The notes beneath the pieces are model-generated. The model saw only the letters and a program-made list of their open reading frames with translations, ran no database searches and was not told the DNA's origin. 64,000 bases of DNA from Chelatococcus composti (GTDB lineage: Bacteria > Pseudomonadota > Alphaproteobacteria > Rhizobiales > Beijerinckiaceae), in NCBI RefSeq assembly GCF_014201415.1, contig NZ_JACHEH010000002.1, positions 1 to 64,000 on the forward strand, in the 5' to 3' direction. Positions within the stretch are counted from its first letter, which is position 1. Every line of letters starts with the position of its first letter. A program made the translations under genes and the position numbers. This document shows positions 1 through 64,000 of this stretch, one piece after another.

Positions 1-78
1 TTTCCATCAGGTTGAGCTTGAACAACCCGACCCTACCGGAAAAACACTGGTGACCGACGCTATCCTGCTACACCACGC

Positions 79-1370
79 CCCGGGACATCATCGAGGCATC
101 TCTGCCTCGGATGCTGGTACGGGTGCAAGCCGGGGCAGCCAAACGTGGGGCTGCTTCAATGAGGCCGAGGCATCTCTGCCTCGGATGCCGCGGTGATCGC
201 GCTCTACACCATCATTCTGATCCGGGAGCTTCAATGAGGCCGAGGCATCTCTGCCTCGGATGCTTGAACCATTCCTCGAATTCGTCCTGCGACATGCTCG
301 CGCTTCAATGAGGCCGAGGCATCTCTGCCTCGGATGCCGAGAAAGCGCAGCTCATGGCAAACGGGCCGGCGTGGCTTCAATGAGGCCGAGGCATCTCTGC
401 CTCGGATGCGGCGCGAGGCCGGCATGATGTGATCGAAGAAGTTCTCGCTTCAATGAGGCCGAGGCATCTCTGCCTCGGATGCTTCGCGGGGCATTGCTTC
501 GCGGGCGTAGTCGTAGCGGCGGCGCTTCAATGAGGCCGAGGCATCTCTGCCTCGGATGCTCGCCACGCAGGGTTTCGGGCAGGAAGAGTGGAACCTGCTT
601 CAATGAGGCCGAGGCATCTCTGCCTCGGATGCGGCCGCGCCGCGCAGGTGGTCGGGGTGGTGGTGGCCGTGCTTCAATGAGGCCGAGGCATCTCTGCCTC
701 GGATGCGGCTCCGCTCCCTGCAGAAGATGGACGCTGCTACCGCGCTTCAATGAGGCCGAGGCATCTCTGCCTCGGATGCCTCGCCTATCAGCGCCGGGGC
801 GTGGGGGAGGATGATCGGTTGCTTCAATGAGGCCGAGGCATCTCTGCCTCGGATGCCATGCTTTATCTTGGCGTGAACTTCGGGCAAATACTGGCTTCAA
901 TGAGGCCGAGGCATCTCTGCCTCGGATGCGTCCTCGCGGATCGCGTCGATCACGTCAGCGTCGTCGCTTCAATGAGGCCGAGGCATCTCTGCCTCGGATG
1001 CGAGGGCGGCACGGTCATCGACATCGGCGCCTCGACGGGCTTCAATGAGGCCGAGGCATCTCTGCCTCGGATGCGCCGCCGGCTCGCGGTACATGATGCC
1101 AAGGTCGGGCGGGGCTTCAATGAGGCCGAGGCATCTCTGCCTCGGATGCCGCGCCGCCAGCGAACCAGCATCGAGCGGCGCCTGTCCGCTTCAATGAGGC
1201 CGAGGCATCTCTGCCTCGGATGCCTGCTCTAGGTCAAGCTATTGAGAACAATGTTCCAATGCTTCAATGAGGCCGAGGCATCTCTGCCTCGGATGCGTCC
1301 GGTACGGCACGTAGTGCTTGCCGAGGTCGACGCCGCTTCAATGAGGCCGAGGCATCTCTGCCTCGGATGC
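79..1370 (-). CRISPR. Type I-G CRISPR array, 18 repeats, 17 spacers
   Basis: Seventeen identical 36-bp repeats start at 153, 228, 302, 374, 447, 524, 597, 671, 744, 821, 894, 966, 1039, 1114, 1188, 1261 and 1335. A degenerate copy at 79-114 keeps only its last 23 bases. Spacers are 36-41 bp. The degenerate copy marks the old, leader-distal end, so the leader is on the right and transcription runs leftward, like the cas genes. In that orientation the repeat ends in ATTGAAGC, a typical type I 3' handle, and holds an 8-bp perfect stem (CCGAGGCA/TGCCTCGG) closed by GAGA, a GNRA tetraloop. The repeats are not diverged apart from the terminal copy, which fits a maintained array. Confidence 0.98.
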
Positions 1371-1636
1371 TCCTACGCTACAACCCGTTGAATATTCAGG
1401 CAACCCTGCCACGATTTCGACCACCCCTGATCAGGGACAAGCAAAGCGTGCCGAACTCCCCGCATAATCCTATCAACGATATCAAATAGCAAACGATTCC
1501 AATATCTAAGCGGAATCGAGCGGGGGCGGGGTTTCCAACGGCACTTCGCCGATCGAAAGCCGCCGGCAGCGGCGGAACGCCTTCAGCCAGCCCGACCTCC
1601 CCGTTTCTGGAACCGCAGCGATCTTATGAGATTCCA
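1371..1636 (-). promoter_or_regulatory. CRISPR leader region
   Basis: This 266-bp gap lies between the last perfect repeat and the 3' end of cas2. It is more AT-rich than its surroundings around 1440-1510 and holds no convincing ORF. Its place at the non-degenerate end of the array makes it the leader, where transcription starts and new spacers are added. The exact promoter is not identified. Confidence 0.7.
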
Positions 1637-1930
1637 CTAGATGACTGTAGCGCGACGCTCGATTTTGGCGAACGTCTTACCGATGCTCTCCACAGCCAGT
1701 TCGATCCTGTCCGCAGGCCCAACATCAATCAGAAGCACGTGGTCCTCGCCATTTCTGACGAGCTCACGCAGCCGTGTCTCGAGTTCGGCGCGGCGCCGCC
1801 GCGTGAGGCGGCACTGGAAAACGGAAAGCTGCAGCCACTCACCGTATCCATGCATGACCTTGAACACGCGCCGCCAGCGTTTTGCGTCCGAAATGTCGTA
1901 AGTCACGATAAACAGGCGTTCGTCCGTCAT
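1637..1930 (-). CDS. cas2: CRISPR-associated endonuclease Cas2
   Basis: This 97-residue protein has the usual Cas2 length and opens with the family pattern of a beta strand ending in YDI (FIVTYDISD, about residues 7-15), which carries the conserved Asp. The GYGEWLQLSVFQC stretch (about 29-41) is the second Cas2 signature. Cas2 dimers bridge two Cas1 dimers in the spacer-integration complex. The gene is last in the cas operon, 9 bp after the cas4-cas1 fusion, and directly precedes the leader and array on the same strand. Nothing suggests inactivation. Confidence 0.96.
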   Translation of the reverse strand: MTDERLFIVTYDISDAKRWRRVFKVMHGYGEWLQLSVFQCRLTRRRRAELETRLRELVRNGEDHVLLIDVGPADRIELAVESIGKTFAKIERRATVI

Positions 1931-1939
1931 CTGGCTTGC

Positions 1940-3679
1940 TCAGCGCGGCAAAAAATGCGGGTAGCTTGGCAGCTCGCCAAGCAGGAAGCGTGAGAGCAGC
2001 CGCGCCTGGATCAGCAACATGCGGCGCATGCTCACCTGGTAGCCGAAGACGGGATGTGTCGTCTCCTGCGACAGCCGGCGCTCGAATGCTCCCACAAAAC
2101 GGCGGCGCCCCGCCTGAGTGAACGCGGTGCCCGTGACCGCCACCACGAAATCGTTCGGCCCGACCTCGCCGGTGTTGATCGCCGACAGCACGACGGAATC
2201 GGCGATGATCGCGCGGAACGGCTCCATAATATCGAGAGCCAGCGCCGGGCGGCCGTAACGTGGCGCGTGGTAGAAGCCGCGATAGGGATCGAGACCAACC
2301 GAAGCGAGCGTGATCGTCAGATGCCTGGTCAGCATTGCGTAGGCCAGCGACAACATCGCGTTGACCGGATCCGTAGGCGGTCGCCGATTGCGGGCCTCGA
2401 AGCGGAACGGCGCCAATTCACCGGAGACTTTCGTGTCCCTGGGCGGTTTCAACAGGCTCGCGAAGGCACGGAAATAGACAGCCGCCGCATCGCCTTCAAT
2501 GCCGAGAAGCTGGGTCAGCGTCGTTGCACCATTGGCGGACTGTCTCGCAGCAGAGAGCCGGTCGAGAGCCGCCTGCCTGTCCTCTGCCGTTCCGCGCCAG
2601 TTGCGTCGAAGGATGGTACGCTGGTTCGCAATCTTTGCCGCGACTAGGTCTTTTGCAAACCTGAGGCACGCGGCTTCGTCAAAGCTCATACGATATTGTG
2701 CCGTGCGGACTTCGACATTGCGGTGACCGATGCCGTGGGCGACGCCGCGAAACCAGCCGCTGTGGCTGTGGAAGGTCACGGGAATCTCGCGCTCGAGCAG
2801 CGCCGTAAGCGCCGGCGTCGTGATCGAGACATTGCCGAACAGCGCCACATCCGAGATGTCGATGAGGCGCACCAGCGTCTCGCCCTGCTCCTCATCGACG
2901 ATCTTGAGCGCCTCGCCCTCCTTGCCGATCCGCGCATGCTGGGACTGCACGACGAGTGGCAGCGCTTCGTCAGGTGGAACGGCGATCGTGCGCGGCGCGA
3001 TTGAGGAGCCTGAAAGGGCCCGCATTTCGTCCGGCAGACACACCGTCACAAGCGCACAGCGCGGGCATTTCGGGCTGTCCTTGAGCGGCGGTGGAATGCG
3101 GCTTTGCGAGACCGTGAGGCGCAGCTCGCTGACCGCCGTCCGCGCTGCCATGCGCAGGGAATCATCAAGCGCTATGCGCACCCTTTCCCTGCTCTCGGCA
3201 TAGTAGATGGCGCCTTCTTTGACGCGGTAGCCATGCTCCTCGAGAAGTAGCGCCTGCAGGCAGATCTGGATGCGCTCCGGCTCATATGCCCCCTGTGCCA
3301 CATGTGGGCGCTTGCCGCGCTTGTAATCGACAGGTGTGACGGCACCGTCCTCTGCCTCGGCAATGTCGAGCTTGGCAATGACGCCCATCTTCGTCGAGGA
3401 GAGCGTAAGCGAGCGACTGACGATCTTGTCGTCCTCCGGTGCTCCATCGCCTTCGAGCGTCTGCGGCGCCGGCAGCGGCGCATTGGGCCTGTCGACGCGC
3501 GCGTGAACGCGTTTGCCTTCGACCGTATCGCCAGTTTCCGCCCACTCGCCCTGCGCCCACATGAGATAGGCAAGTCGCGGGCAGTACACGAACTCGTTCA
3601 CCATTCGCGCCGGGATCAGTGGCATGTCGCCGCTGATGGGTGGTGCGGGAAGGTGGAGCTCGAGTTGGGGATCGGTCAT
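1940..3679 (-). CDS. cas4-cas1: Cas4-Cas1 fusion protein, spacer acquisition
   Basis: This 579-residue fusion is characteristic of type I-G. The Cas4 part (about 20-220) is a RecB-like nuclease with Asp105, Asp118 and Lys120 as likely catalytic residues, and with Cys33, Cys205, Cys208 and Cys214 placed to bind an Fe-S cluster. The Cas1 part (about 228-579) has the integrase metal ligands Glu395 (LLGIEG), His471 (GFYHAP) and Asp483 (ALDIMEPF). Cas4 selects and trims PAM-bearing prespacers and Cas1 joins them to the array with Cas2. The gene starts 9 bp after csb3 and ends 9 bp before cas2. All key residues are present, so acquisition should be functional. Confidence 0.96.
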   Translation of the reverse strand: MTDPQLELHLPAPPISGDMPLIPARMVNEFVYCPRLAYLMWAQGEWAETGDTVEGKRVHARVDRPNAPLPAPQTLEGDGAPEDDKIVSRSLTLSSTKMGVIAKLDIAEAEDGAVTPVDYKRGKRPHVAQGAYEPERIQICLQALLLEEHGYRVKEGAIYYAESRERVRIALDDSLRMAARTAVSELRLTVSQSRIPPPLKDSPKCPRCALVTVCLPDEMRALSGSSIAPRTIAVPPDEALPLVVQSQHARIGKEGEALKIVDEEQGETLVRLIDISDVALFGNVSITTPALTALLEREIPVTFHSHSGWFRGVAHGIGHRNVEVRTAQYRMSFDEAACLRFAKDLVAAKIANQRTILRRNWRGTAEDRQAALDRLSAARQSANGATTLTQLLGIEGDAAAVYFRAFASLLKPPRDTKVSGELAPFRFEARNRRPPTDPVNAMLSLAYAMLTRHLTITLASVGLDPYRGFYHAPRYGRPALALDIMEPFRAIIADSVVLSAINTGEVGPNDFVVAVTGTAFTQAGRRRFVGAFERRLSQETTHPVFGYQVSMRRMLLIQARLLSRFLLGELPSYPHFLPR

Positions 3680-3688
3680 GGCCTTGGT

Positions 3689-4663
3689 TCAGCCGTGCTG
3701 CGGCCTCCCCCGCGCAAAGTTGATGAACTTGCCGACCGAGATGCGCTCGGCGACCAGCACATGATCGACACCGAGATGCGAAAGCCCTTCCGGCTCACGA
3801 AGGTCAGGATGGCTCAGCAGCGCACGGATCGCTGCAAGCGTCGCAGGATCCCGCCAGATAGGGATGGCAAAGGAGAAGCCATCACGACCGCTCGTACCTC
3901 CAATGATCGCGGGGCGGGCTCGACCTGCTCGCACCTCCGGAACAACGGTCAGCGCCGCGAGGCCCACGGCGGCGAGCTGGTTTGCGCCATGCTGGGTGCC
4001 GCCCTTGTAGGCATCGTCGGTCGGATCGCCCGCCATCAGCGCGTAGCGGACATCCTCGGCAGGATCCCAGCGGAAGGAAGGTGTCGGGTCCTGCCGATGC
4101 CAGGGGGCGAACAAGGCCTCGGCCAGGCACTGTGCGGCAGACAGGGCCACCGCCTTCTTGCCCTTTCCCCGCGGGGGTGGCGCGGGCTCGCGCGGCACAG
4201 CGGCGATGCGCTCGAGAAAGTGCTGATGCCCCTGACCGAACATGAGGCACAGCGGCGTCGGATCGATCGGCTCCACCTTGTCGTTCTTGACGGCCCCGTC
4301 GCTCATCAGCGCCGCAAGGAGGTCGATACGCTCCCGGCAATCGCGGGAAGACGCCCGGGCTTCTTGCGTGAGAAGCTTCCGCGCATCCTCACGGGCGTAA
4401 TTGAGATCCTTGCGGGAACCGAAATCATGGGCCTGCGCGAGCTGCTCGACACCCTTCGCGGCGAGTTCGGCAACCTCGTCCGTGGTGGCGGCCTTTGCGA
4501 GAAACAGCCGCGGCCGCAACGGCGGCGCGTCGAGATCCCAGGCAGCGCGCGGATAAAGCTCCCTGTCGGCCGCCTCCAGCGCCCGCAGCAGCCCCAGCAG
4601 TGCGAGGAAGGCGAGGAGGTTGTCCGGCTCCAGTCCGTCGAGGCGATGGGATGTGGTGGTCAT
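3689..4663 (-). CDS. csb3: Type I-G Cas8-like large subunit, Csb3 (GSU0052-like)
   Basis: This 324-residue protein begins with a short helix-rich signature (LDGLEPDNLLAFLALLGLLR, about residues 8-27) shared by small Cas8-type subunits. The later GGTQHGANQLAAVGLAAL stretch and the C-terminal GVDHVLVAERISVGKF also fit Csb3. In Cascade the large subunit reads the PAM and recruits Cas3. The gene overlaps the end of cas3 by 4 bp (ATGA) and precedes cas4-cas1 by 9 bp, the gene order of GSU0052-type loci. Assignment rests on family resemblance and position. A second, unrelated-looking Cas8 type (csx17) exists only as a fragment at 11900. Confidence 0.8.
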   Translation of the reverse strand: MTTTSHRLDGLEPDNLLAFLALLGLLRALEAADRELYPRAAWDLDAPPLRPRLFLAKAATTDEVAELAAKGVEQLAQAHDFGSRKDLNYAREDARKLLTQEARASSRDCRERIDLLAALMSDGAVKNDKVEPIDPTPLCLMFGQGHQHFLERIAAVPREPAPPPRGKGKKAVALSAAQCLAEALFAPWHRQDPTPSFRWDPAEDVRYALMAGDPTDDAYKGGTQHGANQLAAVGLAALTVVPEVRAGRARPAIIGGTSGRDGFSFAIPIWRDPATLAAIRALLSHPDLREPEGLSHLGVDHVLVAERISVGKFINFARGRPQHG

Positions 4664-7659
4664 CGCGCCTCCCCAAGGATGCGCTCGCGGGCGTCTTCGG
4701 ACGCCCGGTGGTCAGCAAGCCGCAGGATCGCCTCTAGCCGTGCCAGTTCCCACACGCCATAGCGCGCCTTGAGCCGCGCGAAGAGAGACGGCCAGTCGAG
4801 CCCATTCCAGTCGAAGGCCAACGACTGCGGGCCGACGTAGGGCAGCGTGTCGGTCGGATCCTCATGCGGGAAGAGCGGCCGGCCGCACCCATGGTGCGTG
4901 CCGATGAGCCAGAGGACGAGATCGGGATCGCTGGCCTCCATGAGGCGCGCGTCGTCCCGGGCAAGCCGCACCGACAGCGCCTCGTGCCGCCAGCGAGGCG
5001 GCAGGCCGGCCTTCTCGCGCGCGATGGGCGGCAGCGGGCGGCCCGACTTGGCGAGAACATCGGCCTCATCATCGGGATTGCCCCCCAGCGGATCGCCGAA
5101 ATGCATCCAGGCCTGGAAGCGCGGATCGGCCTTGCCGAGGTCGTGGAGGCTTGCGGCGAGCCCGAGGTCCGCCGCGTAGGCAGGCGGCAGGCCGACGAGG
5201 CGTGCAAACTCTTCCGCCTTGGCTTCCACATCCTCGGCGTGCTGCCTGAGCGACACTGGCATGCCGAAGATGGAGCCGGCCGTGTCGTCCTCGGTCGAGC
5301 TCGTTCCGCCCCCCTCGTCCTCCGCGTTCTCCTTCGCCGCGTCGGCAATGCCGAAGGGCGCCACCAGGACGACACCGCGCGGTTCACCGTTCTCGTTCTC
5401 GCCATAGACCCCGAAGTCGACGACGATCCTCTGCCGCCTGGCGGTGCCCAGCCGCTCGAGCGCCTGACGGAGCCCCTCCGGCAGATCGAGCTCCAGCAGC
5501 GCCTGCCGCACATTCTGCGCGCGCTCGGCGCGCAATGTCGCGAGCATGCCGGCGAGCGCCCCCTCGCTTACGCGACCTTCCAGCAAGCCCGGCGCAACCC
5601 GCACGACGAAACGTCTTCTCGCAAAGGGCTCGGCCGCCTTCTGCGCCACATCGATGGTATCGACCTTGCTTACCGGGTTCCAGCCGAAGCCGTCCACGCC
5701 GCCGTAGCTCGCCGGCACGACTATGGTGTCACCGGGACGCAGATCGGACGGCGCGACCCACTGCGACCGCTCGTCTTCCCCCTTCCAGCGGAAGACCTTC
5801 CTCCCGCCCGCCCCCTCATCATCGCCAGCGCGCGCCGGAACATCGGCCAGATCCCCGGCCGACGCCCCGCGCTCCTCAAGCCAGCGCCGCACGGCCCACA
5901 GAGGCAGCTCGACGGCTTCGCCCGGTCGCAGCGGCACGAGCGTCAGCAGGCGGGCGACGTTCTGGTCTTTCCACTCAGGATTGACGTCTGCCCGCCAGAC
6001 GACTGTGATCGCATCCGGCTGACGGACCGGACCATGCAGATAGAGCGCCACCTCTGGGTCCGCGGCCGGGATGGGCGAGGTCTGGCTCAGCAGATCAAGG
6101 TGAGCTGGCAGCAGAACCGGCGCGTCGGGTTTCTCCGTCAGAGCCTCGGAAGGCGGCCGCAGCGCTTTCATCGCCTCAATGCCGAAGTCAACGAAAGCAT
6201 CGCCCTTCTTCGGCGGCTTTGTCGCGACCGCCTCGAGCCAGGTCCACGCCGACTTGATCGCTTTTCCATAGACGGGATCGTCCGTGCGCGCGGCAATGTC
6301 GGTCTTGTCCGCGACGATGGCGGCATAGGGCCTGATATCGCGCCCGGCACGGTTGAGCCGGCCGAAGCGCTGCCGCAGGCAATCGAGCGGCGCCGCCTCA
6401 GTGATGAGCCCGTCGAGATCGATGTCGACGCCCGCCTCGATGCACTGCGTCGCGACGACAATGAGCGGCCGGTCGAGCTCGCGCCTTTCGTCCGGCGCCC
6501 AGGCGCGTGTGCGGATCGGTTGCAGCCTTTCGGCGAGATCGTCCCGATCGACCGGCCGCGCCGGGCCGATCATCAGGATGATCTCGGGATGCGTGGCAGC
6601 CGCGCTTTCGTCGTCAGGGGGCGCGGCGAGCTCCTTCGACAGGCGTTCGAAGACGGCGCGGGCCCGCGCCACGCGATTGACGACGACGCCGATCGCCGGC
6701 CCGGGCGCGCCGTTCCCGGCATCCTCGAAGTGGCCGAGCGCCTTGCGAACCTCGGCGACGATCGCGGAGCAGCGGCGGGCAAGCTCGGCGTCGCCGCTGT
6801 CTCGCTCATCCCCTTCGCCCTCGGTTTCAGCCGCGCCCTTGCCCTTTCCGCATCCCTTTAGCGGCCCGCGAAGAATGGCCGGCTTCGCCGCTTCCAGACG
6901 CCGATTGAGGACCGGATTTGCCCTGTCCGCCTCGTCGAGCGCGAAGGCCTCCCCCGCCCTCTTCCCCGGCGTCGCGGTCAGCAGGGAGAACCCCCAAGGA
7001 GCGGCGATATCCCTCTCCCGCCAGCCCGGTCCGCGATAAAACGCCACCCAGCTCATCGTCTGCCGGAATGGCTCGGCAAGATGCGCCTCGTCCAGGAGGA
7101 TCAGGCAGTCGGATCCGACAAGGCCAGCATGGACCGGCTGCATGACGTCGCTGACACCGTAACCGCGGAACAGCAGCCGCGAGCCGATCTGATCGACCGT
7201 CGAGCACAGGACTGTCGGCTGTGACGGCGTGCGCGCCCAGTCGTTCTCGCGCGGAATGCCGCCGCGCAGCCGGCAGGCCATGAGCGGCGGCCCATCGCCG
7301 GAGAGCCGACGCAGGCGCTCGGCCACCCGTGCGGTGACGCTGCCCGGTGCGGCTGCGGCAAGCGCCGCCTCCAGCTTCCGCGCCCGCCCGAAAGCATCGT
7401 CCACCACCAGCCGGCGGTCGACGACAAAGGCGATGCGCACGGGCGCGCGCCGTTCCTCGCCGCGCTCCGCTTCGAGCGCCAGATGAAAGATCGCGATGTC
7501 GATGGCCGCCGTCTTGCCCGAGCCCGTGGGCAGGTCCAGCGTGTCCGGCCACGTCCCGTTTCGCGCCACGATCTCCGCGAGCAGGCACTTCTGCCAGGGG
7601 AACGGCGGGAATCCGTGGACCTCCTCGAAGAACGCCGCGAAGTCGTCAACGGGCAGCAT
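4660..7659 (-). CDS. cas3: Cas3 helicase-nuclease with C-terminal HD domain (type I-G)
   Basis: This 999-residue protein is the effector nuclease-helicase that degrades DNA marked by Cascade. Walker A (DLPTGSGKT) lies at about residues 42-50, the DEAH box at 190-193, and SF2 C-terminal motifs include QCIEAGVDIDLDG and RFGRLNRAG. The HD nuclease is C-terminal, with His839-Asp840 (HDLGKADPRF), the domain order known for type I-G rather than the N-terminal HD of most Cas3. I chose the ATG at 7659 because GGAGGGG lies just upstream; an in-frame start at 7704 has no such site. It overlaps csb2 by 14 bp and csb3 by 4 bp. Confidence 0.95.
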   Translation of the reverse strand: MLPVDDFAAFFEEVHGFPPFPWQKCLLAEIVARNGTWPDTLDLPTGSGKTAAIDIAIFHLALEAERGEERRAPVRIAFVVDRRLVVDDAFGRARKLEAALAAAAPGSVTARVAERLRRLSGDGPPLMACRLRGGIPRENDWARTPSQPTVLCSTVDQIGSRLLFRGYGVSDVMQPVHAGLVGSDCLILLDEAHLAEPFRQTMSWVAFYRGPGWRERDIAAPWGFSLLTATPGKRAGEAFALDEADRANPVLNRRLEAAKPAILRGPLKGCGKGKGAAETEGEGDERDSGDAELARRCSAIVAEVRKALGHFEDAGNGAPGPAIGVVVNRVARARAVFERLSKELAAPPDDESAAATHPEIILMIGPARPVDRDDLAERLQPIRTRAWAPDERRELDRPLIVVATQCIEAGVDIDLDGLITEAAPLDCLRQRFGRLNRAGRDIRPYAAIVADKTDIAARTDDPVYGKAIKSAWTWLEAVATKPPKKGDAFVDFGIEAMKALRPPSEALTEKPDAPVLLPAHLDLLSQTSPIPAADPEVALYLHGPVRQPDAITVVWRADVNPEWKDQNVARLLTLVPLRPGEAVELPLWAVRRWLEERGASAGDLADVPARAGDDEGAGGRKVFRWKGEDERSQWVAPSDLRPGDTIVVPASYGGVDGFGWNPVSKVDTIDVAQKAAEPFARRRFVVRVAPGLLEGRVSEGALAGMLATLRAERAQNVRQALLELDLPEGLRQALERLGTARRQRIVVDFGVYGENENGEPRGVVLVAPFGIADAAKENAEDEGGGTSSTEDDTAGSIFGMPVSLRQHAEDVEAKAEEFARLVGLPPAYAADLGLAASLHDLGKADPRFQAWMHFGDPLGGNPDDEADVLAKSGRPLPPIAREKAGLPPRWRHEALSVRLARDDARLMEASDPDLVLWLIGTHHGCGRPLFPHEDPTDTLPYVGPQSLAFDWNGLDWPSLFARLKARYGVWELARLEAILRLADHRASEDARERILGEAR

Positions 7660-9181
7660 CGTCCCCCCTCCGGTCGATCGGGAGGCACAGCCCCAACCCC
7701 ACAAAGCGCCCTGCCCCGAGGATCACCGGCCCTTCGACCGGCTCTGCGAAGCGGATCACGGCATGAGTAAGCTGACGGCTGGCGAGCGAGGGTGGCAGCC
7801 GCCAGTTCATCCAGCGCGGAGCCCTCCCCGACGGATAGGCGGACGGGGCGCCCTCGACCGCCGAATGCTTGTCGACCACAACCGCCTCGGGCTCGGGCAG
7901 CCCAATATTGCGGCAGGCGGTGGCGATCTGCTCCGCGGCCTCCTCGAGGCGCTCGGCCCCGCTTCGCTTGAGGTGGCGATCGAGCACGATTGGTGTCACA
8001 GTTGCGAAAATTCGCGCCGGCCGCGTGTAGCGTGCCGGATCGAGCGAGGCCGGCCCTGGGGGATCGAAGGTCAGCGCCATATCGACGCCGAAGGCTTGCT
8101 CGCGAGGCGTTCGCTCCTCAGACCTCACCTCGAGCACACGCCGCCCGGCTTGATCGATCTTCGTCAGTTGGCGAAGCGCCCGCCGGAACGCCCGTGTGTC
8201 GTCTGTCTCCGGCGCTCCCGGACGCGCGAGGATGCTCGTGCCGGCAGGCGGCACAAGCGCGAAGCCCATCACATGGCCGTCGGCATAGGGAAAGCCGGCA
8301 AAGGCCAGCGGCACGATGGCAAGATGCGGATTCCGGCTCGGCGAGCCATCAGGGGCATGGCCGCTGATGACTTCGGGAATGTCGTCGCCGAGGCCGATCT
8401 TCCGGTAGCCACTGAGCAGCGCGTCGCGCACCGTCCGCGCCACGAGGGCTGAAGCCCGGACGTCCGGCATGTCACCGCCCACATGCTCAAGGATCAGCCA
8501 CTGCCCGCCATCGGCAAAGACATTCGCTCGCGCTGTGGGTGGCGCGGGCCTCGGCAAAACCCGCATGCCCCTCTGCGGCCGGTCCTTCTTGTCAACAGAT
8601 TGCTCGAAGCGCGCATAAGCCGCGCGCAGTTCTTCGAGCCGCCCCCTGTAGACGCTGCGCCGGGGCATGGTAGCCTTCTCGAGGTCGACCACAGGGTCGA
8701 GCAAGAAGCGGCAACGCGTGAGACTCGTGGAATGGCCGACATAGGGAGTGTCGTGCGCAAGCGCCTGCAGGGCGGAGAAGGTCGCGTCGTCAGGCTGCGC
8801 CTTCGGCCAGCAAAGGCGGAGTACCGGATCATGCGGGCGCGCTGCGGGGAAACCGCCCGCACGCTCCTGCCGATTGCGCATGGCGGGCAGCACATGGCGG
8901 GCGTGCTTTTGTTTGGCGCTGCTTGCGTCATTCGCAGGGACGTAGACGGTCACGCCCCGCCGCCGCTCTGCGTCGGACGCGAAGAGGCTCGGGACCGCAA
9001 GCTCCTCCAGCCACTGCAGGGCGCGCAGCTCGTCCTCCCTCTCGCCGCGCGCGGCCCAGCTCGCGACGAGCGCGGAGAAGATGCGGTCCGGCTGCGGCGG
9101 CCAGTCCGGCTCTGTGCTGTCCGGTCCTACGGCGGCAAAGGCGACGCCCGAGAGAAATTCAATCTCTAGAACCAACGTCAT
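7646..9181 (-). CDS. csb2: Csb2, Cas5-Cas6 type protein (GSU0054 family)
   Basis: This 511-residue protein begins TLVLEIEFLSGVAFAA and then PDWPPQPDRIFSALVASW, the N-terminal RAMP signature of Csb2. The family combines a Cas5-like half with a Cas6-like half, so it should both cap the 5' end of the crRNA and process pre-crRNA at the repeat hairpin. A glycine-rich loop near the C-terminus (GPVILGAGRFVGLGLCLP) is typical of a RAMP. The ATG at 9181 starts the conserved region; an upstream in-frame ATG at 9202 would add seven residues. It overlaps csb1 by 23 bp and cas3 by 14 bp, so translation is probably coupled. Confidence 0.92.
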   Translation of the reverse strand: MTLVLEIEFLSGVAFAAVGPDSTEPDWPPQPDRIFSALVASWAARGEREDELRALQWLEELAVPSLFASDAERRRGVTVYVPANDASSAKQKHARHVLPAMRNRQERAGGFPAARPHDPVLRLCWPKAQPDDATFSALQALAHDTPYVGHSTSLTRCRFLLDPVVDLEKATMPRRSVYRGRLEELRAAYARFEQSVDKKDRPQRGMRVLPRPAPPTARANVFADGGQWLILEHVGGDMPDVRASALVARTVRDALLSGYRKIGLGDDIPEVISGHAPDGSPSRNPHLAIVPLAFAGFPYADGHVMGFALVPPAGTSILARPGAPETDDTRAFRRALRQLTKIDQAGRRVLEVRSEERTPREQAFGVDMALTFDPPGPASLDPARYTRPARIFATVTPIVLDRHLKRSGAERLEEAAEQIATACRNIGLPEPEAVVVDKHSAVEGAPSAYPSGRAPRWMNWRLPPSLASRQLTHAVIRFAEPVEGPVILGAGRFVGLGLCLPIDRRGDDAAR

Positions 9182-10400
9182 CGCTGCCCGCCTCGTCCTC
9201 ATCGCCCCCCTTGCGTGCGAGCGCTAGCCGCTGGCTTTCCTTGACGATGGCGACGAGCTTCTCCTGCGGGGTCAGTCGAAGCGGTTCGGGTGAGAGGGAG
9301 AAGCCGGCGTCAAGCGCAGCATCATAGGCTGCCTGGTAGAGCGCCCGCGCCTGCGGGCGATCGATCTCGACCGCCTCGGTCGATCCATCGGGGCGGACGA
9401 ACTCGAGCGGCGCCTTCCCGTCACAGACGAGATCGCACCGGGATCGCAGCGCATAGCCCCGCGCGTCCTGCTCCGTGAGCGCGACAAGGCCCAGCGCCGC
9501 GACGAGGGCACGACCAGCCGCGTCCCTCACCCCGCCGCCAAAACGCAAGCGGCGCAGTGCCGCGAAGCTCAGCACGAAGCTGTGCTCGAGATAGTCGCAC
9601 GTGATGCCGAGCGGCTGGACCGAGGGGGGGATGTTCCCGTGATTGATCGCGGAAGGCTTGACCTCCTTGGCGTTCTTGCCGGCCGCTTCCTTCGTCGTGC
9701 TCCAGTCGTCTGCGCCCCTGAAGACCTTGACGTTCCTGAGCACCCCGAGCGGATCGATGCGGCTGCGGGTGCGCCGCCCCGACGTTTGGACGTCGATCTC
9801 GCCGGTCCGCGGGTTCACGACCACATCCTCGACCGGAACATTGACCGCCACGATCTCGGAAACGAGGCTGCGGGCAAACTTGGCGCCAAGCCCACCGCCC
9901 TGCCCGGTCGAATGCCAAGCGCCGAACAGCAGCGCGGTCGGGGAGATCTCCAGGAGCGCGGACGCGTCCTCGGCCTTTGCTTTCGCGAGCCGCTGGCCGA
10001 CGTCGCTGTCCATGAACCCCTTGCCGTCGTAGAGGCTGTCGCGAAGGATAGCGTCATAGACGCGATGAGGCGCATCAAGCGAGGTGATCCGGCTGATGCC
10101 CTCGAGTCCTGCCTCGGTGAAATCAACCTCCACATGTGGGATGGGCACGCCATCGGCAATGGCAGCGAGAAGACTTTCTTCCAGCCGATTGGCCTGCGAC
10201 TGCACGCTGTCGACGAGGACGCACCACACGTCCTCCCCGTTCACGCGGCGCTTCTCATAGACATGCCGAGGCTGCGAGTCTCGACCGGGATAGGTGGGCG
10301 GGAAGATCTTGTCGCCCTTGCCGCCGACCGGCTGAAGAATCTGGCGGCGACGCAGCGCAGCCCCCTCCTCCACCATGCCGTTCAGTTGCCTGATATCCAT
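9159..10400 (-). CDS. csb1: Csb1, Cas7 backbone subunit (GSU0053 family)
   Basis: This 413-residue protein is the predicted Cas7 backbone that coats the crRNA spacer. Family marks include PPTYPG and YEKRRVNGEDVWCVLVDSVQSQANRLE in the N-terminal third, DAPHRVYDAILRDS in the middle, and the glycine-rich loop LLFGAWHSTGQGGGLGAKF (about 170-190). LRRLRFGG lies in the C-terminal half. It is the first gene of the leftward operon csb1-csb2-cas3-csb3-cas4/1-cas2. Debris of insertion sequences begins about 330 bp upstream of its start, so the operon promoter must lie in that gap. Confidence 0.94.
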   Translation of the reverse strand: MDIRQLNGMVEEGAALRRRQILQPVGGKGDKIFPPTYPGRDSQPRHVYEKRRVNGEDVWCVLVDSVQSQANRLEESLLAAIADGVPIPHVEVDFTEAGLEGISRITSLDAPHRVYDAILRDSLYDGKGFMDSDVGQRLAKAKAEDASALLEISPTALLFGAWHSTGQGGGLGAKFARSLVSEIVAVNVPVEDVVVNPRTGEIDVQTSGRRTRSRIDPLGVLRNVKVFRGADDWSTTKEAAGKNAKEVKPSAINHGNIPPSVQPLGITCDYLEHSFVLSFAALRRLRFGGGVRDAAGRALVAALGLVALTEQDARGYALRSRCDLVCDGKAPLEFVRPDGSTEAVEIDRPQARALYQAAYDAALDAGFSLSPEPLRLTPQEKLVAIVKESQRLALARKGGDEDEAGSDDVGSRD

Positions 10401-10734
10401 GCAGGCGCCCCCTCATTACTCGTTATGGTTGCATCGTGCGCAATACTTGCGAGGTTGTCAAACCTGTTAGAAAGCGTTGGGGCGCTTCCCTTGCGTGCAT
10501 GCTCATGACAGGTTCTGGATGGGGATGCCAGACTATCGGGGCCCGGCGGCCAAGATCCCCGACAAGACAAGACGCTATTCATCCTGACGTTACCTCCCAG
10601 ATTTCCCGTCGATTGCTTTGGCGCACTGGCAGGTGAAGCAGCGGGCACTTGCGGGGAAATGTTGACACAGCGCAGCGCGAGCGACCGTCGCGGAGCGAAG
10701 GTTCTGGCGAGCTCGCCGGCGACGATCAGTCGAT
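10401..10734. other. Intergenic region upstream of the cas operon
   Basis: No convincing ORF is present on either strand. The region should hold the promoter of the csb1-led operon on the minus strand. I searched it for a partial copy of the CRISPR repeat, as found in CreA-type cas-regulating RNAs, and saw none. Confidence 0.4.
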
Positions 10735-10930
10735 CTGGATATGCGGCCGGGCCTGCGCCAGCGAAGTGAACTGCGTCTCGTTCAGGCGTTCATCGCGCAG
10801 ACGGCCGTTGTCGATGAGTGCCATCCGAGTCGGTTCTGATGGGCCTGGGATGGCGTCTGATGTGAACGCGCTGCCGGTGTCGCTGACGATGATCTTCGGC
10901 CGGTTGCGTAGGGCGATCAGTCACAGCAGG
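10735..10930 (-). pseudogene. IS3-family transposase OrfB remnant
   Basis: Read leftward, this stretch encodes LIALRNRPKIIVSDTGSAFTSDAIPG, then, after a deletion, DNGRLRDERLNETQFTSLAQARPH. Both resemble the rve-type integrase core of IS3 OrfB: the strand preceding the second catalytic Asp and the NGRLRDE segment holding the catalytic Glu. Sequence normally between them is missing, and neither end of the element is recognisable. It is a decayed fragment that cannot act. Confidence 0.65.
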
Positions 10931-10944
10931 GTCGCGCCGTCACT

Positions 10945-11375
10945 CAATAACCCTCAAACGCTGTCGCGGACTTACCCGCCGGTCAGACACAGGGTGACGG
11001 AGGGTTTCCGCGTCGACGAGCGCGTGGATCTTGCTAGTGAGCCCCCACGAAAACGACCCACGCCGCCATCGTCGAGAGCCCTTTTCCCGGGGCCCCGTGC
11101 TGGTGAACAGAGACACAGGTTGCATCGATCATGATGATGTCGCCATCCTAGACTTTGGAGATTTCCTCCGGCAGTCGATCCCGCACGCCCGCCTTGTGCC
11201 AGCGAAAGAAGCGGCTGTAGCAGGTGGTCGGCGGGCCGTAACGCTCGGGGATTTTCGCCCACGGCGAACCCGTCCGGAAGCGCCGGAGATGCCGTTGAGA
11301 ACCCGACAGTCATCAACACAGGGGCACACCGCGAGGCTTGTTCGGAAGCAGGGGGTGATCATCGACCATTCGTGA
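10945..11375 (-). pseudogene. IS5-family transposase remnant, frameshifted
   Basis: Fragments of an IS5-type transposase are spread over several leftward frames: VDDCRVLNGISG near the N-terminus, then in other frames PERYGPPTTCYSRFFRWHKAG and DGDIIMIDATCVSVHQHGA (with the catalytic Asp), then LTSKIHALVDAETLRHPVSD. Two or more frameshifts and in-frame stops separate them. The C-terminal half is missing and the fragment abuts the IS3 remnant. This is a dead insertion sequence. Confidence 0.65.
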
Positions 11376-11439
11376 TCCGTGACTCGTATCGCCGCCGCGC
11401 CATCAATAGCCTTTCCGTCTCTGAGGGGATCGTTGAATC

Positions 11440-11769
11440 TCGGCTCGCAACGAACGTCGTCTGCTGCGCTTCCAGAAGCAGATGGCCGGCTACAAGCTGC
11501 TCATCATCGACGAGTTGGGCTTTGTGCCGCTGTCAAAGACCGGAGCGGAGCTGCTGTTCGAACTGGTCTCCCAGCGTTACGAACGCGGATCGACGCTGAT
11601 CACCAGCAATCTGCCCTTCGACGAATGGACCGAAACCTTCGGGTCCGAGCGCCTCACAGGCGCGCTCCTTGACCGCCTGACCCACCACGTCAGCATCCTC
11701 GAGATGAATGGCGACAGCTATCGCCTCGCGCAAAGCAGGGCCCGAAAAGCCGCCGACACCACCCCATAA
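11440..11769 (+). pseudogene. IstB ATPase C-terminal fragment (IS21 family)
   Basis: The reading frame encodes ARNERRLLRFQKQMAGYKLL, then IIDELGFVPLSKTGAELLFE (Walker B region), SQRYERGSTLITSNLPFDEW, FGSERLTGALLDRLTHH and EMNGDSYRLAQS, a textbook IstB C-terminal half. The N-terminal domain with Walker A and the partner transposase istA are absent upstream, where IS5 debris lies. IstB is the AAA+ helper that assembles the IS21 transpososome. The element is truncated on its left but keeps its right end. Confidence 0.88.
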
Positions 11770-11892
11770 GAACGCCGACGCCGCATTCGGGAAACTCTGG
11801 TCGGGCTACGCCCTCCCGACGTTCCCCGAATGCGCCGCCAAGTGGCCTACTTTTGCGCCGCCCAATGGCCTGGTTTTGCTCCGCCGTTGACA
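11770..11892 (+). mobile_element. Right end of a truncated IS21-family element
   Basis: Downstream of istB, two related short repeats (GTGGCCTACTTTTGCGCCGCC and ATGGCCTGGTTTTGCTCCGCCG) lead to a terminal TTGACA at 11887-11892. IS21 ends begin TGTCAA and carry such multiple terminal repeats. The end falls 7 bp before the ATG of the csx17 fragment and has displaced whatever promoter and ribosome site csx17 had. Confidence 0.75.
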
Positions 11893-11899
11893 GTGCGCA

Positions 11900-12645
11900 A
11901 TGGTTAATGAAGTTCGGCTTCCCACGATTGCCCTGCCCGGCCTGTCGGCGGACAGCCTCGGCAACTACCTCGCGTCGCTCGGCTTGTTGCGTGTACTGTC
12001 TCGCCGGTGGCCGAGCGTGCGGATCGCGTGGCGGGATGAAGTACTCCACGTCGTCGGTGGGCCGCCGACTTTCGATGTTCTGCTGGACGAGCTCGTCCGG
12101 GTCGCAAGCGAGCGCGAGTGGACTCAATACGACAAGGCGTGGTCTGACGCGCAGAAGAGGGGCACGAAGACCAAATCAGGTGTACCGCTCGCGCTCTGGC
12201 AAGCAGAGGCCCGGGAGGATCTGCTGCCGCTCTTTGCCGCCCACGCAGTACCCCACGCTCGCGTGAGTTTCAATCCGCTCCTCGGCAGTGGCGGCAACGC
12301 GGGGCGCCGCGACTTCGCGGCAGGCTGGCGGAAAGCAGTCGACGCACTGGCGACTGCGCCAAAGCCGGCGAAGGCAGGTGGGAAAAGAAAAGCGGAAAGT
12401 GCAGCGCCATCGGATGAAAGACGGAACGCACTCCTTGCCTTGCTCCTCGGACACCCGGTCACATGGATGGTCGAGAAGCTTGCCGCTGGCTCCTGGTTCA
12501 GTGGGGCAACGAAGCTCTACAACAGCGGTCAATCGCCTGCACGTGAAGGACAAATCTCTCCGTGGGCCATGGTTCTTGCCTGCGAAGGGCTGTCCTTCCT
12601 CGCGGGGGGGGGCGTCTAGACGCCTCGGGGCTCGATCCGCGCGCG
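11900..12645 (+). pseudogene. csx17: csx17 (Cas8-type subunit of type I-G) N-terminal fragment, frameshifted
   Basis: The frame opens with PTIALPGLSADSLGNYLASL, then GLLRVLSRRW, and contains [20 protein letters not shown] (about 115-135) and [20 protein letters not shown] (about 217-236), all marks of Csx17, the alternative Cas8 of type I-G. The frame stops at 12619 just after a run of nine G (12604-12612). With eight G it would continue [14 protein letters not shown], which fits Csx17. Homology ends at about 12640, where antisense cobQ begins. There is no ribosome site: the IS21 end lies 7 bp upstream. The usual protein is far longer, so this is inactive. Confidence 0.8.
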
Positions 12646-12943
12646 CCGTCGCGGTCCCGACGACGCGGCCCTGCACCACCACCTGCGCGCCGATCTCGCT
12701 CTGGGGCTTGAGCAGCACCGGGTTCATATGGACGCTGGGCGCGACACCGGCGGCCCGCGCCTGGAGCGCCTGGGCGCGGCCGATCTCGCCGCCATCGGCC
12801 GTCACGGCGGCATTGTTCGACATGTTCTGCGGCTTGAAGGGCCTCACCCTCAAACCCTTGCGCGCATAGACCCGGCACAGGCCCGCCACCAGGAGCGGCT
12901 TGCCGACATTCGAGCCGGTGCCCTGCACCATGAGCGCGCGCAT
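12641..12943 (-). pseudogene. cobQ: cobQ (cobyric acid synthase) N-terminal stub, truncated
   Basis: About 100 N-terminal residues of CobQ are present: [50 protein letters not shown] and [20 protein letters not shown]. CobQ normally has about 480 residues and amidates four side chains of adenosylcobyrinic acid a,c-diamide with glutamine. Here homology stops at about 12641, at the junction with csx17. The glutaminase domain is absent. The P-loop also reads GKP where Ser or Thr usually follows the Lys. Its ATG directly follows the cobO stop, so they were one operon. Cobyric acid synthesis needs another cobQ copy elsewhere. Confidence 0.9.
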
Positions 12944-13549
12944 CTAGAACTCCACGCCTTCCTGCGCCTTCACCCCGGCGGCGAAATGATGCTTCACCAG
13001 GGTCATCTCGGTCACGAGATCGGCGGCCTCGATCAGTTCCGGCTTGGCGTTGCGGCCGGTGACCACCACGTGGAGATCGGGTCGGCGCCGCTTCAGGGTC
13101 TCGACCACCTCGGCCAGGTCCAGGTACTCGTAACGCAGCGCGATGTTGAGCTCGTCGAGCACCAGGAGGCGGATGTCCTCGCGGGCCATCAGCTCCTTCG
13201 CCTTGGCCCAGGCGCGCTCCGCCGCCGCCACGTCGCGGGAGCGGTCCTGCGTCTCCCACGTGAAGCCTTCGCCCATGGTGTGCCACTCGATCTGATCGGC
13301 GAAGCGGTCGAAGGCCATTCGCTCGCCGGTTTCCCAGGCGCCCTTGATGAACTGCACCACGCCGACATGGAACCCGCGGCCGAGCGCCCGCAGCATGAGC
13401 CCGAAGGCCGCCGTCGACTTGCCCTTGCCGGGGCCCGTATGGACGATGAGGAGCCCCTTCTCGATGGTCTTCGAGGCGACCTCCCGGTCCTGCACTTCCT
13501 TGCGCTTGATCATCTTGGCGCGGTGGCGCGCCTCTTCGTCCGGGGTCAT
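12944..13549 (-). CDS. cobO: Cob(I)yrinic acid a,c-diamide adenosyltransferase CobO
   Basis: This 201-residue protein attaches the adenosyl group of ATP to cob(I)yrinic acid a,c-diamide. The P-loop VHTGPGKGKSTAAFG lies at about residues 36-50. Other CobO marks are VQFIKGAWETGER, LLVLDELNIALRYEYL (about 125-140) and VVVTGRNAKPELIEAADLVTEM split near the C-terminus. The length is normal. I chose the ATG at 13549 because it gives the conserved MTPDEEARH start. The gene is divergent from hupE, with the riboswitch between them on the other strand, and its stop abuts the cobQ start. Confidence 0.96.
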   Translation of the reverse strand: MTPDEEARHRAKMIKRKEVQDREVASKTIEKGLLIVHTGPGKGKSTAAFGLMLRALGRGFHVGVVQFIKGAWETGERMAFDRFADQIEWHTMGEGFTWETQDRSRDVAAAERAWAKAKELMAREDIRLLVLDELNIALRYEYLDLAEVVETLKRRRPDLHVVVTGRNAKPELIEAADLVTEMTLVKHHFAAGVKAQEGVEF

Positions 13550-13659
13550 GGCATCCTGCTTCCTGTGGAGGGGTCGCACCATGAACACCCCCGGTCCGGA
13601 TTTCAAGGCTGGACGATTTCGACGCTCAGGCTTGAAAGATGCCCCTGCCCCCGGTAAGC

Positions 13660-13828
13660 ATGGTAACGACGGTGCCCCGGCGACGGGGTGAAAAGGGAAT
13701 GCGGTGAGACACCGCAGCTGCCCCCGCAACTGTAAGCGGCGAGCCTTCGCTCCATAGGCCACTGGGCTCTGAAATGCCCGGGAAGGCGGCGAAAAGCATC
13801 GACCCGCGAGCCAGGAGACCTGCCGTCA
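13660..13828 (+). promoter_or_regulatory. Cobalamin (AdoCbl) riboswitch
   Basis: The plus strand shows the class features in order: GGTGCC near 13669, GGTGAAAAGGGAA near 13684, CACCGCAGCTGCCCCCGC (core), AACTGTAAGCGG, CACTGG, CCGGGAAGGCGG, and the B12 box GAGCCAGGAGACCTGCCG ending at about 13825. It lies 130 bp upstream of hupE. Binding of adenosylcobalamin should lower expression of the hupE-DUF1636-cobW-cobN-cob operon. It is antisense to the cobO upstream region and should not control cobO. Confidence 0.96.
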
Positions 13829-13959
13829 GCCTTTGCTTCTATCGGGTCTGTCGGACGGGGTGTGCCGATGGTGACCGTAGTCGAATGACCTCCCGTCGTT
13901 CGGTTCCGTCCGTGGAAGCGCAACAGGCCCCCAACACGAGTCTCCCGACGGAGAGAACG

Positions 13960-14595
13960 ATGACTGCACCGATTCTGCCCAAGACCCGCCTCCTTGCCCT
14001 GACGCTTGCCGGCGTTGTCGCCGCGACGCCCGCCCTGGCCCATCACGCCATGGACGGCCAGACGCCTTCCACCCTCGTTCAGGGCCTGCTCTCGGGCCTC
14101 GGCCATCCGGTCATCGGCCTCGATCACCTCGCCGCCCTCGTCGGCGTCGGCCTCGTCTCCGCGCGCTTCGCCCGCGGCCTCACGCTCCCCGCCTTCTGGG
14201 TCGTGGCCATGGCAGCCGGCGTCGGCCTGCACCTTGCAAGCGCCGATCTGCCCCGTGCCGAACTGCTCGTGGCGCTGAGCGTCGTCGTCATCGGCATCGC
14301 AGCCACCATGCGTACCACCCTGCCCTACGCCCTGATCGCGGCCCTCTTCGCCGCCGGCGGCGCCGTGCACGGCTATACCCTGGGAGAATCGATCATCGGC
14401 GCGGAAACCACGCCGCTTGCCGCCTATCTCGTCGGCCTCGTCGTCGTTCAGACGGCCCTGACGACGGGCATCGCCTTCGTCGCCCGCTCTCTCGCGAAAG
14501 GTTCGCTGGCCGCTCCCTCGCTGCAGGTCCGCCTCGCGGGTCTCGCGGTCCTGGTGACGGGCGTCGCGACCCTGGCCCTGCCCGCCTTCGCCTGA
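13960..14595 (+). CDS. hupE: HupE/UreJ family cobalt (or nickel) permease
   Basis: This 211-residue membrane protein has a signal-like N-terminus followed by about six hydrophobic segments. The motif GHPVIGLDHLAALVGVG (about 46-62) with its His and Asp is the metal-binding signature of HupE/UreJ permeases, and HHAM after the signal region adds histidines. A B12 riboswitch directly upstream and cobW and cobN downstream point to cobalt import for corrin synthesis rather than nickel. The ATG at 13960 follows GGAGAG by a few bases. Confidence 0.9.
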   Translation: MTAPILPKTRLLALTLAGVVAATPALAHHAMDGQTPSTLVQGLLSGLGHPVIGLDHLAALVGVGLVSARFARGLTLPAFWVVAMAAGVGLHLASADLPRAELLVALSVVVIGIAATMRTTLPYALIAALFAAGGAVHGYTLGESIIGAETTPLAAYLVGLVVVQTALTTGIAFVARSLAKGSLAAPSLQVRLAGLAVLVTGVATLALPAFA

Positions 14596-14614
14596 GCGGA
14601 TCGGCCCAAGAGCG

Positions 14615-15010
14615 ATGACCTCAACCCATGAGGAGATCTGCCTGCATGTCTGCGTCACCTGCCGCCAGGCGGGTGGCCCGGACGACAAGGCGCTCCGGCC
14701 CGGTGCGATCCTCCACCGGGCCCTGACGGAGGCGCTTCAGCATCCCGACGCGCCGAAGGTGCGGTTGGAGGCGGTCGAGTGCCTGTCCGTCTGCAAGCGG
14801 CCCTGCACCATCGCGGTCTCCGGTCGCGGGCGCTGGACCTATATCTATGGCGACCTGAATGCCGAGACCTCGGTCGAGACCATCCTCGACGGGTTGCGCC
14901 GCTATGCGGCGACGTCCGACGGCCTCGTGCCCTGGCGCGAGCGGCCTGAGGCCTTCCGCAAAGGCGTGGTCGCCCGCATTCCCCCTTTCAAGGCAAACAG
15001 CGCGGCTTGA
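14615..15010 (+). CDS. DUF1636 family cysteine-containing protein
   Basis: This 131-residue protein has CLHVCVTCRQ at about residues 10-19 and ECLSVCKRPCTIA at about 58-70, the paired cysteine clusters of DUF1636. The arrangement resembles thioredoxin-fold ferredoxin-like proteins and suggests binding of a metal or an Fe-S cluster. The family is often found beside B12-controlled cobalt genes. Here it sits between hupE (19 bp) and cobW (27 bp), downstream of the riboswitch, so a role in cobalt handling is likely. Its biochemical activity is not established. Confidence 0.8.
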   Translation: MTSTHEEICLHVCVTCRQAGGPDDKALRPGAILHRALTEALQHPDAPKVRLEAVECLSVCKRPCTIAVSGRGRWTYIYGDLNAETSVETILDGLRRYAATSDGLVPWRERPEAFRKGVVARIPPFKANSAA

Positions 15011-15037
15011 GGAAAAGCCGCCGAAAGGCAAGCTTTC

Positions 15038-16075
15038 ATGAGCGATCTTCGAAAGATCCCCTGCACGATCATCACCGGTTTCTTGGGAGCCGGCAAAACC
15101 ACTCTGGTGCGCCACCTTTTGGAAAATGCGGGCAGGCGCCGCCTTGCGGTCCTCGTCAACGAGTTCGGCGATCTCGGCTTCGACGGCTCCTTCATCGAGG
15201 GCTGCGGCATTGAAGGCTGCACGCAGGATGACATCGTCGAACTCCCGAACGGTTGCCTGTGCTGCACGGTGGCCGACGATTTCGTCCCGGCCCTGAACAC
15301 GCTCCTCAACCGGCCGAACCCGCCCGAACACATCTTGATCGAAACCTCGGGCCTGGCCCTGCCGAAGCCCCTGGTTCGCGCCTTCAACTGGCCGGACATC
15401 CGCTCCCGCGTGACGGTCGACGGCGTGATCGCCGTGGTCGACGGCCCGGCGGTCGCCTCCGGCGCCTTCGCGGAGGATCCGGAGGCGCTCGAAGCCCAGC
15501 GCGCCGCCGACACCTCCGTCGATCACGAGAACCCGCTGGAGGAGGTGTTCGAGGACCAGCTCCTCTGCGCCGACCTCATCATTCTCAACAAGACCGACCA
15601 GATGCAGGCCGGCGACAAGGGCAAGGTTGTCGCCGAGATCAACGCGCATCTGCCCCGCGCCGTGAAGGTGATCGAAACCGCGCACGGCAAGGTGGACCCG
15701 AAAGTGCTGCTGGGCCTCGGCGCGGCCGCAGAGGCCGATCTCGAATCCCGCCCCTCGCATCACGAGACGGCCGAGGATCACGACCACGACGATTTCGAGA
15801 GCGTCGCCATCCCCGTCGATCCCGTCGCCACGCCGGAGGCGCTCGTCGCCCGCGTCGAGCGCGCGGCGGAGGCGGCCGGCGTGCTGCGCATCAAGGGCTT
15901 CGCGCCCGTTGACGGCAGGCCCATGCGCCTCGTGGTCCAGGGCGTCGGCCAGCGCATCGCTCACCATTTCGACCGGCCGTGGAAGGCCGGCGAGGCGCGG
16001 GACGGACGCATGGTCGTGATCGGCCTGAAAGGCTTCGACGTGAAGGCCGTCGAGGCTGCTTTACGCGCGGGATGA
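15038..16075 (+). CDS. cobW: CobW-type GTPase, cobalt chaperone
   Basis: This 345-residue G3E GTPase has Walker A GFLGAGKTTL (about residues 14-23), the GCLCC metal-binding motif (about 74-78), and NKTD for guanine recognition (about 187-190). A His/Asp-rich loop (HHETAEDHDHDD, about 246-257) separates the GTPase and C-terminal domains and is typical of cobalt chaperones of the COG0523 group. CobW is thought to load Co(II) onto CobN for insertion into hydrogenobyrinic acid a,c-diamide. It is 1 bp upstream of cobN. Confidence 0.93.
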   Translation: MSDLRKIPCTIITGFLGAGKTTLVRHLLENAGRRRLAVLVNEFGDLGFDGSFIEGCGIEGCTQDDIVELPNGCLCCTVADDFVPALNTLLNRPNPPEHILIETSGLALPKPLVRAFNWPDIRSRVTVDGVIAVVDGPAVASGAFAEDPEALEAQRAADTSVDHENPLEEVFEDQLLCADLIILNKTDQMQAGDKGKVVAEINAHLPRAVKVIETAHGKVDPKVLLGLGAAAEADLESRPSHHETAEDHDHDDFESVAIPVDPVATPEALVARVERAAEAAGVLRIKGFAPVDGRPMRLVVQGVGQRIAHHFDRPWKAGEARDGRMVVIGLKGFDVKAVEAALRAG

Positions 16076-16076
16076 C

Positions 16077-19000
16077 ATGCACCTCCTTCCGGTCACAACG
16101 GTCTCCCTCGATGAGGGCCAGGAGGCCATCGACCTCCAGCAGCCCCCGGGGGATATCGTCGTCCTCTCCTTTGCGGACAGTGACCTCGGCGCGCTGGCGG
16201 CTGCGCATCGTCTGAAAGGGCGCGGAGCCTCGCTCCGCCTCGCCTCGTTGCGCCGCCTGCGCCATCCTCTTTCCGTCGATCTCTACATCGACAAGACAGC
16301 CGCGAAAGCCCGCTTCGTCCTCGTGCGCTGCCTCGGCGGGCTCGATTACTGGCGCTACGGCATCGAACGCCTCGCCGAGACCTGCCGCTCCCGCGGCGTG
16401 AAGCTCGCGGTGCTGCCCGGCGACGACCGCCCCGATCCGCGGCTTGCGGCCTATGCGACCGTTCCACAAGCGCTCTGCAATGAACTGGAAGCCTATTTCC
16501 AGGCCGGCGGCATCGACAACATGCGCCGGCTTCTCGCGCGTATCGGTGTTGAGATCGGTGAGACGGATCAGGTCATCGAGCCGCCGCGCGTCGTGCCGCG
16601 TGCTTTCGTGTGGGTGGCAAGGAGATTGAACGCCTCTGAAAGCGCAGGCTCCGTTCCCTCCCCCTTGCGGGGAGGGATCAAGGGTGGGGGTGTGAGCGAT
16701 AGCCTATCCGGGACAGGCGCCGGCACCCCCACCTCCAACTCCTCCCCACAAGGGGGAGGAAAGATTGGCCCCATCGTCTCGCCCGAAGCCCTGCTTGCCC
16801 GCCTCTCCGGCGAACGCCCCCTCGCCTATCTTCTCGTCTATCGCTCCGCCGTTCTCTCCGGCGACACGCAGGCCATCGAGGCTCTGTCGGCGGCGCTCGA
16901 CGAGCGCGGCATCGACTCGCTCGTGCTCGCCGTGTCGAGCCTGAAGGATCCGGAAGCGCTTGCAGTCGCTCGGAGCGCAATTCGAGCGCGCCGTCCCGAC
17001 ATCGTCATCACGACGACCGCCTTCTCGTCCCGCGACGATGCGGATTTCGTGCTCGACGAAGCCGATTGCCCGATCCTTCAGGCCATCCCGGTCGGCAGCA
17101 CGAGGGAGGCCTGGGAAGCCTCTCCGCGCGGTCTCTCCGCCGCCGATCTCGCCATGCAGATCGCGTTACCTGAATTCGACGGACGCATCGTGGCTGGCCC
17201 GGTCTCGTTCAAGGCGGAGGAAGCGGCCGACCCGGCGCTTGCCTTCTCCCGTCGCGTGCAGGCGCCGGACGGATCCGGCATCGATGCGGTCGCCGACATG
17301 GCGGCCGCATGGATTCGCCTCGCCCGCACGCCTCGCGTTGAGCGGCGGCTGGCGCTCGTTCTCTCGGATTACCCTGCGCGCGGCGGCCGCGCCGGCTTCG
17401 CGGTGGGGCTCGACACGCCGGCCAGCGCCTGCGCGATCCTCGATCTGCTGCGCGATGCCGGTTACGACGCCGCGCGTGATTTCACGGCCGACGACCTGAT
17501 GCCGCGCCTCACCGAAGGCGAAGCATCCTTCGATGTGCCGCTTGTCGTCTATCGCGCGTGGCTCGACACGCTGCCGGAGGAGCAGCGCGCCGCGATCGAC
17601 GAGCGCTGGGGCCGTGTCGAGGACGATCCTGCCTTCGGGAACGGCAGGTTCCGCTTCCGCGCCATGCGTGCGGGCAACGTCCTCGTGGCGCTGCAGCCCG
17701 ACCGGGGGCACGGCCTCGACCGCAAGGGCTTCTATCACGATCCCGAATGTCCTCCGAGCCACGGCTATCTCGCCTTCTATTGCGGTCTGAGGGTCCTGGA
17801 GAAGATCCACGCCCTCGTGCATCTGGGCACCCACGGCACCACCGAGTGGCTGCCGGGCAAGGCGGTGGCGCTCTCAGGCCGATGCTGGCCGCGCCTCGCC
17901 ATCGGCACGGTTCCGGTGATCTATCCCTTCATCGTCGACGATCCGGGCGAGGCGGCTCCCGCCAAGCGCCGGATCGGCGCCGTCACCATCGGCCATCTCA
18001 CGCCGCAGACGAGCGAAGCGGGCCTGCACGGCGAGGCCGCCGCCCTGCGCGAGCTGGTCGAGGAGTTCTCATCCGCCCAGGTGCTCCATCCCGGCCGGGC
18101 GGAACTCGTCGCGAACGAGATTCTGGAGCGTGCTCGGACGAGCGGACTTGCTGCCGCCTGCGGCGTCGATGACGGCATGCCGATGGACGAAGCCCTGACC
18201 CGGCTCGATGCCCATCTCTGCGATCTCGGCGAGGTCACGATCCGCGACGGCCTGCATGTCTTCGGCAGCGCCCCCGACGGTTTCAAGACATGCGCCGCCG
18301 GTGAGCGTGAAGGCTTGCTGAAAGCCCTCGACGGTCGCTTCGTCGTCCCCGGCCCTTCGGGCTCGCCCTCGCGCGGCCAGAAAGACGTTCTGCCCACCGG
18401 CCGCAATCTCGCGACTCTCGATCCGCGTTCGATCCCGACCCGCGCCGCCACCGAACTCGGCTGGCGTGCTGCGGCGGAGGTGGTGCGCCGCCATCTGCAG
18501 GAAGAAGGCGACTGGCCGCGCCGCATCGTGATGGATCTCTGGGCCTCTCCGACGCTGCGCTCCGGCGGCGAGGATATCGCCCACGCGCTCGCGCTCATGG
18601 GCGTGCGCCCGACCTGGGACCATGCTTCCACCCGCGTGACCGGCTTCGAGATCGTGCCGCAGCCGCTCCTCGACCGCCCCCGCGCCGATGTGACGGTCCG
18701 GGTCTCCGGCGCCTTCCGGGACACGTTCCCGGATCAGATCGCCCTGCTCGACCGGGCCGCCCGCGCGGTCGCCGCGCTCGAGGAGGAGGACGAGTGGAAC
18801 GAACTCGCCGCCGCACGGCGACGCGGCGAGACGCTCTCGCGCGTGTTCGGATCGGCGCCGGGCACCTATGGCGCGGGCGTGTCGGCGCAGGCGCTCGACG
18901 GCGAATGGAGGACGAAGCGCGATCTCGGTCGCACCTATCTCGACAGCACCTCCCATGCCTTCGGCGCCGGCGGCGAAGCGCAGGCCGATGAGAGCTTTCC

Positions 19001-19535
19001 GCAAAGGGTCGAACAGGCCGAGGCCTTCGTCCATGTGAGCGATGTGGCCGAGCGCGACATTCTCGACGGCGACTCGGCGGCGGATGCCATCGGCGGCTTC
19101 GCCGCGGCGGCCCAGGCGCTGGGCGCGTCCCCGGCCCTCTACAGCCTGGACACGAGCCGCCCCGAGGCTCCGAAAGCCCGCACCCTTGAGGAAGATATCG
19201 ACCGGCTCGTGCGCGGCCGCCTGACGAATCCGCGCTGGATCGCGGGCCAGCTGCGCCATGGCTGGCGCGGCGCGGCGGAAATCGCCCAAGGGGTGGATGC
19301 TCTCTTCGCCTTCGCCGCCACGACGGATGCCGTTCCCGCCACGGCTCTCGATCTCGTCTTCACGGCCCTGATCGCGGACGAGCAGGTCTGGCAGCAGATT
19401 ACCGCTGCCAATCCCGCCGCCGCCCAGGCCATCCAAGACCGGCTTGCCGATGCTCGCCGGCGGGGTCTGTGGGAGAGCCGCCTCAATTCCGTTGCAGCCT
19501 TCTTCGACGATGACCGGAAGGAGGCCGCCGAATGA
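16077..19535 (+). CDS. cobN: Cobaltochelatase large subunit CobN
   Basis: This 1152-residue protein is the tetrapyrrole-binding subunit of the aerobic ATP-dependent cobaltochelatase; CobS and CobT are not in the window. Family marks include GFYHDPECPPSHGYLAFYCG, LVHLGTHGTTEWLPGKAVAL, the AHALALMGVRPTWD stretch and RVSGAFRDTFPDQIALLDRA toward the C-terminus. The sequence is near normal length but carries an in-frame insertion of a palindromic repeat at about residues 193-229. It overlaps cobG by 4 bp. The insertion is in a region expected to vary, so the enzyme may still work. Confidence 0.96.
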   Translation: MHLLPVTTVSLDEGQEAIDLQQPPGDIVVLSFADSDLGALAAAHRLKGRGASLRLASLRRLRHPLSVDLYIDKTAAKARFVLVRCLGGLDYWRYGIERLAETCRSRGVKLAVLPGDDRPDPRLAAYATVPQALCNELEAYFQAGGIDNMRRLLARIGVEIGETDQVIEPPRVVPRAFVWVARRLNASESAGSVPSPLRGGIKGGGVSDSLSGTGAGTPTSNSSPQGGGKIGPIVSPEALLARLSGERPLAYLLVYRSAVLSGDTQAIEALSAALDERGIDSLVLAVSSLKDPEALAVARSAIRARRPDIVITTTAFSSRDDADFVLDEADCPILQAIPVGSTREAWEASPRGLSAADLAMQIALPEFDGRIVAGPVSFKAEEAADPALAFSRRVQAPDGSGIDAVADMAAAWIRLARTPRVERRLALVLSDYPARGGRAGFAVGLDTPASACAILDLLRDAGYDAARDFTADDLMPRLTEGEASFDVPLVVYRAWLDTLPEEQRAAIDERWGRVEDDPAFGNGRFRFRAMRAGNVLVALQPDRGHGLDRKGFYHDPECPPSHGYLAFYCGLRVLEKIHALVHLGTHGTTEWLPGKAVALSGRCWPRLAIGTVPVIYPFIVDDPGEAAPAKRRIGAVTIGHLTPQTSEAGLHGEAAALRELVEEFSSAQVLHPGRAELVANEILERARTSGLAAACGVDDGMPMDEALTRLDAHLCDLGEVTIRDGLHVFGSAPDGFKTCAAGEREGLLKALDGRFVVPGPSGSPSRGQKDVLPTGRNLATLDPRSIPTRAATELGWRAAAEVVRRHLQEEGDWPRRIVMDLWASPTLRSGGEDIAHALALMGVRPTWDHASTRVTGFEIVPQPLLDRPRADVTVRVSGAFRDTFPDQIALLDRAARAVAALEEEDEWNELAAARRRGETLSRVFGSAPGTYGAGVSAQALDGEWRTKRDLGRTYLDSTSHAFGAGGEAQADESFPQRVEQAEAFVHVSDVAERDILDGDSAADAIGGFAAAAQALGASPALYSLDTSRPEAPKARTLEEDIDRLVRGRLTNPRWIAGQLRHGWRGAAEIAQGVDALFAFAATTDAVPATALDLVFTALIADEQVWQQITAANPAAAQAIQDRLADARRRGLWESRLNSVAAFFDDDRKEAAE
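16655..16764. repeat. Nested palindromic repeat inserted in frame in cobN
   Basis: Outer arms CCTCCCCCTTGCGGGGAGG and CTCCCCACAAGGGGGAGG, and inner arms GGGTGGGGGTG and CACCCCCACC, form a large imperfect hairpin of about 110 bp. Such elements are common between genes in Rhizobiales and Methylobacteriales. Here it keeps the cobN frame open and adds a Gly/Ser/Pro-rich stretch. The same class of element being inside a conserved gene is unusual. Confidence 0.8.
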
Positions 19536-20833
19536 GCGCTCACGGCCACATCGCGCGCCGTCGCGGCTGGTGTCCGGGCGTACGCCGCCCGATGGCAACC
19601 GGCGACGGCCTGCTCGTGCGCCTGCACCCGTTCGGCGGCAGGCTCACCGCCGGTCAGGCGCGGCTCATCGCCGAGGCTGCGCGGCAGTACGGCAACGGCC
19701 ATCTCGACATCACCGCCCGGGGCAACCTGCAGATCCGCGGCGTCAGCGACGACACCTATCCCGACCTGCTCGCCCTCGTCGACCGCGAAGGCCTGGTCGA
19801 GCCCGAGGGCGAAGGCCCGAACCGTCTGACCGTTCTCTCGCCGCTCGCCGGTCTCGATCCGCGCGACTGCTGCGATACCCTCGCCCTGGCGCAGGCCATC
19901 GAAAATGCAGCCCATGCCATCGAGGGTCTGCCCGCAAAGTTCTTCGTGGCTGTCGATGGCGGCGGCTCGATGCCGCTCGATGCCATCGGCGCCGATCTTC
20001 ATCTGGTGGCGACAGGCGAGGACGCCGCCATGGCTTTCGGCGTGCCTTCATCCAACGGCTTGCATGGGATCGGCGCGGCGTCCCTCGCCCGGGCGCCGGA
20101 AGCCGTTCACATGATCCTCTCGGGCTTTGCGGCCATGAGGCGCACGGGCCGGACCGAAACCCGGCGGCTGCGCGATCTTCAGCCCGATCTTCTTCGCGAA
20201 CTGGCGGAACGTGCCGCCCTCGAACCATGCCCGGCTCCGCGCCGGCGCCCCATGGCCCCTCGCGCGGGCGCCATGCCGCTTGAAGACGGGCAGGCCGTTC
20301 TCCTCGCCCTTCCCTTCGGCCGCTGCAGCACCGGGCAACTGGATCACGCGGCGGCCTGGAGCGAGCGCTTCGGCACCGGAGAAATCCGCCTGTCCTTCAC
20401 GCGCGGCGTGATGCTGCCGGGCATTGCGGGCCATCACGTATCCTCGCTGATCGATGAGGCCGGCCGCACCGGCTTCATCACCGATCCGTCTGACCCGCGC
20501 CTCTCCCTGCTCGCCTGCCCCGGCAAGCCGGATTGCGCGGGCGCCATGACGCCCGCCCCCGCCGATGCCCTGCGGATCGCGAAGGCCTGCACGGGCCTTC
20601 TCGCTCAAGGCGCCTCCCTTCACGTGTCCGGCTGCCCGAAAGGCTGCGCCCATCCCGGCAAGGCCGATCTCACGCTGGTGGGCCGCGGCGATGGCCGCTA
20701 TGACGTGGTGCCGAACGGCTCCAGCCGCGATGCGGCCTCCCTTCACCTTTCCGTCGACGATCTCATGACCCGCCTATTGCCTCTAAAGACTTTGGACGAC
20801 CTGCGCCGCGCCTTTCCGGGGAGCCCGCGATGA
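19532..20833 (+). CDS. cobG: Precorrin-3B synthase CobG
   Basis: This 433-residue protein belongs to the nitrite/sulfite reductase fold family. It has two half-domains, with [17 protein letters not shown] in the first and [12 protein letters not shown] plus [20 protein letters not shown] in the second, which supply the cysteines of the [4Fe-4S] cluster. CobG uses O2 to make precorrin-3B and so marks the aerobic B12 route. It starts 4 bp before the end of cobN and ends overlapping cobH by 4 bp. Confidence 0.95.
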
Positions 20834-21462
20834 GCACCTCCCGCGATTACATCCGCGAGGGCGCGGAAATTTACCGCCGCTCCTTTGCGATCATCCGCGC
20901 CGAGGCGGATCTTTCCCGCTTTTCCGGCACGGCGGAGCGCGTCGTCGTGCGCATGATCCATGCCTGCGGCATGACGGACCTGCCGGCCGATATCGATCTC
21001 TCGCCCGATTTTGCGGAAGCCGCGGAGGCCGCCCTCAAGCGCGGTGCGCCGATCCTGTGCGATGCCAAGATGGTGGCGAACGGCATCACCCGCGCAAGAC
21101 TGCCGGCGAACAACGAGGTGATCTGCACCCTCGACGATCCGCGCGTTCCGGCGCTCGCCGCGGAGCTCGGCAACACCCGCTCGGCCGCCGCCATGGAGCT
21201 GTGGCGCGAGCGGCTGGAAGGCGCCCTCGTGGTGTTCGGCAATGCGCCCACCGCCCTCTTCCGCCTGCTCGAAATGCTCGATGCCGGCGCGCCCAAGCCC
21301 GCCGCCGTGATCGGCATTCCGGTCGGCTTCATCGGGGCGGCGGAATCCAAGGAGGCGCTGGCCCGGGACGGCCGCGTGCCGTACCTCGTCGTCCACGGAC
21401 GGCGCGGCGGCAGCGCCATGGCGGCCGCGGCGGTCAATGCCCTCGCGAACCCGGTCGAGTGA
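20830..21462 (+). CDS. cobH: Precorrin-8X methylmutase CobH
   Basis: This 210-residue enzyme moves the C-11 methyl group to C-12, giving hydrogenobyrinic acid. The catalytic His lies in VRMIHACGM (about residues 36-44). The motifs [17 protein letters not shown] (about 158-174) and [20 protein letters not shown] near the C-terminus are typical of CobH/CbiC. Length is normal. It overlaps cobG and precedes cobI by 8 bp. Confidence 0.96.
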
Positions 21463-21470
21463 GGCGAGGC

Positions 21471-22211
21471 ATGACGGAATGCTCCATCCGCTTCTTCGGC
21501 CTGGGGCTCGGCCCCGGCGACCCAGACTACATGACCGTGCGCGCCCGCAAGGTGCTGGAGAGCGCCGACCGGCTCGTTCATTTCTGCAAGCGCGGGCGGC
21601 GCGGCAATGCGCGCGTCATCGCGGATGCCGTGGTCGGACAGAATCCTGACCGGGAAATCGCCCTCGTCTATCCGGTGACGACGGAGATCCCGGCCGATCA
21701 TCGTGACTACGCGGCGGCCCTCAACCCCTTCTATGAGGGAGCGGCGGCGCGGATCCTCGCCGAGGTCGAGGCCGGGCGTACCGTTGCCGTGCTCTGCGAG
21801 GGAGATCCCTTCTTCTACGGCTCCTTCATGCATCTCTGGTGGCGTCTGAAAGACCGCATTCCAATTGAAGTGGTACCGGCTGTCACAGCCATGTCAGGCG
21901 CCTGGACCCGCGCCGGCGCCCCGATCACCTGGGGCGACGACGTCCTCACCGTGGTCCCCGGCACGCTGCCCGAGGCGGAGCTGACGCGGCGCCTCTCCGG
22001 CACCGATGCGGCCGTGGTGATGAAGCTCGGACGCAACCTGCCGAAGGTTCGCGCAGCGCTGGCTTCTGCCGGGCTCCTGGAGCGCGCGATCTATGTGGAG
22101 CGCGCCACCATGGCGGAGGAAAGGATCGTCCCGCTGCCTGAACTCCCTGAGGATTTCGACGCTCCCTATTTCTCGCTCATCATCGTGCCGGGACAAGGGA
22201 GGCGCGTATGA
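21471..22211 (+). CDS. cobI: Precorrin-2 C20-methyltransferase CobI
   Basis: This 246-residue tetrapyrrole methylase has the SAM-binding start FGLGLGPGDPDYMTVRA, the second motif VLCEGDPFFYGSFMHL (about 103-118), and EVVPAVTAMSGAWTRAGAPI (about 132-151). It transfers a methyl group from SAM to C-20 of precorrin-2. The ATG at 21471 begins the conserved region. It overlaps cobJ by 4 bp and lies in the riboswitch-led operon. Confidence 0.95.
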   Translation: MTECSIRFFGLGLGPGDPDYMTVRARKVLESADRLVHFCKRGRRGNARVIADAVVGQNPDREIALVYPVTTEIPADHRDYAAALNPFYEGAAARILAEVEAGRTVAVLCEGDPFFYGSFMHLWWRLKDRIPIEVVPAVTAMSGAWTRAGAPITWGDDVLTVVPGTLPEAELTRRLSGTDAAVVMKLGRNLPKVRAALASAGLLERAIYVERATMAEERIVPLPELPEDFDAPYFSLIIVPGQGRRV

Positions 22212-22972
22212 CGGGGCGCGTCACCATCGTGGGCCTCGGCCCGGGCGATCCGCGCTTTCTGACGCCCGCGGCTTCGGAGGCGCTCGCCTCCGCTACCGAT
22301 CTCGTCGGCTACGGACCCTATGTGGACCGCGTGCCGGAACGGCCGGGTCAGCGCCGCCACGCGTCCGACAATCGCGTCGAACTCGACCGCGCGCGCTTCG
22401 CGCTGGATCTTGCCGCGAAAGGCTCCCGCGTGGCCGTGGTGTCCGGCGGCGATCCCGGCGTGTTTGCCATGGCGGCGGCCGTGTTCGAGGCGGTGGAGAA
22501 CGGCGATCCGATTTGGCGCAGCCTCGACATCCGCGTGGAGCCCGGCATCACGGCGATGCTCGCCGCCGCCGCCCGCGTGGGCGCGCCGCTCGGCGGCGAT
22601 TTCTGCGCCATGTCGCTTTCCGACAACCTGAAGCCCTGGGAGGTCGTCGAGGCGCGGCTGCGTGCGGCGCTCGCCGCCGATTTCGTCGTAGCGCTCTACA
22701 ACCCGATCTCCTCCGCCCGGCCCTGGCAGCTCGGCGCGGCGTTCAAGATCGTCGCGGAGACGCAAGGTCCCGACACGCCGATCATCCTGGCGCGCGCCGT
22801 CATGCGTCCGGACGAGCGGATCAGGATTCTGCCGCTCTCCGAGGTGGAGGCCTCCATGGCCGACATGTCCACTATCGTGATCATCGGCGCGAGCACCACG
22901 CGATTGATCGAGCGGCCCGAGGGCAAAGCGCCTTTCGTCTACACGCCGCGGTCCTACGGGGTGCGGCCGTGA
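22208..22972 (+). CDS. cobJ: Precorrin-3B C17-methyltransferase CobJ
   Basis: This 254-residue methylase carries out ring contraction together with C-17 methylation. Motifs are IVGLGPGDPRFLTPAA at the N-terminus, VGYGPYVDRV (about 35-44), VVSGGDPGVFAMAAAV (about 77-92), LYNPISSARPWQL (about 163-175) and the C-terminal TYRSYG-like TPRSYG. It overlaps cobI by 4 bp at its start. Its 3' end overlaps the oppositely oriented cobK by 19 bp. Confidence 0.95.
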   Translation: MTGRVTIVGLGPGDPRFLTPAASEALASATDLVGYGPYVDRVPERPGQRRHASDNRVELDRARFALDLAAKGSRVAVVSGGDPGVFAMAAAVFEAVENGDPIWRSLDIRVEPGITAMLAAAARVGAPLGGDFCAMSLSDNLKPWEVVEARLRAALAADFVVALYNPISSARPWQLGAAFKIVAETQGPDTPIILARAVMRPDERIRILPLSEVEASMADMSTIVIIGASTTRLIERPEGKAPFVYTPRSYGVRP

Positions 22973-23706
22973 CGGCGCTCCAGCCAATCGAAGGCCGCAT
23001 CGGCGGTTGCGACCTCCTCGACGCCGCGGGGCTTCTCCGGCCGCGCCACGACGATGACCGGAAGGCCGAGAGCCCGCGCCGCCGCGATCTTCGGATAGGT
23101 CGCGGCCCCGCCGGAGTTCTTCGTCACCACCACCTCGACGCGCTCGCGCTCCATGAGCGCCCGCTCGGCCGCTTCGTCGAAGGGCGCGCGGTCGCGGATG
23201 GCGATGACGTGCGGCACGGGCAACGCCTCGCCGATCGGCTCGATGGTGCGCACGAGAAAGGTGTGCTGCGGCGCGGCTGCGAAGGGCGGAAGCTCGAGAC
23301 GACCGACGGTGAGAAAGACGCGGCGAGGGATGTCTCCCAAGGCGCGGACGGCCTCCTCCATGGACGCGACCTCGATCCATCGGTCCCCCTCCTGCGGCAC
23401 CCAGGGCGGACGACGCAGGGCGAGCAGCGGAACCTGCACCTGCGCGCAGGCCTCGGCCGCGTTGCGGGACATCGCGGACGCGAAGGGATGAGTCGCGTCG
23501 ATCACCGCCTCGATCCGCTCTTGCGCCAGGAAGCGGGCGAGCCCCTCCACGCCGCCGAAGCCGCCGATGCGGGTCGGGACCGGCAGGGGGCGCGGGTCGC
23601 TGGTGCGGCCGGCCATGGACAGAAGCGGGCGGAAGGCGGATTGGCCAGCAAGCCGCGCCGCGAGTGCGGAGGCTTCGGAAGTGCCGCCCAGAATGAGGAT
23701 GCGCAT
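22954..23706 (-). CDS. cobK: Precorrin-6A reductase CobK
   Basis: This 250-residue NADPH-dependent reductase begins MRILILGGTSEASALAARLA, with the nucleotide-binding glycine pattern. ATHPFASAMSRNAAEACAQ (about 75-93) and VVVTKNSGGAATYPKIAAAR (about 197-216) are CobK/CbiJ signatures. It reduces precorrin-6A to precorrin-6B. It is the only gene on the minus strand within the cobJ-cobL stretch, starts 37 bp from the divergent cobL, and overlaps cobJ tail to tail by 19 bp. Confidence 0.95.
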   Translation of the reverse strand: MRILILGGTSEASALAARLAGQSAFRPLLSMAGRTSDPRPLPVPTRIGGFGGVEGLARFLAQERIEAVIDATHPFASAMSRNAAEACAQVQVPLLALRRPPWVPQEGDRWIEVASMEEAVRALGDIPRRVFLTVGRLELPPFAAAPQHTFLVRTIEPIGEALPVPHVIAIRDRAPFDEAAERALMERERVEVVVTKNSGGAATYPKIAAARALGLPVIVVARPEKPRGVEEVATADAAFDWLERRHGRTP

Positions 23707-23743
23707 GAGCCCCTTTTCCCCGAATTCTAGCGCTAAGTCGAGC

Positions 23744-24958
23744 ATGGCGCCGAACGCTCCCTGGCTCACCGTCATCGGCATCGGCGAGGACGGACGCGCG
23801 GGGCTTTCCTCCGCAGCGCTCGCCGCGCTTGACCGGGCGGAGTTCGTGATCGGCGGTGTCCGCCATCTCGCCCTCGTAGCGCCTCTGTCCGCGCAGACGC
23901 AAACCTGGCCGAGCCCCTTCTCCGATGGCTATTCGATGATCCTCGCCCGCCGGGGCCAGCCGACCTGCGTTCTCGCGACGGGCGACCCGTTCCATTACGG
24001 TGTCGGCGCGGAGCTGGCACGGCTGGTTCCTGCCGATGAGATCGTCTGCTTTCCGCAGCCTTCCGCCTTCAGCCTCGCAGCCGCGCGGATGGGCTGGTCG
24101 CTGCCGGATTGCGAATGCCTGAGCCTGCACGGCCGGGCCCTGGAGCGGGTCATTCCCTCCCTCCAGCCTGGAGCGCGCCTCCTCGTGCTGTCCTGGGACG
24201 GCTCGACGCCAGGCCAACTCGCGGAGCTCCTGAAAGCGCACGGCCTGGGCGCCTCGACGATCACGGTGCTGGAAGCCATGGGCGGCCCGCGCGAACGCAT
24301 CCGCCATACGGTGGCGAACGATTTTACCATCGCCGACATCGATCCGCTCAACACCATCGCCCTCGAGATCGTGGCGACGGGGGACGCCCGCATCGTCCCC
24401 CTCGCACCCGGTCTCCCCGATTCCTGGTTCGAGAACGACGGCCAGCTCACCAAGGCCGAGATCCGTGCCCTGACCCTGGCGGCGCTGGCGCCCCGGGCCG
24501 GCGAGCTGCTGTGGGACATCGGCCTGGGTGCGGGCTCCATCGCCATCGAATGGTGCCTGCGCCATCCGCGCAACCGCTGCATCGGGATCGAGGAGCGCCC
24601 GGAACGCGCCGAACGGGCGCGCCGCAACGCGCTCGAGCTCGGGGCGACGGCGCTGGACATCCGTATCGGGCGCGCGCCGGAAGCCCTGGCCGACCTTCCC
24701 GCGCCGGATGCCATCTTCATCGGCGGCGGCGCGTCGGAACCCGGCGTGTTCGAGGCGGCCTGGGCGGCGCTGAAACCGGGCGGACGCCTCGTCCTCAATG
24801 CCGTGACGCTGGAAACCGAGACACTTCTCGGCATGCTCTACGCCCGCCATGGCGGCACCATGCGGCGCTTGGCGGTCTCGCGTCTCGAAGCCGTCGGCGG
24901 CATGCACGGCTGGCGGGCGGCGATGCCCGTCACGCAGTGGGTGGTGACAAAGCCATGA
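23744..24958 (+). CDS. cobL: Precorrin-6Y C5,15-methyltransferase (decarboxylating) CobL
   Basis: This 404-residue two-domain enzyme corresponds to a CbiE-CbiT fusion. The N-terminal half is a tetrapyrrole methylase ([39 protein letters not shown]). The C-terminal half is a Rossmann methyltransferase with [20 protein letters not shown] (about 258-277) and [20 protein letters not shown]. It methylates C-5 and C-15 and removes the C-12 acetate carboxyl. It overlaps cobE by 4 bp. Confidence 0.95.
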
Positions 24959-25337
24959 TCGTGGCAGGCATAGGATTCAGGCGCAGCGTCGCCGCCGACG
25001 AGATCGTGGCGCTGGTGGAGCAGGCGCTGGATCGCGCTGCAATCGCAGCCGATGCGCTCGGAAAGCTTGCGACCGTCGAAGCGCTCGCCGCCCTTCCCGC
25101 CTTCACGGAAGCGGCCCGTCGGCTCAATGTCGTCGCCGCCTCCGTTGCGGAGCCCGCCCTGTCAGAAGCGGCGCCGCGCGTGCGCACGCAATCCGCCCGC
25201 TCCATCGCCGCGCATGGGATCGGCTCGGTGGCGGAAGCGGCGGCGCTCGCAGCCGCGGGGTCCCGGGCCGAACTCATCCTGGAACGCATCGCCTCCCCCT
25301 CTGCCACCTGTGCCCTCGCGCGTCTGGAGACCGGCCC

Positions 25338-25341
<4 letters not shown>
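24955..25341 (+). CDS. cobE: CobE, CbiG C-terminal domain protein
   Basis: This 128-residue protein has the CobE/CbiG_C signature: [20 protein letters not shown] at the start, then [11 protein letters not shown] and [12 protein letters not shown], followed by a [10 protein letters not shown] end. CobE is needed for aerobic B12 synthesis in Pseudomonas, but its exact reaction is uncertain. Start and stop codons overlap cobL and cobM by 4 bp each, so it is translated as part of the operon. Confidence 0.88.
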
Positions 25342-26111
<770 letters not shown>

Positions 26112-26122
26112 GACGCGCGGCT

Positions 26123-27226
26123 TCAGGCGACCGGATGGAACGGCACGCGGCCGACGAGCTCGCCCTTGCGGTCGAACACCATGATTTCCAGCGCGATGTC
26201 CGCGCCGCGCAGGGCCTTGGCGGCCGTGCGCCACGCATGCTGCGCCACCACGTCCGCGAGCGGAAGGCCGAGGCTTTTTGCGGTCTCCAGCACTTCGAGC
26301 GCCGTGTTGGCCTGGCGCGCCTCCTTGACGACGGAGGGCTCGGCGCCGGCCTCGGCAAGACGCTCGGCGAGCCAGGCGAGATCGACCGTGCCGGAGCGCG
26401 AATGCAGGTCCAGCAGGCCCTGGCCGAGCTTGGTCATCTTGGCGAAGCCGCCCGCGATGGTGACCTTGGGCACCGGGTTGCGGCGCAGATATTTCAGCAT
26501 GCCGCCGGCGAAATCGCCCATATCGATGAGGGCGTGGTCCGGCAGGTCATGCAGGGCCTGCACGGCCTTCTCGGACGTGGAGCCCGTCGCGCCCGCCACA
26601 TGGTCGAGACCGCCGGCGCGAGCCACGTCGATGCCGCGATAGATGCTGTGGATCCAGGCCGAGCACGAATAGGGCACCACCACGCCGGTGGTGCCGAGGA
26701 TCGACAGCCCGCCCAGGATGCCGAGCCGCGGGTTGAGGGTTTTTTGGGCAATGGCCTCGCCGCCCGGAATGGAGATCTCGACCTCGATATCGATGGGCCC
26801 GCCGAGGCTGCGTGCCGCCTCATCCAGGTTGTCGCGGATCATCTGGCGCGGCGCGGGATTGATGGCGGGCTCTCCCGGCGGCAAGGGCAGCCCGGCGCGG
26901 GTAACGGTGCCGACGCCCTCGCCCGCCCGGAAGGTCACGCCCGATCCCGGCGCGCCGGCCCGAACGGTTGCGACCACCAGAGCGCCGTGGGTCACGTCCG
27001 GATCGTCGCCCGCATCCTTGACGATTCCCACCCGCGCTCCGCCTTCGACCGGCTCCATGAGCGCCAGGGAAAAGGCGGGACGCGCTCCGCCCGGGAGCAC
27101 GATCTCCACCGGATCCGGGAAATCGCCGGTCAGCCAGCCCCAATAGGCCGCCTTGACCGCCGCCGTAGCGCAGGCGCCCGTGGTCCAGCCACGGCGCAAC
27201 GATCCGGCGGGTTTACTCTCGTCCAT
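26123..27226 (-). CDS. cbiD: Cobalt-precorrin-5B C1-methyltransferase CbiD-type
   Basis: This 367-residue protein has the CbiD signatures LRRGWTTGACATAAVKAAYW at the start, GAGEGV-like RAGEGVGTVTRAGLPLPPGE (about 110-130), ILGTTGVVVPYSCSAWIHSI (about 185-205) and GGFAKMTKLGQGLLDLHS (about 258-275). CbiD does the C-1 methylation step known from the anaerobic route. No cobF is seen here, so CbiD probably replaces it in an otherwise CobG-type aerobic pathway. It is on the minus strand; the ATG at 27226 gives the conserved start. Confidence 0.94.
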   Translation of the reverse strand: MDESKPAGSLRRGWTTGACATAAVKAAYWGWLTGDFPDPVEIVLPGGARPAFSLALMEPVEGGARVGIVKDAGDDPDVTHGALVVATVRAGAPGSGVTFRAGEGVGTVTRAGLPLPPGEPAINPAPRQMIRDNLDEAARSLGGPIDIEVEISIPGGEAIAQKTLNPRLGILGGLSILGTTGVVVPYSCSAWIHSIYRGIDVARAGGLDHVAGATGSTSEKAVQALHDLPDHALIDMGDFAGGMLKYLRRNPVPKVTIAGGFAKMTKLGQGLLDLHSRSGTVDLAWLAERLAEAGAEPSVVKEARQANTALEVLETAKSLGLPLADVVAQHAWRTAAKALRGADIALEIMVFDRKGELVGRVPFHPVA

Positions 27227-27297
27227 ACGCCCTCTTACATCGTCACCATGAATTCCAATAGCCGCATCGTGATCGCCGGTCACGGCCGGAGGCCCGC

Positions 27298-28092
27298 ATG
27301 ACCGACCTCTCCCGCCTCTCGCCCCCCTTTGCCCCTGGCACGGTCTGGCTCGTCGGTGCCGGCCCGGGCGATCCCGGCCTGCTCACGATCCATGCGCTGA
27401 ACGCCCTCGCGGCGGCGGATGTCATCGTCTACGACGCCCTGGTCGATCCTGCCGTCCTGTCCTTTGCCCGCGAGGGCGCCGCCATGGAATTCGCCGGCAA
27501 GCGCGGCGGCCGGCCCTCGGCGGCGCAGCGCGACATCTGCGAGCGGCTGATCCTGCTCGCCCGCGAGGGCAAGCGGGTGCTGCGCCTCAAGGGTGGCGAC
27601 CCGTTCATCTTCGGGCGCGGCGGCGAGGAGGCGCTGGCCCTCTCGGAAGCCGGCATTCCGTTCCGCATCATCCCCGGCGTCTCGAGCGGTCTCGCCTCGC
27701 TCGCCATCCACGGCGTGCCGGCGACCATGCGCAAGACGAACCATGCGGTCATCCTCGCCACCGGCCATTCCGCTCCGGATGCAGAAATCGAATGGACGTC
27801 GCTTGCCCGGACCGGCGCCCCCATCGTGCTCTACATGGCGGTGTCGAGCTTGCCTTCCATCGTGAAAGACCTCATGGACGGCGGGCTTTCCGGCGACACG
27901 CCGGCGCTCGCCGTGCACGGCGCCACGACCGCCAAGGAAAGCGTGGTGGAAGGAACGCTCGCGACCCTGCCGAAGCTCGCCGAGGACGGCCTCATCCGCT
28001 CCCCCGCCATCATCGCCATCGGCGCGATTGCCGCCTTCCGCTCGGCCATCGCCAATCATCTGCTCGAGTTTGGAAGCGAGGCGGCCCAGTGA
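27298..28092 (+). CDS. cobA: Uroporphyrinogen-III C-methyltransferase CobA
   Basis: This 264-residue SUMT enzyme has VWLVGAGPGDPGLLTIHALN at the start, VIVYDALVD, KRGGRPSAAQRDICERL, RLKGGDPFIFGRGGEEALAL (about 96-115) and PGVSSGLASLAIHGVP. It makes precorrin-2 for the B12 route. A second SUMT activity exists in CysG at 57942-59387, presumably dedicated to siroheme. It overlaps cobB by 4 bp (GTGA). Confidence 0.95.
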   Translation: MTDLSRLSPPFAPGTVWLVGAGPGDPGLLTIHALNALAAADVIVYDALVDPAVLSFAREGAAMEFAGKRGGRPSAAQRDICERLILLAREGKRVLRLKGGDPFIFGRGGEEALALSEAGIPFRIIPGVSSGLASLAIHGVPATMRKTNHAVILATGHSAPDAEIEWTSLARTGAPIVLYMAVSSLPSIVKDLMDGGLSGDTPALAVHGATTAKESVVEGTLATLPKLAEDGLIRSPAIIAIGAIAAFRSAIANHLLEFGSEAAQ

Positions 28093-29411
28093 GCATCAGC
28101 CCCGGCCTTCTCATCGCCGCGCCCCGTTCTGGATCGGGCAAGACGACCGTCGTTCTCGGCCTCCAGCGGGCGCTCGCCCGCAAAGGCCTGCATGTTCGCG
28201 GCGTGAAATGCGGCCCGGACTACATCGACCCGGCCTTCCATGCCGCCGCCACCGGTGCTCCGAGCTTCAACCTCGACAGCTTCGCCATGAACGGGCCCCT
28301 GCTCGGCGCGATCGCCTCCGAGGCCGCGCGCGATGCGGATCTCGTCATCGCGGAAGGCTCGATGGGTCTCTTCGACGGCATCCGCCAGGAGATCGGCCGT
28401 ACGGGGGCCAGTGCCGACATCGCCGCCCTCTTCGGCTGGCCGGTCATCCTCGTCCTGGACGTGTCCGGGCACGCGCAATCGGCCGCCGCCGTCGCCCTCG
28501 GCTGCGCCCGCTTCGACCCGCGGATCACGGTGGCCGGCGTGGTGCTGAACAAGGTCGCGAGCGAACGTCATCGGCGGCTGGTGGAGGACGGCATGGCCCG
28601 CATCGGCCTGCCGGTGCTCGGCGCTCTCACGCGCAATGCCGACCTCGTCCTGCCCGAGCGCCATCTCGGCCTCGTCCAGGCGGGCGAGACCGAGGAACTG
28701 GATGCACGACTCGAGCGTCTGGCCGATGCGGTGGAAGGCGCCCTCGACCTCGACCGGCTCGTGGCGCTCGCCCGCCCGACGCGGCTCGATCCGGTCGAGA
28801 GCGTGGTCCCCCTGCCGCCGCCGGGCCAGCGCATCGCGCTCGCCTCCGACCAGGCCTACTCCTTCGTCTATCCGCATGTGCTCGCGGGCTGGCGCAAGGC
28901 GGGAGCGGAGATCGTGCCCTTCTCCCCGCTCGCGGACGAACCGCCGCCGCCGGACTGCGATGTCTGCTGGCTGCCCGGGGGCTATCCGGAGCTTCACGCT
29001 GGGCGGATCGCCGGAGCCCGGCGCTTTCTCGAGGGCCTCCGCAGCTTTGCCGAAAGCCGCCCGGTGCATGGCGAATGCGGCGGCTACATGGTGCTGGGCC
29101 AGTCCCTGGAAGACGCGGACGGCCGCGTGCACCCCATGGCGGGCCTCCTGCCGGTCGAGACGAGCTATGCCAAGCGGAAGATGCATCTCGGCTACCGGGT
29201 CGCGCATCTGCTTCACCATGGAGGGCTGGGAGCCTCCGGCCAGCGTCTCGTGGGCCATGAATTCCACTATGCCTCTGTCACGCGAAGCGACACGAGCCCG
29301 GAAGCCGCCTTTGCCGCAATCGCGGACGCCGAAGGCAATGACCTGGGCACCGCCGGCCACCGACGGGGCTTCGTGACGGGCAGCTTCTTCCACGTCATTG
29401 CGCGCGGGTGA
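28089..29411 (+). CDS. cobB: Hydrogenobyrinic/cobyrinic acid a,c-diamide synthase CobB
   Basis: This 440-residue amidotransferase starts at GTG 28089, overlapping the cobA stop, and begins ISPGLLIAAPRSGSGKTTVV with the P-loop. KCGPDYIDPAFHAAATG and EGSMGLFDGI follow in the ATP-binding domain. The class I glutaminase domain has the nucleophile Cys in HGECGGYMVLG (about 336-346) and its His in GHEFHYAS near the C-terminus. It amidates the a and c side chains. It is the last recognisable cob gene before the accessory region. Confidence 0.95.
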   Translation: MSISPGLLIAAPRSGSGKTTVVLGLQRALARKGLHVRGVKCGPDYIDPAFHAAATGAPSFNLDSFAMNGPLLGAIASEAARDADLVIAEGSMGLFDGIRQEIGRTGASADIAALFGWPVILVLDVSGHAQSAAAVALGCARFDPRITVAGVVLNKVASERHRRLVEDGMARIGLPVLGALTRNADLVLPERHLGLVQAGETEELDARLERLADAVEGALDLDRLVALARPTRLDPVESVVPLPPPGQRIALASDQAYSFVYPHVLAGWRKAGAEIVPFSPLADEPPPPDCDVCWLPGGYPELHAGRIAGARRFLEGLRSFAESRPVHGECGGYMVLGQSLEDADGRVHPMAGLLPVETSYAKRKMHLGYRVAHLLHHGGLGASGQRLVGHEFHYASVTRSDTSPEAAFAAIADAEGNDLGTAGHRRGFVTGSFFHVIARG

Positions 29412-29692
29412 GGCTCGAGCGTTTCAATTGTCAAGGCTATCGCATGTGAATGCGCCCACAGGGCATTCGCGCTCTGCTGGACGATGCTTGAATCGGGAGG
29501 CGTCCTGATGCCGCGGAGCTGGAGGAAACGGCAATTCGCCATCGTTTCGCCTCAGCCTTCATTCTTGATCCGCACCAAAGTCGGGAAGAGGCGAGAAGAA
29601 GATCGAAGCTTGGCGGCTAGGAAGAGGTGGCGTGGTGTTCCTGAACCGCTTCAAGCGCTTGTTCATCGCATCCCAAGGGATTGGAGGCGCCG

Positions 29693-29890
29693 ATGAAAGA
29701 GGCATTCCATGTCGGACAGCTCGTCCGGATCACCAGACCCGCCACGGGCTATGCCGATCACCGAATCTATTGCATCGTCTGCCTGATTTCGCAGCCGGAA
29801 GGCGTGAGATGCCGAAATGCCTGGATGCCTCGCGCTGGCTCATGCCCCCGTCGCAAGCAACCCGAACCTTCAGATATAATTCCACGGTGT
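29693..29890 (+). pseudogene. Small hypothetical protein, probably frameshifted
   Basis: From ATG 29693 the frame reads FHVGQLVRITRPATGYADHR and IYCIVCLISQPEG, resembling short Rhizobiales proteins of the FxVGQxVR type. The likeness stops at about 29810, where a one-base shift would give EMPKCLD in the next frame. A GGAGGCG lies a few bases upstream. I infer a broken gene of unknown function; the evidence is weak. Confidence 0.25.
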
Positions 29891-29930
29891 AGATCCCTCA
29901 TCCCTCCCTGCGCTGCGCAGAAGGGAAATA

Positions 29931-30006
29931 GGTGGCCGGATTTTACGCCGCCCGCAGCAGGACTATCCCGCCGCTACCGTGGTCTAGTTTTCCACCGCCG
30001 TTCTCA
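29931..30006 (+). repeat. Probable orphan IS21-type terminal repeat
   Basis: The stretch GTGGCCGGATTTTACGCCGCC followed 20 bp later by GTGGTCTAGTTTTCCACCGCC and GTTCTCA has the spacing and base pattern of the IS21 end seen at 11840-11892, though it is a different element. No istA or istB lies beside it, so it is a leftover end. Confidence 0.4.
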
Positions 30007-30568
30007 CCGGCCGGAAAAATAATCACCGCCTTATAGGGCAACCACTCTTCGCGGAAGTGCTTCCGCCACTCTGCAAGAAGCGCCTCGAGATACGCCTTCG
30101 CCCGGTGGTCACGTTCCCGCAAGCAAGGCGTCCCTGCGGCCTCTCACGAGGCACGAGGCGCTGCTGGGAAGGCGCCGAGCCGATCAGGGCTCCAGCTCGA
30201 GTCCGCCACGCCGTTCGCCGGCATCATGGGCGGCAGTCGCACTGACTTCGCCCCGGAACCCACCGGGATCCTTCTTCCCGACACCGAAAGTCTCCGCCAA
30301 ATGCCGCGCCTTCACGCACGTTCTCGGTCCTGATCGATGGTGCTTCGCGCACGGCGTTTGCCGAACAGCGACATCTTCTCCCCCCATTACTCCCTGTAAC
30401 GCCGTTTGCAGGGCAATCGATTCTGAATTCTGGGAAAGCGATTCGGGTTGCTCTGAGGAAACAAGGTGAAACTGCGTTCCTGGTCCCACCATCGCCTGAG
30501 TCTTGTCGTGCGTGAGCACGTCGGCGGACCTTCAGCCGGCGGATGTTGGTCACTCCGCGGTCTGCCCG

Positions 30569-30961
30569 TCACGTATTGAGGCGGACTGGGCCTCCCCTAG
30601 GAGCATCGCAAGTTCCCGGACGCCGTCCGGAGCATTCCTGACGACTGGTGCCCGATAATTTTGAAAGATCTGCAGCGAAGGCTCGTTCCACGAGGCGCTT
30701 TCGGGCAACGATCTTCATGGGGGCCTCTTCAGGGCAGCCATGTATACTGCCAAGAGCCAGGATGACCTCGATAAGGTCAGCCAGCTCCTCGCATCTGGAT
30801 GCATCGTCGGACGCCGCGTGATACTCCGCCAGTTCCTCGGCGAGCTTTCCCTAAAGAGCAGAAAGCAGTTCAGCGCCTGCGAGCCTCGGGATCCGGGGAT
30901 TGCTGCCCTCCGAACGGATGATCTCTGGTATCCTGTCCCGCACCAGCTTTCCGGAGGTCAT
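30569..30961 (-). pseudogene. MazG-like (phosphoribosyl-ATP pyrophosphohydrolase-like) gene with amber stop
   Basis: From ATG 30961 the frame reads MTSGKLVRDRIPEIIRSEG, then a TAG at 30851-30853 (codon 37), then GKLAEELAEYHAASDDASRC and EELADLIEVILALG, ending at TGA 30569. KLVRDRIPEII and EELADLIEVI are the signatures of small MazG-like nucleotide pyrophosphohydrolases. The protein is colinear on both sides of the stop, so the TAG is a point mutation, a sequencing error or a suppressed codon. The start overlaps the stop of the HNH gene by 4 bp, so the two form an operon. Confidence 0.75.
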
Positions 30962-31845
30962 GACTGCACCGAAGCCTGCTTGAAGATGTTTCGCTTGTGC
31001 CAAGTGAGGTACTTTTCGGCCGGGAAATCGGTGTCCCGCCGGGGCAGCGCAATCGGCTTGCCATGCAGGCTGTCCTGCAGTCGGCGGCCCCATTCCCCAA
31101 CGACATGGTCCGAAACGAGGATCTCGTATTTCGGATCGACTGTCAGGACGCCAAGATCGAAAAGCTTGTGGTGAAGTGAGCAGAGCGCGAGGCCGTTGGG
31201 AACTTCGTCCGGACCGCCAGCGGAGTGCATCTTAATGTGGGCGGCGTCGAGCGCGACCGGAGCGCCGTTCAATCTGAGATCATATCGGCAGATCGCGCAC
31301 TGTTCGTAATAGGCGGAAAGCACGGCCACCCGAAACCTTGGATCACGCTTCCGCCGCAGGACAGCCTCGAACTCGTCCTGACCAAGATGAAGGCCGACTC
31401 TTTCGAGGATGTCCGCATGAAGGCTGGGCGGGAAGTTGCGATCGAGCAGATTGATCGCGAGGAGATCGATCAGTTTCGGATTCTCTCGAAAGGCTTGCAG
31501 AACATCCTCGGAGAAGCCTGCCTTGAGGTTGCGTTCCCGCGCTTCGGAAATGAGAAGGTCTCCCGAGGGTGTCTTTGTGTGATCCTCGATCCACCAGAAC
31601 CTGCCCCTGTCGTTGGCAAGTCTCACGAAAGGATGCGCAACGGTTGGCGTTTTCCGGAAGGAGCCGTAGGTACGCAGCAGCGGGTCGACCACCTTCTCGG
31701 CCTCGTTGAAGGTGATGCGCTCGGCGCCCTCATTCTTGAGTTGTGCCAACGCATAGAGAAGGAGCAGCGGCTTGTGCGGTGCCGCTTGGCCGCCACGCGA
31801 AAATCTGCGAATTGAATCAAATCGATCGAGAACGTCCTCTGACAT
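30958..31845 (-). CDS. Phosphorothioated-DNA-type restriction endonuclease, SBD-like plus HNH
   Basis: This 295-residue protein has an N-terminal domain beginning VLDRFDSIRRFSRGGQAAPH with KPLLLLYALAQL (about residues 5-38), the pattern of sulfur-binding domains in ScoMcrA-like type IV enzymes. The C-terminal part has a Cys/His HNH nuclease: CAICRYDLRLNGAPVALDAA, HIKMHSAGGPDEVPNGLALC and SLHHKLFD. Such enzymes cut DNA carrying phosphorothioate marks. No dnd or ssp genes are visible nearby, which fits a stand-alone defence role. I chose ATG 31845; TTG 31854 is possible. It overlaps the MazG-like pseudogene. Confidence 0.82.
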   Translation of the reverse strand: MSEDVLDRFDSIRRFSRGGQAAPHKPLLLLYALAQLKNEGAERITFNEAEKVVDPLLRTYGSFRKTPTVAHPFVRLANDRGRFWWIEDHTKTPSGDLLISEARERNLKAGFSEDVLQAFRENPKLIDLLAINLLDRNFPPSLHADILERVGLHLGQDEFEAVLRRKRDPRFRVAVLSAYYEQCAICRYDLRLNGAPVALDAAHIKMHSAGGPDEVPNGLALCSLHHKLFDLGVLTVDPKYEILVSDHVVGEWGRRLQDSLHGKPIALPRRDTDFPAEKYLTWHKRNIFKQASVQS

Positions 31846-32255
31846 GCCCGCCAACAGCCAGTCTTTGTTGCGCTGTTACACTGTAGCAGAAAACAAGGCA
31901 GGACAAAAAAGCACTCAGTATAGAGCTCCGCTGGGTAGACGTGTCGGCCTCGGCATGCAGAGGGCGCGTTTGAACTCATCGGCGATCTCCGGCACTTCTG
32001 CTGTTCTTATCGGGTGCATCCTCCCAGCGCTTGCCGCTCTCCGCTTCACAGATCAGGCTCAGTTGCTCTTTCTCCATCCCCCTCACTTGCCACCAGTTGA
32101 TCCCCTTGCCGGGCCTCCCCACCGGCATAGCCTTCCCTGACTAGCACCTCGCCAGCGGGGGTAGGCGCATTCACACGAGAGCGCACCCGTAGCACCTTCA
32201 CGCCTGGCTCCTCGATGCGCACGATCAGGCTGAGGAGTTCTTGAAGGCGTCTCTT
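31846..32255. other. Intergenic region with no supported gene
   Basis: Both strands were read. A leftward frame at about 32050-32240 (LQELLSLIVRIEEPGVKVLR) is open and could be a remnant of a recombinase-type gene, but I cannot place it in a family. The rest shows no coding pattern. Confidence 0.35.
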
Positions 32256-32690
32256 TGAATCGCCCCGCCTTTCCCGGAGGCTCCAAACCTTGAGAGGATG
32301 GAGCCATGAGCAACAAATTGACGAGGTACGCACCCGAGGTGCGTGAACGGGCGGTGCGGATGGTCCTGGATCACCAGGGCGAGCACAGCTCCCAGTGGGC
32401 GGCGATTACGTCGGTGGCCGGGAAGATCGGCTGCAAGGCAGAGACGCTGCGGACGTGGGTCCGTCGGGCCGAGCGGGACAGTGGGCTGCGGCCGGGGCTG
32501 ACGACCGACGAGCAGGCGCGGATCAAGGCCTTGGAGCGCGAAGTGCGCGAGCTGCGCCAGGCCAACGAGATCCTGCGCAAGGCGTCGGCGTTTTTTGCCC
32601 AGGCGGAGCTCGACCGCCGGTACAAGTCCTGAAGGACTTCATCGATCGCAACCGCGATGCCTACGGGGTCGAGGCGGCGCTGCCTTTGTC
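32256..32690 (+). mobile_element. Truncated IS3-family element, left part
   Basis: The left terminal sequence TGAATCGCCCCGCC at 32256, followed by TTTCCCGGAGGCTCC, is typical of an IS3-group inverted repeat. It is followed by an intact orfA and the start of orfB (FIDRNRDAYGVEAA in another frame). Sequence likeness ends near 32690, so most of orfB and the right end are gone. Confidence 0.75.
32306..32632 (+). CDS. IS3-family transposase OrfA
   Basis: This 108-residue protein has an N-terminal helix-turn-helix ([36 protein letters not shown]) and a C-terminal leucine-rich coiled coil ([20 protein letters not shown]), the plan of IS3 OrfA. Normally a frameshift fuses it to OrfB to give the active transposase. 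Here OrfB is truncated, so at most a DNA-binding protein would be made. Confidence 0.88.
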
Positions 32691-32761
32691 ATTCGCCTGG
32701 TGAGCCAGCATTTGCAGGAGAATGCCCACCGCATGGGCCATCGTGCAATCGGCGCAATTGG

Positions 32762-34693
32762 TCATTGTCCCAGCAACTTCCGCTTGTAGTAGTCGGACCA
32801 GTTTGCCGGCGTCAGCCAGGGTTTCAGCACCGTCAGTTCGCCTCGGTCCGCCCGCTCCCTGGCGCTTAACAACAGACGGCCCATCTCGTCGATCTCGGGA
32901 GAAGAGATTTGGACAAGCTCCGAGAGATCGCGAGTGGTCAGGCGCCGCTTCCGGCCATATCGCGTCGCCACGTCCTTGCCGCCGGAATGGCCCATCACTT
33001 TGCGCCGGGTTGCATCCTTGATCTCTGTCTCATCGATCAACTGAGCGAACCAGTGTCGGGACGAGTAGAGCGCCACGTCGAAGCGATCGAGCCCGATCTT
33101 TCTCCTGAGATACTGGAAGCTCTTCGTCAGCGGCTGCCCCCATCGCATCTCGCCTCCCGGCTTCGGATAGGGTTCCCATTCAGGAAACAGCACCGGGCAG
33201 CCGATCGATCGCAGATCCTCGATCCGTTCCAGCAGCCCAAGATCCAGGATGAGGGGATGCAGCGGAATTGTCCGCTGCGACGCCGGGGTCTTGAACCGCT
33301 TCACCTCCTTGCGCGCAACGCGTCCCTTCTTCGGATCGAAGGCACGCAGCTGGAGGTAGTAGATCCCGTGCTCCTCCTCGATGTCATCGAGCTCGATCTG
33401 TCCGAGCTCTCCGGGCCGTACGCCCGTGAGGAACGACATGACGTATCCCCAATAGAGGTGGTTCTGGACGAGACACCTTCCCTCGACCCAGATCCGCTCG
33501 GCACTGAGGCAGCCGGTGAAGAGGGGCAGCGAGAAAATTCTGCTCACCTCGTCCGTGGAAAACGCATCCCGCTCCAGGGAAACGAGGTTCTCATCGCTGA
33601 CCCTCGAGAACCGGGGCATCTCGCGCAGGTAGAGCTTCTTCTGGATCAGCCATCCGAAGAAGCGGGACAGGGCATTGTGATAGCCATTCTTCAGCCGTGC
33701 TTCCGTGAGGCGCTTCAGACCGTCCCAACCGTGCTTCTGCGCGTAGTCGTAGCGCGCTGCGAGACTACCGACGTGTTCGCGCGGGATGTTCTTGCGATCG
33801 GGGATGTCAGGCAGCATCGCGTCAATTCGCGCGGCCGCTTCCTCGTCGAATTCGGAAAGCAGGGGGTCGTCCATCTTGTCAATGATGAACTGAACGACAA
33901 GCTTCACGACCGACCGGGCGTCCGCGTTTCCATTGGCCTTCTCGTCGGCCTCGAGATAGGCAGCGAGGGCGTCGGAGAACCGGAGCGAGGCTTGCTGGTG
34001 AACAGGATCGGACGTTTTGTCGGCGTTCGCCAGTTCCCCTCGTGGCATCTGGACCACGCCTGGCGCCCCACTTGTTGGACCAGGAACTTCGAGGGCTGAT
34101 CCGGAGACGGTTGGTGAGAATGAGGCGACGTTGCCCGTCGCGTGAATGTGCGCCGCCAAAGGATATCCCGGAACCGGCCGCCCCTGCTGCGGAAGTACGC
34201 CGAGTTCGATGGCAGCGAGCACGTCCGCCCGGCCGCGTTCGTATTCCCGGATCCTCTCTGCGCGCCTGAGCCCTTCCTCCGCTTCCACGTTCTGGAGCAC
34301 GAAGCGTTCGAACAGTTCCCGGAACCCCGGTGCCACCATGTCCGGATCGTGTCCCGCCGCCTTGGTGCGCCGGATCAGGTTCTTGAGCATCTCTTCGTAG
34401 ATCCGGCGGGCGCCCAGACGCTCCTCGCTCAACGGGAGGGCGTCGGCCAGGTACCCACGAAGCTGGCGGATGTTCATCCTGAACAAGCCAGCATAATCTG
34501 CGTCATCGATTTCGTTCATTCGGTGAACCCAAACCAGGCACTCGGCGAGCCGCAGCCGCGCCTGACGATAGTCGCTGGTTCTTAAAGACACCCTGAACAG
34601 GGAAATGCCGGCCAGCTTGGCCAGAGGCCGGGCGAGTCGAATCTGCAGGTAATAGCGTCCCTCGCGCCGGGACATGTAGGAGGGCAGCGCCAT
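32762..34693 (-). CDS. Tyrosine site-specific integrase of a tRNA-Met island
   Basis: This 643-residue recombinase starts with the DUF6538-like MALPSYMSRREGRYYLQIRL. The catalytic domain is C-terminal: first Arg in FLTGVRPGELGQIELDDIEE, the R-H pair in YSSRHWFAQLIDET, then VMGHSGGKDVATRYGRKRR with the His and the likely nucleophilic Tyr. Its start lies about 90 bp from the 3' end of tRNA-Met, the usual attachment position for such integrases. It is full length and looks intact. The island it served should extend leftward, but I found no second attachment site in the window. Confidence 0.9.
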   Translation of the reverse strand: MALPSYMSRREGRYYLQIRLARPLAKLAGISLFRVSLRTSDYRQARLRLAECLVWVHRMNEIDDADYAGLFRMNIRQLRGYLADALPLSEERLGARRIYEEMLKNLIRRTKAAGHDPDMVAPGFRELFERFVLQNVEAEEGLRRAERIREYERGRADVLAAIELGVLPQQGRPVPGYPLAAHIHATGNVASFSPTVSGSALEVPGPTSGAPGVVQMPRGELANADKTSDPVHQQASLRFSDALAAYLEADEKANGNADARSVVKLVVQFIIDKMDDPLLSEFDEEAAARIDAMLPDIPDRKNIPREHVGSLAARYDYAQKHGWDGLKRLTEARLKNGYHNALSRFFGWLIQKKLYLREMPRFSRVSDENLVSLERDAFSTDEVSRIFSLPLFTGCLSAERIWVEGRCLVQNHLYWGYVMSFLTGVRPGELGQIELDDIEEEHGIYYLQLRAFDPKKGRVARKEVKRFKTPASQRTIPLHPLILDLGLLERIEDLRSIGCPVLFPEWEPYPKPGGEMRWGQPLTKSFQYLRRKIGLDRFDVALYSSRHWFAQLIDETEIKDATRRKVMGHSGGKDVATRYGRKRRLTTRDLSELVQISSPEIDEMGRLLLSARERADRGELTVLKPWLTPANWSDYYKRKLLGQ

Positions 34694-34785
34694 GGCATCT
34701 CCGCATACATCTGCGTGAGATGTCTCACAGTCGTCCGAACCTCCGTTCGGCGCTAACTGCCTGATTTTTATGGACTTTCAAGCGA

Positions 34786-34862
34786 TGGTAGCGGAGGAGG
34801 GACTCGAACCCCCGACACGCGGATTATGATTCCGCTGCTCTAACCAGCTGAGCTACTCCGCC
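34786..34862 (-). tRNA. tRNA-Met (anticodon CAU), elongator type
   Basis: The minus strand reads GGCGGAGTAGCTCAGCTGG at its 5' end and closes with GGTTCGAGTCC and CTCCGCTACCA, with CCA encoded. The anticodon arm GCGGA-ATCATAA-TCCGC has loop positions 34-36 = CAT. D and T arms fold normally. Its 3' end faces the integrase gene. Confidence 0.95.
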
Positions 34863-35024
34863 CCGTTCGGGCATGCGGCGCTTGGCACCGTGCGGCGCGA
34901 TATAATGAGGTGGTGCGGCGGCTGTCAAGGAAGCGCGCATGCTTTCCACGCATTGTACGGCGGCCGCCGATAGGGGCCGTCCTGCCCTGGGGAAAGCGGC
35001 TGATCGCGCCCGCCCCTGCGCCGG

Positions 35025-35678
35025 TCAAGCGAACCTGCGCAGGCGCATCACCTTGAAGAAGCCGGCGGGGAAGACGGGCTCGAGGGAGACGACTTCCGCC
35101 ACGCCGCGCGAGCGGGCCCAGCGGGCAATGCGCTCAGCCTTGAAGGCGGCGCTCCAGCCGACCTTGGTGGCCAGCGGCGCGATCGCCTCCTCGAGGCCGG
35201 CGAGCAGACCGGAGGCTGCGCCGAAATGGTTGGCGAGGATGATCTCGCCGCCCGGCCGCAGCACGCGGGCGAACTCATCGAGCGCCGCCTCAGGGTCGGG
35301 CACCAGTGTGATGACGAACTGCGAGACAACGGCGTCGAAGGCCCCGTCCGGGAAGCCGAGGCGGCAGGCGTCCATCACAGCCAGCGCCTCCACCTGGCCG
35401 AGGCCGAGGCGTTCCACCTTCCTGCGCGCGCGGCGCAGCATGTGCTCCGACAGGTCGACGCCCGTCACCCGCGCATTCTCCGGATAATCGTCTAGCGACA
35501 GGCCAGTGCCCACGCCCACCTCGAGGATGCGCGTGCCGCAGGCAAGCGCCGCCGACACTGCCCGCTGCCGGGCCGGCGCCGTCAGCTTGTCGTAGATCAG
35601 GTCGTAGACCGGTGCCCACCGCGCGTAGGCCTTGCGCATCGAGGCCGTATCGGGCCCCTTGATGTCGGCCGCTGCCAT
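35025..35678 (-). CDS. pmtA: PmtA-like phosphatidylethanolamine N-methyltransferase
   Basis: This 217-residue class I methyltransferase has YARWAPVYDLIYDKL near the N-terminus, SAM motif I ILEVGVGTGLSLDDYP (about residues 51-66), VTGVDLSEHMLRRARRK and VLRPGGEIILANHF (about 138-151). This pattern fits the Rhodobacter/Sinorhizobium PmtA group that makes phosphatidylcholine from phosphatidylethanolamine. A general small-molecule methyltransferase is possible. The ATG 35678 follows GAGGGGGG. It is 25 bp downstream of mnmA on the same strand. Confidence 0.72.
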   Translation of the reverse strand: MAAADIKGPDTASMRKAYARWAPVYDLIYDKLTAPARQRAVSAALACGTRILEVGVGTGLSLDDYPENARVTGVDLSEHMLRRARRKVERLGLGQVEALAVMDACRLGFPDGAFDAVVSQFVITLVPDPEAALDEFARVLRPGGEIILANHFGAASGLLAGLEEAIAPLATKVGWSAAFKAERIARWARSRGVAEVVSLEPVFPAGFFKVMRLRRFA

Positions 35679-35703
35679 CGCCCCCCTCGTCGATAAGTCC
35701 CCG

Positions 35704-36873
35704 TCAGGCTGCTGCCCCTGCCAGCGCGTCACGCGCGTCGGCCGGGCGCGTGGCGCGGATGGTGCCGCCGCCCAGCACCTGCGCCCGTCCCTCCACACTG
35801 TCGTAGATGACACAGGCCTGACCGGGCGCGACACCCTCTTCGGCACTGGCGAGCACGATCTCCACACCTTCAGTGTCGTGGCGCAGGAAGGCCGGGCACG
35901 GCGGGCGGGTGGAGCGCACCCGCACGGCCACCTCGAGCCCCTCCGGCGGCAGCTCATCCAGCGCCGTGGCGCCAAGCCAGTTGACATCGCGCAGCCGGAT
36001 GCTGGCGGTGCCGAGCATCTCGCGCGGGCCGACGATGACCCGGCTGTTCTCCGCATCGAGCTTGAGAACGAACAGCGGCTCGCCTACCGACAGGCCGAGG
36101 CCACGCCGCTGGCCGACGGTGTAGTGGATGATGCCCTCGTGCCGGCCGAGCACGCGGCCGTCCACATGCACGATCTCACCCGGCTTCACAGCGCCCGGCT
36201 TCAGCCGCTCGATGATCTCCGTGTAGCGGCCGTTGGGCACAAAGCAGATGTCCTGGCTGTCGGCCTTGTCGGCCACGGCGAGGCCGAACTCGTGGGCAAG
36301 CGCCCGCGTCTGGCTCTTCGTCATGTCGCCGAGCGGAAAGCGCAGGAACTCGAGCTGCTCGGCCGTCGTGGCGTAGAGAAAATAGCTCTGGTCGCGGTCC
36401 GGATCGGCGGCGCGGAAGAGCCCGCGGCGGCCGTTGGGGAGCGGGCGGCTGGCAACATAGTGCCCGGTTGCCAGCACGTCAGCGCCGAGGTCGCGCGCCG
36501 TCTCGAGCAGGTCAGCGAACTTCACCGTGCGGTTGCATTCAACGCAGGGAATGGGCGTCTCGCCGGCCAGGTAGCTCTCGGCGAAGCGCTCGATCACCGC
36601 GTCGCGGAAGCGCGACTCGTAGTCGAGGACATAGTGGGGAATGCCAAGGCGCTCTGCCACGCGGCGCGCGTCGTGAATGTCCTGGCCGGCGCAGCACGCC
36701 CCCCGACGGTGGACGGCCGCGCCATGGTCGTAGAGCTGCAGGGTGATGCCGATGACATCATAGCCCTCCCGCTTCAGCATGGCGGCGACGACGGAGGAAT
36801 CGACCCCGCCCGACATGGCGACGACCACGCGCGTCTCGGCGGGCGGCTTGGCGAGATCAAGGCTGTTGAGCAT
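35704..36873 (-). CDS. mnmA: tRNA-specific 2-thiouridylase MnmA
   Basis: This 389-residue enzyme thiolates U34 of tRNA Lys, Glu and Gln. The PP-loop [20 protein letters not shown] lies near residues 15-34. The catalytic cysteines are in [11 protein letters not shown] (about 111-121) and [13 protein letters not shown] (about 204-216). [11 protein letters not shown] is the conserved signature of the central domain. The ATG at 36873 is the start that fits the family; upstream in-frame sequence is unlike it. Confidence 0.96.
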
Positions 36874-37089
36874 GGCTCGTCCTCTCCTCCCCGCCGCAAG
36901 GCGGAGGTGCAGCTGGCTGGCGCATTCATATAATGCCCGGCAAGCGCAGTAAAACCCGGTGTTACCCTTAGGTGCGCCGTGTGTCCGCTTTGCGGCGGGC
37001 ACACTTTTTCCGGTTGCACAAAGCGGCAATTTCTGCCGCCTGCGCAAGGGTGTGGCCGTGTCACGGGCCGGCAGAGCCCCCGCTTTGCT

Positions 37090-37104
37090 TTAGGCAAATC
37101 TTAA
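37090..37104. promoter_or_regulatory. Candidate CtrA-binding site upstream of sciP
   Basis: TTAG-N7-TTAA matches the CtrA consensus TTAA-N7-TTAA at seven of eight positions with exact spacing. It lies 58 bp before the sciP ATG in a 289-bp intergenic region. In Caulobacter sciP is activated by CtrA, so the site is plausible. Otherwise 36874-37162 shows no gene. Confidence 0.5.
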
Positions 37105-37162
37105 ATCAAGCCGGCCTAAGCTCCCCCTCGACGTTGGTCAGTCGAGTTAGTGTGAGCGTATC

Positions 37163-37438
37163 ATGACCGAACCCCAACGCCCGAGGGTGAAATACGTCAT
37201 CGGGCCCGACGGCAGTCCCCTGACGATTGCCGACCTGCCGCCGTCTTCCACCAAGCGCTGGGTCATCCGGCGCAAGGCGGAAGTCGTCGCCGCCGTGCGC
37301 GGTGGCCTGCTGAGCCTCGACGAGGCCTGCCAGCGCTACACGCTGACGGTGGAGGAGTTCCTGAGCTGGCAGCAGTCGATCGACCAGCACGGCCTCGCCG
37401 GTCTGCGGACGACGCGCATCCAGCACTACAGGCAGTAA
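37163..37438 (+). CDS. sciP: SciP, CtrA-inhibitory DNA-binding protein (DUF1153)
   Basis: This 91-residue protein matches the DUF1153/SciP family along its full length: KYVIGPDGSPLTIADLPPSS, KRWVIRRKAEVVAAVRGGLL, LDEACQRYTLTVEEFLSWQ and the end GLAGLRTTRIQHYR. A helix-turn-helix spans about residues 32-65. In Caulobacter SciP binds CtrA-controlled promoters and blocks recruitment of RNA polymerase. A terminator follows at 37478. ctrA is only 4.2 kb away. Confidence 0.93.
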   Translation: MTEPQRPRVKYVIGPDGSPLTIADLPPSSTKRWVIRRKAEVVAAVRGGLLSLDEACQRYTLTVEEFLSWQQSIDQHGLAGLRTTRIQHYRQ

Positions 37439-37477
37439 GGCGCCGCAGGTCCCCCGGGCGTAACCTCGGAACGCAAA

Positions 37478-37507
37478 GGAAACGCCGGCCGGCAGGCCGG
37501 CGTTTCC
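37478..37507 (+). terminator. Rho-independent terminator after sciP
   Basis: GGAAACGCCGGCC and GGCCGGCGTTTCC form a 13-bp perfect stem with a GGCA loop, 40 bp after the sciP stop. The T run is short (TTTCC), so efficiency is uncertain. Confidence 0.7.
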
Positions 37508-37599
37508 ATTTCCGGACAGCAGTTCCTGCGAGGGGCCGGCAGGAAGTGTTTTCGCCAGCATGCGACAATTGTCACTAGTCATTTAACCGCCCGCTAACC

Positions 37600-38031
37600 A
37601 TGAGCGCGAAAACATCCGCGCGCACACCAGCGGGCCTCGGGCTCGCGCAACACGCACGGAGAAGGCGCAATGGGAGCAAGGCCCTCGCGGCAGGCACGGT
37701 CGCATCGGCAGGCATGGATCCGGTCACGCGGCACCACGAGCCTTCCCCTGTCGGCATTCTGCGACGGTGCCCTGCCATGAGCGACGCAACGCCCCGAAGC
37801 TTCTCTCCTGCCCTGCGCGCTGCCGAGGCACTCGTCGGCCAGCCCATGGCTGTCGTCGAGCGGGAGCTGATCCTCGCCACGCTCGCCCACTGCGGCGGCA
37901 ACCGCACCCACGCTGCGCGCATGCTGGGCATCTCCATCCGCACACTGCGCAACAAGCTTGCCGACTATGCCGCCGCCGGCTTCGCCGTTCCCGAAGCAGG
38001 CAGCGGCGTTGCACGCCGCACGTCGGCCTGA
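37600..38031 (+). CDS. Fis-type helix-turn-helix regulator
   Basis: The C-terminal part carries a Fis/NtrC-type DNA-binding domain: VVERELILATLAHCGGNRTH followed by AARMLGISIRTLRNKLADYA. Similar proteins occur near flagellar and cell-cycle genes in Rhizobiales. From ATG 37600 the product has 143 residues, but the first 59 are low in family character. ATG 37777 would give an 84-residue protein containing all of the conserved part and may be the true start. No response-regulator or AAA+ domain is present. Confidence 0.7.
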   Translation: MSAKTSARTPAGLGLAQHARRRRNGSKALAAGTVASAGMDPVTRHHEPSPVGILRRCPAMSDATPRSFSPALRAAEALVGQPMAVVERELILATLAHCGGNRTHAARMLGISIRTLRNKLADYAAAGFAVPEAGSGVARRTSA

Positions 38032-38041
38032 ACGCGCCGTT

Positions 38042-38878
38042 TCAGCGCTTGCGCAGCCAAAGGCTTGTCTCAAAGGCTCCGTCGACGAGCGGCAGGGCGC
38101 CGGCCGCGCTCGCCGCCACAGCCTCGCCGAGCCGCGTCGCGGCATAGTGGCTCGCGAAGACGATGTCGTAACCGCCGCCCTGCAGCAGGGCACCGACGAG
38201 CAGCTGCTCGTTGTAGCCCCGCCAGGCCCAGGCCTGCGGATAGGCGTCAGGCAGGAAGACGTCATGCACGTGCACCAGCACCCCGGCGGGCAGCCGCGGC
38301 AGGATGTCGAGGAAGAGGCGGTCGACATCATTGCCCGGCATGGCGACGTGACTCGAGTCGACGAACAGGATGTCTCCCTCCGCCAGCTGCGGGAGGGCGT
38401 CATCGGCAACCTCCTCCACCACCGCGGGCAGGTGGGTGACGGGAAGGGAGGCGATGTCGGCGCGCGGCGCCGGATCGATGCAGAGGATCCTGGTTGCGAG
38501 GCCGCCGTCCGCGACCGCCCGGGCCATGAAGCGCGTGGAATGGCCGGAACCGATCTCGACAATGCGCGCCGGCTTCTCCCGTCGCACGAGGGCATAGGCG
38601 GCCGCCGCATCGAGCCGGGGGAACCACATCTGCCGCCAGCGCAGGCCCGTCCCCCCGGCCGGGATGGCCGCAAGCTCCGCCTGTACCGCGTCGATGGCGG
38701 CGAGTGTCGCCTCTATGGCCGGCGCGGCGGCGGCAAAGATCGGCTCGAACGCGGGATAGGGCACGGAGCGTGCCGCACCTGCATGCCGGTGGGGAATGAA
38801 ATAGCCGCGACGCGCAAGGCCGGTGACGGTGCCGAGACCGAAGGCGAGCCGGCGCAGGCGCTTGCGCAGGCCCGGCAT
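38042..38878 (-). CDS. SAM-dependent methyltransferase (methyltransferase-24 type)
   Basis: This 278-residue protein has RIVEIGSGHSTRFMARAV (SAM motif I, about 114-131), ILCIDPAPRADI, LFVDSSHVAMPGNDVDRLFL with its acidic metal-binding cluster, and LVHVHDVFLPDAYP. This resembles class I methyltransferases of the MT24 type that often act on sugars or lipids. The substrate is unknown. It starts within the stop of the flippase-like gene (1-bp overlap), so they are probably co-transcribed and may work on an envelope component. Confidence 0.75.
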   Translation of the reverse strand: MPGLRKRLRRLAFGLGTVTGLARRGYFIPHRHAGAARSVPYPAFEPIFAAAAPAIEATLAAIDAVQAELAAIPAGGTGLRWRQMWFPRLDAAAAYALVRREKPARIVEIGSGHSTRFMARAVADGGLATRILCIDPAPRADIASLPVTHLPAVVEEVADDALPQLAEGDILFVDSSHVAMPGNDVDRLFLDILPRLPAGVLVHVHDVFLPDAYPQAWAWRGYNEQLLVGALLQGGGYDIVFASHYAATRLGEAVAASAAGALPLVDGAFETSLWLRKR

Positions 38879-39879
38879 CAGGGGGCGCCGTCTCCGGGCC
38901 GTGATGCGCCCGCCTTGCCGGCGCCGACCTTCGCCGTGACACGCTCCTGAAGGGCGCAGGCGATGCGCGAGCGCTCGAACAGCACCACGACGACGATGGA
39001 GAAGGCGAGCGGCACCAGCAGGTAGAACAGGCGGAAGATGAGCAGCGCTGCAAGCACGTCCGCCTGGTCCATGTCCGGCATCGCCTTGAGGAAGACGAAC
39101 TCGAGCACGCCTAGGCCGCCCGGCGCATGCGAGATGAGCGCGGCCGAGAAGGAGGCGAGAAAGACGCCGAGAACCACGAAATAGCCGGGGTTGCCGGCCT
39201 CCGGCAGGGCGAAATAGATGATGCCGGCCGCGCCGAGCAGCTCAAGCGGCGCCGCGAAGAGCTGGCGCACCGTGATGTTGAGCCGCGGGTAGTAGATGGC
39301 GAAGTTGCCGATCTTCAGCGGCTTGAACTCCAGCCATGAGCCGAGCACATAGAGCGCCACGAAGAGGAGCATGCCCACGCCCGCGAGCCGCGAGAGCCAG
39401 ATGGGAGCATCCTCAACAAGCCGGTTGACGATCTCCGGCTCGCCGACGAGCACGAGGCCGCCCAGAAGGATGCTGCCCAGTGCGAAGGTGAAGGAGCACA
39501 GCGCAATGAGCACGCCCACCTCGGCGAGGCTCAGCCCCATCGTGCCATAGGCCCTGAGGCGCACCATGGCGCCCGACAGCACCGAGGCGCCGATGTTGTG
39601 GGACAGCGCGTAGGTGGTGAAGGAAACGAGCGAGATGACGACCCAGGAGAGCTTCTTGCCCAGATGCAGGAGCGCGATGCGGTCGTACCAGGCAAGCGCG
39701 CCATAGGCGACGATGGTGGACAGGCCGGCGAGGATCCAGTGCTTCAGCGGAATCGCAAGGATGCTGTCGAATACCTCGCTCGCGGAAATATCCTTCAGCT
39801 CCCGATAGAGGAGCCAGACCGAAAAGACGACCGCGGCAAGGCCGATGACCGGCCAGACGTACTCGAGCTTCTTCTTCAT
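38878..39879 (-). CDS. YbhN/UPF0104 flippase-like integral membrane protein
   Basis: This 333-residue protein has about eight hydrophobic segments and the family signatures ALSHNIGASVLSGAMVRLRA (about 93-112), SFSAALISHAPGGLGVLEFV (about 243-262) and FRLFYLLVPLAFSIVVVVLF. It belongs to the lysylphosphatidylglycerol-synthase membrane domain group (YbhN), without the catalytic soluble domain, so a lipid or lipid-linked sugar flippase role is likely. The ATG 39879 follows AAGGA; an upstream start at 39972 lacks such a site. Confidence 0.8.
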   Translation of the reverse strand: MKKKLEYVWPVIGLAAVVFSVWLLYRELKDISASEVFDSILAIPLKHWILAGLSTIVAYGALAWYDRIALLHLGKKLSWVVISLVSFTTYALSHNIGASVLSGAMVRLRAYGTMGLSLAEVGVLIALCSFTFALGSILLGGLVLVGEPEIVNRLVEDAPIWLSRLAGVGMLLFVALYVLGSWLEFKPLKIGNFAIYYPRLNITVRQLFAAPLELLGAAGIIYFALPEAGNPGYFVVLGVFLASFSAALISHAPGGLGVLEFVFLKAMPDMDQADVLAALLIFRLFYLLVPLAFSIVVVVLFERSRIACALQERVTAKVGAGKAGASRPGDGAP

Positions 39880-40103
39880 CGATCCTTGGGCTTCGCCCCC
39901 GATGCGGAATGCGACTGCCGCGCGTTCCCCCGACGCACGGTCCGATGCATCCTTCGCCGATCCCTCCGGCATCTGTGCCCGACCGGGCGCGCGCCCGCAA
40001 GGCTTTCTTGACGCCGCCGGGCCTTCTCGTGCAAGGGCAGCGAAAGGCTCGCGCCGCCGGCCGGGGCTGCGGCGCGGAACCGATCTGGACGGAGAAGCCG
40101 GCC

Positions 40104-40700
40104 ATGCTGCGCGATGGCTACACTGACATTCCCGCCGGCAAGCTCGCCACGGTGGTCACCTACCTCGAGATGACCGAGCCGCCGGCGACCACAGGGACGG
40201 ACAGCGGCGATTTGTCCCTCCTCAGGCTCGGTGCGGGCGACGTCGACCGCTATCTGCGTCTGTTCAAGACGGTCGGCGGGCCGTGGCTGTGGTTCAGCCG
40301 GCTCGCGGTGCCGCCCGCGGAGACGGAACGTATCCTGGCAGACCCGGCCGTCGAGGCCTATGCCGTCGTCCTCGCGGGCGAGGAGGCCGGCCTCATGGAA
40401 CTCGACTTCCGTGGAGGGGACGAGGCCGAGCTCGTCTACTGCGGACTCATCCCGTCAGCCGTCGGCCAGGGCGCGGGGCGCAGGCTGATGCAGCTGGCAC
40501 TCGCCCGGGCATGGTCGCGGCCGATCCGCCGGCTGACGGTGCATACGTGCCACCTCGACCACCCGAGCGCCCTGCCCTTCTATATCCGGATGGGCTTTCG
40601 CCCCTACAAGCGGGCCATCGAGGTCATGGACGATCCGCGCCTCGTCGGGCTGCTGCCACGCGACGCCGCGCCACACGTTCCCCTGATCGTGCCGGCCTGA
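40104..40700 (+). CDS. GNAT family N-acetyltransferase
   Basis: This 198-residue protein has the GNAT core: AGLMELDFRGGDEAELVYCG (beta4), then the acetyl-CoA loop LIPSAVGQGAGRRLMQLALA (about 128-147) with its Q/R-x-x-G-x-G/A pattern, and HPSALPFYIRMGFRPYKR at the C-terminus. The substrate is unknown. The ATG 40104 is preceded by GGAGA about 8 bp upstream. It converges on the fliJ-like gene with 11 bp between stops. Confidence 0.85.
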   Translation: MLRDGYTDIPAGKLATVVTYLEMTEPPATTGTDSGDLSLLRLGAGDVDRYLRLFKTVGGPWLWFSRLAVPPAETERILADPAVEAYAVVLAGEEAGLMELDFRGGDEAELVYCGLIPSAVGQGAGRRLMQLALARAWSRPIRRLTVHTCHLDHPSALPFYIRMGFRPYKRAIEVMDDPRLVGLLPRDAAPHVPLIVPA

Positions 40701-40711
40701 CGGCCGCCACG

Positions 40712-41080
40712 TCAGGCGTGGGCAACAGCCTCGCGGGTCGACTCGCGCACTGCCTCGCGGTCATCCAGGAGCTCGACCTTGCGCAGTTCCTCGATGGCCT
40801 CATCGAGCTCGGCCCGGGCGTCCTCGAGCTGGGCGCGCAGCTCCTCGGCCGAGCGCAGCAGGTTGTCCCGCCGCTGCGAGGCAGCCTTGGCATAGGTCGG
40901 GTAGGCGAAATGGTTGGGATCGCTGATGCCGGCCCGCGCCTCCTCGGCTGCGACCTCGCGCGCGAGCTCGTCTGCCATGCGGACGAACTCGGCCGTCATG
41001 GCCTCGATCTGCTGGACCCTGCGGCGCTTCTCCTCCACGTGAAAGCGCTTCAGGCGAATAAGCGTGTTCCGCGACTTCAT
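40712..41080 (-). CDS. fliJ: FliJ-like flagellar export protein
   Basis: This 122-residue protein is almost wholly alpha-helical coiled coil: RNTLIRLKRFHVEEKRRRVQ near the N-terminus and LRSAEELRAQLEDARAELDE later. Start, size and position divergent from ctrA fit the FliJ-like proteins that lie next to ctrA in many Rhizobiales. FliJ assists the flagellar type III export ATPase. FliI is not adjacent here, so the name rests on resemblance and context. Confidence 0.6.
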   Translation of the reverse strand: MKSRNTLIRLKRFHVEEKRRRVQQIEAMTAEFVRMADELAREVAAEEARAGISDPNHFAYPTYAKAASQRRDNLLRSAEELRAQLEDARAELDEAIEELRKVELLDDREAVRESTREAVAHA

Positions 41081-41299
41081 CGCTTGTTCTACTCCTCGAC
41101 AAGCCGCCAAAGACGGGCGCGGCCGCCCAAAGGGGCCGCTGACCTGCCGAACATCGCCGATGGAGGTTAGCTCTTCCTTACCCACGGGCGCCTGCTGCCG
41201 CAGCTGCAGCGATGGCACCGCCATTGCGGCATTCATGCCACAGCCCGCCGGCAACCGCTGCCCGCCACGTACGGGCGCGCGGAAAAACAGAAAGAGAGG

Positions 41300-41308
41300 T
41301 TATCCACG
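41300..41308 (+). promoter_or_regulatory. Candidate DnaA box upstream of ctrA
   Basis: TTATCCACG matches the DnaA consensus TTATCCACA at eight of nine positions. It lies in the 607-bp gap (41081-41687) between the divergent fliJ-like gene and ctrA, which shows no gene. It may couple ctrA or fliJ expression to replication, but single boxes also occur by chance. Confidence 0.35.
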
Positions 41309-41411
41309 ATTGGGGCGGCGGGAGCCGTCAACCTTTCGTTTACCGCGGTCGTTAAGACTGAAGCTACGTCTGCTCCGCGGCCGGCGGCCCTGTCCGTCAT
41401 GCTGGGCGAAC

Positions 41412-41581
41412 GAGTCACATGAGTCACTTGCGCCAATTTTCTCATGCGTTACGTTAACCGCGGAAAGACTGGAAACCGACTGCGATTCAATCTTTTACGC
41501 CGACTTTCACATGTTTCGGCGAGAGGTTCTTGCAAGAGGGAATCAGTTTTTGTTAACCATTTGGGCGTAACGTCGCGAGTC
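41412..41581. promoter_or_regulatory. GANTC cluster (CcrM methylation sites) upstream of ctrA
   Basis: Five GANTC sites lie at 41412, 41421, 41484, 41540 and 41577, within 170 bp and ending 107 bp before the ctrA ATG. Fewer than one would be expected by chance. In Caulobacter, methylation of GANTC by CcrM at ctrA P1 times transcription to passage of the replication fork, so this cluster is a good candidate for the same control. Confidence 0.6.
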
Positions 41582-41687
41582 GGAACGAGTGGGAAGATCG
41601 GACGCCAGCGCCGCGGCGTAACGCGGGCAGCGTCGGAAAGCCGGGACACCGCCAGCGCGGGCCTCGGGGCGAGGTTGGGGACCTGAC

Positions 41688-42389
41688 ATGCGCGTATTGC
41701 TCATCGAAGACGACAGCGCCACCGCGCAGAGCATCGAACTGATGCTCAAGTCCGAGAATTTCAACGTCTACACGACCGATCTCGGCGAAGAGGGCGTGGA
41801 TCTCGGCAAGCTCTACGACTACGACATCATCCTCCTCGACCTCAACCTGCCGGACATGTCCGGCTACGAGGTGCTGCGGAGCCTGCGTGTCGCCAAGGTC
41901 AAGACGCCCATTCTCATCCTGTCCGGCCTCGCCGGCATCGAGGACAAGGTCAAGGGGCTCGGCTTCGGCGCCGACGACTACCTGACGAAGCCCTTCCACA
42001 AGGACGAGCTGGTGGCGCGCATCCACGCCATCGTGCGCCGCTCCAAGGGCCATGCCCAGTCGGTCATCACCACGGGTGACCTCGTGGTCAATCTGGACAC
42101 CAAGACGGTGGAGGTGGCGGGCAACCGCGTGCACCTCACCGGCAAGGAGTACCAGATGCTGGAGCTTCTCTCCCTGCGCAAGGGCACCACGCTCACCAAG
42201 GAGATGTTCCTCAACCATCTCTACGGCGGCATGGACGAGCCGGAGCTCAAGATCATCGACGTCTTCATCTGCAAGCTGCGCAAGAAGCTCGCCAACGCCT
42301 CCAACGGCAAGAACTACATCGAGACCGTCTGGGGCCGCGGCTATGTGCTGCGCGAGCCGGACGAGATCGAGGAGCGCATCTCCGCCTGA
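41688..42389 (+). CDS. ctrA: Cell-cycle response regulator CtrA
   Basis: This 233-residue OmpR-type regulator has a receiver domain (about 1-118) with Asp51 as phosphoacceptor in [13 protein letters not shown], and a winged-helix domain (about 125-225) with [20 protein letters not shown] and [14 protein letters not shown]. Length and sequence match CtrA, the master regulator that activates flagellar and division genes and, in Caulobacter, represses the origin. chpT, which phosphorylates CtrA, and sciP, which opposes it, are both in the window. A strong terminator follows. Confidence 0.97.
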
Positions 42390-42420
42390 GGCGCCCGGCC
42401 AGCTGCGAGATTCTGACGAA

Positions 42421-42445
42421 AAAGCCCCGCGTCGCGGGGCTTTTT
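42421..42445. terminator. Bidirectional terminator between ctrA and cheR
   Basis: AAAGCCCCGC and GCGGGGCTTTTT form a 7-bp GC stem extended by A-T pairs, with A and T runs on either side. It can end transcripts of ctrA from the left and of the che operon from the right. Confidence 0.9.
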
Positions 42446-42477
42446 GCGTTTCGGCCTGCGGTCCCGACAGGCCGCGC

Positions 42478-43311
42478 TCAGGCGGCCCGCGTCGCACCGC
42501 GACGGCGCGGCACATAGACGCCGCGCAGGGTCGGATGCATCTCGACCTCGTCGCCCAGACCGATGACGGTCTCGGCCGCACCGAGGAACAGACAGCCGTC
42601 GGGAGCGATCTGCCGCCCCAGCCGCGCCAGGATGTCGGCCTTCAGCGCCATGTCGAAATAGAGCAGCACATTGCGGCAGAAGACGACGTCGAAGGTGCCG
42701 AGCGGCGAGAAGTCGTGGAGCAGGTTGAACGGCCGGAAGATGACGCGCTCACGCAGCTGCGGTGCGATCTGCCACTGGTCGCCGACCTGCGTAAAGTAGC
42801 GCACGAGGAGCTGGATGGGCAGGCCGCGCTGCACCTCGAACTGACTGTAGAGCCCGGCGCGGGCCCGTTCCAGCGCCTGGGTGGAAATGTCCGTCCCCAG
42901 GATCTCGACGCGCCAGCCGGCCAACCGCTCGCCCATCTGGTCGAGCATCATGGCGAGCGAATAGGGCTCCTGCCCTGTGGAGGCCGCGGCGCACCAGATG
43001 CGCAGCGAGCGCGAGCCGGCGCGCGCCTCCAGCAGCCGGGGCATGATGTCGTTGCGCAGCGTCTCGAAGGGGGTCTTGTCGCGGAAGAAGAAGGTCTCGT
43101 TCGTCGTCATGGCCTCGACGACGGCCTGCTCAAGCTCCCCATTGCCGCCGGCCTGCAGCGCCCTCACCAGCGCCGCAAGCGTCTCGAAGCCGCGTGTGCG
43201 GGCAAGCGGCTGCAGACGGCTCTCGAGCAGATAGCGCTTCTCCGGCGTCAGCGCGAGGCCGGAACGGGCGCGGACGAACGTGCACAGATAGTCGAAATCG
43301 GCCTCAGTCAT
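42478..43311 (-). CDS. cheR: Chemotaxis protein methyltransferase CheR
   Basis: This 277-residue enzyme methylates glutamates of chemoreceptors with SAM. The N-terminal helical domain has SGLALTPEKRYLLESRLQPL. NETFFFRDKTPFETLRNDI (about 71-89), IWCAAASTGQEPYSLAMML (SAM site, about 104-122), FNLLHDF and VVFCRNVLLYFD follow, all CheR marks. The ATG 43311 overlaps the cheB stop by 8 bp. It is the last gene of the che operon. Confidence 0.96.
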   Translation of the reverse strand: MTEADFDYLCTFVRARSGLALTPEKRYLLESRLQPLARTRGFETLAALVRALQAGGNGELEQAVVEAMTTNETFFFRDKTPFETLRNDIMPRLLEARAGSRSLRIWCAAASTGQEPYSLAMMLDQMGERLAGWRVEILGTDISTQALERARAGLYSQFEVQRGLPIQLLVRYFTQVGDQWQIAPQLRERVIFRPFNLLHDFSPLGTFDVVFCRNVLLYFDMALKADILARLGRQIAPDGCLFLGAAETVIGLGDEVEMHPTLRGVYVPRRRGATRAA

Positions 43312-44353
43312 CACCGCCCCCCTCCATGAAAACATTGATCGCCGACGCGATGCCGTCCAGCGGCAGCACGGCCCGTGCCAGCCCCTCGCGGGCGATCGCA
43401 CCCGGCATGCCCCACACGATGCTGGTCCCTTCGTCCTGCACGATGATGGGCGCCCCGGCAGCAGCCAGGCGCCGCGCCCCGGCGAGCCCGTCGCGCCCCA
43501 TGCCCGTGAGCACCACGGCGAGCACGGCCGGGCCGTAGACGGCTGCCGCCGTCTCGAACAGGACATTGACGGCCGGCCGGCAGACATTGGTGGGCGGGCC
43601 GTCGTGAACGTTGAAAACGATCTCGCCGCCCCGCCGCACGAGGCCGGTGTGGCGCCCGCCCGGAGCGACATGAATCACACCCGGCCGCACGATCTCGCCA
43701 TCGGCTGCCTCGCACACTGGGCAGCCGATGGCGGCGAGATGCTCGGCGAAGACCGTCGTGAAGATCGGTGGCATGTGCTGCACTACGATGACCGGCACCT
43801 GGACGGGGACGGAGGCCGGCAACTGGCTGAACAGGCGCATGATCGCCCGCGGCCCCCCGGTCGAGGCGCCGACCACGATACAGGCCGGCCGCGCGACGAT
43901 GCCCGACACGGCAAGCCGCGGCGGCTCCGCGCCCGTGCCTGCGCGCGGCCCGCGTTGCGCCACCGCACGGATCTTCTCCAGCAGCTCGGCGCGGAAGGCG
44001 CTGAGCGCGCTGGCATCCCCGAGCGCGGAGGGCTTGGGCACATAGTCCGCCGCGCCGAGAGCGAGGCAGTGCAGCGAGATCTCGGCGTTACGGCGCGTGA
44101 GCGTGGAGACGACGAGCACGGCGACGCCCGGCCGCGCCGCGAGCAGCTCCGGCAGAGCCGTGAGCCCGTCCATGTCCGGCATGTCGAGGTCCAGCACGAT
44201 CACGTCGGGATTGGCCCGCGCAACGAGGGCGAGCGCGACGCGGCCGGTCTCGGCCTCCGCCACCACGTCGATGTCCGGCTCCACGTCCAGCCAGCGCAGC
44301 GCAAGAGCGCGCGCCACGGCCGAATCGTCGACGAGCATAACCCGTATCACCAC
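43304..44353 (-). CDS. cheB: Chemotaxis response regulator methylesterase CheB
   Basis: This 349-residue protein has a receiver domain with Asp55 (VIVLDLDMPDMDGL) and a C-terminal methylesterase with the Ser in IVVGASTGGPRAIM, His in VIVVQHMPPIFTTVFAEHL and Asp in VLTGMGRDGLAGARRL. A linker of about 30 residues joins them. CheB demethylates or deamidates receptors for adaptation. It lies between cheY (51 bp) and cheR (overlap). Confidence 0.96.
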   Translation of the reverse strand: MVIRVMLVDDSAVARALALRWLDVEPDIDVVAEAETGRVALALVARANPDVIVLDLDMPDMDGLTALPELLAARPGVAVLVVSTLTRRNAEISLHCLALGAADYVPKPSALGDASALSAFRAELLEKIRAVAQRGPRAGTGAEPPRLAVSGIVARPACIVVGASTGGPRAIMRLFSQLPASVPVQVPVIVVQHMPPIFTTVFAEHLAAIGCPVCEAADGEIVRPGVIHVAPGGRHTGLVRRGGEIVFNVHDGPPTNVCRPAVNVLFETAAAVYGPAVLAVVLTGMGRDGLAGARRLAAAGAPIIVQDEGTSIVWGMPGAIAREGLARAVLPLDGIASAINVFMEGGGDD

Positions 44354-44404
44354 ACTGCCCCCGCCGATGTCCGGCCGCAGCCGGCCGCTCTGCCGCGCCG
44401 CGCC

Positions 44405-44770
44405 TCAGACCAGACCGACTTCCTGGAACTTCGCTTCCACGATGTCCTTGTCGAAGGGCTTCATGATGTATTCGTCGGCGCCGGCCTGAAGCGCCTTGGC
44501 GATGTGGGCAACGTCGTTTTCCGTGGTGCAGAAGATGACCTTCGGCCGGTCTCCCCCGGGCAGCTGGCGCAGCGCCTTGAGGAATTCGTAGCCGTCCATC
44601 ACCGGCATGTTCCAGTCCAGCAGCACCGCCTCGGGCATGGACAGCCGGCACCGGTCGAGGGCCTGGGCGCCATCCTCGGCCTCGCTCACCTCGAAGGCAA
44701 GGGCCTCGAGGATGCGGCGCGCCACCTTGCGAATGACCGCCGAGTCATCGACGACAAGACAATGCTTCAT
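44405..44770 (-). CDS. cheY: CheY-type single-domain response regulator
   Basis: This 121-residue receiver domain has the acidic pair DD at 8-9, phosphoacceptor Asp52 (VLLDWNMPVMDGYEF), the switch Thr in IFCTTEND, and Lys in YIMKPFDKD. It lacks an output domain. It sits between cheW (61 bp) and cheB (51 bp), so it is probably phosphorylated by the CheA of this cluster. Whether it targets the flagellar motor or acts as a phosphate sink cannot be told. Confidence 0.95.
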   Translation of the reverse strand: MKHCLVVDDSAVIRKVARRILEALAFEVSEAEDGAQALDRCRLSMPEAVLLDWNMPVMDGYEFLKALRQLPGGDRPKVIFCTTENDVAHIAKALQAGADEYIMKPFDKDIVEAKFQEVGLV

Positions 44771-44831
44771 GTTGCGAGACTCCCAGTCAACGCTCGATCA
44801 TATCCGGCCACGGCGCCGGTGGGCACAAGGA

Positions 44832-45317
44832 TCAACCGGCCCCTCCGTCATTATCGAAGGCTAGTACCGCATCCACGTCGAGGACGATAAGGAGGCGGTC
44901 CTCCAGCCTGTGGATGTGCGAAGCAAGCGAGGCCCAGCGGGAACCCAGATGGGGCGGCGTCGGCTCCCGCGTGTCGACAGGCACGCGCATCACCTCGCCG
45001 ACACCGTCGACGATGAGGCCGAAGCTCTCGTCGCCCTGTTCCAGACCGACAGCCATGACCGACCCGCTCGTCGGCTCCAGCGCCGGCAGGCCGAGACGGC
45101 GGCGCATGCATACGGCGGTAACGACACGGCCCCTGAGGTTCACGAGCCCCTGAACCTCGGGCGGCGCGAGCGGGACGGGCGTCAGGGCGCCAACCACGAA
45201 CACGTCGCGCACCCGAGCGATGGGAATGCCGAACAGCTGCTCGCCAACCGTCACGGTGACGTACTGGATGGCGTCGTCGACGGTGCTGGCGATGATGGCG
45301 GGATCGATCGCACTCAC
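44832..45317 (-). CDS. cheW: Chemotaxis adaptor CheW
   Basis: This 161-residue CheW-domain protein has YVTVTVGEQLFGIPIARVRD (about 19-38), VPLAPPEVQGLVNLRGRVVT (about 48-67) and SFGLIVDGVGEVMRVP, the two beta-barrel lobes of CheW. It links receptors to CheA. The start is GTG 45317, overlapping the cheA stop (GTGA), which supports it as translationally coupled. Confidence 0.95.
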   Translation of the reverse strand: MSAIDPAIIASTVDDAIQYVTVTVGEQLFGIPIARVRDVFVVGALTPVPLAPPEVQGLVNLRGRVVTAVCMRRRLGLPALEPTSGSVMAVGLEQGDESFGLIVDGVGEVMRVPVDTREPTPPHLGSRWASLASHIHRLEDRLLIVLDVDAVLAFDNDGGAG

Positions 45318-47854
45318 GCGGCCTCTCCATAACCGTCCAACGTGGCCGCCAGTGCCGCGAGCAGGCCACCGCGGTCGAACTTCGCCACGAACTCCACTCC
45401 GCTGTAGCGTCGCGCCCGCTCGACAATCGCCGGGCTGATGTAGGACGACAGGGCGATTACCGGCAGGTGCTGCGTGCGCTGGTCGGCCCGCAGGCTCTCG
45501 ATAAGATCGAAGCCTGTCTTTCCGGGCATTTCTATGTCGCTCACCACGACATCGATGACCCGTTGCGAGCCGAGCACGTCGAGCGCCTCGTCGACGCTGG
45601 CGGCGAGGACGAGGCGATAGCCGGCCGCGCGCAGGACCGGGGCCAGCATGCCGCGGAAGAAATCCGAATCGTCGACAAGCAGGACGGTGCGTATCGGCGC
45701 ACTCGGCACGGCCGCCCGGCACAGCCAGTCCTCGTGCGCAAGCGGCAGGAAATGGGCGACGTTGATGAGCTCGGTCGCCTGCCCGCGCACCACCGTCGAG
45801 CCGACGAGGTCCGGCCGCTGCGGCACAGGATCGATGACGAGCCGCTCGTCGACGATGTCGACGATATCGTCCACGATGAGGCCCATGGCCCGGTCGGCGT
45901 CGGAAAAGATGAGAATAGGCTGCGTGCCCTCTTTGCGGATAGCGAGCTTCTCGCTGGCCGGCACGAGCGGCATCAGCCGGCCCCTGTACTGGACGAAGGG
46001 GCGATCGCCGATCCACTCGATGCGGGAGGCGTCTATCTCCTCGAGCCGTGTGACGAGGGACAGTTGCACCGCCTTCTGGCCCGGCCCGCCGGCCCGGAAG
46101 ACAAGCAGCGACGTGCTCTCAATCTCCTCCTCGCGCTCGTCCTCCATTTCGGCCATCGCGTCGTCGAAGGCGGCCGCATCGACCCCGTGCGCGCCGAGCG
46201 CGCGCGAGATGCCGTTGGGATCGATGATGAGGACCACGGCCCCGTCACCAAGGATCGTGTTGCCGGAAAACACCTGCAGATGCCGCAGCTTGCGCGACAT
46301 CGGTTTGACCACGATCTCCTCGGTGTGGAAGACGCCGTCGACAAGAAGGCCGAAGCGCTGCCGCCCCACCTGAAGCACGACGATGAAGCCGTCGTCTCCC
46401 GCCGCCCCCGGCCGCTCAAGGATGCGCGCCAGGGACATCACCGGCAGCAGCCGCTCGCGCAACCTCAGCACGGGCGCGCCGTTGACGGTCTCGATGCGTT
46501 GCTCTGAGCCGGGGCGCACGCGCACCAGCTCCAGCACCGCCATCTGGGGAATGGCGAAGCGCTGGTCGCCCACGCTGACGATGAGCGCCGCGATAATGGC
46601 CAGCGTCAGCGGGATCTTGACCGTGAAGACGGTGCCGCGCCCGGGCTCGGAATGGATGTCGATGACGCCGCCGATGAGCTCGATGTTCGTCTTGACCACG
46701 TCCATGCCGACGCCGCGGCCCGACACGGCGGTCACCGTCTCGGCGGTCGAGAAACCGGGATGGAAGATGAACTTCGCGACCTGCGCGTCGCTCATTCGCT
46801 CGATCTCGGCCGCAGGCGCGAGGCCGCGGGCAATCGCCTTGGCCCGGATGGCGGGAATGTCGAGACCGCGCCCGTCATCGGCGATCTCGATGGTGATCGT
46901 GCCGCCCTCATGATAGGCGCCGAGGCGGATAGTGCCCCGCTCCGGCTTGCCGAGGGCCCGCCGCTCGGCCGGGCTCTCCAGCCCGTGGTCGGCGGCGTTG
47001 CGCACCATGTGTGTCAGCGGATCCTTGATAATGTCGAGCACCTGGCGGTCGAGCTCGGTGTCGGCACCACGCATCACGAGATCGATGGGCTTGCCGAGCT
47101 CGTCCGAAAGGTCACGCACCAGCCGCGGCAGCTTCTGCCAGGCGGTACCGATGGGCTGCATGCGCGTCTTCATGACGCTCTCCTGCAGCTCGGCAGTGAC
47201 GTGCGACAGGCGCTGCAGGGGCACGCTGAACCTGTTGTCCTCGTGCCGGCGTGCGATGTCGAGCAGCTGGTTGCGGGTCAGCACCAGCTCCGAGACCATC
47301 GTCATCAGGTGCTCAAGCGTGTTCACCGCCACGCGGATGGTCTGCTGCCGTGCTGGCGCCGGGTCCACGGCGTCCGTGACGGTCCCTCCCCGGGGCGGCG
47401 CGGCCTCCTGGACCGGAGGCGGCGCCTCAGGCTCGTCAAAGGCCGCGAGGATGGCGGGATCGATCTCGCGCCGCCCGGCGCCGCCGCTCGACCGTTCGAG
47501 GCGCAAGATGAGATCGTCGTCCTGGCCCGGCGGCTCCACCGACGTGCGCTCGAGCTCGGTGATGATGTGCTTGATGCGGTCGATGGTCGCCAGGATCAGC
47601 GTGACGTCCCGGCTCGTGACCGGCTGTTCGCCGTCGCGAAAACGGCCCATCAGCGTCTCGGCGGCATGGGCCAGCGCCTCGAGACGCGGCAGGCCGAGAA
47701 AGCCGCAGGTGCCCTTGATGGTGTGAACGAGACGGAAAATGTTGCGCAGGATCGCCGTGTCGTTCGGGTTGCGCTCGAAGCGCACGAGTTCAACGTCGAC
47801 GGTGTCGAGATACTCGCTCGTCTCCGTCAGGAACTCGCGCAGAAGTTCATCCAT
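45314..47854 (-). CDS. cheA: Hybrid chemotaxis kinase CheA with extra CheW-like and receiver domains
   Basis: This 846-residue kinase has an HPt domain (His44 in LVHTIKGTCGFLG), no clear P2 domain, a dimerisation and ATPase region (MTMVSELVLTRNQLL; VRNAADHGLESPAERRALGK; IADDGRGLD; GRGVGMDVVKTNIELIGG), a CheW-like domain (about 425-560), a second CheW-like stretch (about 585-720) and a C-terminal receiver (about 730-845, VVSDIEMPGKTGFD). The fused receiver suggests an internal phosphate sink. It heads the operon cheA-W-Y-B-R, 135 bp downstream of chpT. No receptor gene is present. Confidence 0.94.
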   Translation of the reverse strand: MDELLREFLTETSEYLDTVDVELVRFERNPNDTAILRNIFRLVHTIKGTCGFLGLPRLEALAHAAETLMGRFRDGEQPVTSRDVTLILATIDRIKHIITELERTSVEPPGQDDDLILRLERSSGGAGRREIDPAILAAFDEPEAPPPVQEAAPPRGGTVTDAVDPAPARQQTIRVAVNTLEHLMTMVSELVLTRNQLLDIARRHEDNRFSVPLQRLSHVTAELQESVMKTRMQPIGTAWQKLPRLVRDLSDELGKPIDLVMRGADTELDRQVLDIIKDPLTHMVRNAADHGLESPAERRALGKPERGTIRLGAYHEGGTITIEIADDGRGLDIPAIRAKAIARGLAPAAEIERMSDAQVAKFIFHPGFSTAETVTAVSGRGVGMDVVKTNIELIGGVIDIHSEPGRGTVFTVKIPLTLAIIAALIVSVGDQRFAIPQMAVLELVRVRPGSEQRIETVNGAPVLRLRERLLPVMSLARILERPGAAGDDGFIVVLQVGRQRFGLLVDGVFHTEEIVVKPMSRKLRHLQVFSGNTILGDGAVVLIIDPNGISRALGAHGVDAAAFDDAMAEMEDEREEEIESTSLLVFRAGGPGQKAVQLSLVTRLEEIDASRIEWIGDRPFVQYRGRLMPLVPASEKLAIRKEGTQPILIFSDADRAMGLIVDDIVDIVDERLVIDPVPQRPDLVGSTVVRGQATELINVAHFLPLAHEDWLCRAAVPSAPIRTVLLVDDSDFFRGMLAPVLRAAGYRLVLAASVDEALDVLGSQRVIDVVVSDIEMPGKTGFDLIESLRADQRTQHLPVIALSSYISPAIVERARRYSGVEFVAKFDRGGLLAALAATLDGYGEAA

Positions 47855-47989
47855 GACGCATACCCGAAAAGCGCGCGCACGGCCGATACCGGCCGCCCGC
47901 GCCGCCGTGATCCGACGGGCAGTGTCAGGGTGAAGAGTTTAAGTTAGGTTGAAATCCTGCGCCGACTTGCACGGATCACGCGCAAGTGC

Positions 47990-48637
47990 TCAGGCCGCCA
48001 CCGGGCCGGCCTTGATCAACACCGTATCATCCTCGATTGAGAAACGCGCATCCATGCCGGCCGCGCGGGCCACGAGCCCCGTGTAGAACGGCTGGATCGC
48101 ATGCGCATCGACGCTTCCGCCCTCCGCCTTGCCGGCGAGGAGCTGCTCCGCATGGGCCGGAATGCGCGCGCTCGCGCCCTTGGCGGCGATGGTGAAGCGC
48201 ACGTTCTCGCCCTCCACCTCGGCATCCACCGTAATGGAGCCGCCGCGCGGAATTGCGTTGGTGGCGAGCAGGATGAGGTTGAGGAGCAGCTTCACCTTGT
48301 TCTTGGGCAGGAGCAGGCGCGGCACGTTCCAGATGAGCGTGACCTTGTCGTCCTGGATGAAGCCCTTGGCGACGTTCTCGGCATCGCCGAGGTCGATCGA
48401 GGCTCCGGCGGAACCGGCCGCGCCGAAGGCCAGACGCGCGAACTGGAGCCGGGCCGAGGCCTGCCGGGCGCTCTTCTTGATGAGGTCGAGCGCAAACTCC
48501 TGCATGGAGGCGTCCTTCTCGTCCTCGAGCACTTCGAGCCCGTTGACGATGGCCCCCACCGGGCTGATGACGTCATGGCACACGCGGCTGCACAGGAGAG
48601 CGGCGAGATCGAGCGCATCGAGCGTAACGGCGGTCAT
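47990..48637 (-). CDS. chpT: Histidine phosphotransferase ChpT
   Basis: This 215-residue protein begins with LDLAALLCSRVCHDVISPVG, with His21 as the phosphoaccepting residue, followed by AIVNGLEVLEDE. The second half is a degenerate ATPase-like fold (LLLPKNKVKLLLNLILLATN) without a working ATP site, as in ChpT of Caulobacter. ChpT relays phosphate from CckA to CtrA and CpdR. The ATG 48637 gives the conserved start. It is upstream of the che operon and divergent from cysQ. Confidence 0.92.
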   Translation of the reverse strand: MTAVTLDALDLAALLCSRVCHDVISPVGAIVNGLEVLEDEKDASMQEFALDLIKKSARQASARLQFARLAFGAAGSAGASIDLGDAENVAKGFIQDDKVTLIWNVPRLLLPKNKVKLLLNLILLATNAIPRGGSITVDAEVEGENVRFTIAAKGASARIPAHAEQLLAGKAEGGSVDAHAIQPFYTGLVARAAGMDARFSIEDDTVLIKAGPVAA

Positions 48638-48828
48638 GGCGGCTCCGCGGAAGGGGCTAACGCGTGATGGACGCACCCCGGAACGGGGCGCGAACAGGTT
48701 TCGGTGATACACTGCTTCGCGCGGGTCAGGAAGCCCCGCGACCACGGCGTATCGCAGCTGATGCACCGCTTGCAATTCGTTGCCGTCTTGCGCACAACCA
48801 CTCCGGTTCATCACGCACAGTGCTTCTT

Positions 48829-49677
48829 ATGTCGCCCTTTTCATCCGACGCCGACACCCTCGCCCTTACCCTCGCAGCAATCGCCCATGGTGCAGGCGCA
48901 CGGATCCTCGAAAGGCGTGCTGCCGGGTTCACCACCCGCACGAAGGAGGATGGCAGCCCTTGCTCGGACGCGGACCTGGCGGCGGAAGCCTTCATCGCCG
49001 CCGAGCTCGCCCGCGCCTTCCCGCACGTGCGCGTGATCTCGGAAGAGAGCGCCGAGGACCCGGCGCCACTCGGCCGGGACGACGCCTTCTTTCTCGTCGA
49101 TCCGCTCGACGGCACGCGCGACTTCGTGGCCGGCGGATCGGAATTCACGGTCAACATCGCCGCCGTCGTCGGCAGCCGCCCCGTCGCCGGCGTCGTCCAC
49201 GCGCCGGCGGACGGGCGCTTCTGGCTCGGAGGGGCCGCGGCCTACGCATTGACCGCGCCGGCAGGCGGCCCGCCCCCCTCCCGCGAACGCCTGCGGCCCA
49301 TCCGTACCCGGCCAGCCTTTCGCGAGCGGCTGACGGCCCTCGCCAGCGCCCGACACGGCGACGCGCGGACGGACCGCTTCCTCGCCGCCCTGGCGCCGCA
49401 CGAACGGCGCAACGCCTCCTCGGCCATCAAGTTCTGTCTCGTCGCCTCGGGCGAGGCGGACGTCTATCCGCGCTTCGGCCGGACCATGCAATGGGACGTC
49501 GCGGCAGGCGATGCGCTGGTCAGTGCGGCCGGCGGCCTCGTGACAGCGCCGGATGGCACCCGCCTCACCTACGGCGACGCGACGGACGGCTTCGCCAACG
49601 GCCCCTTCATCGCCTGGGGCGATCCGCGCCTTGCGCGGGACAGGGAGCTGCTGGCCGCCGCGACGGCGCAGGCCTGA
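48829..49677 (+). CDS. cysQ: 3'(2'),5'-bisphosphate nucleotidase CysQ
   Basis: This 282-residue inositol-monophosphatase-like enzyme has EDGSPCSDADLAAEAFI, ISEESAEDPA, FLVDPLDGTRDFVAGGSEF (metal site, about 83-101) and WDVAAGDALVSAAGG near the C-terminus. CysQ removes PAP, the by-product of PAPS use. The ATG 48829 starts the family-like sequence. Its nearness to the cysNC genes fits a role in clearing PAP. Confidence 0.92.
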   Translation: MSPFSSDADTLALTLAAIAHGAGARILERRAAGFTTRTKEDGSPCSDADLAAEAFIAAELARAFPHVRVISEESAEDPAPLGRDDAFFLVDPLDGTRDFVAGGSEFTVNIAAVVGSRPVAGVVHAPADGRFWLGGAAAYALTAPAGGPPPSRERLRPIRTRPAFRERLTALASARHGDARTDRFLAALAPHERRNASSAIKFCLVASGEADVYPRFGRTMQWDVAAGDALVSAAGGLVTAPDGTRLTYGDATDGFANGPFIAWGDPRLARDRELLAAATAQA

Positions 49678-49833
49678 CCTGCATTCCTGCCACCGCCCTC
49701 CGACAGCGTGCCGCCCCGGCCAGCCGGCGCGCGCCAACAGCAACGAGCGACATTTCGCATTCGTTTAGCAATCTCGTTAACGATTTTTGCCCCATGATGG
49801 GGATGGGCGGGCTTAGTGAATGGAGTATTGCTG

Positions 49834-50424
49834 ATGCGAGCCAGCTGGAACGTGGCTTGGCGTGCCGCCATGATGATCATCGCGGCGCTCCTCCTCGTGG
49901 CGCCCGGCGTCGCCCTTGCCCAGGGCACACCGGCACGGCAGGACACCTTCTCGCCCGAGGAGCTCATCCAATCCGGGCACAAGGCCTTCGGCAACGTCTC
50001 ACGCGGCCTTGCCCTCACCATCGAGGAAGCGGTGCGCCGGTGGGGTGAGCCGAACGGCTACATCGTCGGCCAGGAGGCGTCGGGCGCCTTCATTGGCGGC
50101 CTGCGCTACGGTGAGGGCGTTCTCTACACGCGCAACGCCGGCGACCAGCGCGTCTTCTGGCAGGGGCCCTCGGTGGGCCTCGACTTCGGCGGAGACGGCG
50201 CGCGCACCATGATGCTCGTCTACAATCTGCCGACGGTGAACGCGCTGTTCCAGCGTTTCGCCGGCATCAACGGCTCTGCCTATCTGGTGGCCGGCTTCGG
50301 TATGACGGCACTCACCGCCAACGGCATCATCATCGTACCCATCCGTACGGGGGTCGGCGCCCGCCTCGGCCTGAACCTCGGGTATCTCAAGTTCACGCCC
50401 GAGGCGACGTGGAATCCCTTCTGA
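49834..50424 (+). CDS. DUF1134 family exported protein
   Basis: This 196-residue protein has a signal peptide ([18 protein letters not shown], cleavage near residue 31). The mature part has GLRYGEGVLYTRNAGDQRVF, then WQGPSVGLDFGGDGARTMML and GVGARLGLNLGYLKFTPEAT, the DUF1134 pattern of glycine-rich beta strands. The family is widespread in alphaproteobacteria and resembles small envelope or lipid-binding proteins, but no function is known. ATG 49834 follows GGAG; a GTG at 49816 is less likely. Confidence 0.85.
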   Translation: MRASWNVAWRAAMMIIAALLLVAPGVALAQGTPARQDTFSPEELIQSGHKAFGNVSRGLALTIEEAVRRWGEPNGYIVGQEASGAFIGGLRYGEGVLYTRNAGDQRVFWQGPSVGLDFGGDGARTMMLVYNLPTVNALFQRFAGINGSAYLVAGFGMTALTANGIIIVPIRTGVGARLGLNLGYLKFTPEATWNPF

Positions 50425-50553
50425 GCGTTCGGCCGGAGCGATCGAATGACGGGCGCCTGACTGGAAAGACCAGCCGAGGCGTGCCATTTTCATAAAAGGA
50501 AGCCGGCGGTGGGGCGGCCGGCCGTACAACGGGCGTGAAGGGGAAGCGGGGCC

Positions 50554-51720
50554 GTGATCGAAGCGCTGATGATCTTCGCGCTCGGGTTCCTCACGGCCAC
50601 GCTCCTGGCAATCGTGGTGCTGCCCGCGGTCAACCGCCGGGCCGAGCGCCTGATCCGCCGCCGGCTCGAGGCGCAGTTCCCGATGTCGATCGCGGAGCTG
50701 ACGGCCGAGAAGGACCACCTGAGGGCTGAGTTCGCCGTGGCCCTGCGCCGCCTCGAGCAGCAGCTCGAGAAGGCGCGGGAGCAGCACGCCGCGGCCCTGG
50801 CCGACATCGGCCGGCGCACCACGGAACTGACACGGCTCGAGGAGGAACGCGCAGCCCTGCGCGCGACGATTGCCGATCTCGAAAGCCGCCTCGCCGAAAC
50901 GGCCGCCACACTCGAGACGACACGGGCGGAAGCTGCGCGGCTCGACGCGGAGCTGAAGGAAACGACGGGCCGCCTCGACGCCCGCGAGGAAGCCTACCGC
51001 GCGCTGGACGCTGCCCACCGGGATGCACTGACCGAGATCGACACGAAGCGCATCGCCGTGGCCGGGCTCGAGACGCAGCTCGCCAACCATACCGACCGCC
51101 TGGCGAACCTCGAACAGGCGCTCGCCGCCACGCAGGCGGACCTGACGGCGGCGCAGGCGGGCATCGCCGAACGTGACAAGCTGCTCGAAAGCGCGCGGAC
51201 CCACGAGGAGGTGCTCTCAGCCCGCATCCGCTCGCTGGAGGACATGCGCCGTGAACAGGCGACACGCATCGAGGTGCTGGAGGCGAGCGAGGTCGATTAT
51301 GCCGCGCGTCTCACCGAGGCCTCGGTGGCCGCGTCGCGGCGCGAGACCATCGTCGCCGAGCGTGATGCTGAGCTGGCCCGCGCACGCGAGCTGATCGCGA
51401 AGCTCCAGGCCGAGTTGGCCGCAACCGGAGAACGGGAGCGGACGGCCCTCCGTGCCCTGGAAGAGGAGGTCGAAACGATGCGTGCCGAAAAAATGTCGCT
51501 CGAGGGGGCGTTGCAGCAGGCCCGCGCCGACCGCGCCCGGCTACAGCGGGAGCTCAACCGCCTGCAGCGCGACCTGCGCAAGCTGCCCAGCGAGGCCGGC
51601 GACGACGCCACGCTGCTGGAGCGCATCGACCGACTGGCCGACGCCATCATGGCGGTCCCCCAGCACGAGCCCGACCACCCCGGCGAAGAGACGAAGCAGG
51701 TCGCGCGCCAGACGGCCTGA
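50554..51720 (+). CDS. Membrane-anchored coiled-coil protein of unknown function
   Basis: This 388-residue protein starts at GTG 50554 with one transmembrane helix (ALMIFALGFLTATLLAIVVL, about 4-23), followed by a nearly unbroken coiled coil rich in Glu, Arg, Ala and Leu heptads from about residue 45 to 350. The C-terminus (ERIDRLADAIMAVPQ) is short and charged. Such topology suggests a structural or tethering role at the inner membrane. I recognise no catalytic domain. It ends 21 bp from the stop of the convergent cysNC. Confidence 0.8.
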   Translation: MIEALMIFALGFLTATLLAIVVLPAVNRRAERLIRRRLEAQFPMSIAELTAEKDHLRAEFAVALRRLEQQLEKAREQHAAALADIGRRTTELTRLEEERAALRATIADLESRLAETAATLETTRAEAARLDAELKETTGRLDAREEAYRALDAAHRDALTEIDTKRIAVAGLETQLANHTDRLANLEQALAATQADLTAAQAGIAERDKLLESARTHEEVLSARIRSLEDMRREQATRIEVLEASEVDYAARLTEASVAASRRETIVAERDAELARARELIAKLQAELAATGERERTALRALEEEVETMRAEKMSLEGALQQARADRARLQRELNRLQRDLRKLPSEAGDDATLLERIDRLADAIMAVPQHEPDHPGEETKQVARQTA

Positions 51721-51741
51721 TGCCGCCACGGCCGGCGGCAC

Positions 51742-53661
51742 TCACAGCGCCGCCGAATCCTCCGCCGTCAGGCTCGCGCCAGAGATGCGCGGCTCAATGA
51801 AGGCGAGAACCCGCTCGGCGAGCGCCTCTGCATCCGCCTCGGCGCCGTCGAGCACGAGATCGGGCGACAATGGCGGCTCGTAGCCCTGGCCGACGCCGGT
51901 GAAAGTCGCGATCTTGCCGTCCTGCGCCTTCCGGTAGAGCCCCTTGGGATCGCGTGCGGCGCACACCTCGGGAGGCGTGTCAACGAAGACCTCGACGAAC
52001 TCGCCCGGCGCGAAGCGCTCGCGCAACCGGTCCCGGTCAGCCCGCACGGGTGAGACGAAGGCGCAGAGCACGACGAGGCCGGCATCGAGCATGAGCCGTG
52101 CCACCTCGCCGGCGCGGCGCACGTTCTCGGCGCGGCTGGCGAGATCAAACCCAAGATCGGCGTTGAGCCCCTGGCGCAGGTCGTCGCCGTCGAGCACCAT
52201 CGTGTGGCGGCCGAGGGCGTGCAGCTTGCGCTCCACCATATTGGCAATGGTCGACTTGCCCGAGCCCGGCAGGCCAGTGAACCAGACGGCGAGCGGGCGC
52301 TGGTGCTTCAGCCCGGCGCGCCCCGTGCGGTCGACGTCGAAGCCGTGGCGGTGGACGTTGGTCGCCCCCACGGCCGCGACGGCCATGCCGGCCGCAACGG
52401 TGGCATTGGTGAAACGGTCGATGAGGATGAAGGCGCCCGTGGCGCGGTTCTCGTCGTAGGGATCGAAGATCACCGGTGTCACCGTGTTGATCTCGACCAT
52501 GCCGATGCCGTTGAGCGGCAAGCTGTCCGTCGCCCGTTCCTCGAAGCTCTCCACATCGATGACGCTGCGGATGGCGCGGACCGTGGCGGGCACGGTGCGC
52601 GTGCCGAGCTTCATGAGATAGGAGCGGCCCTGCGTCAGCCTGTCCTCGCTCATCCATACAAGCCGCGCGGAGAGACGGGAGGCCGTCGTCGGCCGCGCCT
52701 TCGGGTCGGCCAGCACCTCACCGCGCGGGGCGTCAATCTCGTCGGCGAGGACCAGCGTCACGGCATCCCCGGCCCGGGCCGACTCCCGGTCACCGTCGAA
52801 GGTGACGATGCGTTTCACCCGGCTCTTCCTGCCCGACGAGGCGGCCACCACTTCGTCACCGACGCGCACGACACCGCCGGCGAGTGTGCCCGAGAAGCCG
52901 CGGAAGTCGAGATCCGGCCGGTTGACCCACTGCACAGGAAAGCGCAGCGGCCCATCCGTCTGCGCCGCCTCGACCTCCACCTCCTCGAGATGGCCGACGA
53001 GCGTCGGCCCCTCGTACCAGGGCGTGCTGGCGCTGCGCACCGCGATGTTGTCGCCGAAACGGGCCGAGAGCGGGATGGCCACGACCGAGGCGAAGCCGAG
53101 CCTGCCGGCGAAGGCCATGTATTCGGTCACGATGGCGTTGAATCGCTCCTCATCGAAGCCGACGAGGTCGATCTTGTTGACGGCAAGGACAACGTGCCGG
53201 ATGCCGGTGAGCGCCGCGATGACGCTGTGGCGCTTCGTCTGCGTGAGGACGCCCTTGCGCGCGTCGACGAGGATGATGGCGAGCTCCGCGTTGGAGGCGC
53301 CCGTCGCCATGTTGCGCGTGTACTGCTCGTGACCGGGCGTGTCAGCAACGATGAAGGAGCGGCGCGCCGTCGAAAAATAGCGGTAGGCAACGTCAATCGT
53401 GATGCCCTGTTCGCGCTCGGCCTCGAGCCCGTCGACGAGCAGGGCGAAGTCGATGTCCCCGCCCGTCGTGCCGTGGCGGCGCGAATCCCGCTCCAGCGCC
53501 TCGAGCTGATCCTCGAAAATGGCACCCGTCTCGTAGAGCAGCCGCCCGATCAGCGTCGACTTGCCGTCGTCGACCGAGCCGCATGTGAGGAAGCGCAGAA
53601 GGCTGCGCTGCGGAGCGGCCGGGGCCGGCGCGGGACCGGCGAGCGTGGCGATGGCGTTCAT
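51742..53661 (-). CDS. cysNC: Sulfate adenylyltransferase subunit 1 fused to APS kinase (CysNC)
   Basis: This 639-residue fusion joins CysN and CysC. The N-terminal GTPase has CGSVDDGKSTLIGRLLYET (about 27-45), VADTPGHEQYTRNMATGAS and NKIDLVGF. The C-terminal kinase (about 450-639) has VWFTGLPGSGKSTIANMVER and VFVDTPPEVCAARDPKGLYR. CysN with CysD makes APS from sulfate and ATP, and CysC phosphorylates APS to PAPS. The start overlaps the cysD stop by 1 bp. It is the last gene of the leftward cys operon. Confidence 0.96.
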   Translation of the reverse strand: MNAIATLAGPAPAPAAPQRSLLRFLTCGSVDDGKSTLIGRLLYETGAIFEDQLEALERDSRRHGTTGGDIDFALLVDGLEAEREQGITIDVAYRYFSTARRSFIVADTPGHEQYTRNMATGASNAELAIILVDARKGVLTQTKRHSVIAALTGIRHVVLAVNKIDLVGFDEERFNAIVTEYMAFAGRLGFASVVAIPLSARFGDNIAVRSASTPWYEGPTLVGHLEEVEVEAAQTDGPLRFPVQWVNRPDLDFRGFSGTLAGGVVRVGDEVVAASSGRKSRVKRIVTFDGDRESARAGDAVTLVLADEIDAPRGEVLADPKARPTTASRLSARLVWMSEDRLTQGRSYLMKLGTRTVPATVRAIRSVIDVESFEERATDSLPLNGIGMVEINTVTPVIFDPYDENRATGAFILIDRFTNATVAAGMAVAAVGATNVHRHGFDVDRTGRAGLKHQRPLAVWFTGLPGSGKSTIANMVERKLHALGRHTMVLDGDDLRQGLNADLGFDLASRAENVRRAGEVARLMLDAGLVVLCAFVSPVRADRDRLRERFAPGEFVEVFVDTPPEVCAARDPKGLYRKAQDGKIATFTGVGQGYEPPLSPDLVLDGAEADAEALAERVLAFIEPRISGASLTAEDSAAL

Positions 53662-54626
53662 CAGAAGTATCCTTCGCGCTTCTTGCGCTCCATGGAAGCC
53701 TGGTCGTCCCGGTCGATGACCCGACCCTGCCGCTCGGAGGCGCGGGAGGCCATCAGCTCCTCCACGATCGCCTCCAGCGTGTCGGCGTCCGACTCGACGG
53801 CGCCGGTAAGCGGATAGCAGCCAAGGGTGCGGAAACGGACCTTGCGCAGCTGCGGCCGCTCGCCGGGACGGAGCGGCATGCGCTCGTCGTCGACCATGAT
53901 GAGCGCGTCGTCGCGCTCCACCATCGGGCGCTCCTTGGCGAAATAGAGCGGCACCACGGGGATGTTCTCGGCGAGGATGTAGTGCCACACGTCCCGCTCG
54001 GTCCAGTTGGACAGGGGGAAGACGCGCATCGACTCGCCGGGATTGATGCGGGTGTTGAAGAGGTTCCACAGCTCCGGTCGCTGGCTGCGCGGCTCCCAGC
54101 CGTGCTGGGCGTTGCGATGGGAGAAGATGCGCTCCTTGGCGCGGCTCTTCTCCTCGTCGCGCCGGGCCCCGCCGAAGGCAGCGTCGAAGCCGTACTTTTC
54201 GAGCGCCTGCTTCAGGGCCTCGGTCTTCATCACTTGGGTATGCAGGGCCGAGCCGGAGCGGAAGGGGTCGATGCCGCGCTCCCGGCCTTCCGGATTGACG
54301 TGGACGATAAGCTCCCAGCCGAGCTCGCGCGCCGTGCGGTCACGGAAGGCAATCATCTCGCGGAATTTCCACGTCGTGTCGACGTGCAGGAGCGGGAACG
54401 GCGGCTTGCCCGGGAAGAAGGCCTTGCGGGCGATGTGCAGCATCACCGACGAGTCCTTGCCGATGGAATAGAGCATCACCGGGTTGCGGAACTCCGCGGC
54501 CACCTCCCGCATGATGTGGATGGCCTCAGCCTCAAGGCGGGCAAGGTGCGGCGTGAGGCCGGGGCGGGGCATCGCGCCTATGGCCGGTGCGAGGGCCGTG
54601 GCGGCGGCAGCTTCGGAACTGAACAT
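53661..54626 (-). CDS. cysD: Sulfate adenylyltransferase subunit 2 CysD
   Basis: This 321-residue PP-loop ATP pyrophosphatase has [20 protein letters not shown] (about 49-68), [44 protein letters not shown] and [13 protein letters not shown], all CysD signatures. It forms APS together with CysN. It lies 23 bp after the DUF934 gene and overlaps cysNC. Confidence 0.97.
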
Positions 54627-54649
54627 GGTCGGGAACGTCTTTCGCGGGA

Positions 54650-55174
54650 TCAGAGCAGGCCGGCGGAACTGCGCCGCCAGGGGCGTCCGCCGGCAATGGG
54701 AGGAATGTCCTCGTCGCGGCTCGCGGGCTGGTAGTGCAGGGAGACGAGCTTGATGCGGCCCTCCTTCAGCGCCGCGATCGTGCCCTCGTGCACGATCTCC
54801 AGCGCGTCGAAGCCGCAGCGCACCATGAAGCGGAGCTGGTCGCGCAGCACGTTGCCCGTCGCGCGCAGCTCACCGCGATAGCTGAAGCGCTCACGCAGGA
54901 TGCGCGCCGTCGAGTAGCTGCGCCCGTCCGTGTATTTGGGGAAGGTCAGAACGATGAGCGACAGGCGGTGGATGTCGTCCTCCAGCCCGTCGAGCCCCTC
55001 CCCTGCCTCGATGACGACGCCGAGCGGCGCATTGCGCCCGACGAGAGCTTCACGCTCGGCGAGAAAGCGCGCCTTGGGCAGCGCCACGGGGCCCGCGGGC
55101 GGCACGGGCTCGTCGGCGCCAAGGATGCGCCAGGGGTCGTCCGTAACGAAGGATCCGTTCCTGTAGAGGGCCAT
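54650..55174 (-). CDS. DUF934 family protein of sulfur assimilation operons
   Basis: This 174-residue protein shows the DUF934 pattern: [40 protein letters not shown] and [20 protein letters not shown]. The family is nearly always next to cysI and cysH in proteobacteria. Some reports treat it as an accessory to sulfite reductase, but its activity is unproved. The ATG 55174 overlaps the cysH stop (ATGA), so translation is coupled. Confidence 0.88.
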
Positions 55175-55926
55175 CAGGCGCTCCTCCTCTCCACACCGGC
55201 GCTGGTGACGTGGATACCGCATTCGATCTTGGCCGAGCCGCGCCAGCGGCCGGCACGCGGGTCCTCCCCCTCTGCTACGGGCGTGGTGCAGGGGGCGCAG
55301 CCGATCGAGGGATAGCCGCGGCCGACAAGCGGATGGAGTGGCAGGTCGTGCGCCTTGAGATAAGCGCGCACCTGGTCCAAGCCCCATGGCGCCAGCGGCG
55401 TGACCTTGATGTGCGTCGCATCGGCCTCGAACACCGGCAGCGCCGCGCGCGTCGCCGCCTGGTAGCGCTTGCGGCCCGTGATCCAGGCATTGAACGGCTC
55501 AAGCGCACGCGCCAGAGGCTCGACCTTGCGCAGCCGGCAGCACGCATCCGCATCAATGGCGAACATGGCGCCGTAGGGATCGAGCTTCTCCATCGCTGCC
55601 GCGTCGGGCCCGACGGTGCGCACGTCGGTGAGGCCGAGGAGCGCGACGATCCGATCGCGATAGGCGAGCGTCTCGGGAAACAGCCGGCCGGTGTCGACGA
55701 ATGTCACCGGCAGGTCGCGGTCGATGGTAGCCGCCATGTGCAGCAGCACGGCCGACTCGGCCCCGAAGCTCGACACGAGCGTGATGCGTCCGGGAAAGAG
55801 CTCGCGGATGGCAAGGCGCATAACGGCGAGCGCGTCGAGGTCGCCATAGGCAGCCTCGAGCTCGCGCGCCTGGGCGGCGAGTCCGGGCGGCGCGCTTGCG
55901 GCCGCCAGTTCCTCAAGCGTCGGCAT
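55174..55926 (-). CDS. cysH: Adenylyl-sulfate (APS) reductase CysH
   Basis: This 250-residue PP-loop reductase has TLVSSFGAESAVLLHMAATI (about 49-68), TFVDTGRLFPETLAYRD, and the C-terminal ECGIH with the catalytic Cys. Two cysteine pairs, DACCRLRKVEPL (about 128) and SIGCAPCTTPV (about 214-217), bind a [4Fe-4S] cluster and mark the APS-using type rather than the PAPS-using one. It overlaps cysI by 14 bp at its start. Confidence 0.94.
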   Translation of the reverse strand: MPTLEELAAASAPPGLAAQARELEAAYGDLDALAVMRLAIRELFPGRITLVSSFGAESAVLLHMAATIDRDLPVTFVDTGRLFPETLAYRDRIVALLGLTDVRTVGPDAAAMEKLDPYGAMFAIDADACCRLRKVEPLARALEPFNAWITGRKRYQAATRAALPVFEADATHIKVTPLAPWGLDQVRAYLKAHDLPLHPLVGRGYPSIGCAPCTTPVAEGEDPRAGRWRGSAKIECGIHVTSAGVERRSA

Positions 55927-57574
55927 AGAGAGCCTCCCGGAAGGGCGCTTCGCCGACGCGGCGGAAGACGGCGAGGAAGGTCTCCTCGGGCCCCTGGCGC
56001 AGGCCAAGGTAGGTCTCGATGATGGTCTCCACTGCATCGACGACCTCTTCCGAGGAGAAGCCCTTGCCCACGATCTCGCCGATGGAGCAGGTCTCGTCGC
56101 CAGAGCCGCCGAGGGTGATCTGGTAGAACTCCTCGCCCTTGCGGTCGACGCCGAGGATGCCGATGTGGCCGACGTGATGGTGGCCGCAGGCGTTGATGCA
56201 ACCGGAGATCTTGATCTTGAGGTCGCCGATCTGCTTCTGCCGCTCGATATCCGCGAAACGCCGGGCGATGCGTTGTGCCACGGGAATGGAGCGGGCATTC
56301 GCCAGGGCGCAGTAGTCGAGCCCCGGGCAGGCGATGATGTCGGTAACGAGGCCGGCGTTCGGCGTCGCGAGGTTGGCCTCGGCGAGCGCCGCGTGGACGG
56401 CCGGGATGTCGTCGAGCCTGACGTGCGGCAGCACCAGGTTCTGCTCGTGACTGACGCGCACCTCGTCGAAGCTGTAGCGCTCGGCGAGATCGGCAACCAG
56501 CTCCATCTGCTCCGCCGTCGCATCGCCGGGCGGCGCGCCGATGGCCTTGAGCGAGATGGTGACGATGCCGTAGCCCGGCACCTTGTGGGGAGCGACGTTG
56601 CGCTCGGCGAAGAGGGCAAAGCTGCGGCTGTCGGCCTTCGCCGCCTCGAAGACGGAGGAGCGGGCGGGCAGCTGCGCAAAGGCCGGCGGAGCGAAGTAGG
56701 CGCGGATGCGCGCGATCTCCTCCTGCGGCATCGCCAGCGCGCCGCGGGCGCGGATGGCTTCGTACTCGGCCTCGATGTCGCGCGCGATCTCGTCCACGCC
56801 GGCCTCGTGCACGAGGATCTTGAGGCGCGCCTTGTACTTGTTGTCGCGCCGGCCGTGCAGATTGTAGACGCGCAGGATCGCCTCGCAGTAGCTGAGCAGC
56901 TCCGCCTCCGGCAGGAAATCGCGCACCTTGCGGCCGATCATCGGCGTGCGGCCGAGGCCGCCACCGACCCATACGGCAAAGCCGAGTTCGCCGGCCTCGT
57001 TGCGCTTTACCTGCAGGCCGATGTCGTGCACCTGGATGGCCGCACGATCAGCCGGCGACGCCACGACCGCGATCTTGAACTTGCGCGGCAGGAAGGTGAA
57101 TTCCGGGTGCAGCGACGACCACTGCCGCAGGATCTCGGCATAGACGCGCGGATCGGCGACCTCGTCCGCCGCCGCGCCGGCGAAATGGTCTGCCGAGACG
57201 TTGCGGATGCAGTTGCCCGAGGTCTGGATGGCATGCATCTCCACCTCCGCCAGCTCGGCAAGGATGTCGGGCACGTCTTCCAGCCTGATCCAGTTGAACT
57301 GCAGGTTCTGCCGCGTCGTGAAATGGCCGAAGCCGCGATCGTAGCGCCGCGCAATGTGGGCGAGGCGCCGCAGCTTGCGGCCGTTGAGCGTGCCGTAGGG
57401 GATGGCAATACGCAGCATATAGGCGTGCAGCTGCAGGTAGACGCCGTTCATCAGCCTGAGCGGCCTGAACTCATCCTCCGTCAGCTCGCCTGACAGGCGG
57501 CGCGCCACCTGGTCGCGGAACTCTTCCACGCGCTCGGCCACGAACTGCCGGTCGAATTCGTCGTAGCGATACAT
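55913..57574 (-). CDS. cysI: Sulfite reductase hemoprotein CysI (ferredoxin-type)
   Basis: This 553-residue protein has two nitrite/sulfite reductase repeats. FGHFTTRQNLQFNWIRLED and TSGNCIRNVSADHFAG lie in the first, and the siroheme-[4Fe-4S] ligands lie in IIACPGLDYCALANARS and KISGCINACGHHHVGHIGIL (about 440-500). No flavoprotein CysJ gene adjoins it, so electrons may come from ferredoxin or another carrier. It lies 26 bp after the DUF2849 gene. Siroheme would come from CysG, the first gene of the operon. Confidence 0.94.
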   Translation of the reverse strand: MYRYDEFDRQFVAERVEEFRDQVARRLSGELTEDEFRPLRLMNGVYLQLHAYMLRIAIPYGTLNGRKLRRLAHIARRYDRGFGHFTTRQNLQFNWIRLEDVPDILAELAEVEMHAIQTSGNCIRNVSADHFAGAAADEVADPRVYAEILRQWSSLHPEFTFLPRKFKIAVVASPADRAAIQVHDIGLQVKRNEAGELGFAVWVGGGLGRTPMIGRKVRDFLPEAELLSYCEAILRVYNLHGRRDNKYKARLKILVHEAGVDEIARDIEAEYEAIRARGALAMPQEEIARIRAYFAPPAFAQLPARSSVFEAAKADSRSFALFAERNVAPHKVPGYGIVTISLKAIGAPPGDATAEQMELVADLAERYSFDEVRVSHEQNLVLPHVRLDDIPAVHAALAEANLATPNAGLVTDIIACPGLDYCALANARSIPVAQRIARRFADIERQKQIGDLKIKISGCINACGHHHVGHIGILGVDRKGEEFYQITLGGSGDETCSIGEIVGKGFSSEEVVDAVETIIETYLGLRQGPEETFLAVFRRVGEAPFREALYADA

Positions 57575-57600
57575 GAGGCTGCGGTCTCCGGAAGCGGGGC

Positions 57601-57930
57601 TCAGGCGGCGATGACGGACGGGTCTTCGCCCGGCATGACGATGGTGGGGCGGCGCGCGGCGCGGATGGCCTCGCGCAGGAGAACCGGCACGAGCCGCCCG
57701 TTCTCCCCCTCGGTCATGGCGACGAGGTAGACGTCGACGACGAGGTTGCGGGCGGCATCCGCCTCACCCAGCGCGAGCAGGGCATCCGCCTCCTCCTTGG
57801 TCCAGGCCACAGCGGCCTCGGCGATATCGGTCGACCAGCGCCCGTCGGCGGTGCGGAAAACGACGAGGCCGCTGTCGAGGGCATTGGCCGTCAGGACCTT
57901 GGGTCCGGCACCCTTGGCTTCCTTCTTCAT
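57601..57930 (-). CDS. DUF2849 family small protein
   Basis: This 109-residue protein matches DUF2849: KVLTANALDSGLVVFRTADG, RWSTDIAEAAVAWTKEEADA and a C-terminal LREAIRAARRPTIVMPGED. It lies between cysG (11 bp) and cysI (26 bp), a conserved place in alphaproteobacteria. Its role is unknown; position suggests help with siroheme delivery or sulfite reductase assembly or control. Confidence 0.87.
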   Translation of the reverse strand: MKKEAKGAGPKVLTANALDSGLVVFRTADGRWSTDIAEAAVAWTKEEADALLALGEADAARNLVVDVYLVAMTEGENGRLVPVLLREAIRAARRPTIVMPGEDPSVIAA

Positions 57931-57941
57931 CGGTCTCTCCT

Positions 57942-59387
57942 TCAGGCGGCGCCGGCGAAGGCCGGCTGCCTGCGGGACATGGGTTCGGCGAGGGGTTCGG
58001 CCGCGGCCAGATCGCCGTGGGCAAGCGCGGGGCCGACGAGAATGAGAACGGGGCCGTCGACATCGGTCCGAGCCGACAGGGCCGGCAGGTCGGCGAGTGT
58101 GCCGGCAAGGAGACGGCGCGACACGCGGCCGGCATTCTCGACGGCGACGACTGGCGTGTCCGGCGGAACGCCCGCGGCAAGGAAGCGCGCCTGCGTCTCC
58201 TGCGCCACCGTGCGGCCCATGTAGACGGCGACGGTGCCACCGGCCGCGGCAATGGTGGGCCAGCCGGCAGGCTCGCCGCCGCCGGCACCATGGCCGGTGG
58301 CGAAGGTGAGCGAGGAGGCGACGCCGCGCAGCGTCAGGGAGGCCTGCACGTCGGCGGCGGCGGCGAGCGCGGCCGTGATGCCGGGCACCACCTCGACGCG
58401 GATGCCGGCCGCCTTCAGGGCGGCGAGCTCCTCGCCGGCGCGGCCGAAGACCAGCGGATCGCCCGCCTTGAGACGCGCGACGCGCTTGCCCTCGCGGGCG
58501 AGGCGCACGAGCAGGGCATCGATCTGCGACTGCGCGACAGAATGGCGGCCCTTGGCCTTGCCCACGGCGATGCGCTCCGCGTCGCGGCGGCCCATGTCGA
58601 CCACCTCCTGTGGCACCAGCCCGTCATGAACGATGACATCGGCCTCGAGCAGCAGGCGCTGCGCCCGCAGGGTCAGAAGGTCGGCGGCGCCGGGACCGGC
58701 GCCGATGAGCCACACGACGCCCTCTTCCTCGGCCCCGGCGGACAGCGCCGACAGGGCCGCCCGGCGCGCGCCGCCGAGGTCGCCGGCGAGGGCGAGCCGC
58801 CCCGCCGGACCGTCGATCAGACGGTTCCAGAACCTCAGCCGCGCGCTGTTGGTGGGGATCGCAGCCGTCACGGCCGCGCGCAGGGAGCGGGCGAGCTCGC
58901 CGAGCCGGCCGAGCTCCGGCGCCAGCATCGCCTCGACAGCGGCGCGGATGCGCTGGGCAAGAACGGGCGCAAGCCCGTCCGTCGAGATGGCAACGGCGAC
59001 GGGGGCGCGATCGACGATGGCCGGAACGGCGAAATCCGACAGGTGCGGCCGGTCAACCACATTCACCGGCACACCCGCAGCGCGGGCACGGGCCGCAAGG
59101 CGCGCATCCTCCCCCGCATCGCCCGTGCCGATGAAGACCAGAGCGGCCTCGACCAGGTCCTCGTCAGAAAGGTCACGGGCGTGATGGTCGATTCCGTTCG
59201 TTTCAACGAACGCCGCCAGCGCCGGCTCCAGCACGGGTGCGACGAGGCACAGCCGCGCCTCGGACCGCCGCAGCAGGCGCAGCTTGGCAAAGGCTTCGTC
59301 TCCTCCCCCGATGACCACGACCAGCCGGCCGTCAACATCGTAGGAGATCGGGAAGTAACGCAGGCCACTCACGATTTTACCGCCCAA
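57942..59387 (-). CDS. cysG: Siroheme synthase CysG
   Basis: This 481-residue protein joins a Rossmann dehydrogenase/ferrochelatase half (LVVVIGGGDEAFAKLRLLRR, about 21-40) to a SUMT methyltransferase half ([20 protein letters not shown], about 224-243; RLKAGDPLVFGRAGEELAAL; PGITAALAAAADV). It makes siroheme for CysI. The first glycine motif reads GGGDEAFAK where GGGxVAxRK is usual, a variation seen in Rhizobiales. It heads the leftward cys operon. Confidence 0.94.
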   Translation of the reverse strand: MGGKIVSGLRYFPISYDVDGRLVVVIGGGDEAFAKLRLLRRSEARLCLVAPVLEPALAAFVETNGIDHHARDLSDEDLVEAALVFIGTGDAGEDARLAARARAAGVPVNVVDRPHLSDFAVPAIVDRAPVAVAISTDGLAPVLAQRIRAAVEAMLAPELGRLGELARSLRAAVTAAIPTNSARLRFWNRLIDGPAGRLALAGDLGGARRAALSALSAGAEEEGVVWLIGAGPGAADLLTLRAQRLLLEADVIVHDGLVPQEVVDMGRRDAERIAVGKAKGRHSVAQSQIDALLVRLAREGKRVARLKAGDPLVFGRAGEELAALKAAGIRVEVVPGITAALAAAADVQASLTLRGVASSLTFATGHGAGGGEPAGWPTIAAAGGTVAVYMGRTVAQETQARFLAAGVPPDTPVVAVENAGRVSRRLLAGTLADLPALSARTDVDGPVLILVGPALAHGDLAAAEPLAEPMSRRQPAFAGAA

Positions 59388-59464
59388 AAGCGTGTTTTAA
59401 ATTCATAAACACCGTAGCACGTGATAATTGGATTAAAAATACAAATATGATTCGTATTAATGCA

Positions 59465-59623
59465 TCAAGGCGCAGCCACCGTTGCGCTTCCTGCATCGGA
59501 TTGCGCCGCGACGCGCCCCTCGCCGGGCTGCGGAGCCCATTGCGCCAGCAACAGAAAGCCCAGCCAGGCAGCGATGATGATGGCCGCATGGCGCAGCAGG
59601 GAGACCTGTTCGCGAGTGAGCAC
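59465..59623 (-). CDS. Candidate 52-residue single-pass membrane protein
   Basis: A GTG-started frame reads LTREQVSLLRHAAIIIAAWL then GFLLLAQWAPQPGEGRVA and ends VAAP. It has one hydrophobic helix (about residues 12-28) with a charged N-terminus. AAGG abuts the GTG, which is poor spacing. It is 77 bp upstream of cysG and directly downstream of the inverted repeat at 59628-59685, so it would be the first gene of the operon. Function unknown; it may not be translated. Confidence 0.4.
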   Translation of the reverse strand: MLTREQVSLLRHAAIIIAAWLGFLLLAQWAPQPGEGRVAAQSDAGSATVAAP

Positions 59624-59627
59624 CTTA

Positions 59628-59685
59628 ATTCACATTCCAGAATGATGTTTTTTGCATCCTACAATTCTTGATTTTGAATGTGAAT
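59628..59685. promoter_or_regulatory. 10-bp inverted repeat, candidate operator of the cys operon
   Basis: ATTCACATTC at 59628-59637 and GAATGTGAAT at 59676-59685 are exact inverted copies, 38 bp apart, in an AT-rich stretch upstream of the leftward cys operon and the rightward met leader. Spacing of arm centres is 48 bp, close to 4.5 helical turns. No known regulator site is recognised. Confidence 0.45.
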
Positions 59686-59761
59686 ATGGATATTTCACGC
59701 CCACCGCCGCGCCATGTTCCGCAAAAAGGCACACGTCGTCCGGTATAACGGAATTTTTCGG

Positions 59762-59790
59762 TTGACAGTCCGGCTTGCCGGAACGATATT
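59762..59790 (+). promoter_or_regulatory. Candidate sigma-70 promoter of the met leader
   Basis: TTGACA at 59762-59767 is a perfect -35 box, followed 17 bp later by GATATT (four of six matches to TATAAT). The expected start, near 59797, would be about 20 nt before the SAM-II riboswitch. Confidence 0.55.
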
Positions 59791-59815
59791 GCGTCCCGTG
59801 TCGGCCGCCCTGCGG

Positions 59816-59872
59816 TCGCGCCGCGGTGATTTGACCCCACGCAGCTTGCGCCGCGTCACCAAACGCTAAAGC
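59816..59872 (+). promoter_or_regulatory. SAM-II riboswitch (metA motif)
   Basis: The plus strand has the class features in order: CGCGGTGATTTGA, GCTTGCGCCGCG, then CACCAAACGCTAAAG. The CGCGG/CCGCG arms give stem P1, and CGCTAAAG supplies the pseudoknot strand and the A-rich segment that contact SAM. SAM-II is found mainly in alphaproteobacteria upstream of methionine and SAM genes. It lies 40 nt before a short upstream ORF and about 270 nt before metQ, so it could control either. Confidence 0.85.
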
Positions 59873-59912
59873 GCCACGAACGATCTTCGTGGCTCGAGGA
59901 TCGGAGAGAACC

Positions 59913-59993
59913 ATGACGCCGCTGGCGACGTTCCATGACGAAGCGATGCACCGGAGCCGCCGGCGAATGTGTTGTCGCTGCATGATGGGCTGA
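59913..59993 (+). CDS. 26-codon upstream ORF with a Met/Cys codon cluster, candidate leader peptide
   Basis: ATG 59913 follows GGAGAG with about 5-nt spacing and opens MTPLATFHDEAM, then HRSRRRMCCRCMMG. Codons 19-25 are M-C-C-R-C-M-M, preceded by three Arg codons. It ends at TGA 59991, 17 nt before a GC hairpin with a T run (60010-60029) and 149 nt before metQ. This is the design of a leader peptide that senses Cys- or Met-charged tRNA. I infer an attenuator role; no homologue is known to me. Confidence 0.6.
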   Translation: MTPLATFHDEAMHRSRRRMCCRCMMG

Positions 59994-60009
59994 CGGACGC
60001 TTCCGCAGC

Positions 60010-60029
60010 CGGCCCAGTGCGGCCGTTTT
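60010..60029 (+). terminator. Candidate attenuator hairpin before metQ
   Basis: CGGCC and GGCCG form a 5-bp GC stem with loop CAGTGC, followed by TTTT. It starts 17 nt after the upstream ORF. GCCGGC in codons 16-18 of that ORF could pair with GCCGGC at 60007-60012 and compete with the 5' arm. The stem is short, so termination may be weak. Confidence 0.4.
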
Positions 60030-60141
60030 CCGAGACTACCCTGCTTCCATCCGCCGGCATCGCGCTGTTCGCGCCGATCCGTTCATCCGTGCCCATCCGG
60101 CCCGCCCGACGGGTCCGGCACGGACAACCCACGAGGATATC

Positions 60142-60948
60142 ATGATCCGTTTCACGCTTGACCGCCGCGCCTTCGGAGCGCTCGTCGCAACCGGCCTGCT
60201 GCTCGGCTCCACGGCGCTCGCCGCCGCCGAGACCATCAAGCTCGGCGTCATCGGTGGCGACGAGGAGGAGATCGCCGAAGTCGCCAAGAAGGTCGCCGAG
60301 AAGAACGGCCTGACCATCGAGATTGTCGCCTTCTCCGACTACACGCTGCCGAACGAGGCGCTGGACCGCGGCGACATCGACGCCAACGCCTTCCAGCACA
60401 AACCCTACCTCGACGCACAGATCGCCGCCCGCGGCTACAGGATCGTGCCGGCCGGCTACACCATCGTCGAGCCCATCGGCTTCTACTCGACGAGGCACAA
60501 GGACTTCGCCGCCCTGCCCGAGGGCGCGAAGATCGGCATACCCAACGACCCGAGCAACGGCGGACGGGCGCTGCACCTGCTCGCCGCCAACGGCCTCATC
60601 AAGCTCAAGGACGGCACGGGCCTGACGGCGACGCCGCTCGACATCGTCGAGAACCCGAAAAAGGTCACCTTCGTCGAGACCGACGCGGCGCTGCTGCCCA
60701 AGCAGCTGCCGGACCTCGACGGCGCGGTCATCAATACCAACTACGCACTCGGCGCAGGCCTCAACCCCACCAAGGACGCGCTGGTGCAGGAAAGCCGCAC
60801 CAACAACCCCTACGGCAACTTCGTCGCTGTGCGCGAGGCCGACAAGGACAAGCCCTTTGTCGCCAAGCTGGTCGCGGCCTACCAGTCCAAGGAGGTCGCC
60901 GACTTCCTCGCCGAGCGCTTCAAGGGCGCGGTGCTGCCGGCCTGGTAA
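60142..60948 (+). CDS. metQ: MetQ/NlpA-family substrate-binding protein 1
   Basis: This 268-residue protein belongs to the NlpA/MetQ family: IKLGVIGGDEEEIAEVAKKV, VAFSDYTLPNEALDRGDIDA, NAFQHKPYLD, IPNDPSNGGRALHLL and INTNYALGAGLNP. The N-terminus (DRRAFGALVATGLLLG, cleavage near AAAE) has RRxF like a Tat signal and no lipobox Cys, so the mature protein is probably soluble in the periplasm. It delivers methionine or a related sulfur compound to MetNI. ATG 60142 follows GAGGATATC. It is downstream of the SAM-II leader. Confidence 0.92.
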   Translation: MIRFTLDRRAFGALVATGLLLGSTALAAAETIKLGVIGGDEEEIAEVAKKVAEKNGLTIEIVAFSDYTLPNEALDRGDIDANAFQHKPYLDAQIAARGYRIVPAGYTIVEPIGFYSTRHKDFAALPEGAKIGIPNDPSNGGRALHLLAANGLIKLKDGTGLTATPLDIVENPKKVTFVETDAALLPKQLPDLDGAVINTNYALGAGLNPTKDALVQESRTNNPYGNFVAVREADKDKPFVAKLVAAYQSKEVADFLAERFKGAVLPAW

Positions 60949-61046
60949 GCGGTCCCGCCCATCCCAGAGGGCAGGCCGTGATCCCTCCCCCGCCGGCGCG
61001 CGGGGGAGCTGGTCGGCCACCCATGCACCACGCCCGGGAGAATGTC

Positions 61047-61265
61047 ATGTTCCACGCCTACATCATTGAGGTGGGCGGCGAGCCGGCCGGCGTCCTGGCG
61101 CGCGAGGGCGAGGGAAAGCTGTTCCGCTTCCACGCCACGGCGCGCGCCTATGAACCGCTCGAAGGCAGGATCTTTGCCGACCCGTGGGCGGCCCAGCGGG
61201 CCGCACGCCTCGCACGCAAGGACGACCAACGGGGGCCTCGCGCCCGCGGGCGAAGCACGGCATAA
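61047..61265 (+). CDS. Small hypothetical protein between metQ and metN
   Basis: This 72-residue protein reads [20 protein letters not shown] then [20 protein letters not shown], ending in an Arg-rich tail. ATG 61047 follows GGGAG. Small genes of this kind accompany metNI in some Rhizobiales. No motif indicates a function; I would expect a cytoplasmic protein. It starts 98 bp after metQ and ends 34 bp before metN. Confidence 0.6.
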
Positions 61266-61299
61266 GGCCACACGCCCATCGCATGGCCCCGGAAAGAGA

Positions 61300-62409
61300 A
61301 TGACCGTGAACGCCCATTCCCCCATCACCGCCGACGCGGCGATCCCCGCTAGCGCCGAGGAGGATGCCATCATCCGCTTCGAAGGTGTCGCCAAGTCCTT
61401 CCCGGCCCGCAAGAATTCGGCCGCCGTGCATGCGCTCGCCGGCATCGACCTTGCCGTGCCGCGCAGCTCGATCGTCGGCGTCATCGGGCGCTCCGGCGCC
61501 GGCAAGTCGACGCTGATCCGCCTCGTCAACGGGCTCGAGAAGCCCACTGCCGGGCGCGTCATCGTCGACGGCACGGACGTCACGCGGCTCGACGAGCGGA
61601 CGCTGCGCTCCGTGCGCCGCTCCATCGGCATGGTCTTTCAGCACTTCAACCTGCTGTCCTCGCGCACCGTCTTCGACAACGTGGCGCTGCCGCTCGAGAT
61701 CGCCGGCACTGACAGGAGAACAATCGAGCAGCGGGTGAACCCGCTGCTCGAGCTGGTCGGCCTCGCCGACAAGCGGGGACGCTATCCGGCCGAGCTCTCC
61801 GGCGGGCAGAAGCAGCGCGTCGGCATTGCCCGGGCACTCGCCACCCAGCCCAAGGTGCTGCTGTCGGACGAGGCCACTTCGGCGCTCGACCCGGAGACGA
61901 CGCGCTCGATCCTCGACCTGCTCGCCACCATCAACCGCGAGCTCGGCCTCACCATCCTGCTCATCACCCACGAGATGGCCGTGATCCGGGCCATCGCACA
62001 GCGCGTGGCGGTGCTCGATGCCGGCCGCATCGTCGAGCAGGGCGACGTCTTCGACCTGTTCACGCGGCCGCAGCACGAGACGACGCGCAGCTTCCTCGCT
62101 GCCGAGTCGGGCCGCGAGCTGCCGGCCTTCGTGGCCAGCCAGATCCGGCCCGAGCCGGTCCCCGGCGGCCAGGTGGTGGTGCGCATCGTCTTCCGCGGCC
62201 CCTTCGCCACGCATCCGGTGCTGTCCCAGCTGGCACGCGAGCTCGGCATCGACGTCAACATCCTGGGCGGCGCTGTCGACTCCATCGCCGGCCGCCCGTT
62301 CGGCACCCTCATCGTCGGGCTGCCGAACAACGGCTCGTCGCTCGACAAGGCACTTGCCTTCCTCAAGGCACGCGATCTCGATACGGAGGTGCTCGGCCAT
62401 GTCGCCTGA
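61300..62409 (+). CDS. metN: Methionine ABC transporter ATPase MetN
   Basis: This 369-residue ATPase has Walker [22 protein letters not shown]-loop [11 protein letters not shown], signature [15 protein letters not shown], Walker [17 protein letters not shown] and switch His in [10 protein letters not shown]. The C-terminal NIL/ACT-type domain (about 280-365, [20 protein letters not shown]) binds methionine and gives feedback inhibition in MetN. It overlaps metI by 11 bp. Confidence 0.96.
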
Positions 62410-63064
62410 AATCGCCCGCCTCATCCTGCAGGCGACCGTCGATACGCTCTACATGGTGCTGGTGGCGACGGCGCTCGGCACGCTCCTCGGCCTGCCGCTC
62501 GGCGTCTTCCTCGCCACAAGCCGGCGCGGCGAGCTGTTCTCGGCGCCGTGGCTCAACGCGGTGCTCGGCTTCATCGTCAACGCCACGCGCTCGACGCCCT
62601 TCATCATCCTCGTCGTCGCCATCATTCCCTTCACCCGCCTCGTCGCGGGCACGTCGATCGGCACCACGGCGGCCATTGTGCCGCTGACAGTGGCGGCGAC
62701 GCCCTTCATCGCCCGCCTCATCGAGGCGGCGGTGCGCGAGGTCGACCAGGGCCTCATCGAGGCCGCCCGCGCCATGGGCGCCTCACCGCTGCAGATCGTC
62801 GCAAAGGTGCTCGTGCCCGAGGCGTTGCCGGGAATCGTGCTGGGGCTCACGCTCGCCGTCGTCAGCCTCATCGGCTACTCGGCCATCGTCGGCGTCGTCG
62901 GTGGCGGCGGTCTCGGCGACCTCGGCATCCGCTACGGCTACCAGCGCTTCATGCCTGAGGTGATGGGTGCCGTCGTCGTTGTCCTCATCGTTCTCGTGCA
63001 GGGCGTGCAGAGCCTGGGCGACCGCCTTGCGCTCAGGCTCAACAAGCGCCTGCGCCACGCCTGA
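62399..63064 (+). CDS. metI: Methionine ABC transporter permease MetI
   Basis: This 221-residue permease has about five transmembrane helices and the conserved EAA loop [20 protein letters not shown] (about 121-140) that contacts Met[21 protein letters not shown] and [20 protein letters not shown] are MetI signatures. ATG 62399 lies inside the 3' end of metN. It is 38 bp before the second metQ. Confidence 0.96.
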
Positions 63065-63102
63065 CGCCTCTTCCACAGTTCAAGTCCACTGGGGGTTATC
63101 TG

Positions 63103-63885
63103 ATGTCCATTCGTATCCTCGCCGCCGCCCTTGCCACCGCCATCGGCCTCGGGGCCGCCGCCGCCCAGGCGGAGACGATCAAGGTGGGCGTGACGCCCGG
63201 CCCGCACGCCCAGATCCTCGAGGCTGTGAAGCCCGTCGCCGCCAAGAAAGGGCTCGACATCGAGATCATCGAGTTCTCGGACTATGTGGTGCCCAATGCG
63301 GCGCTCGATGCCGGCGAGCTGCACGCCAACTCGTTCCAGAACCAGCCCTATCTCGACAACCAGGTGGCCGACCGCGGCTTCAAGATCGAGAGCGTCGGTC
63401 TCACCGTGAACTTCCCGCTCGGCATCTACTCGAAGAAGTACAAGTCCTGGAGCGAGGTGCCGGACGGCGCCACCATCGCCATCCAGAACGACCCGACGAA
63501 CGGTGGTCGCTCGCTGCTGCTCCTGCAGGACAAGGGCGTCATCAAGCTCAAGGAGGGCGTCGGCTTCAAACCCACCGTCGCCGATATCATCGAGAACCCG
63601 AAGAAGCTGAAGTTCCTCGAGGTCGATGCAGCCCAGACGCCGCGCTCGCTCGACGACGTGGCCGCTGCGGCGATCAACACCAACTATGCCGTCTCCGCCG
63701 GCCTCAAGCCGCAGGACGCCATCCTGCGCGAGGACGCCAAGGGCCCCTACGTGAACCTGATCGCCGTGCGCAGCGCCGACAAGGACAAGCCCTGGGTGAA
63801 GACGCTGCTCGAAGCCTACCACTCGCCGGAGGTGAAGGCCTTCGTCGAGGAGACCTTCCAGGGCGCCGTCCTGCCGAGCTGGTAA
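63103..63885 (+). CDS. metQ: MetQ/NlpA-family substrate-binding protein 2
   Basis: This 260-residue protein is a paralogue of the protein at 60142: IKVGVTPGPHAQILEAVKPV, EFSDYVVPNAALDAGELHAN, SFQNQPYLDNQVADRG, QNDPTNGGRSLLLL and INTNYAVSAGLKPQDAI. It has a Sec signal (cleavage AQA-ET near residue 23) without a lipobox Cys. Two binding proteins around one MetNI pair suggest two ligand ranges, for example L- and D-methionine or sulfoxides. A strong terminator follows. Confidence 0.93.
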   Translation: MSIRILAAALATAIGLGAAAAQAETIKVGVTPGPHAQILEAVKPVAAKKGLDIEIIEFSDYVVPNAALDAGELHANSFQNQPYLDNQVADRGFKIESVGLTVNFPLGIYSKKYKSWSEVPDGATIAIQNDPTNGGRSLLLLQDKGVIKLKEGVGFKPTVADIIENPKKLKFLEVDAAQTPRSLDDVAAAAINTNYAVSAGLKPQDAILREDAKGPYVNLIAVRSADKDKPWVKTLLEAYHSPEVKAFVEETFQGAVLPSW

Positions 63886-63910
63886 GCATTGCCTTTTCCT
63901 CCCGAGACTT

Positions 63911-63938
63911 GCCCCGGCCGTCGGCCGGGGCTTTTTTT
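63911..63938 (+). terminator. Rho-independent terminator after the met operon
   Basis: GCCCCGGCC and GGCCGGGGC form a perfect 9-bp stem with loop GTC, followed by seven T, 25 bp after the metQ stop. Confidence 0.93.
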
Positions 63939-64000
63939 GCTCTCCCGGGCAGGCGCCGCGTTGCACTGCACGCCGGTGACTCTATCCTGCCGCGAGACGA

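Follow-up and report, generated by a model that had tools for sequence, protein, structure and literature searches.

Cysteine-rich leader ORFs behind a SAM-II-type riboswitch point to possible dual sulfur sensing by a single RNA leader in Alphaproteobacteria

Riboswitches and amino-acid attenuators are known as separate devices. Short cysteine-encoding ORFs like those considered here have been encountered in mycobacteria, where polycysteine ORFs, which differ in being leaderless, are reportedly cysteine-responsive attenuators (so the title of Canestrari 2020); to our knowledge no riboswitch stands before them. In the Rhodobacterales, the available text on uORFC-8-2 describes a short uORF with two tandem Cys codons before cysS and proposes ribosome-mediated attenuation (PMC8632094). 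Riboswitches followed by uORFs appear in the accessible parts of two reports on Mycobacterium tuberculosis: an Mbox-uORF leader precedes pe20, with TGC, TGC, TGT, TGT and two AGG codons in uORF1 that are called rare (PMC12810186), and B12 riboswitch-uORF leaders precede metE and ppe2 (PMC11260477). For SAM-II itself, the account of Sinorhizobium meliloti metA, as far as available, places AUG1, a terminator and AUG2 in a row, with both AUGs in one frame and AUG1 unused (PMC9373788).

We analysed a stretch of 64,000 nucleotides of Chelatococcus composti, referred to as the window, in which a SAM-II-type aptamer is followed by a Cys-rich leader ORF and methionine uptake genes. The parts of the locus are as follows.

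59762–59790, + strand: promoter-like site, TTGACA and GATATT spaced by 17 nt (consensus scan, 10/12 matches; alone no evidence of function)
59813–59874, + strand: SAM-II-type aptamer (RF00521, 26.2 bits; outer P2 covariation in 116 related loci)
59873–59893, + strand: hairpin H1, GCCACGAA-CGATC-TTCGTGGC, 8 bp, adjoining the aptamer (fold)
59881–59903, + strand: alternative hairpin H2, CGATCTTCG at 59881–59889 with CGAGGATCG at 59895–59903 (read from the sequence)
59903–59908, + strand: Shine-Dalgarno-like GGAGAG of the leader ORF (sequence)
59913–59993, + strand: leader ORF MTPLATFHDEAMHRSRRRMCCRCMMG, 26 codons, from ATG 59913 to TGA 59993 (translation)
60010–60033, + strand: GC hairpin with four T, a doubtful candidate terminator or pause site (seen in L002, L003 and L004, the last two being the nearest relatives)
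60086–60124, + strand: hairpin H3, TCCGTGCC..GGCACGGA (leader fold), 8 nt before the GAGGA of metQ
60142–60948, + strand: metQ, methionine-binding protein (TIGR00363, 257.2 bits, over cut-off; PF03180)
61047–61265, + strand: small 72-aa protein of a family without a name (match to profile A1; no Pfam or NCBIfam match)
61300–62409, + strand: metN (best NCBIfam match TIGR02314, 395 bits, below the cut-off of 499.7; PF00005 and NIL domain)
62399–63064, + strand: metI (NF008049, 228.6 bits, over cut-off)
63103–63885, + strand: second metQ (TIGR00363, 258.5 bits, over cut-off)

A preliminary description of this DNA had claimed a row of aptamer, hairpin, ribosome site, 26-codon ORF and metQ. That row is borne out, its order recurs widely in relatives, and the first start codon after the riboswitch is indeed that of the short ORF; the hairpin described as having 7 bp is present with one pair more, 8 bp at 59873–59893. 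Within the ORF, TGT TGT (59970–59975), TGC (59979–59981) and Met-Met (59982–59987) place tandem Cys codons near the stop. The gene order after the leader is metQ-x-metN-metI-metQ, so that metN and metI are flanked by two metQ genes (60142–60948 and 63103–63885) in one gene row.

With SAM-II (RF00521) the locus shares P1 and the pseudoknot, the same core, a Shine-Dalgarno sequence and AUG soon after the aptamer, and a further start codon downstream. Unlike typical SAM-II, the subtype found here has a short P2, is immediately followed by a hairpin and scores mostly under the Rfam cut-off; unlike SAM-II at S. meliloti metA, it is followed by an ORF that stops after few codons and contains Cys. 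The short ORF with tandem Cys codons is shared with uORFC-8-2, but according to the available text uORFC-8-2 is confined to cysS, has a U-run in all cases and comes with no mention of a riboswitch, whereas here metQ or other genes follow and no terminator is conserved (PMC8632094). In place of cysS and a U-run, the window has metQ and four T only. The M. tuberculosis leaders resemble the design proposed for this locus, in that their riboswitches control translated uORFs, or are coupled to them, and these uORFs affect the downstream gene; they differ in ligand and phylum, and their accessible sections propose no amino-acid sensor (PMC12810186, PMC11260477). The Mbox uORF1 is moreover described as poorly conserved, and the text treats its Cys codons as rare codons and does not use the word cysteine (PMC12810186). 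The earlier assertion that no case of such a design had been described therefore needs narrowing: riboswitch-controlled or riboswitch-coupled uORFs are published, and in the parts of those papers available we found none with amino-acid codons as a proposed second sensor (PMC12810186, PMC11260477). Searches of an open-access collection, one that mostly lacks subscription papers and preprints, turned up no account of SAM-II with a Cys leader ORF behind it.

The RF00521 match spans 59813–59889 with 26.2 bits (E 0.0055 for 4 kb; gathering score 36). P1 is formed by CGCGG (59822–59826) with CCGCG (59851–59855), and outer P2 by the pairs G59841–C59874 and C59842–G59873; P1 and the remaining P2 pairs are assigned from the sequence, the Rfam alignment and the known SAM-II structure. 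The SAM-II core (ATTTG, GCTTGC, GCTAAA) and the P1 stem are present, as judged from the Rfam alignment and related loci. Because 26.2 bits is less than 36, a database threshold and not a structural trait, we use the name SAM-II-type. In 116 loci among the matches listed, Watson-Crick pairing is seen 114 times at one outer P2 pair and 100 times at the other, where shuffles reach at most 100 and 96, and compensatory changes run from C-G to T-A and from G-C to A-T; the next P2 position, the third tested, does not pair above shuffles in the same 116 loci. The short P2 and the mostly low Rfam scores might mean that the aptamer in front of a Cys leader attenuator now binds another ligand or no longer binds SAM. 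We consider this improbable: outer P2 covaries, the core motifs ATTTG, GCTTGC and GCTAAA persist across two orders, and the same subtype stands directly before metZ-like genes.

Of 397 genomes of the family, 241 match RF00521 with an E value no higher than 0.05. Two subtypes are seen in the 105 loci that were sorted: subtype A, in which a hairpin CCACG..CGTGG directly follows GCTAAA, and subtype B, without the hairpin. Of these loci, 42 are A and 55 are B, the table omitting L013 together with 8 loci that lack the core motif and retaining two weak A rows (L097 and L103) that are probably not SAM-II. When only ATG starts were counted, short ORFs followed 32 of 42 subtype A aptamers (31 with Cys, 17 with CC) and 5 of 55 subtype B aptamers (4 with Cys, 3 of these in the last six residues, 0 with CC), a contrast to be read knowing that the split criterion is the hairpin but was fixed after the ORFs had been viewed. 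One exception is a subtype B locus (L064) with no hairpin and a CCC ORF 16 nt after the core, outside the window of the rule. Both subtypes co-occur in one Bosea genome (g12) and one Microvirga genome (g32), and thus provide an internal control for the ORF contrast. Subtype B often precedes genes whose N-termini read like metZ or a sulfonate-binding protein.

RF00521 scores for subtype A lie mostly at 20–33 bits, below the cut-off, with one exception at 38.7 (L038). With that cut-off applied, the Rfam SAM-II model overlooks most members of one subtype. Even at E 5, L263 and L266 are absent from the matches despite plain SAM-II cores. We therefore rejected the Rfam non-match as proof that SAM-II is absent, and judged absence by the missing core motif.

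The arrangement is repeated within the genome and the genus. A second RF00521 match in the same genome (28.3 bits at C4:509651; locus L001, C4:509651–509723) is followed by a hairpin and a 12-codon ORF, MSRFLMRACCRS. All six RF00521 matches listed in four genomes of the genus combine aptamer, hairpin and a short Cys-containing ORF. The three nearest relatives retain Met-Cys-Cys-Arg and Met-Met in the ORF, whereas the third Cys of MCCRC, which the preliminary description had counted among its motifs, already varies inside the genus, being Ala in L003 and Ser in L004. The arrangement of the second own-genome locus recurs in C. caeni (L134), where it stands before the gene of an MsuE-type FMN reductase (TIGR03566, over cut-off). 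The earlier reading had named loss of the ORF or of its Met/Cys codons in relatives as a ground for giving it up; the ORF and its Cys codons are kept far outside the genus, and so the reading was not refuted on this ground.

To follow the arrangement across named genomes we used a pattern consisting of the subtype A aptamer core and the left hairpin arm, which is blind to ORFs. It returned at least 118 loci in Bosea, Microvirga, Methylobacterium, Azospirillum, Niveispirillum, Kaistia, Labrys, Inquilinus, Oceanibaculum and other genera, placing the subtype in genera of two orders, Hyphomicrobiales and Rhodospirillales. Of 19 rows grouped as Bosea by sequence likeness, seven are titled otherwise (Rhizobiales, Hyphomicrobiales or Boseaceae bacterium, and one Methylobacterium MAG). 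One of the 118 was a duplicate, leaving 117 distinct loci among the matches listed. Our rule, which included fall-backs, took the earliest start codon that had a ribosome site, and ORFs of at most 60 codons were called short; by this rule 105 of the 117 loci among the matches listed have a short ORF, 10 a longer one and 2 none. In the two last (L114 and L180) the available sequence stops soon after the aptamer. Three Microvirga loci (L162, L171, L177) with a long ORF by the rule were counted as misses, and we think that this long ORF is out of frame. In a class-wide scan, the pattern with at most two mismatches matches 27 of 385 alphaproteobacterial genomes, and the reversed pattern gave no match among the genomes listed. 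Thirty loci were taken from that scan; excluding our own, the 29 others, some of which overlap the named-genome set, comprise 16 with a short ORF containing Cys, 7 with a short ORF lacking it and 6 with a long ORF directly.

Among the matches listed, Cys is present in 104 of the 105 short ORFs and makes up 255 of 2396 residues in frame (10.6%), as against counts of 126 and 40 off frame and 5.0% (maximum 6.0%) in dinucleotide shuffles; CC occurs in 64 of the 105 (shuffle mean 4.8, maximum 13), and 109 of 173 Cys runs have Arg after them. In 100 of 104 ORFs, no more than five residues separate the final Cys from the C-terminal end. Since the loci are related, all shuffle tests overstate independence. 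Relatedness was reduced by thinning the ORFs to 52 dissimilar peptides, in which Cys is found 120 times in frame and 68 and 20 times off frame (mononucleotide shuffle mean 41, maximum 58), and the CC count is 24 (shuffle maximum 5). The Met content claimed earlier is likewise confirmed across relatives, with 59 Met in frame in the 52 peptides and 9 and 8 off frame (shuffle mean 10.6, maximum 22). Of these 59, 25 are within two residues of a Cys and 14 are among the first five residues after the start, possibly representing other starts.

A background control points the same way. We examined 20,000 random places in the flanks of the loci with an ATG-only rule and obtained 1,294 short ORFs, of which 3.4% have CC and 17% have Cys among the last six residues. 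Applied behind the aptamers of the 117 loci among the matches listed, this rule yields 89 short ORFs, 55 of them with CC and 85 with Cys among the last six. A spurious ORF in a GC-rich leader is hardly credible as an explanation, given these background rates, the shuffles and the conservation; in its favour, the whole window leader folded as a single sequence is no more stable than shuffles (z −0.17). The in-frame excess also bears on a second alternative, that the Shine-Dalgarno sequence is a standby site recruiting ribosomes that start downstream, leaving the short ORF untranslated. By the available text, the Shine-Dalgarno sequence after SAM-II at S. meliloti metA is required and yet translation begins 74 nt downstream (PMC9373788). 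In the window, 239 nt separate the ORF ribosome site from metQ, and an untranslated ORF would not keep such an excess of in-frame Cys and Met; we regard a standby site as very improbable here.

What kind of ORF is this? In 16 Bosea-type ORFs of 22 codons, pairwise differences per codon position are 0.39, 0.38 and 0.38, without codon periodicity, while Cys20 and Arg21 are invariant and Cys18 and Cys19 are kept in 14 and 12. A body that drifts without periodicity around an invariant Cys-Arg fits a cis-acting leader and not a functional peptide. Azospirillum ORFs give no test between the two, since the 8 with 28 codons, and likewise the 5 with 30, remain similar over their full length. A peptide acting in trans has a precedent in peTrpL, an S. 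meliloti leader peptide that reportedly acts in this way. For the ORFs here we give that explanation scant credence: they range from 5 to 59 residues, show no periodicity, keep only the C-terminal Cys and Arg, and in some cases have six codons (MTTCCP). ORFs of 5 to 59 codons are easily omitted from annotation. Six-codon ORFs encoding MTTCCP or MTCCCP were seen in Niveispirillum and relatives (L112, L193, L220, L156, L254) and are perhaps the smallest Cys leaders.

We think it probable that the SAM-II-type riboswitch sets initiation on a Cys-rich leader ORF whose elongation reports charged tRNA-Cys and perhaps tRNA-Met; we infer both the sensing of SAM and the sensing of tRNA charging at the leader. 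With SAM bound, the P2 strand would take bases of H1, H2 would close the ribosome site of the ORF, and the ORF would stay untranslated. In classical attenuators an untranslated leader ORF also means no expression. At low SAM the ORF would be translated; if cysteine or charged tRNA-Cys were low as well, the ribosome would slow at the Cys codons close to the end of the ORF, and its pausing there would let expression of the operon continue. Full expression would thus need both inputs to be low, an AND gate for sulfur need. The readout would depend on the pause and might act through Rho, a hairpin or translation, perhaps differently in different genera.

For the first of these steps, the hairpin after the aptamer is the element of interest. 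H1, as CRCG..CGYG, is found in 116 of 117 loci among the matches listed; its left arm was part of the pattern and its right arm was not. The second inner pair covaries (59 Watson-Crick and 31 G-U pairs; shuffle Watson-Crick mean 28.8, maximum 44). At the first outer pair the count of 96 is above the shuffle maximum of 94. The first inner pair does not exceed shuffles (91, maximum 93), and the third inner position is unpaired. Reading the sequence, H2 is mutually exclusive with H1 and extends to the ribosome site of the leader ORF. P2 and H1 overlap in that the outermost P2 tail base is the H1 outer base; with only about one pair shared, they compete for little. When the H1 left arm was blocked in the model, pairing of the ORF ribosome site reached 0.72, compared with 0.537 (sd 0.018) for shuffled linkers, but the block itself raised it only from 0.67; among the matches listed, 31 of 105 loci gained more than 0.1 and 10 dropped. 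With a shift of just this size, a SAM-driven switch in which H2 closes the ORF ribosome site is plausible rather than demonstrated.

Several candidate readouts after the ORF were considered. The GC hairpin with TTTT had been put forward as a terminator, a claim that did not hold up: the terminator scan of the window found 0 (0.6 expected from shuffles), and the 60010–60033 stretch folds no better than shuffles (z +0.98). We rejected an intrinsic terminator as the general readout as well, with 7 of 87 loci terminator-like against 3.9 in shuffles. A terminator alternating with an antiterminator, a trait of Cys leader-peptide attenuators, was thus not found here. Also rejected was a stalled ribosome that gates the ribosome site of the main gene, for which modelled pairing is 0.80 with the ORF untranslated and 0.81 with the Cys codons blocked; duplexes of that site with the upstream region have a mean z of +0.2 versus shuffled regions in 80 loci.

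A hairpin before the gene is more frequent than expected in some groups. A stem of at least 5 bp abuts the ribosome site of the first gene in 38 of 80 loci, compared with 19% in shuffles: in Methylobacterium 13/13, Bosea-type 10/11, Azospirillum 8/19, Microvirga 3/11 and others 4/26. Consensus folding from the end of the ORF to the gene finds H3 in the Bosea-type and Methylobacterium leaders; Microvirga and Azospirillum yield little, and nothing in these folds pairs with the Cys codons. A GC hairpin before the ribosome site of the first gene is also seen in the leaders L259, L261, L268 and L284, which lack the aptamer core.

A C-rich tract was found in 45 of 87 loci, compared with 2 of 87 promoter regions. 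A C/G ratio over 1.5 after the ORF occurs in 30 of 87 loci and, in matched controls, in 10 of 37 subtype B leaders and 26 of 162 other ORF starts. Because C-richness is weak against these matched controls, we do not claim a Rho readout. This tract is nonetheless what might be expected if the riboswitch acted alone, that is, if SAM controlled initiation on the ORF, translation opened or protected the downstream mRNA, and the Cys codons were slow codons and not a sensor. A precedent exists in the mycobacterial riboswitch-uORF leader with Rho-dependent termination, where the available text calls the Cys codons rare (PMC12810186). Arguing against it here, 100 of 104 ORFs among the matches listed keep Cys close to their end while other residues drift, and Cys leaders without a recognisable SAM-II precede the same small gene. 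Met, which is not known as a rare-codon residue, is also enriched. We thus hold control by the riboswitch alone to be unlikely, though the least so of the alternatives to a riboswitch gating a tRNA-charging sensor.

These leaders stand before genes of methionine and sulfur uptake. Ten downstream proteins were scanned: two MetQ, a MetN-like protein, an MsuE-type FMN reductase, a sulfate-binding and a sulfonate-binding-like protein, three copies of a small unnamed protein and one porin. This small protein of 60 to 90 aa (AYVIEVxGxxAGIVV..GF.F) lies between the leader and met transporter genes in many Alphaproteobacteria (for example L133:499-696) and is often the first gene after the leader. The copies scanned have no Pfam or NCBIfam match, and its profile A1 matches 40 of 385 alphaproteobacterial genomes. 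Upstream of it, in 29 of 30 loci, a SAM-II core is present in 19, 17 of them with a Cys leader ORF. Five of the ten core-less loci also have a Cys leader ORF, four with a ribosome-site-like sequence (L262, L268, L259, L261) and one without (L284, MNRITAHNHPSRMCCARMCCC); in L259 and L261 the Cys codons are in the middle of the ORF and not at its end. L266, from the genus of L268, has both aptamer core and Cys leader. Conversely, the aptamer stands directly before a sulfate-binding-protein gene in L206 (NF008022, 514.7 bits) and directly before a metZ-like gene, named from the protein start only, in L192, L241 and L251. The occurrence of leader alone, aptamer alone and both together indicates that the parts are modular.

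The presence of the arrangement in many Alphaproteobacteria raises the prospect of a single RNA leader that responds to two sulfur signals at once. That it is a widespread two-input sulfur gate of this class, responding to SAM and to Cys/Met tRNA charging, with modules gained, lost and recombined between loci, seems to us about as probable as its opposite. Before genes for methionine and sulfur uptake, a small-molecule sensor here seems to decide whether ribosomes enter an amino-acid sensor. If this is correct, a single leader would integrate the end product SAM with the charging of both sulfur amino-acid tRNAs, and two minimal parts would form a natural AND gate whose leader-alone, riboswitch-alone and combined variants allow the inputs to be dissected.

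One of the loci with the aptamer before a metZ-like gene, L192, belongs to a MAG record titled Anaerolineae and carries a riboswitch subtype otherwise seen in Alphaproteobacteria, possibly as a result of contamination or transfer.
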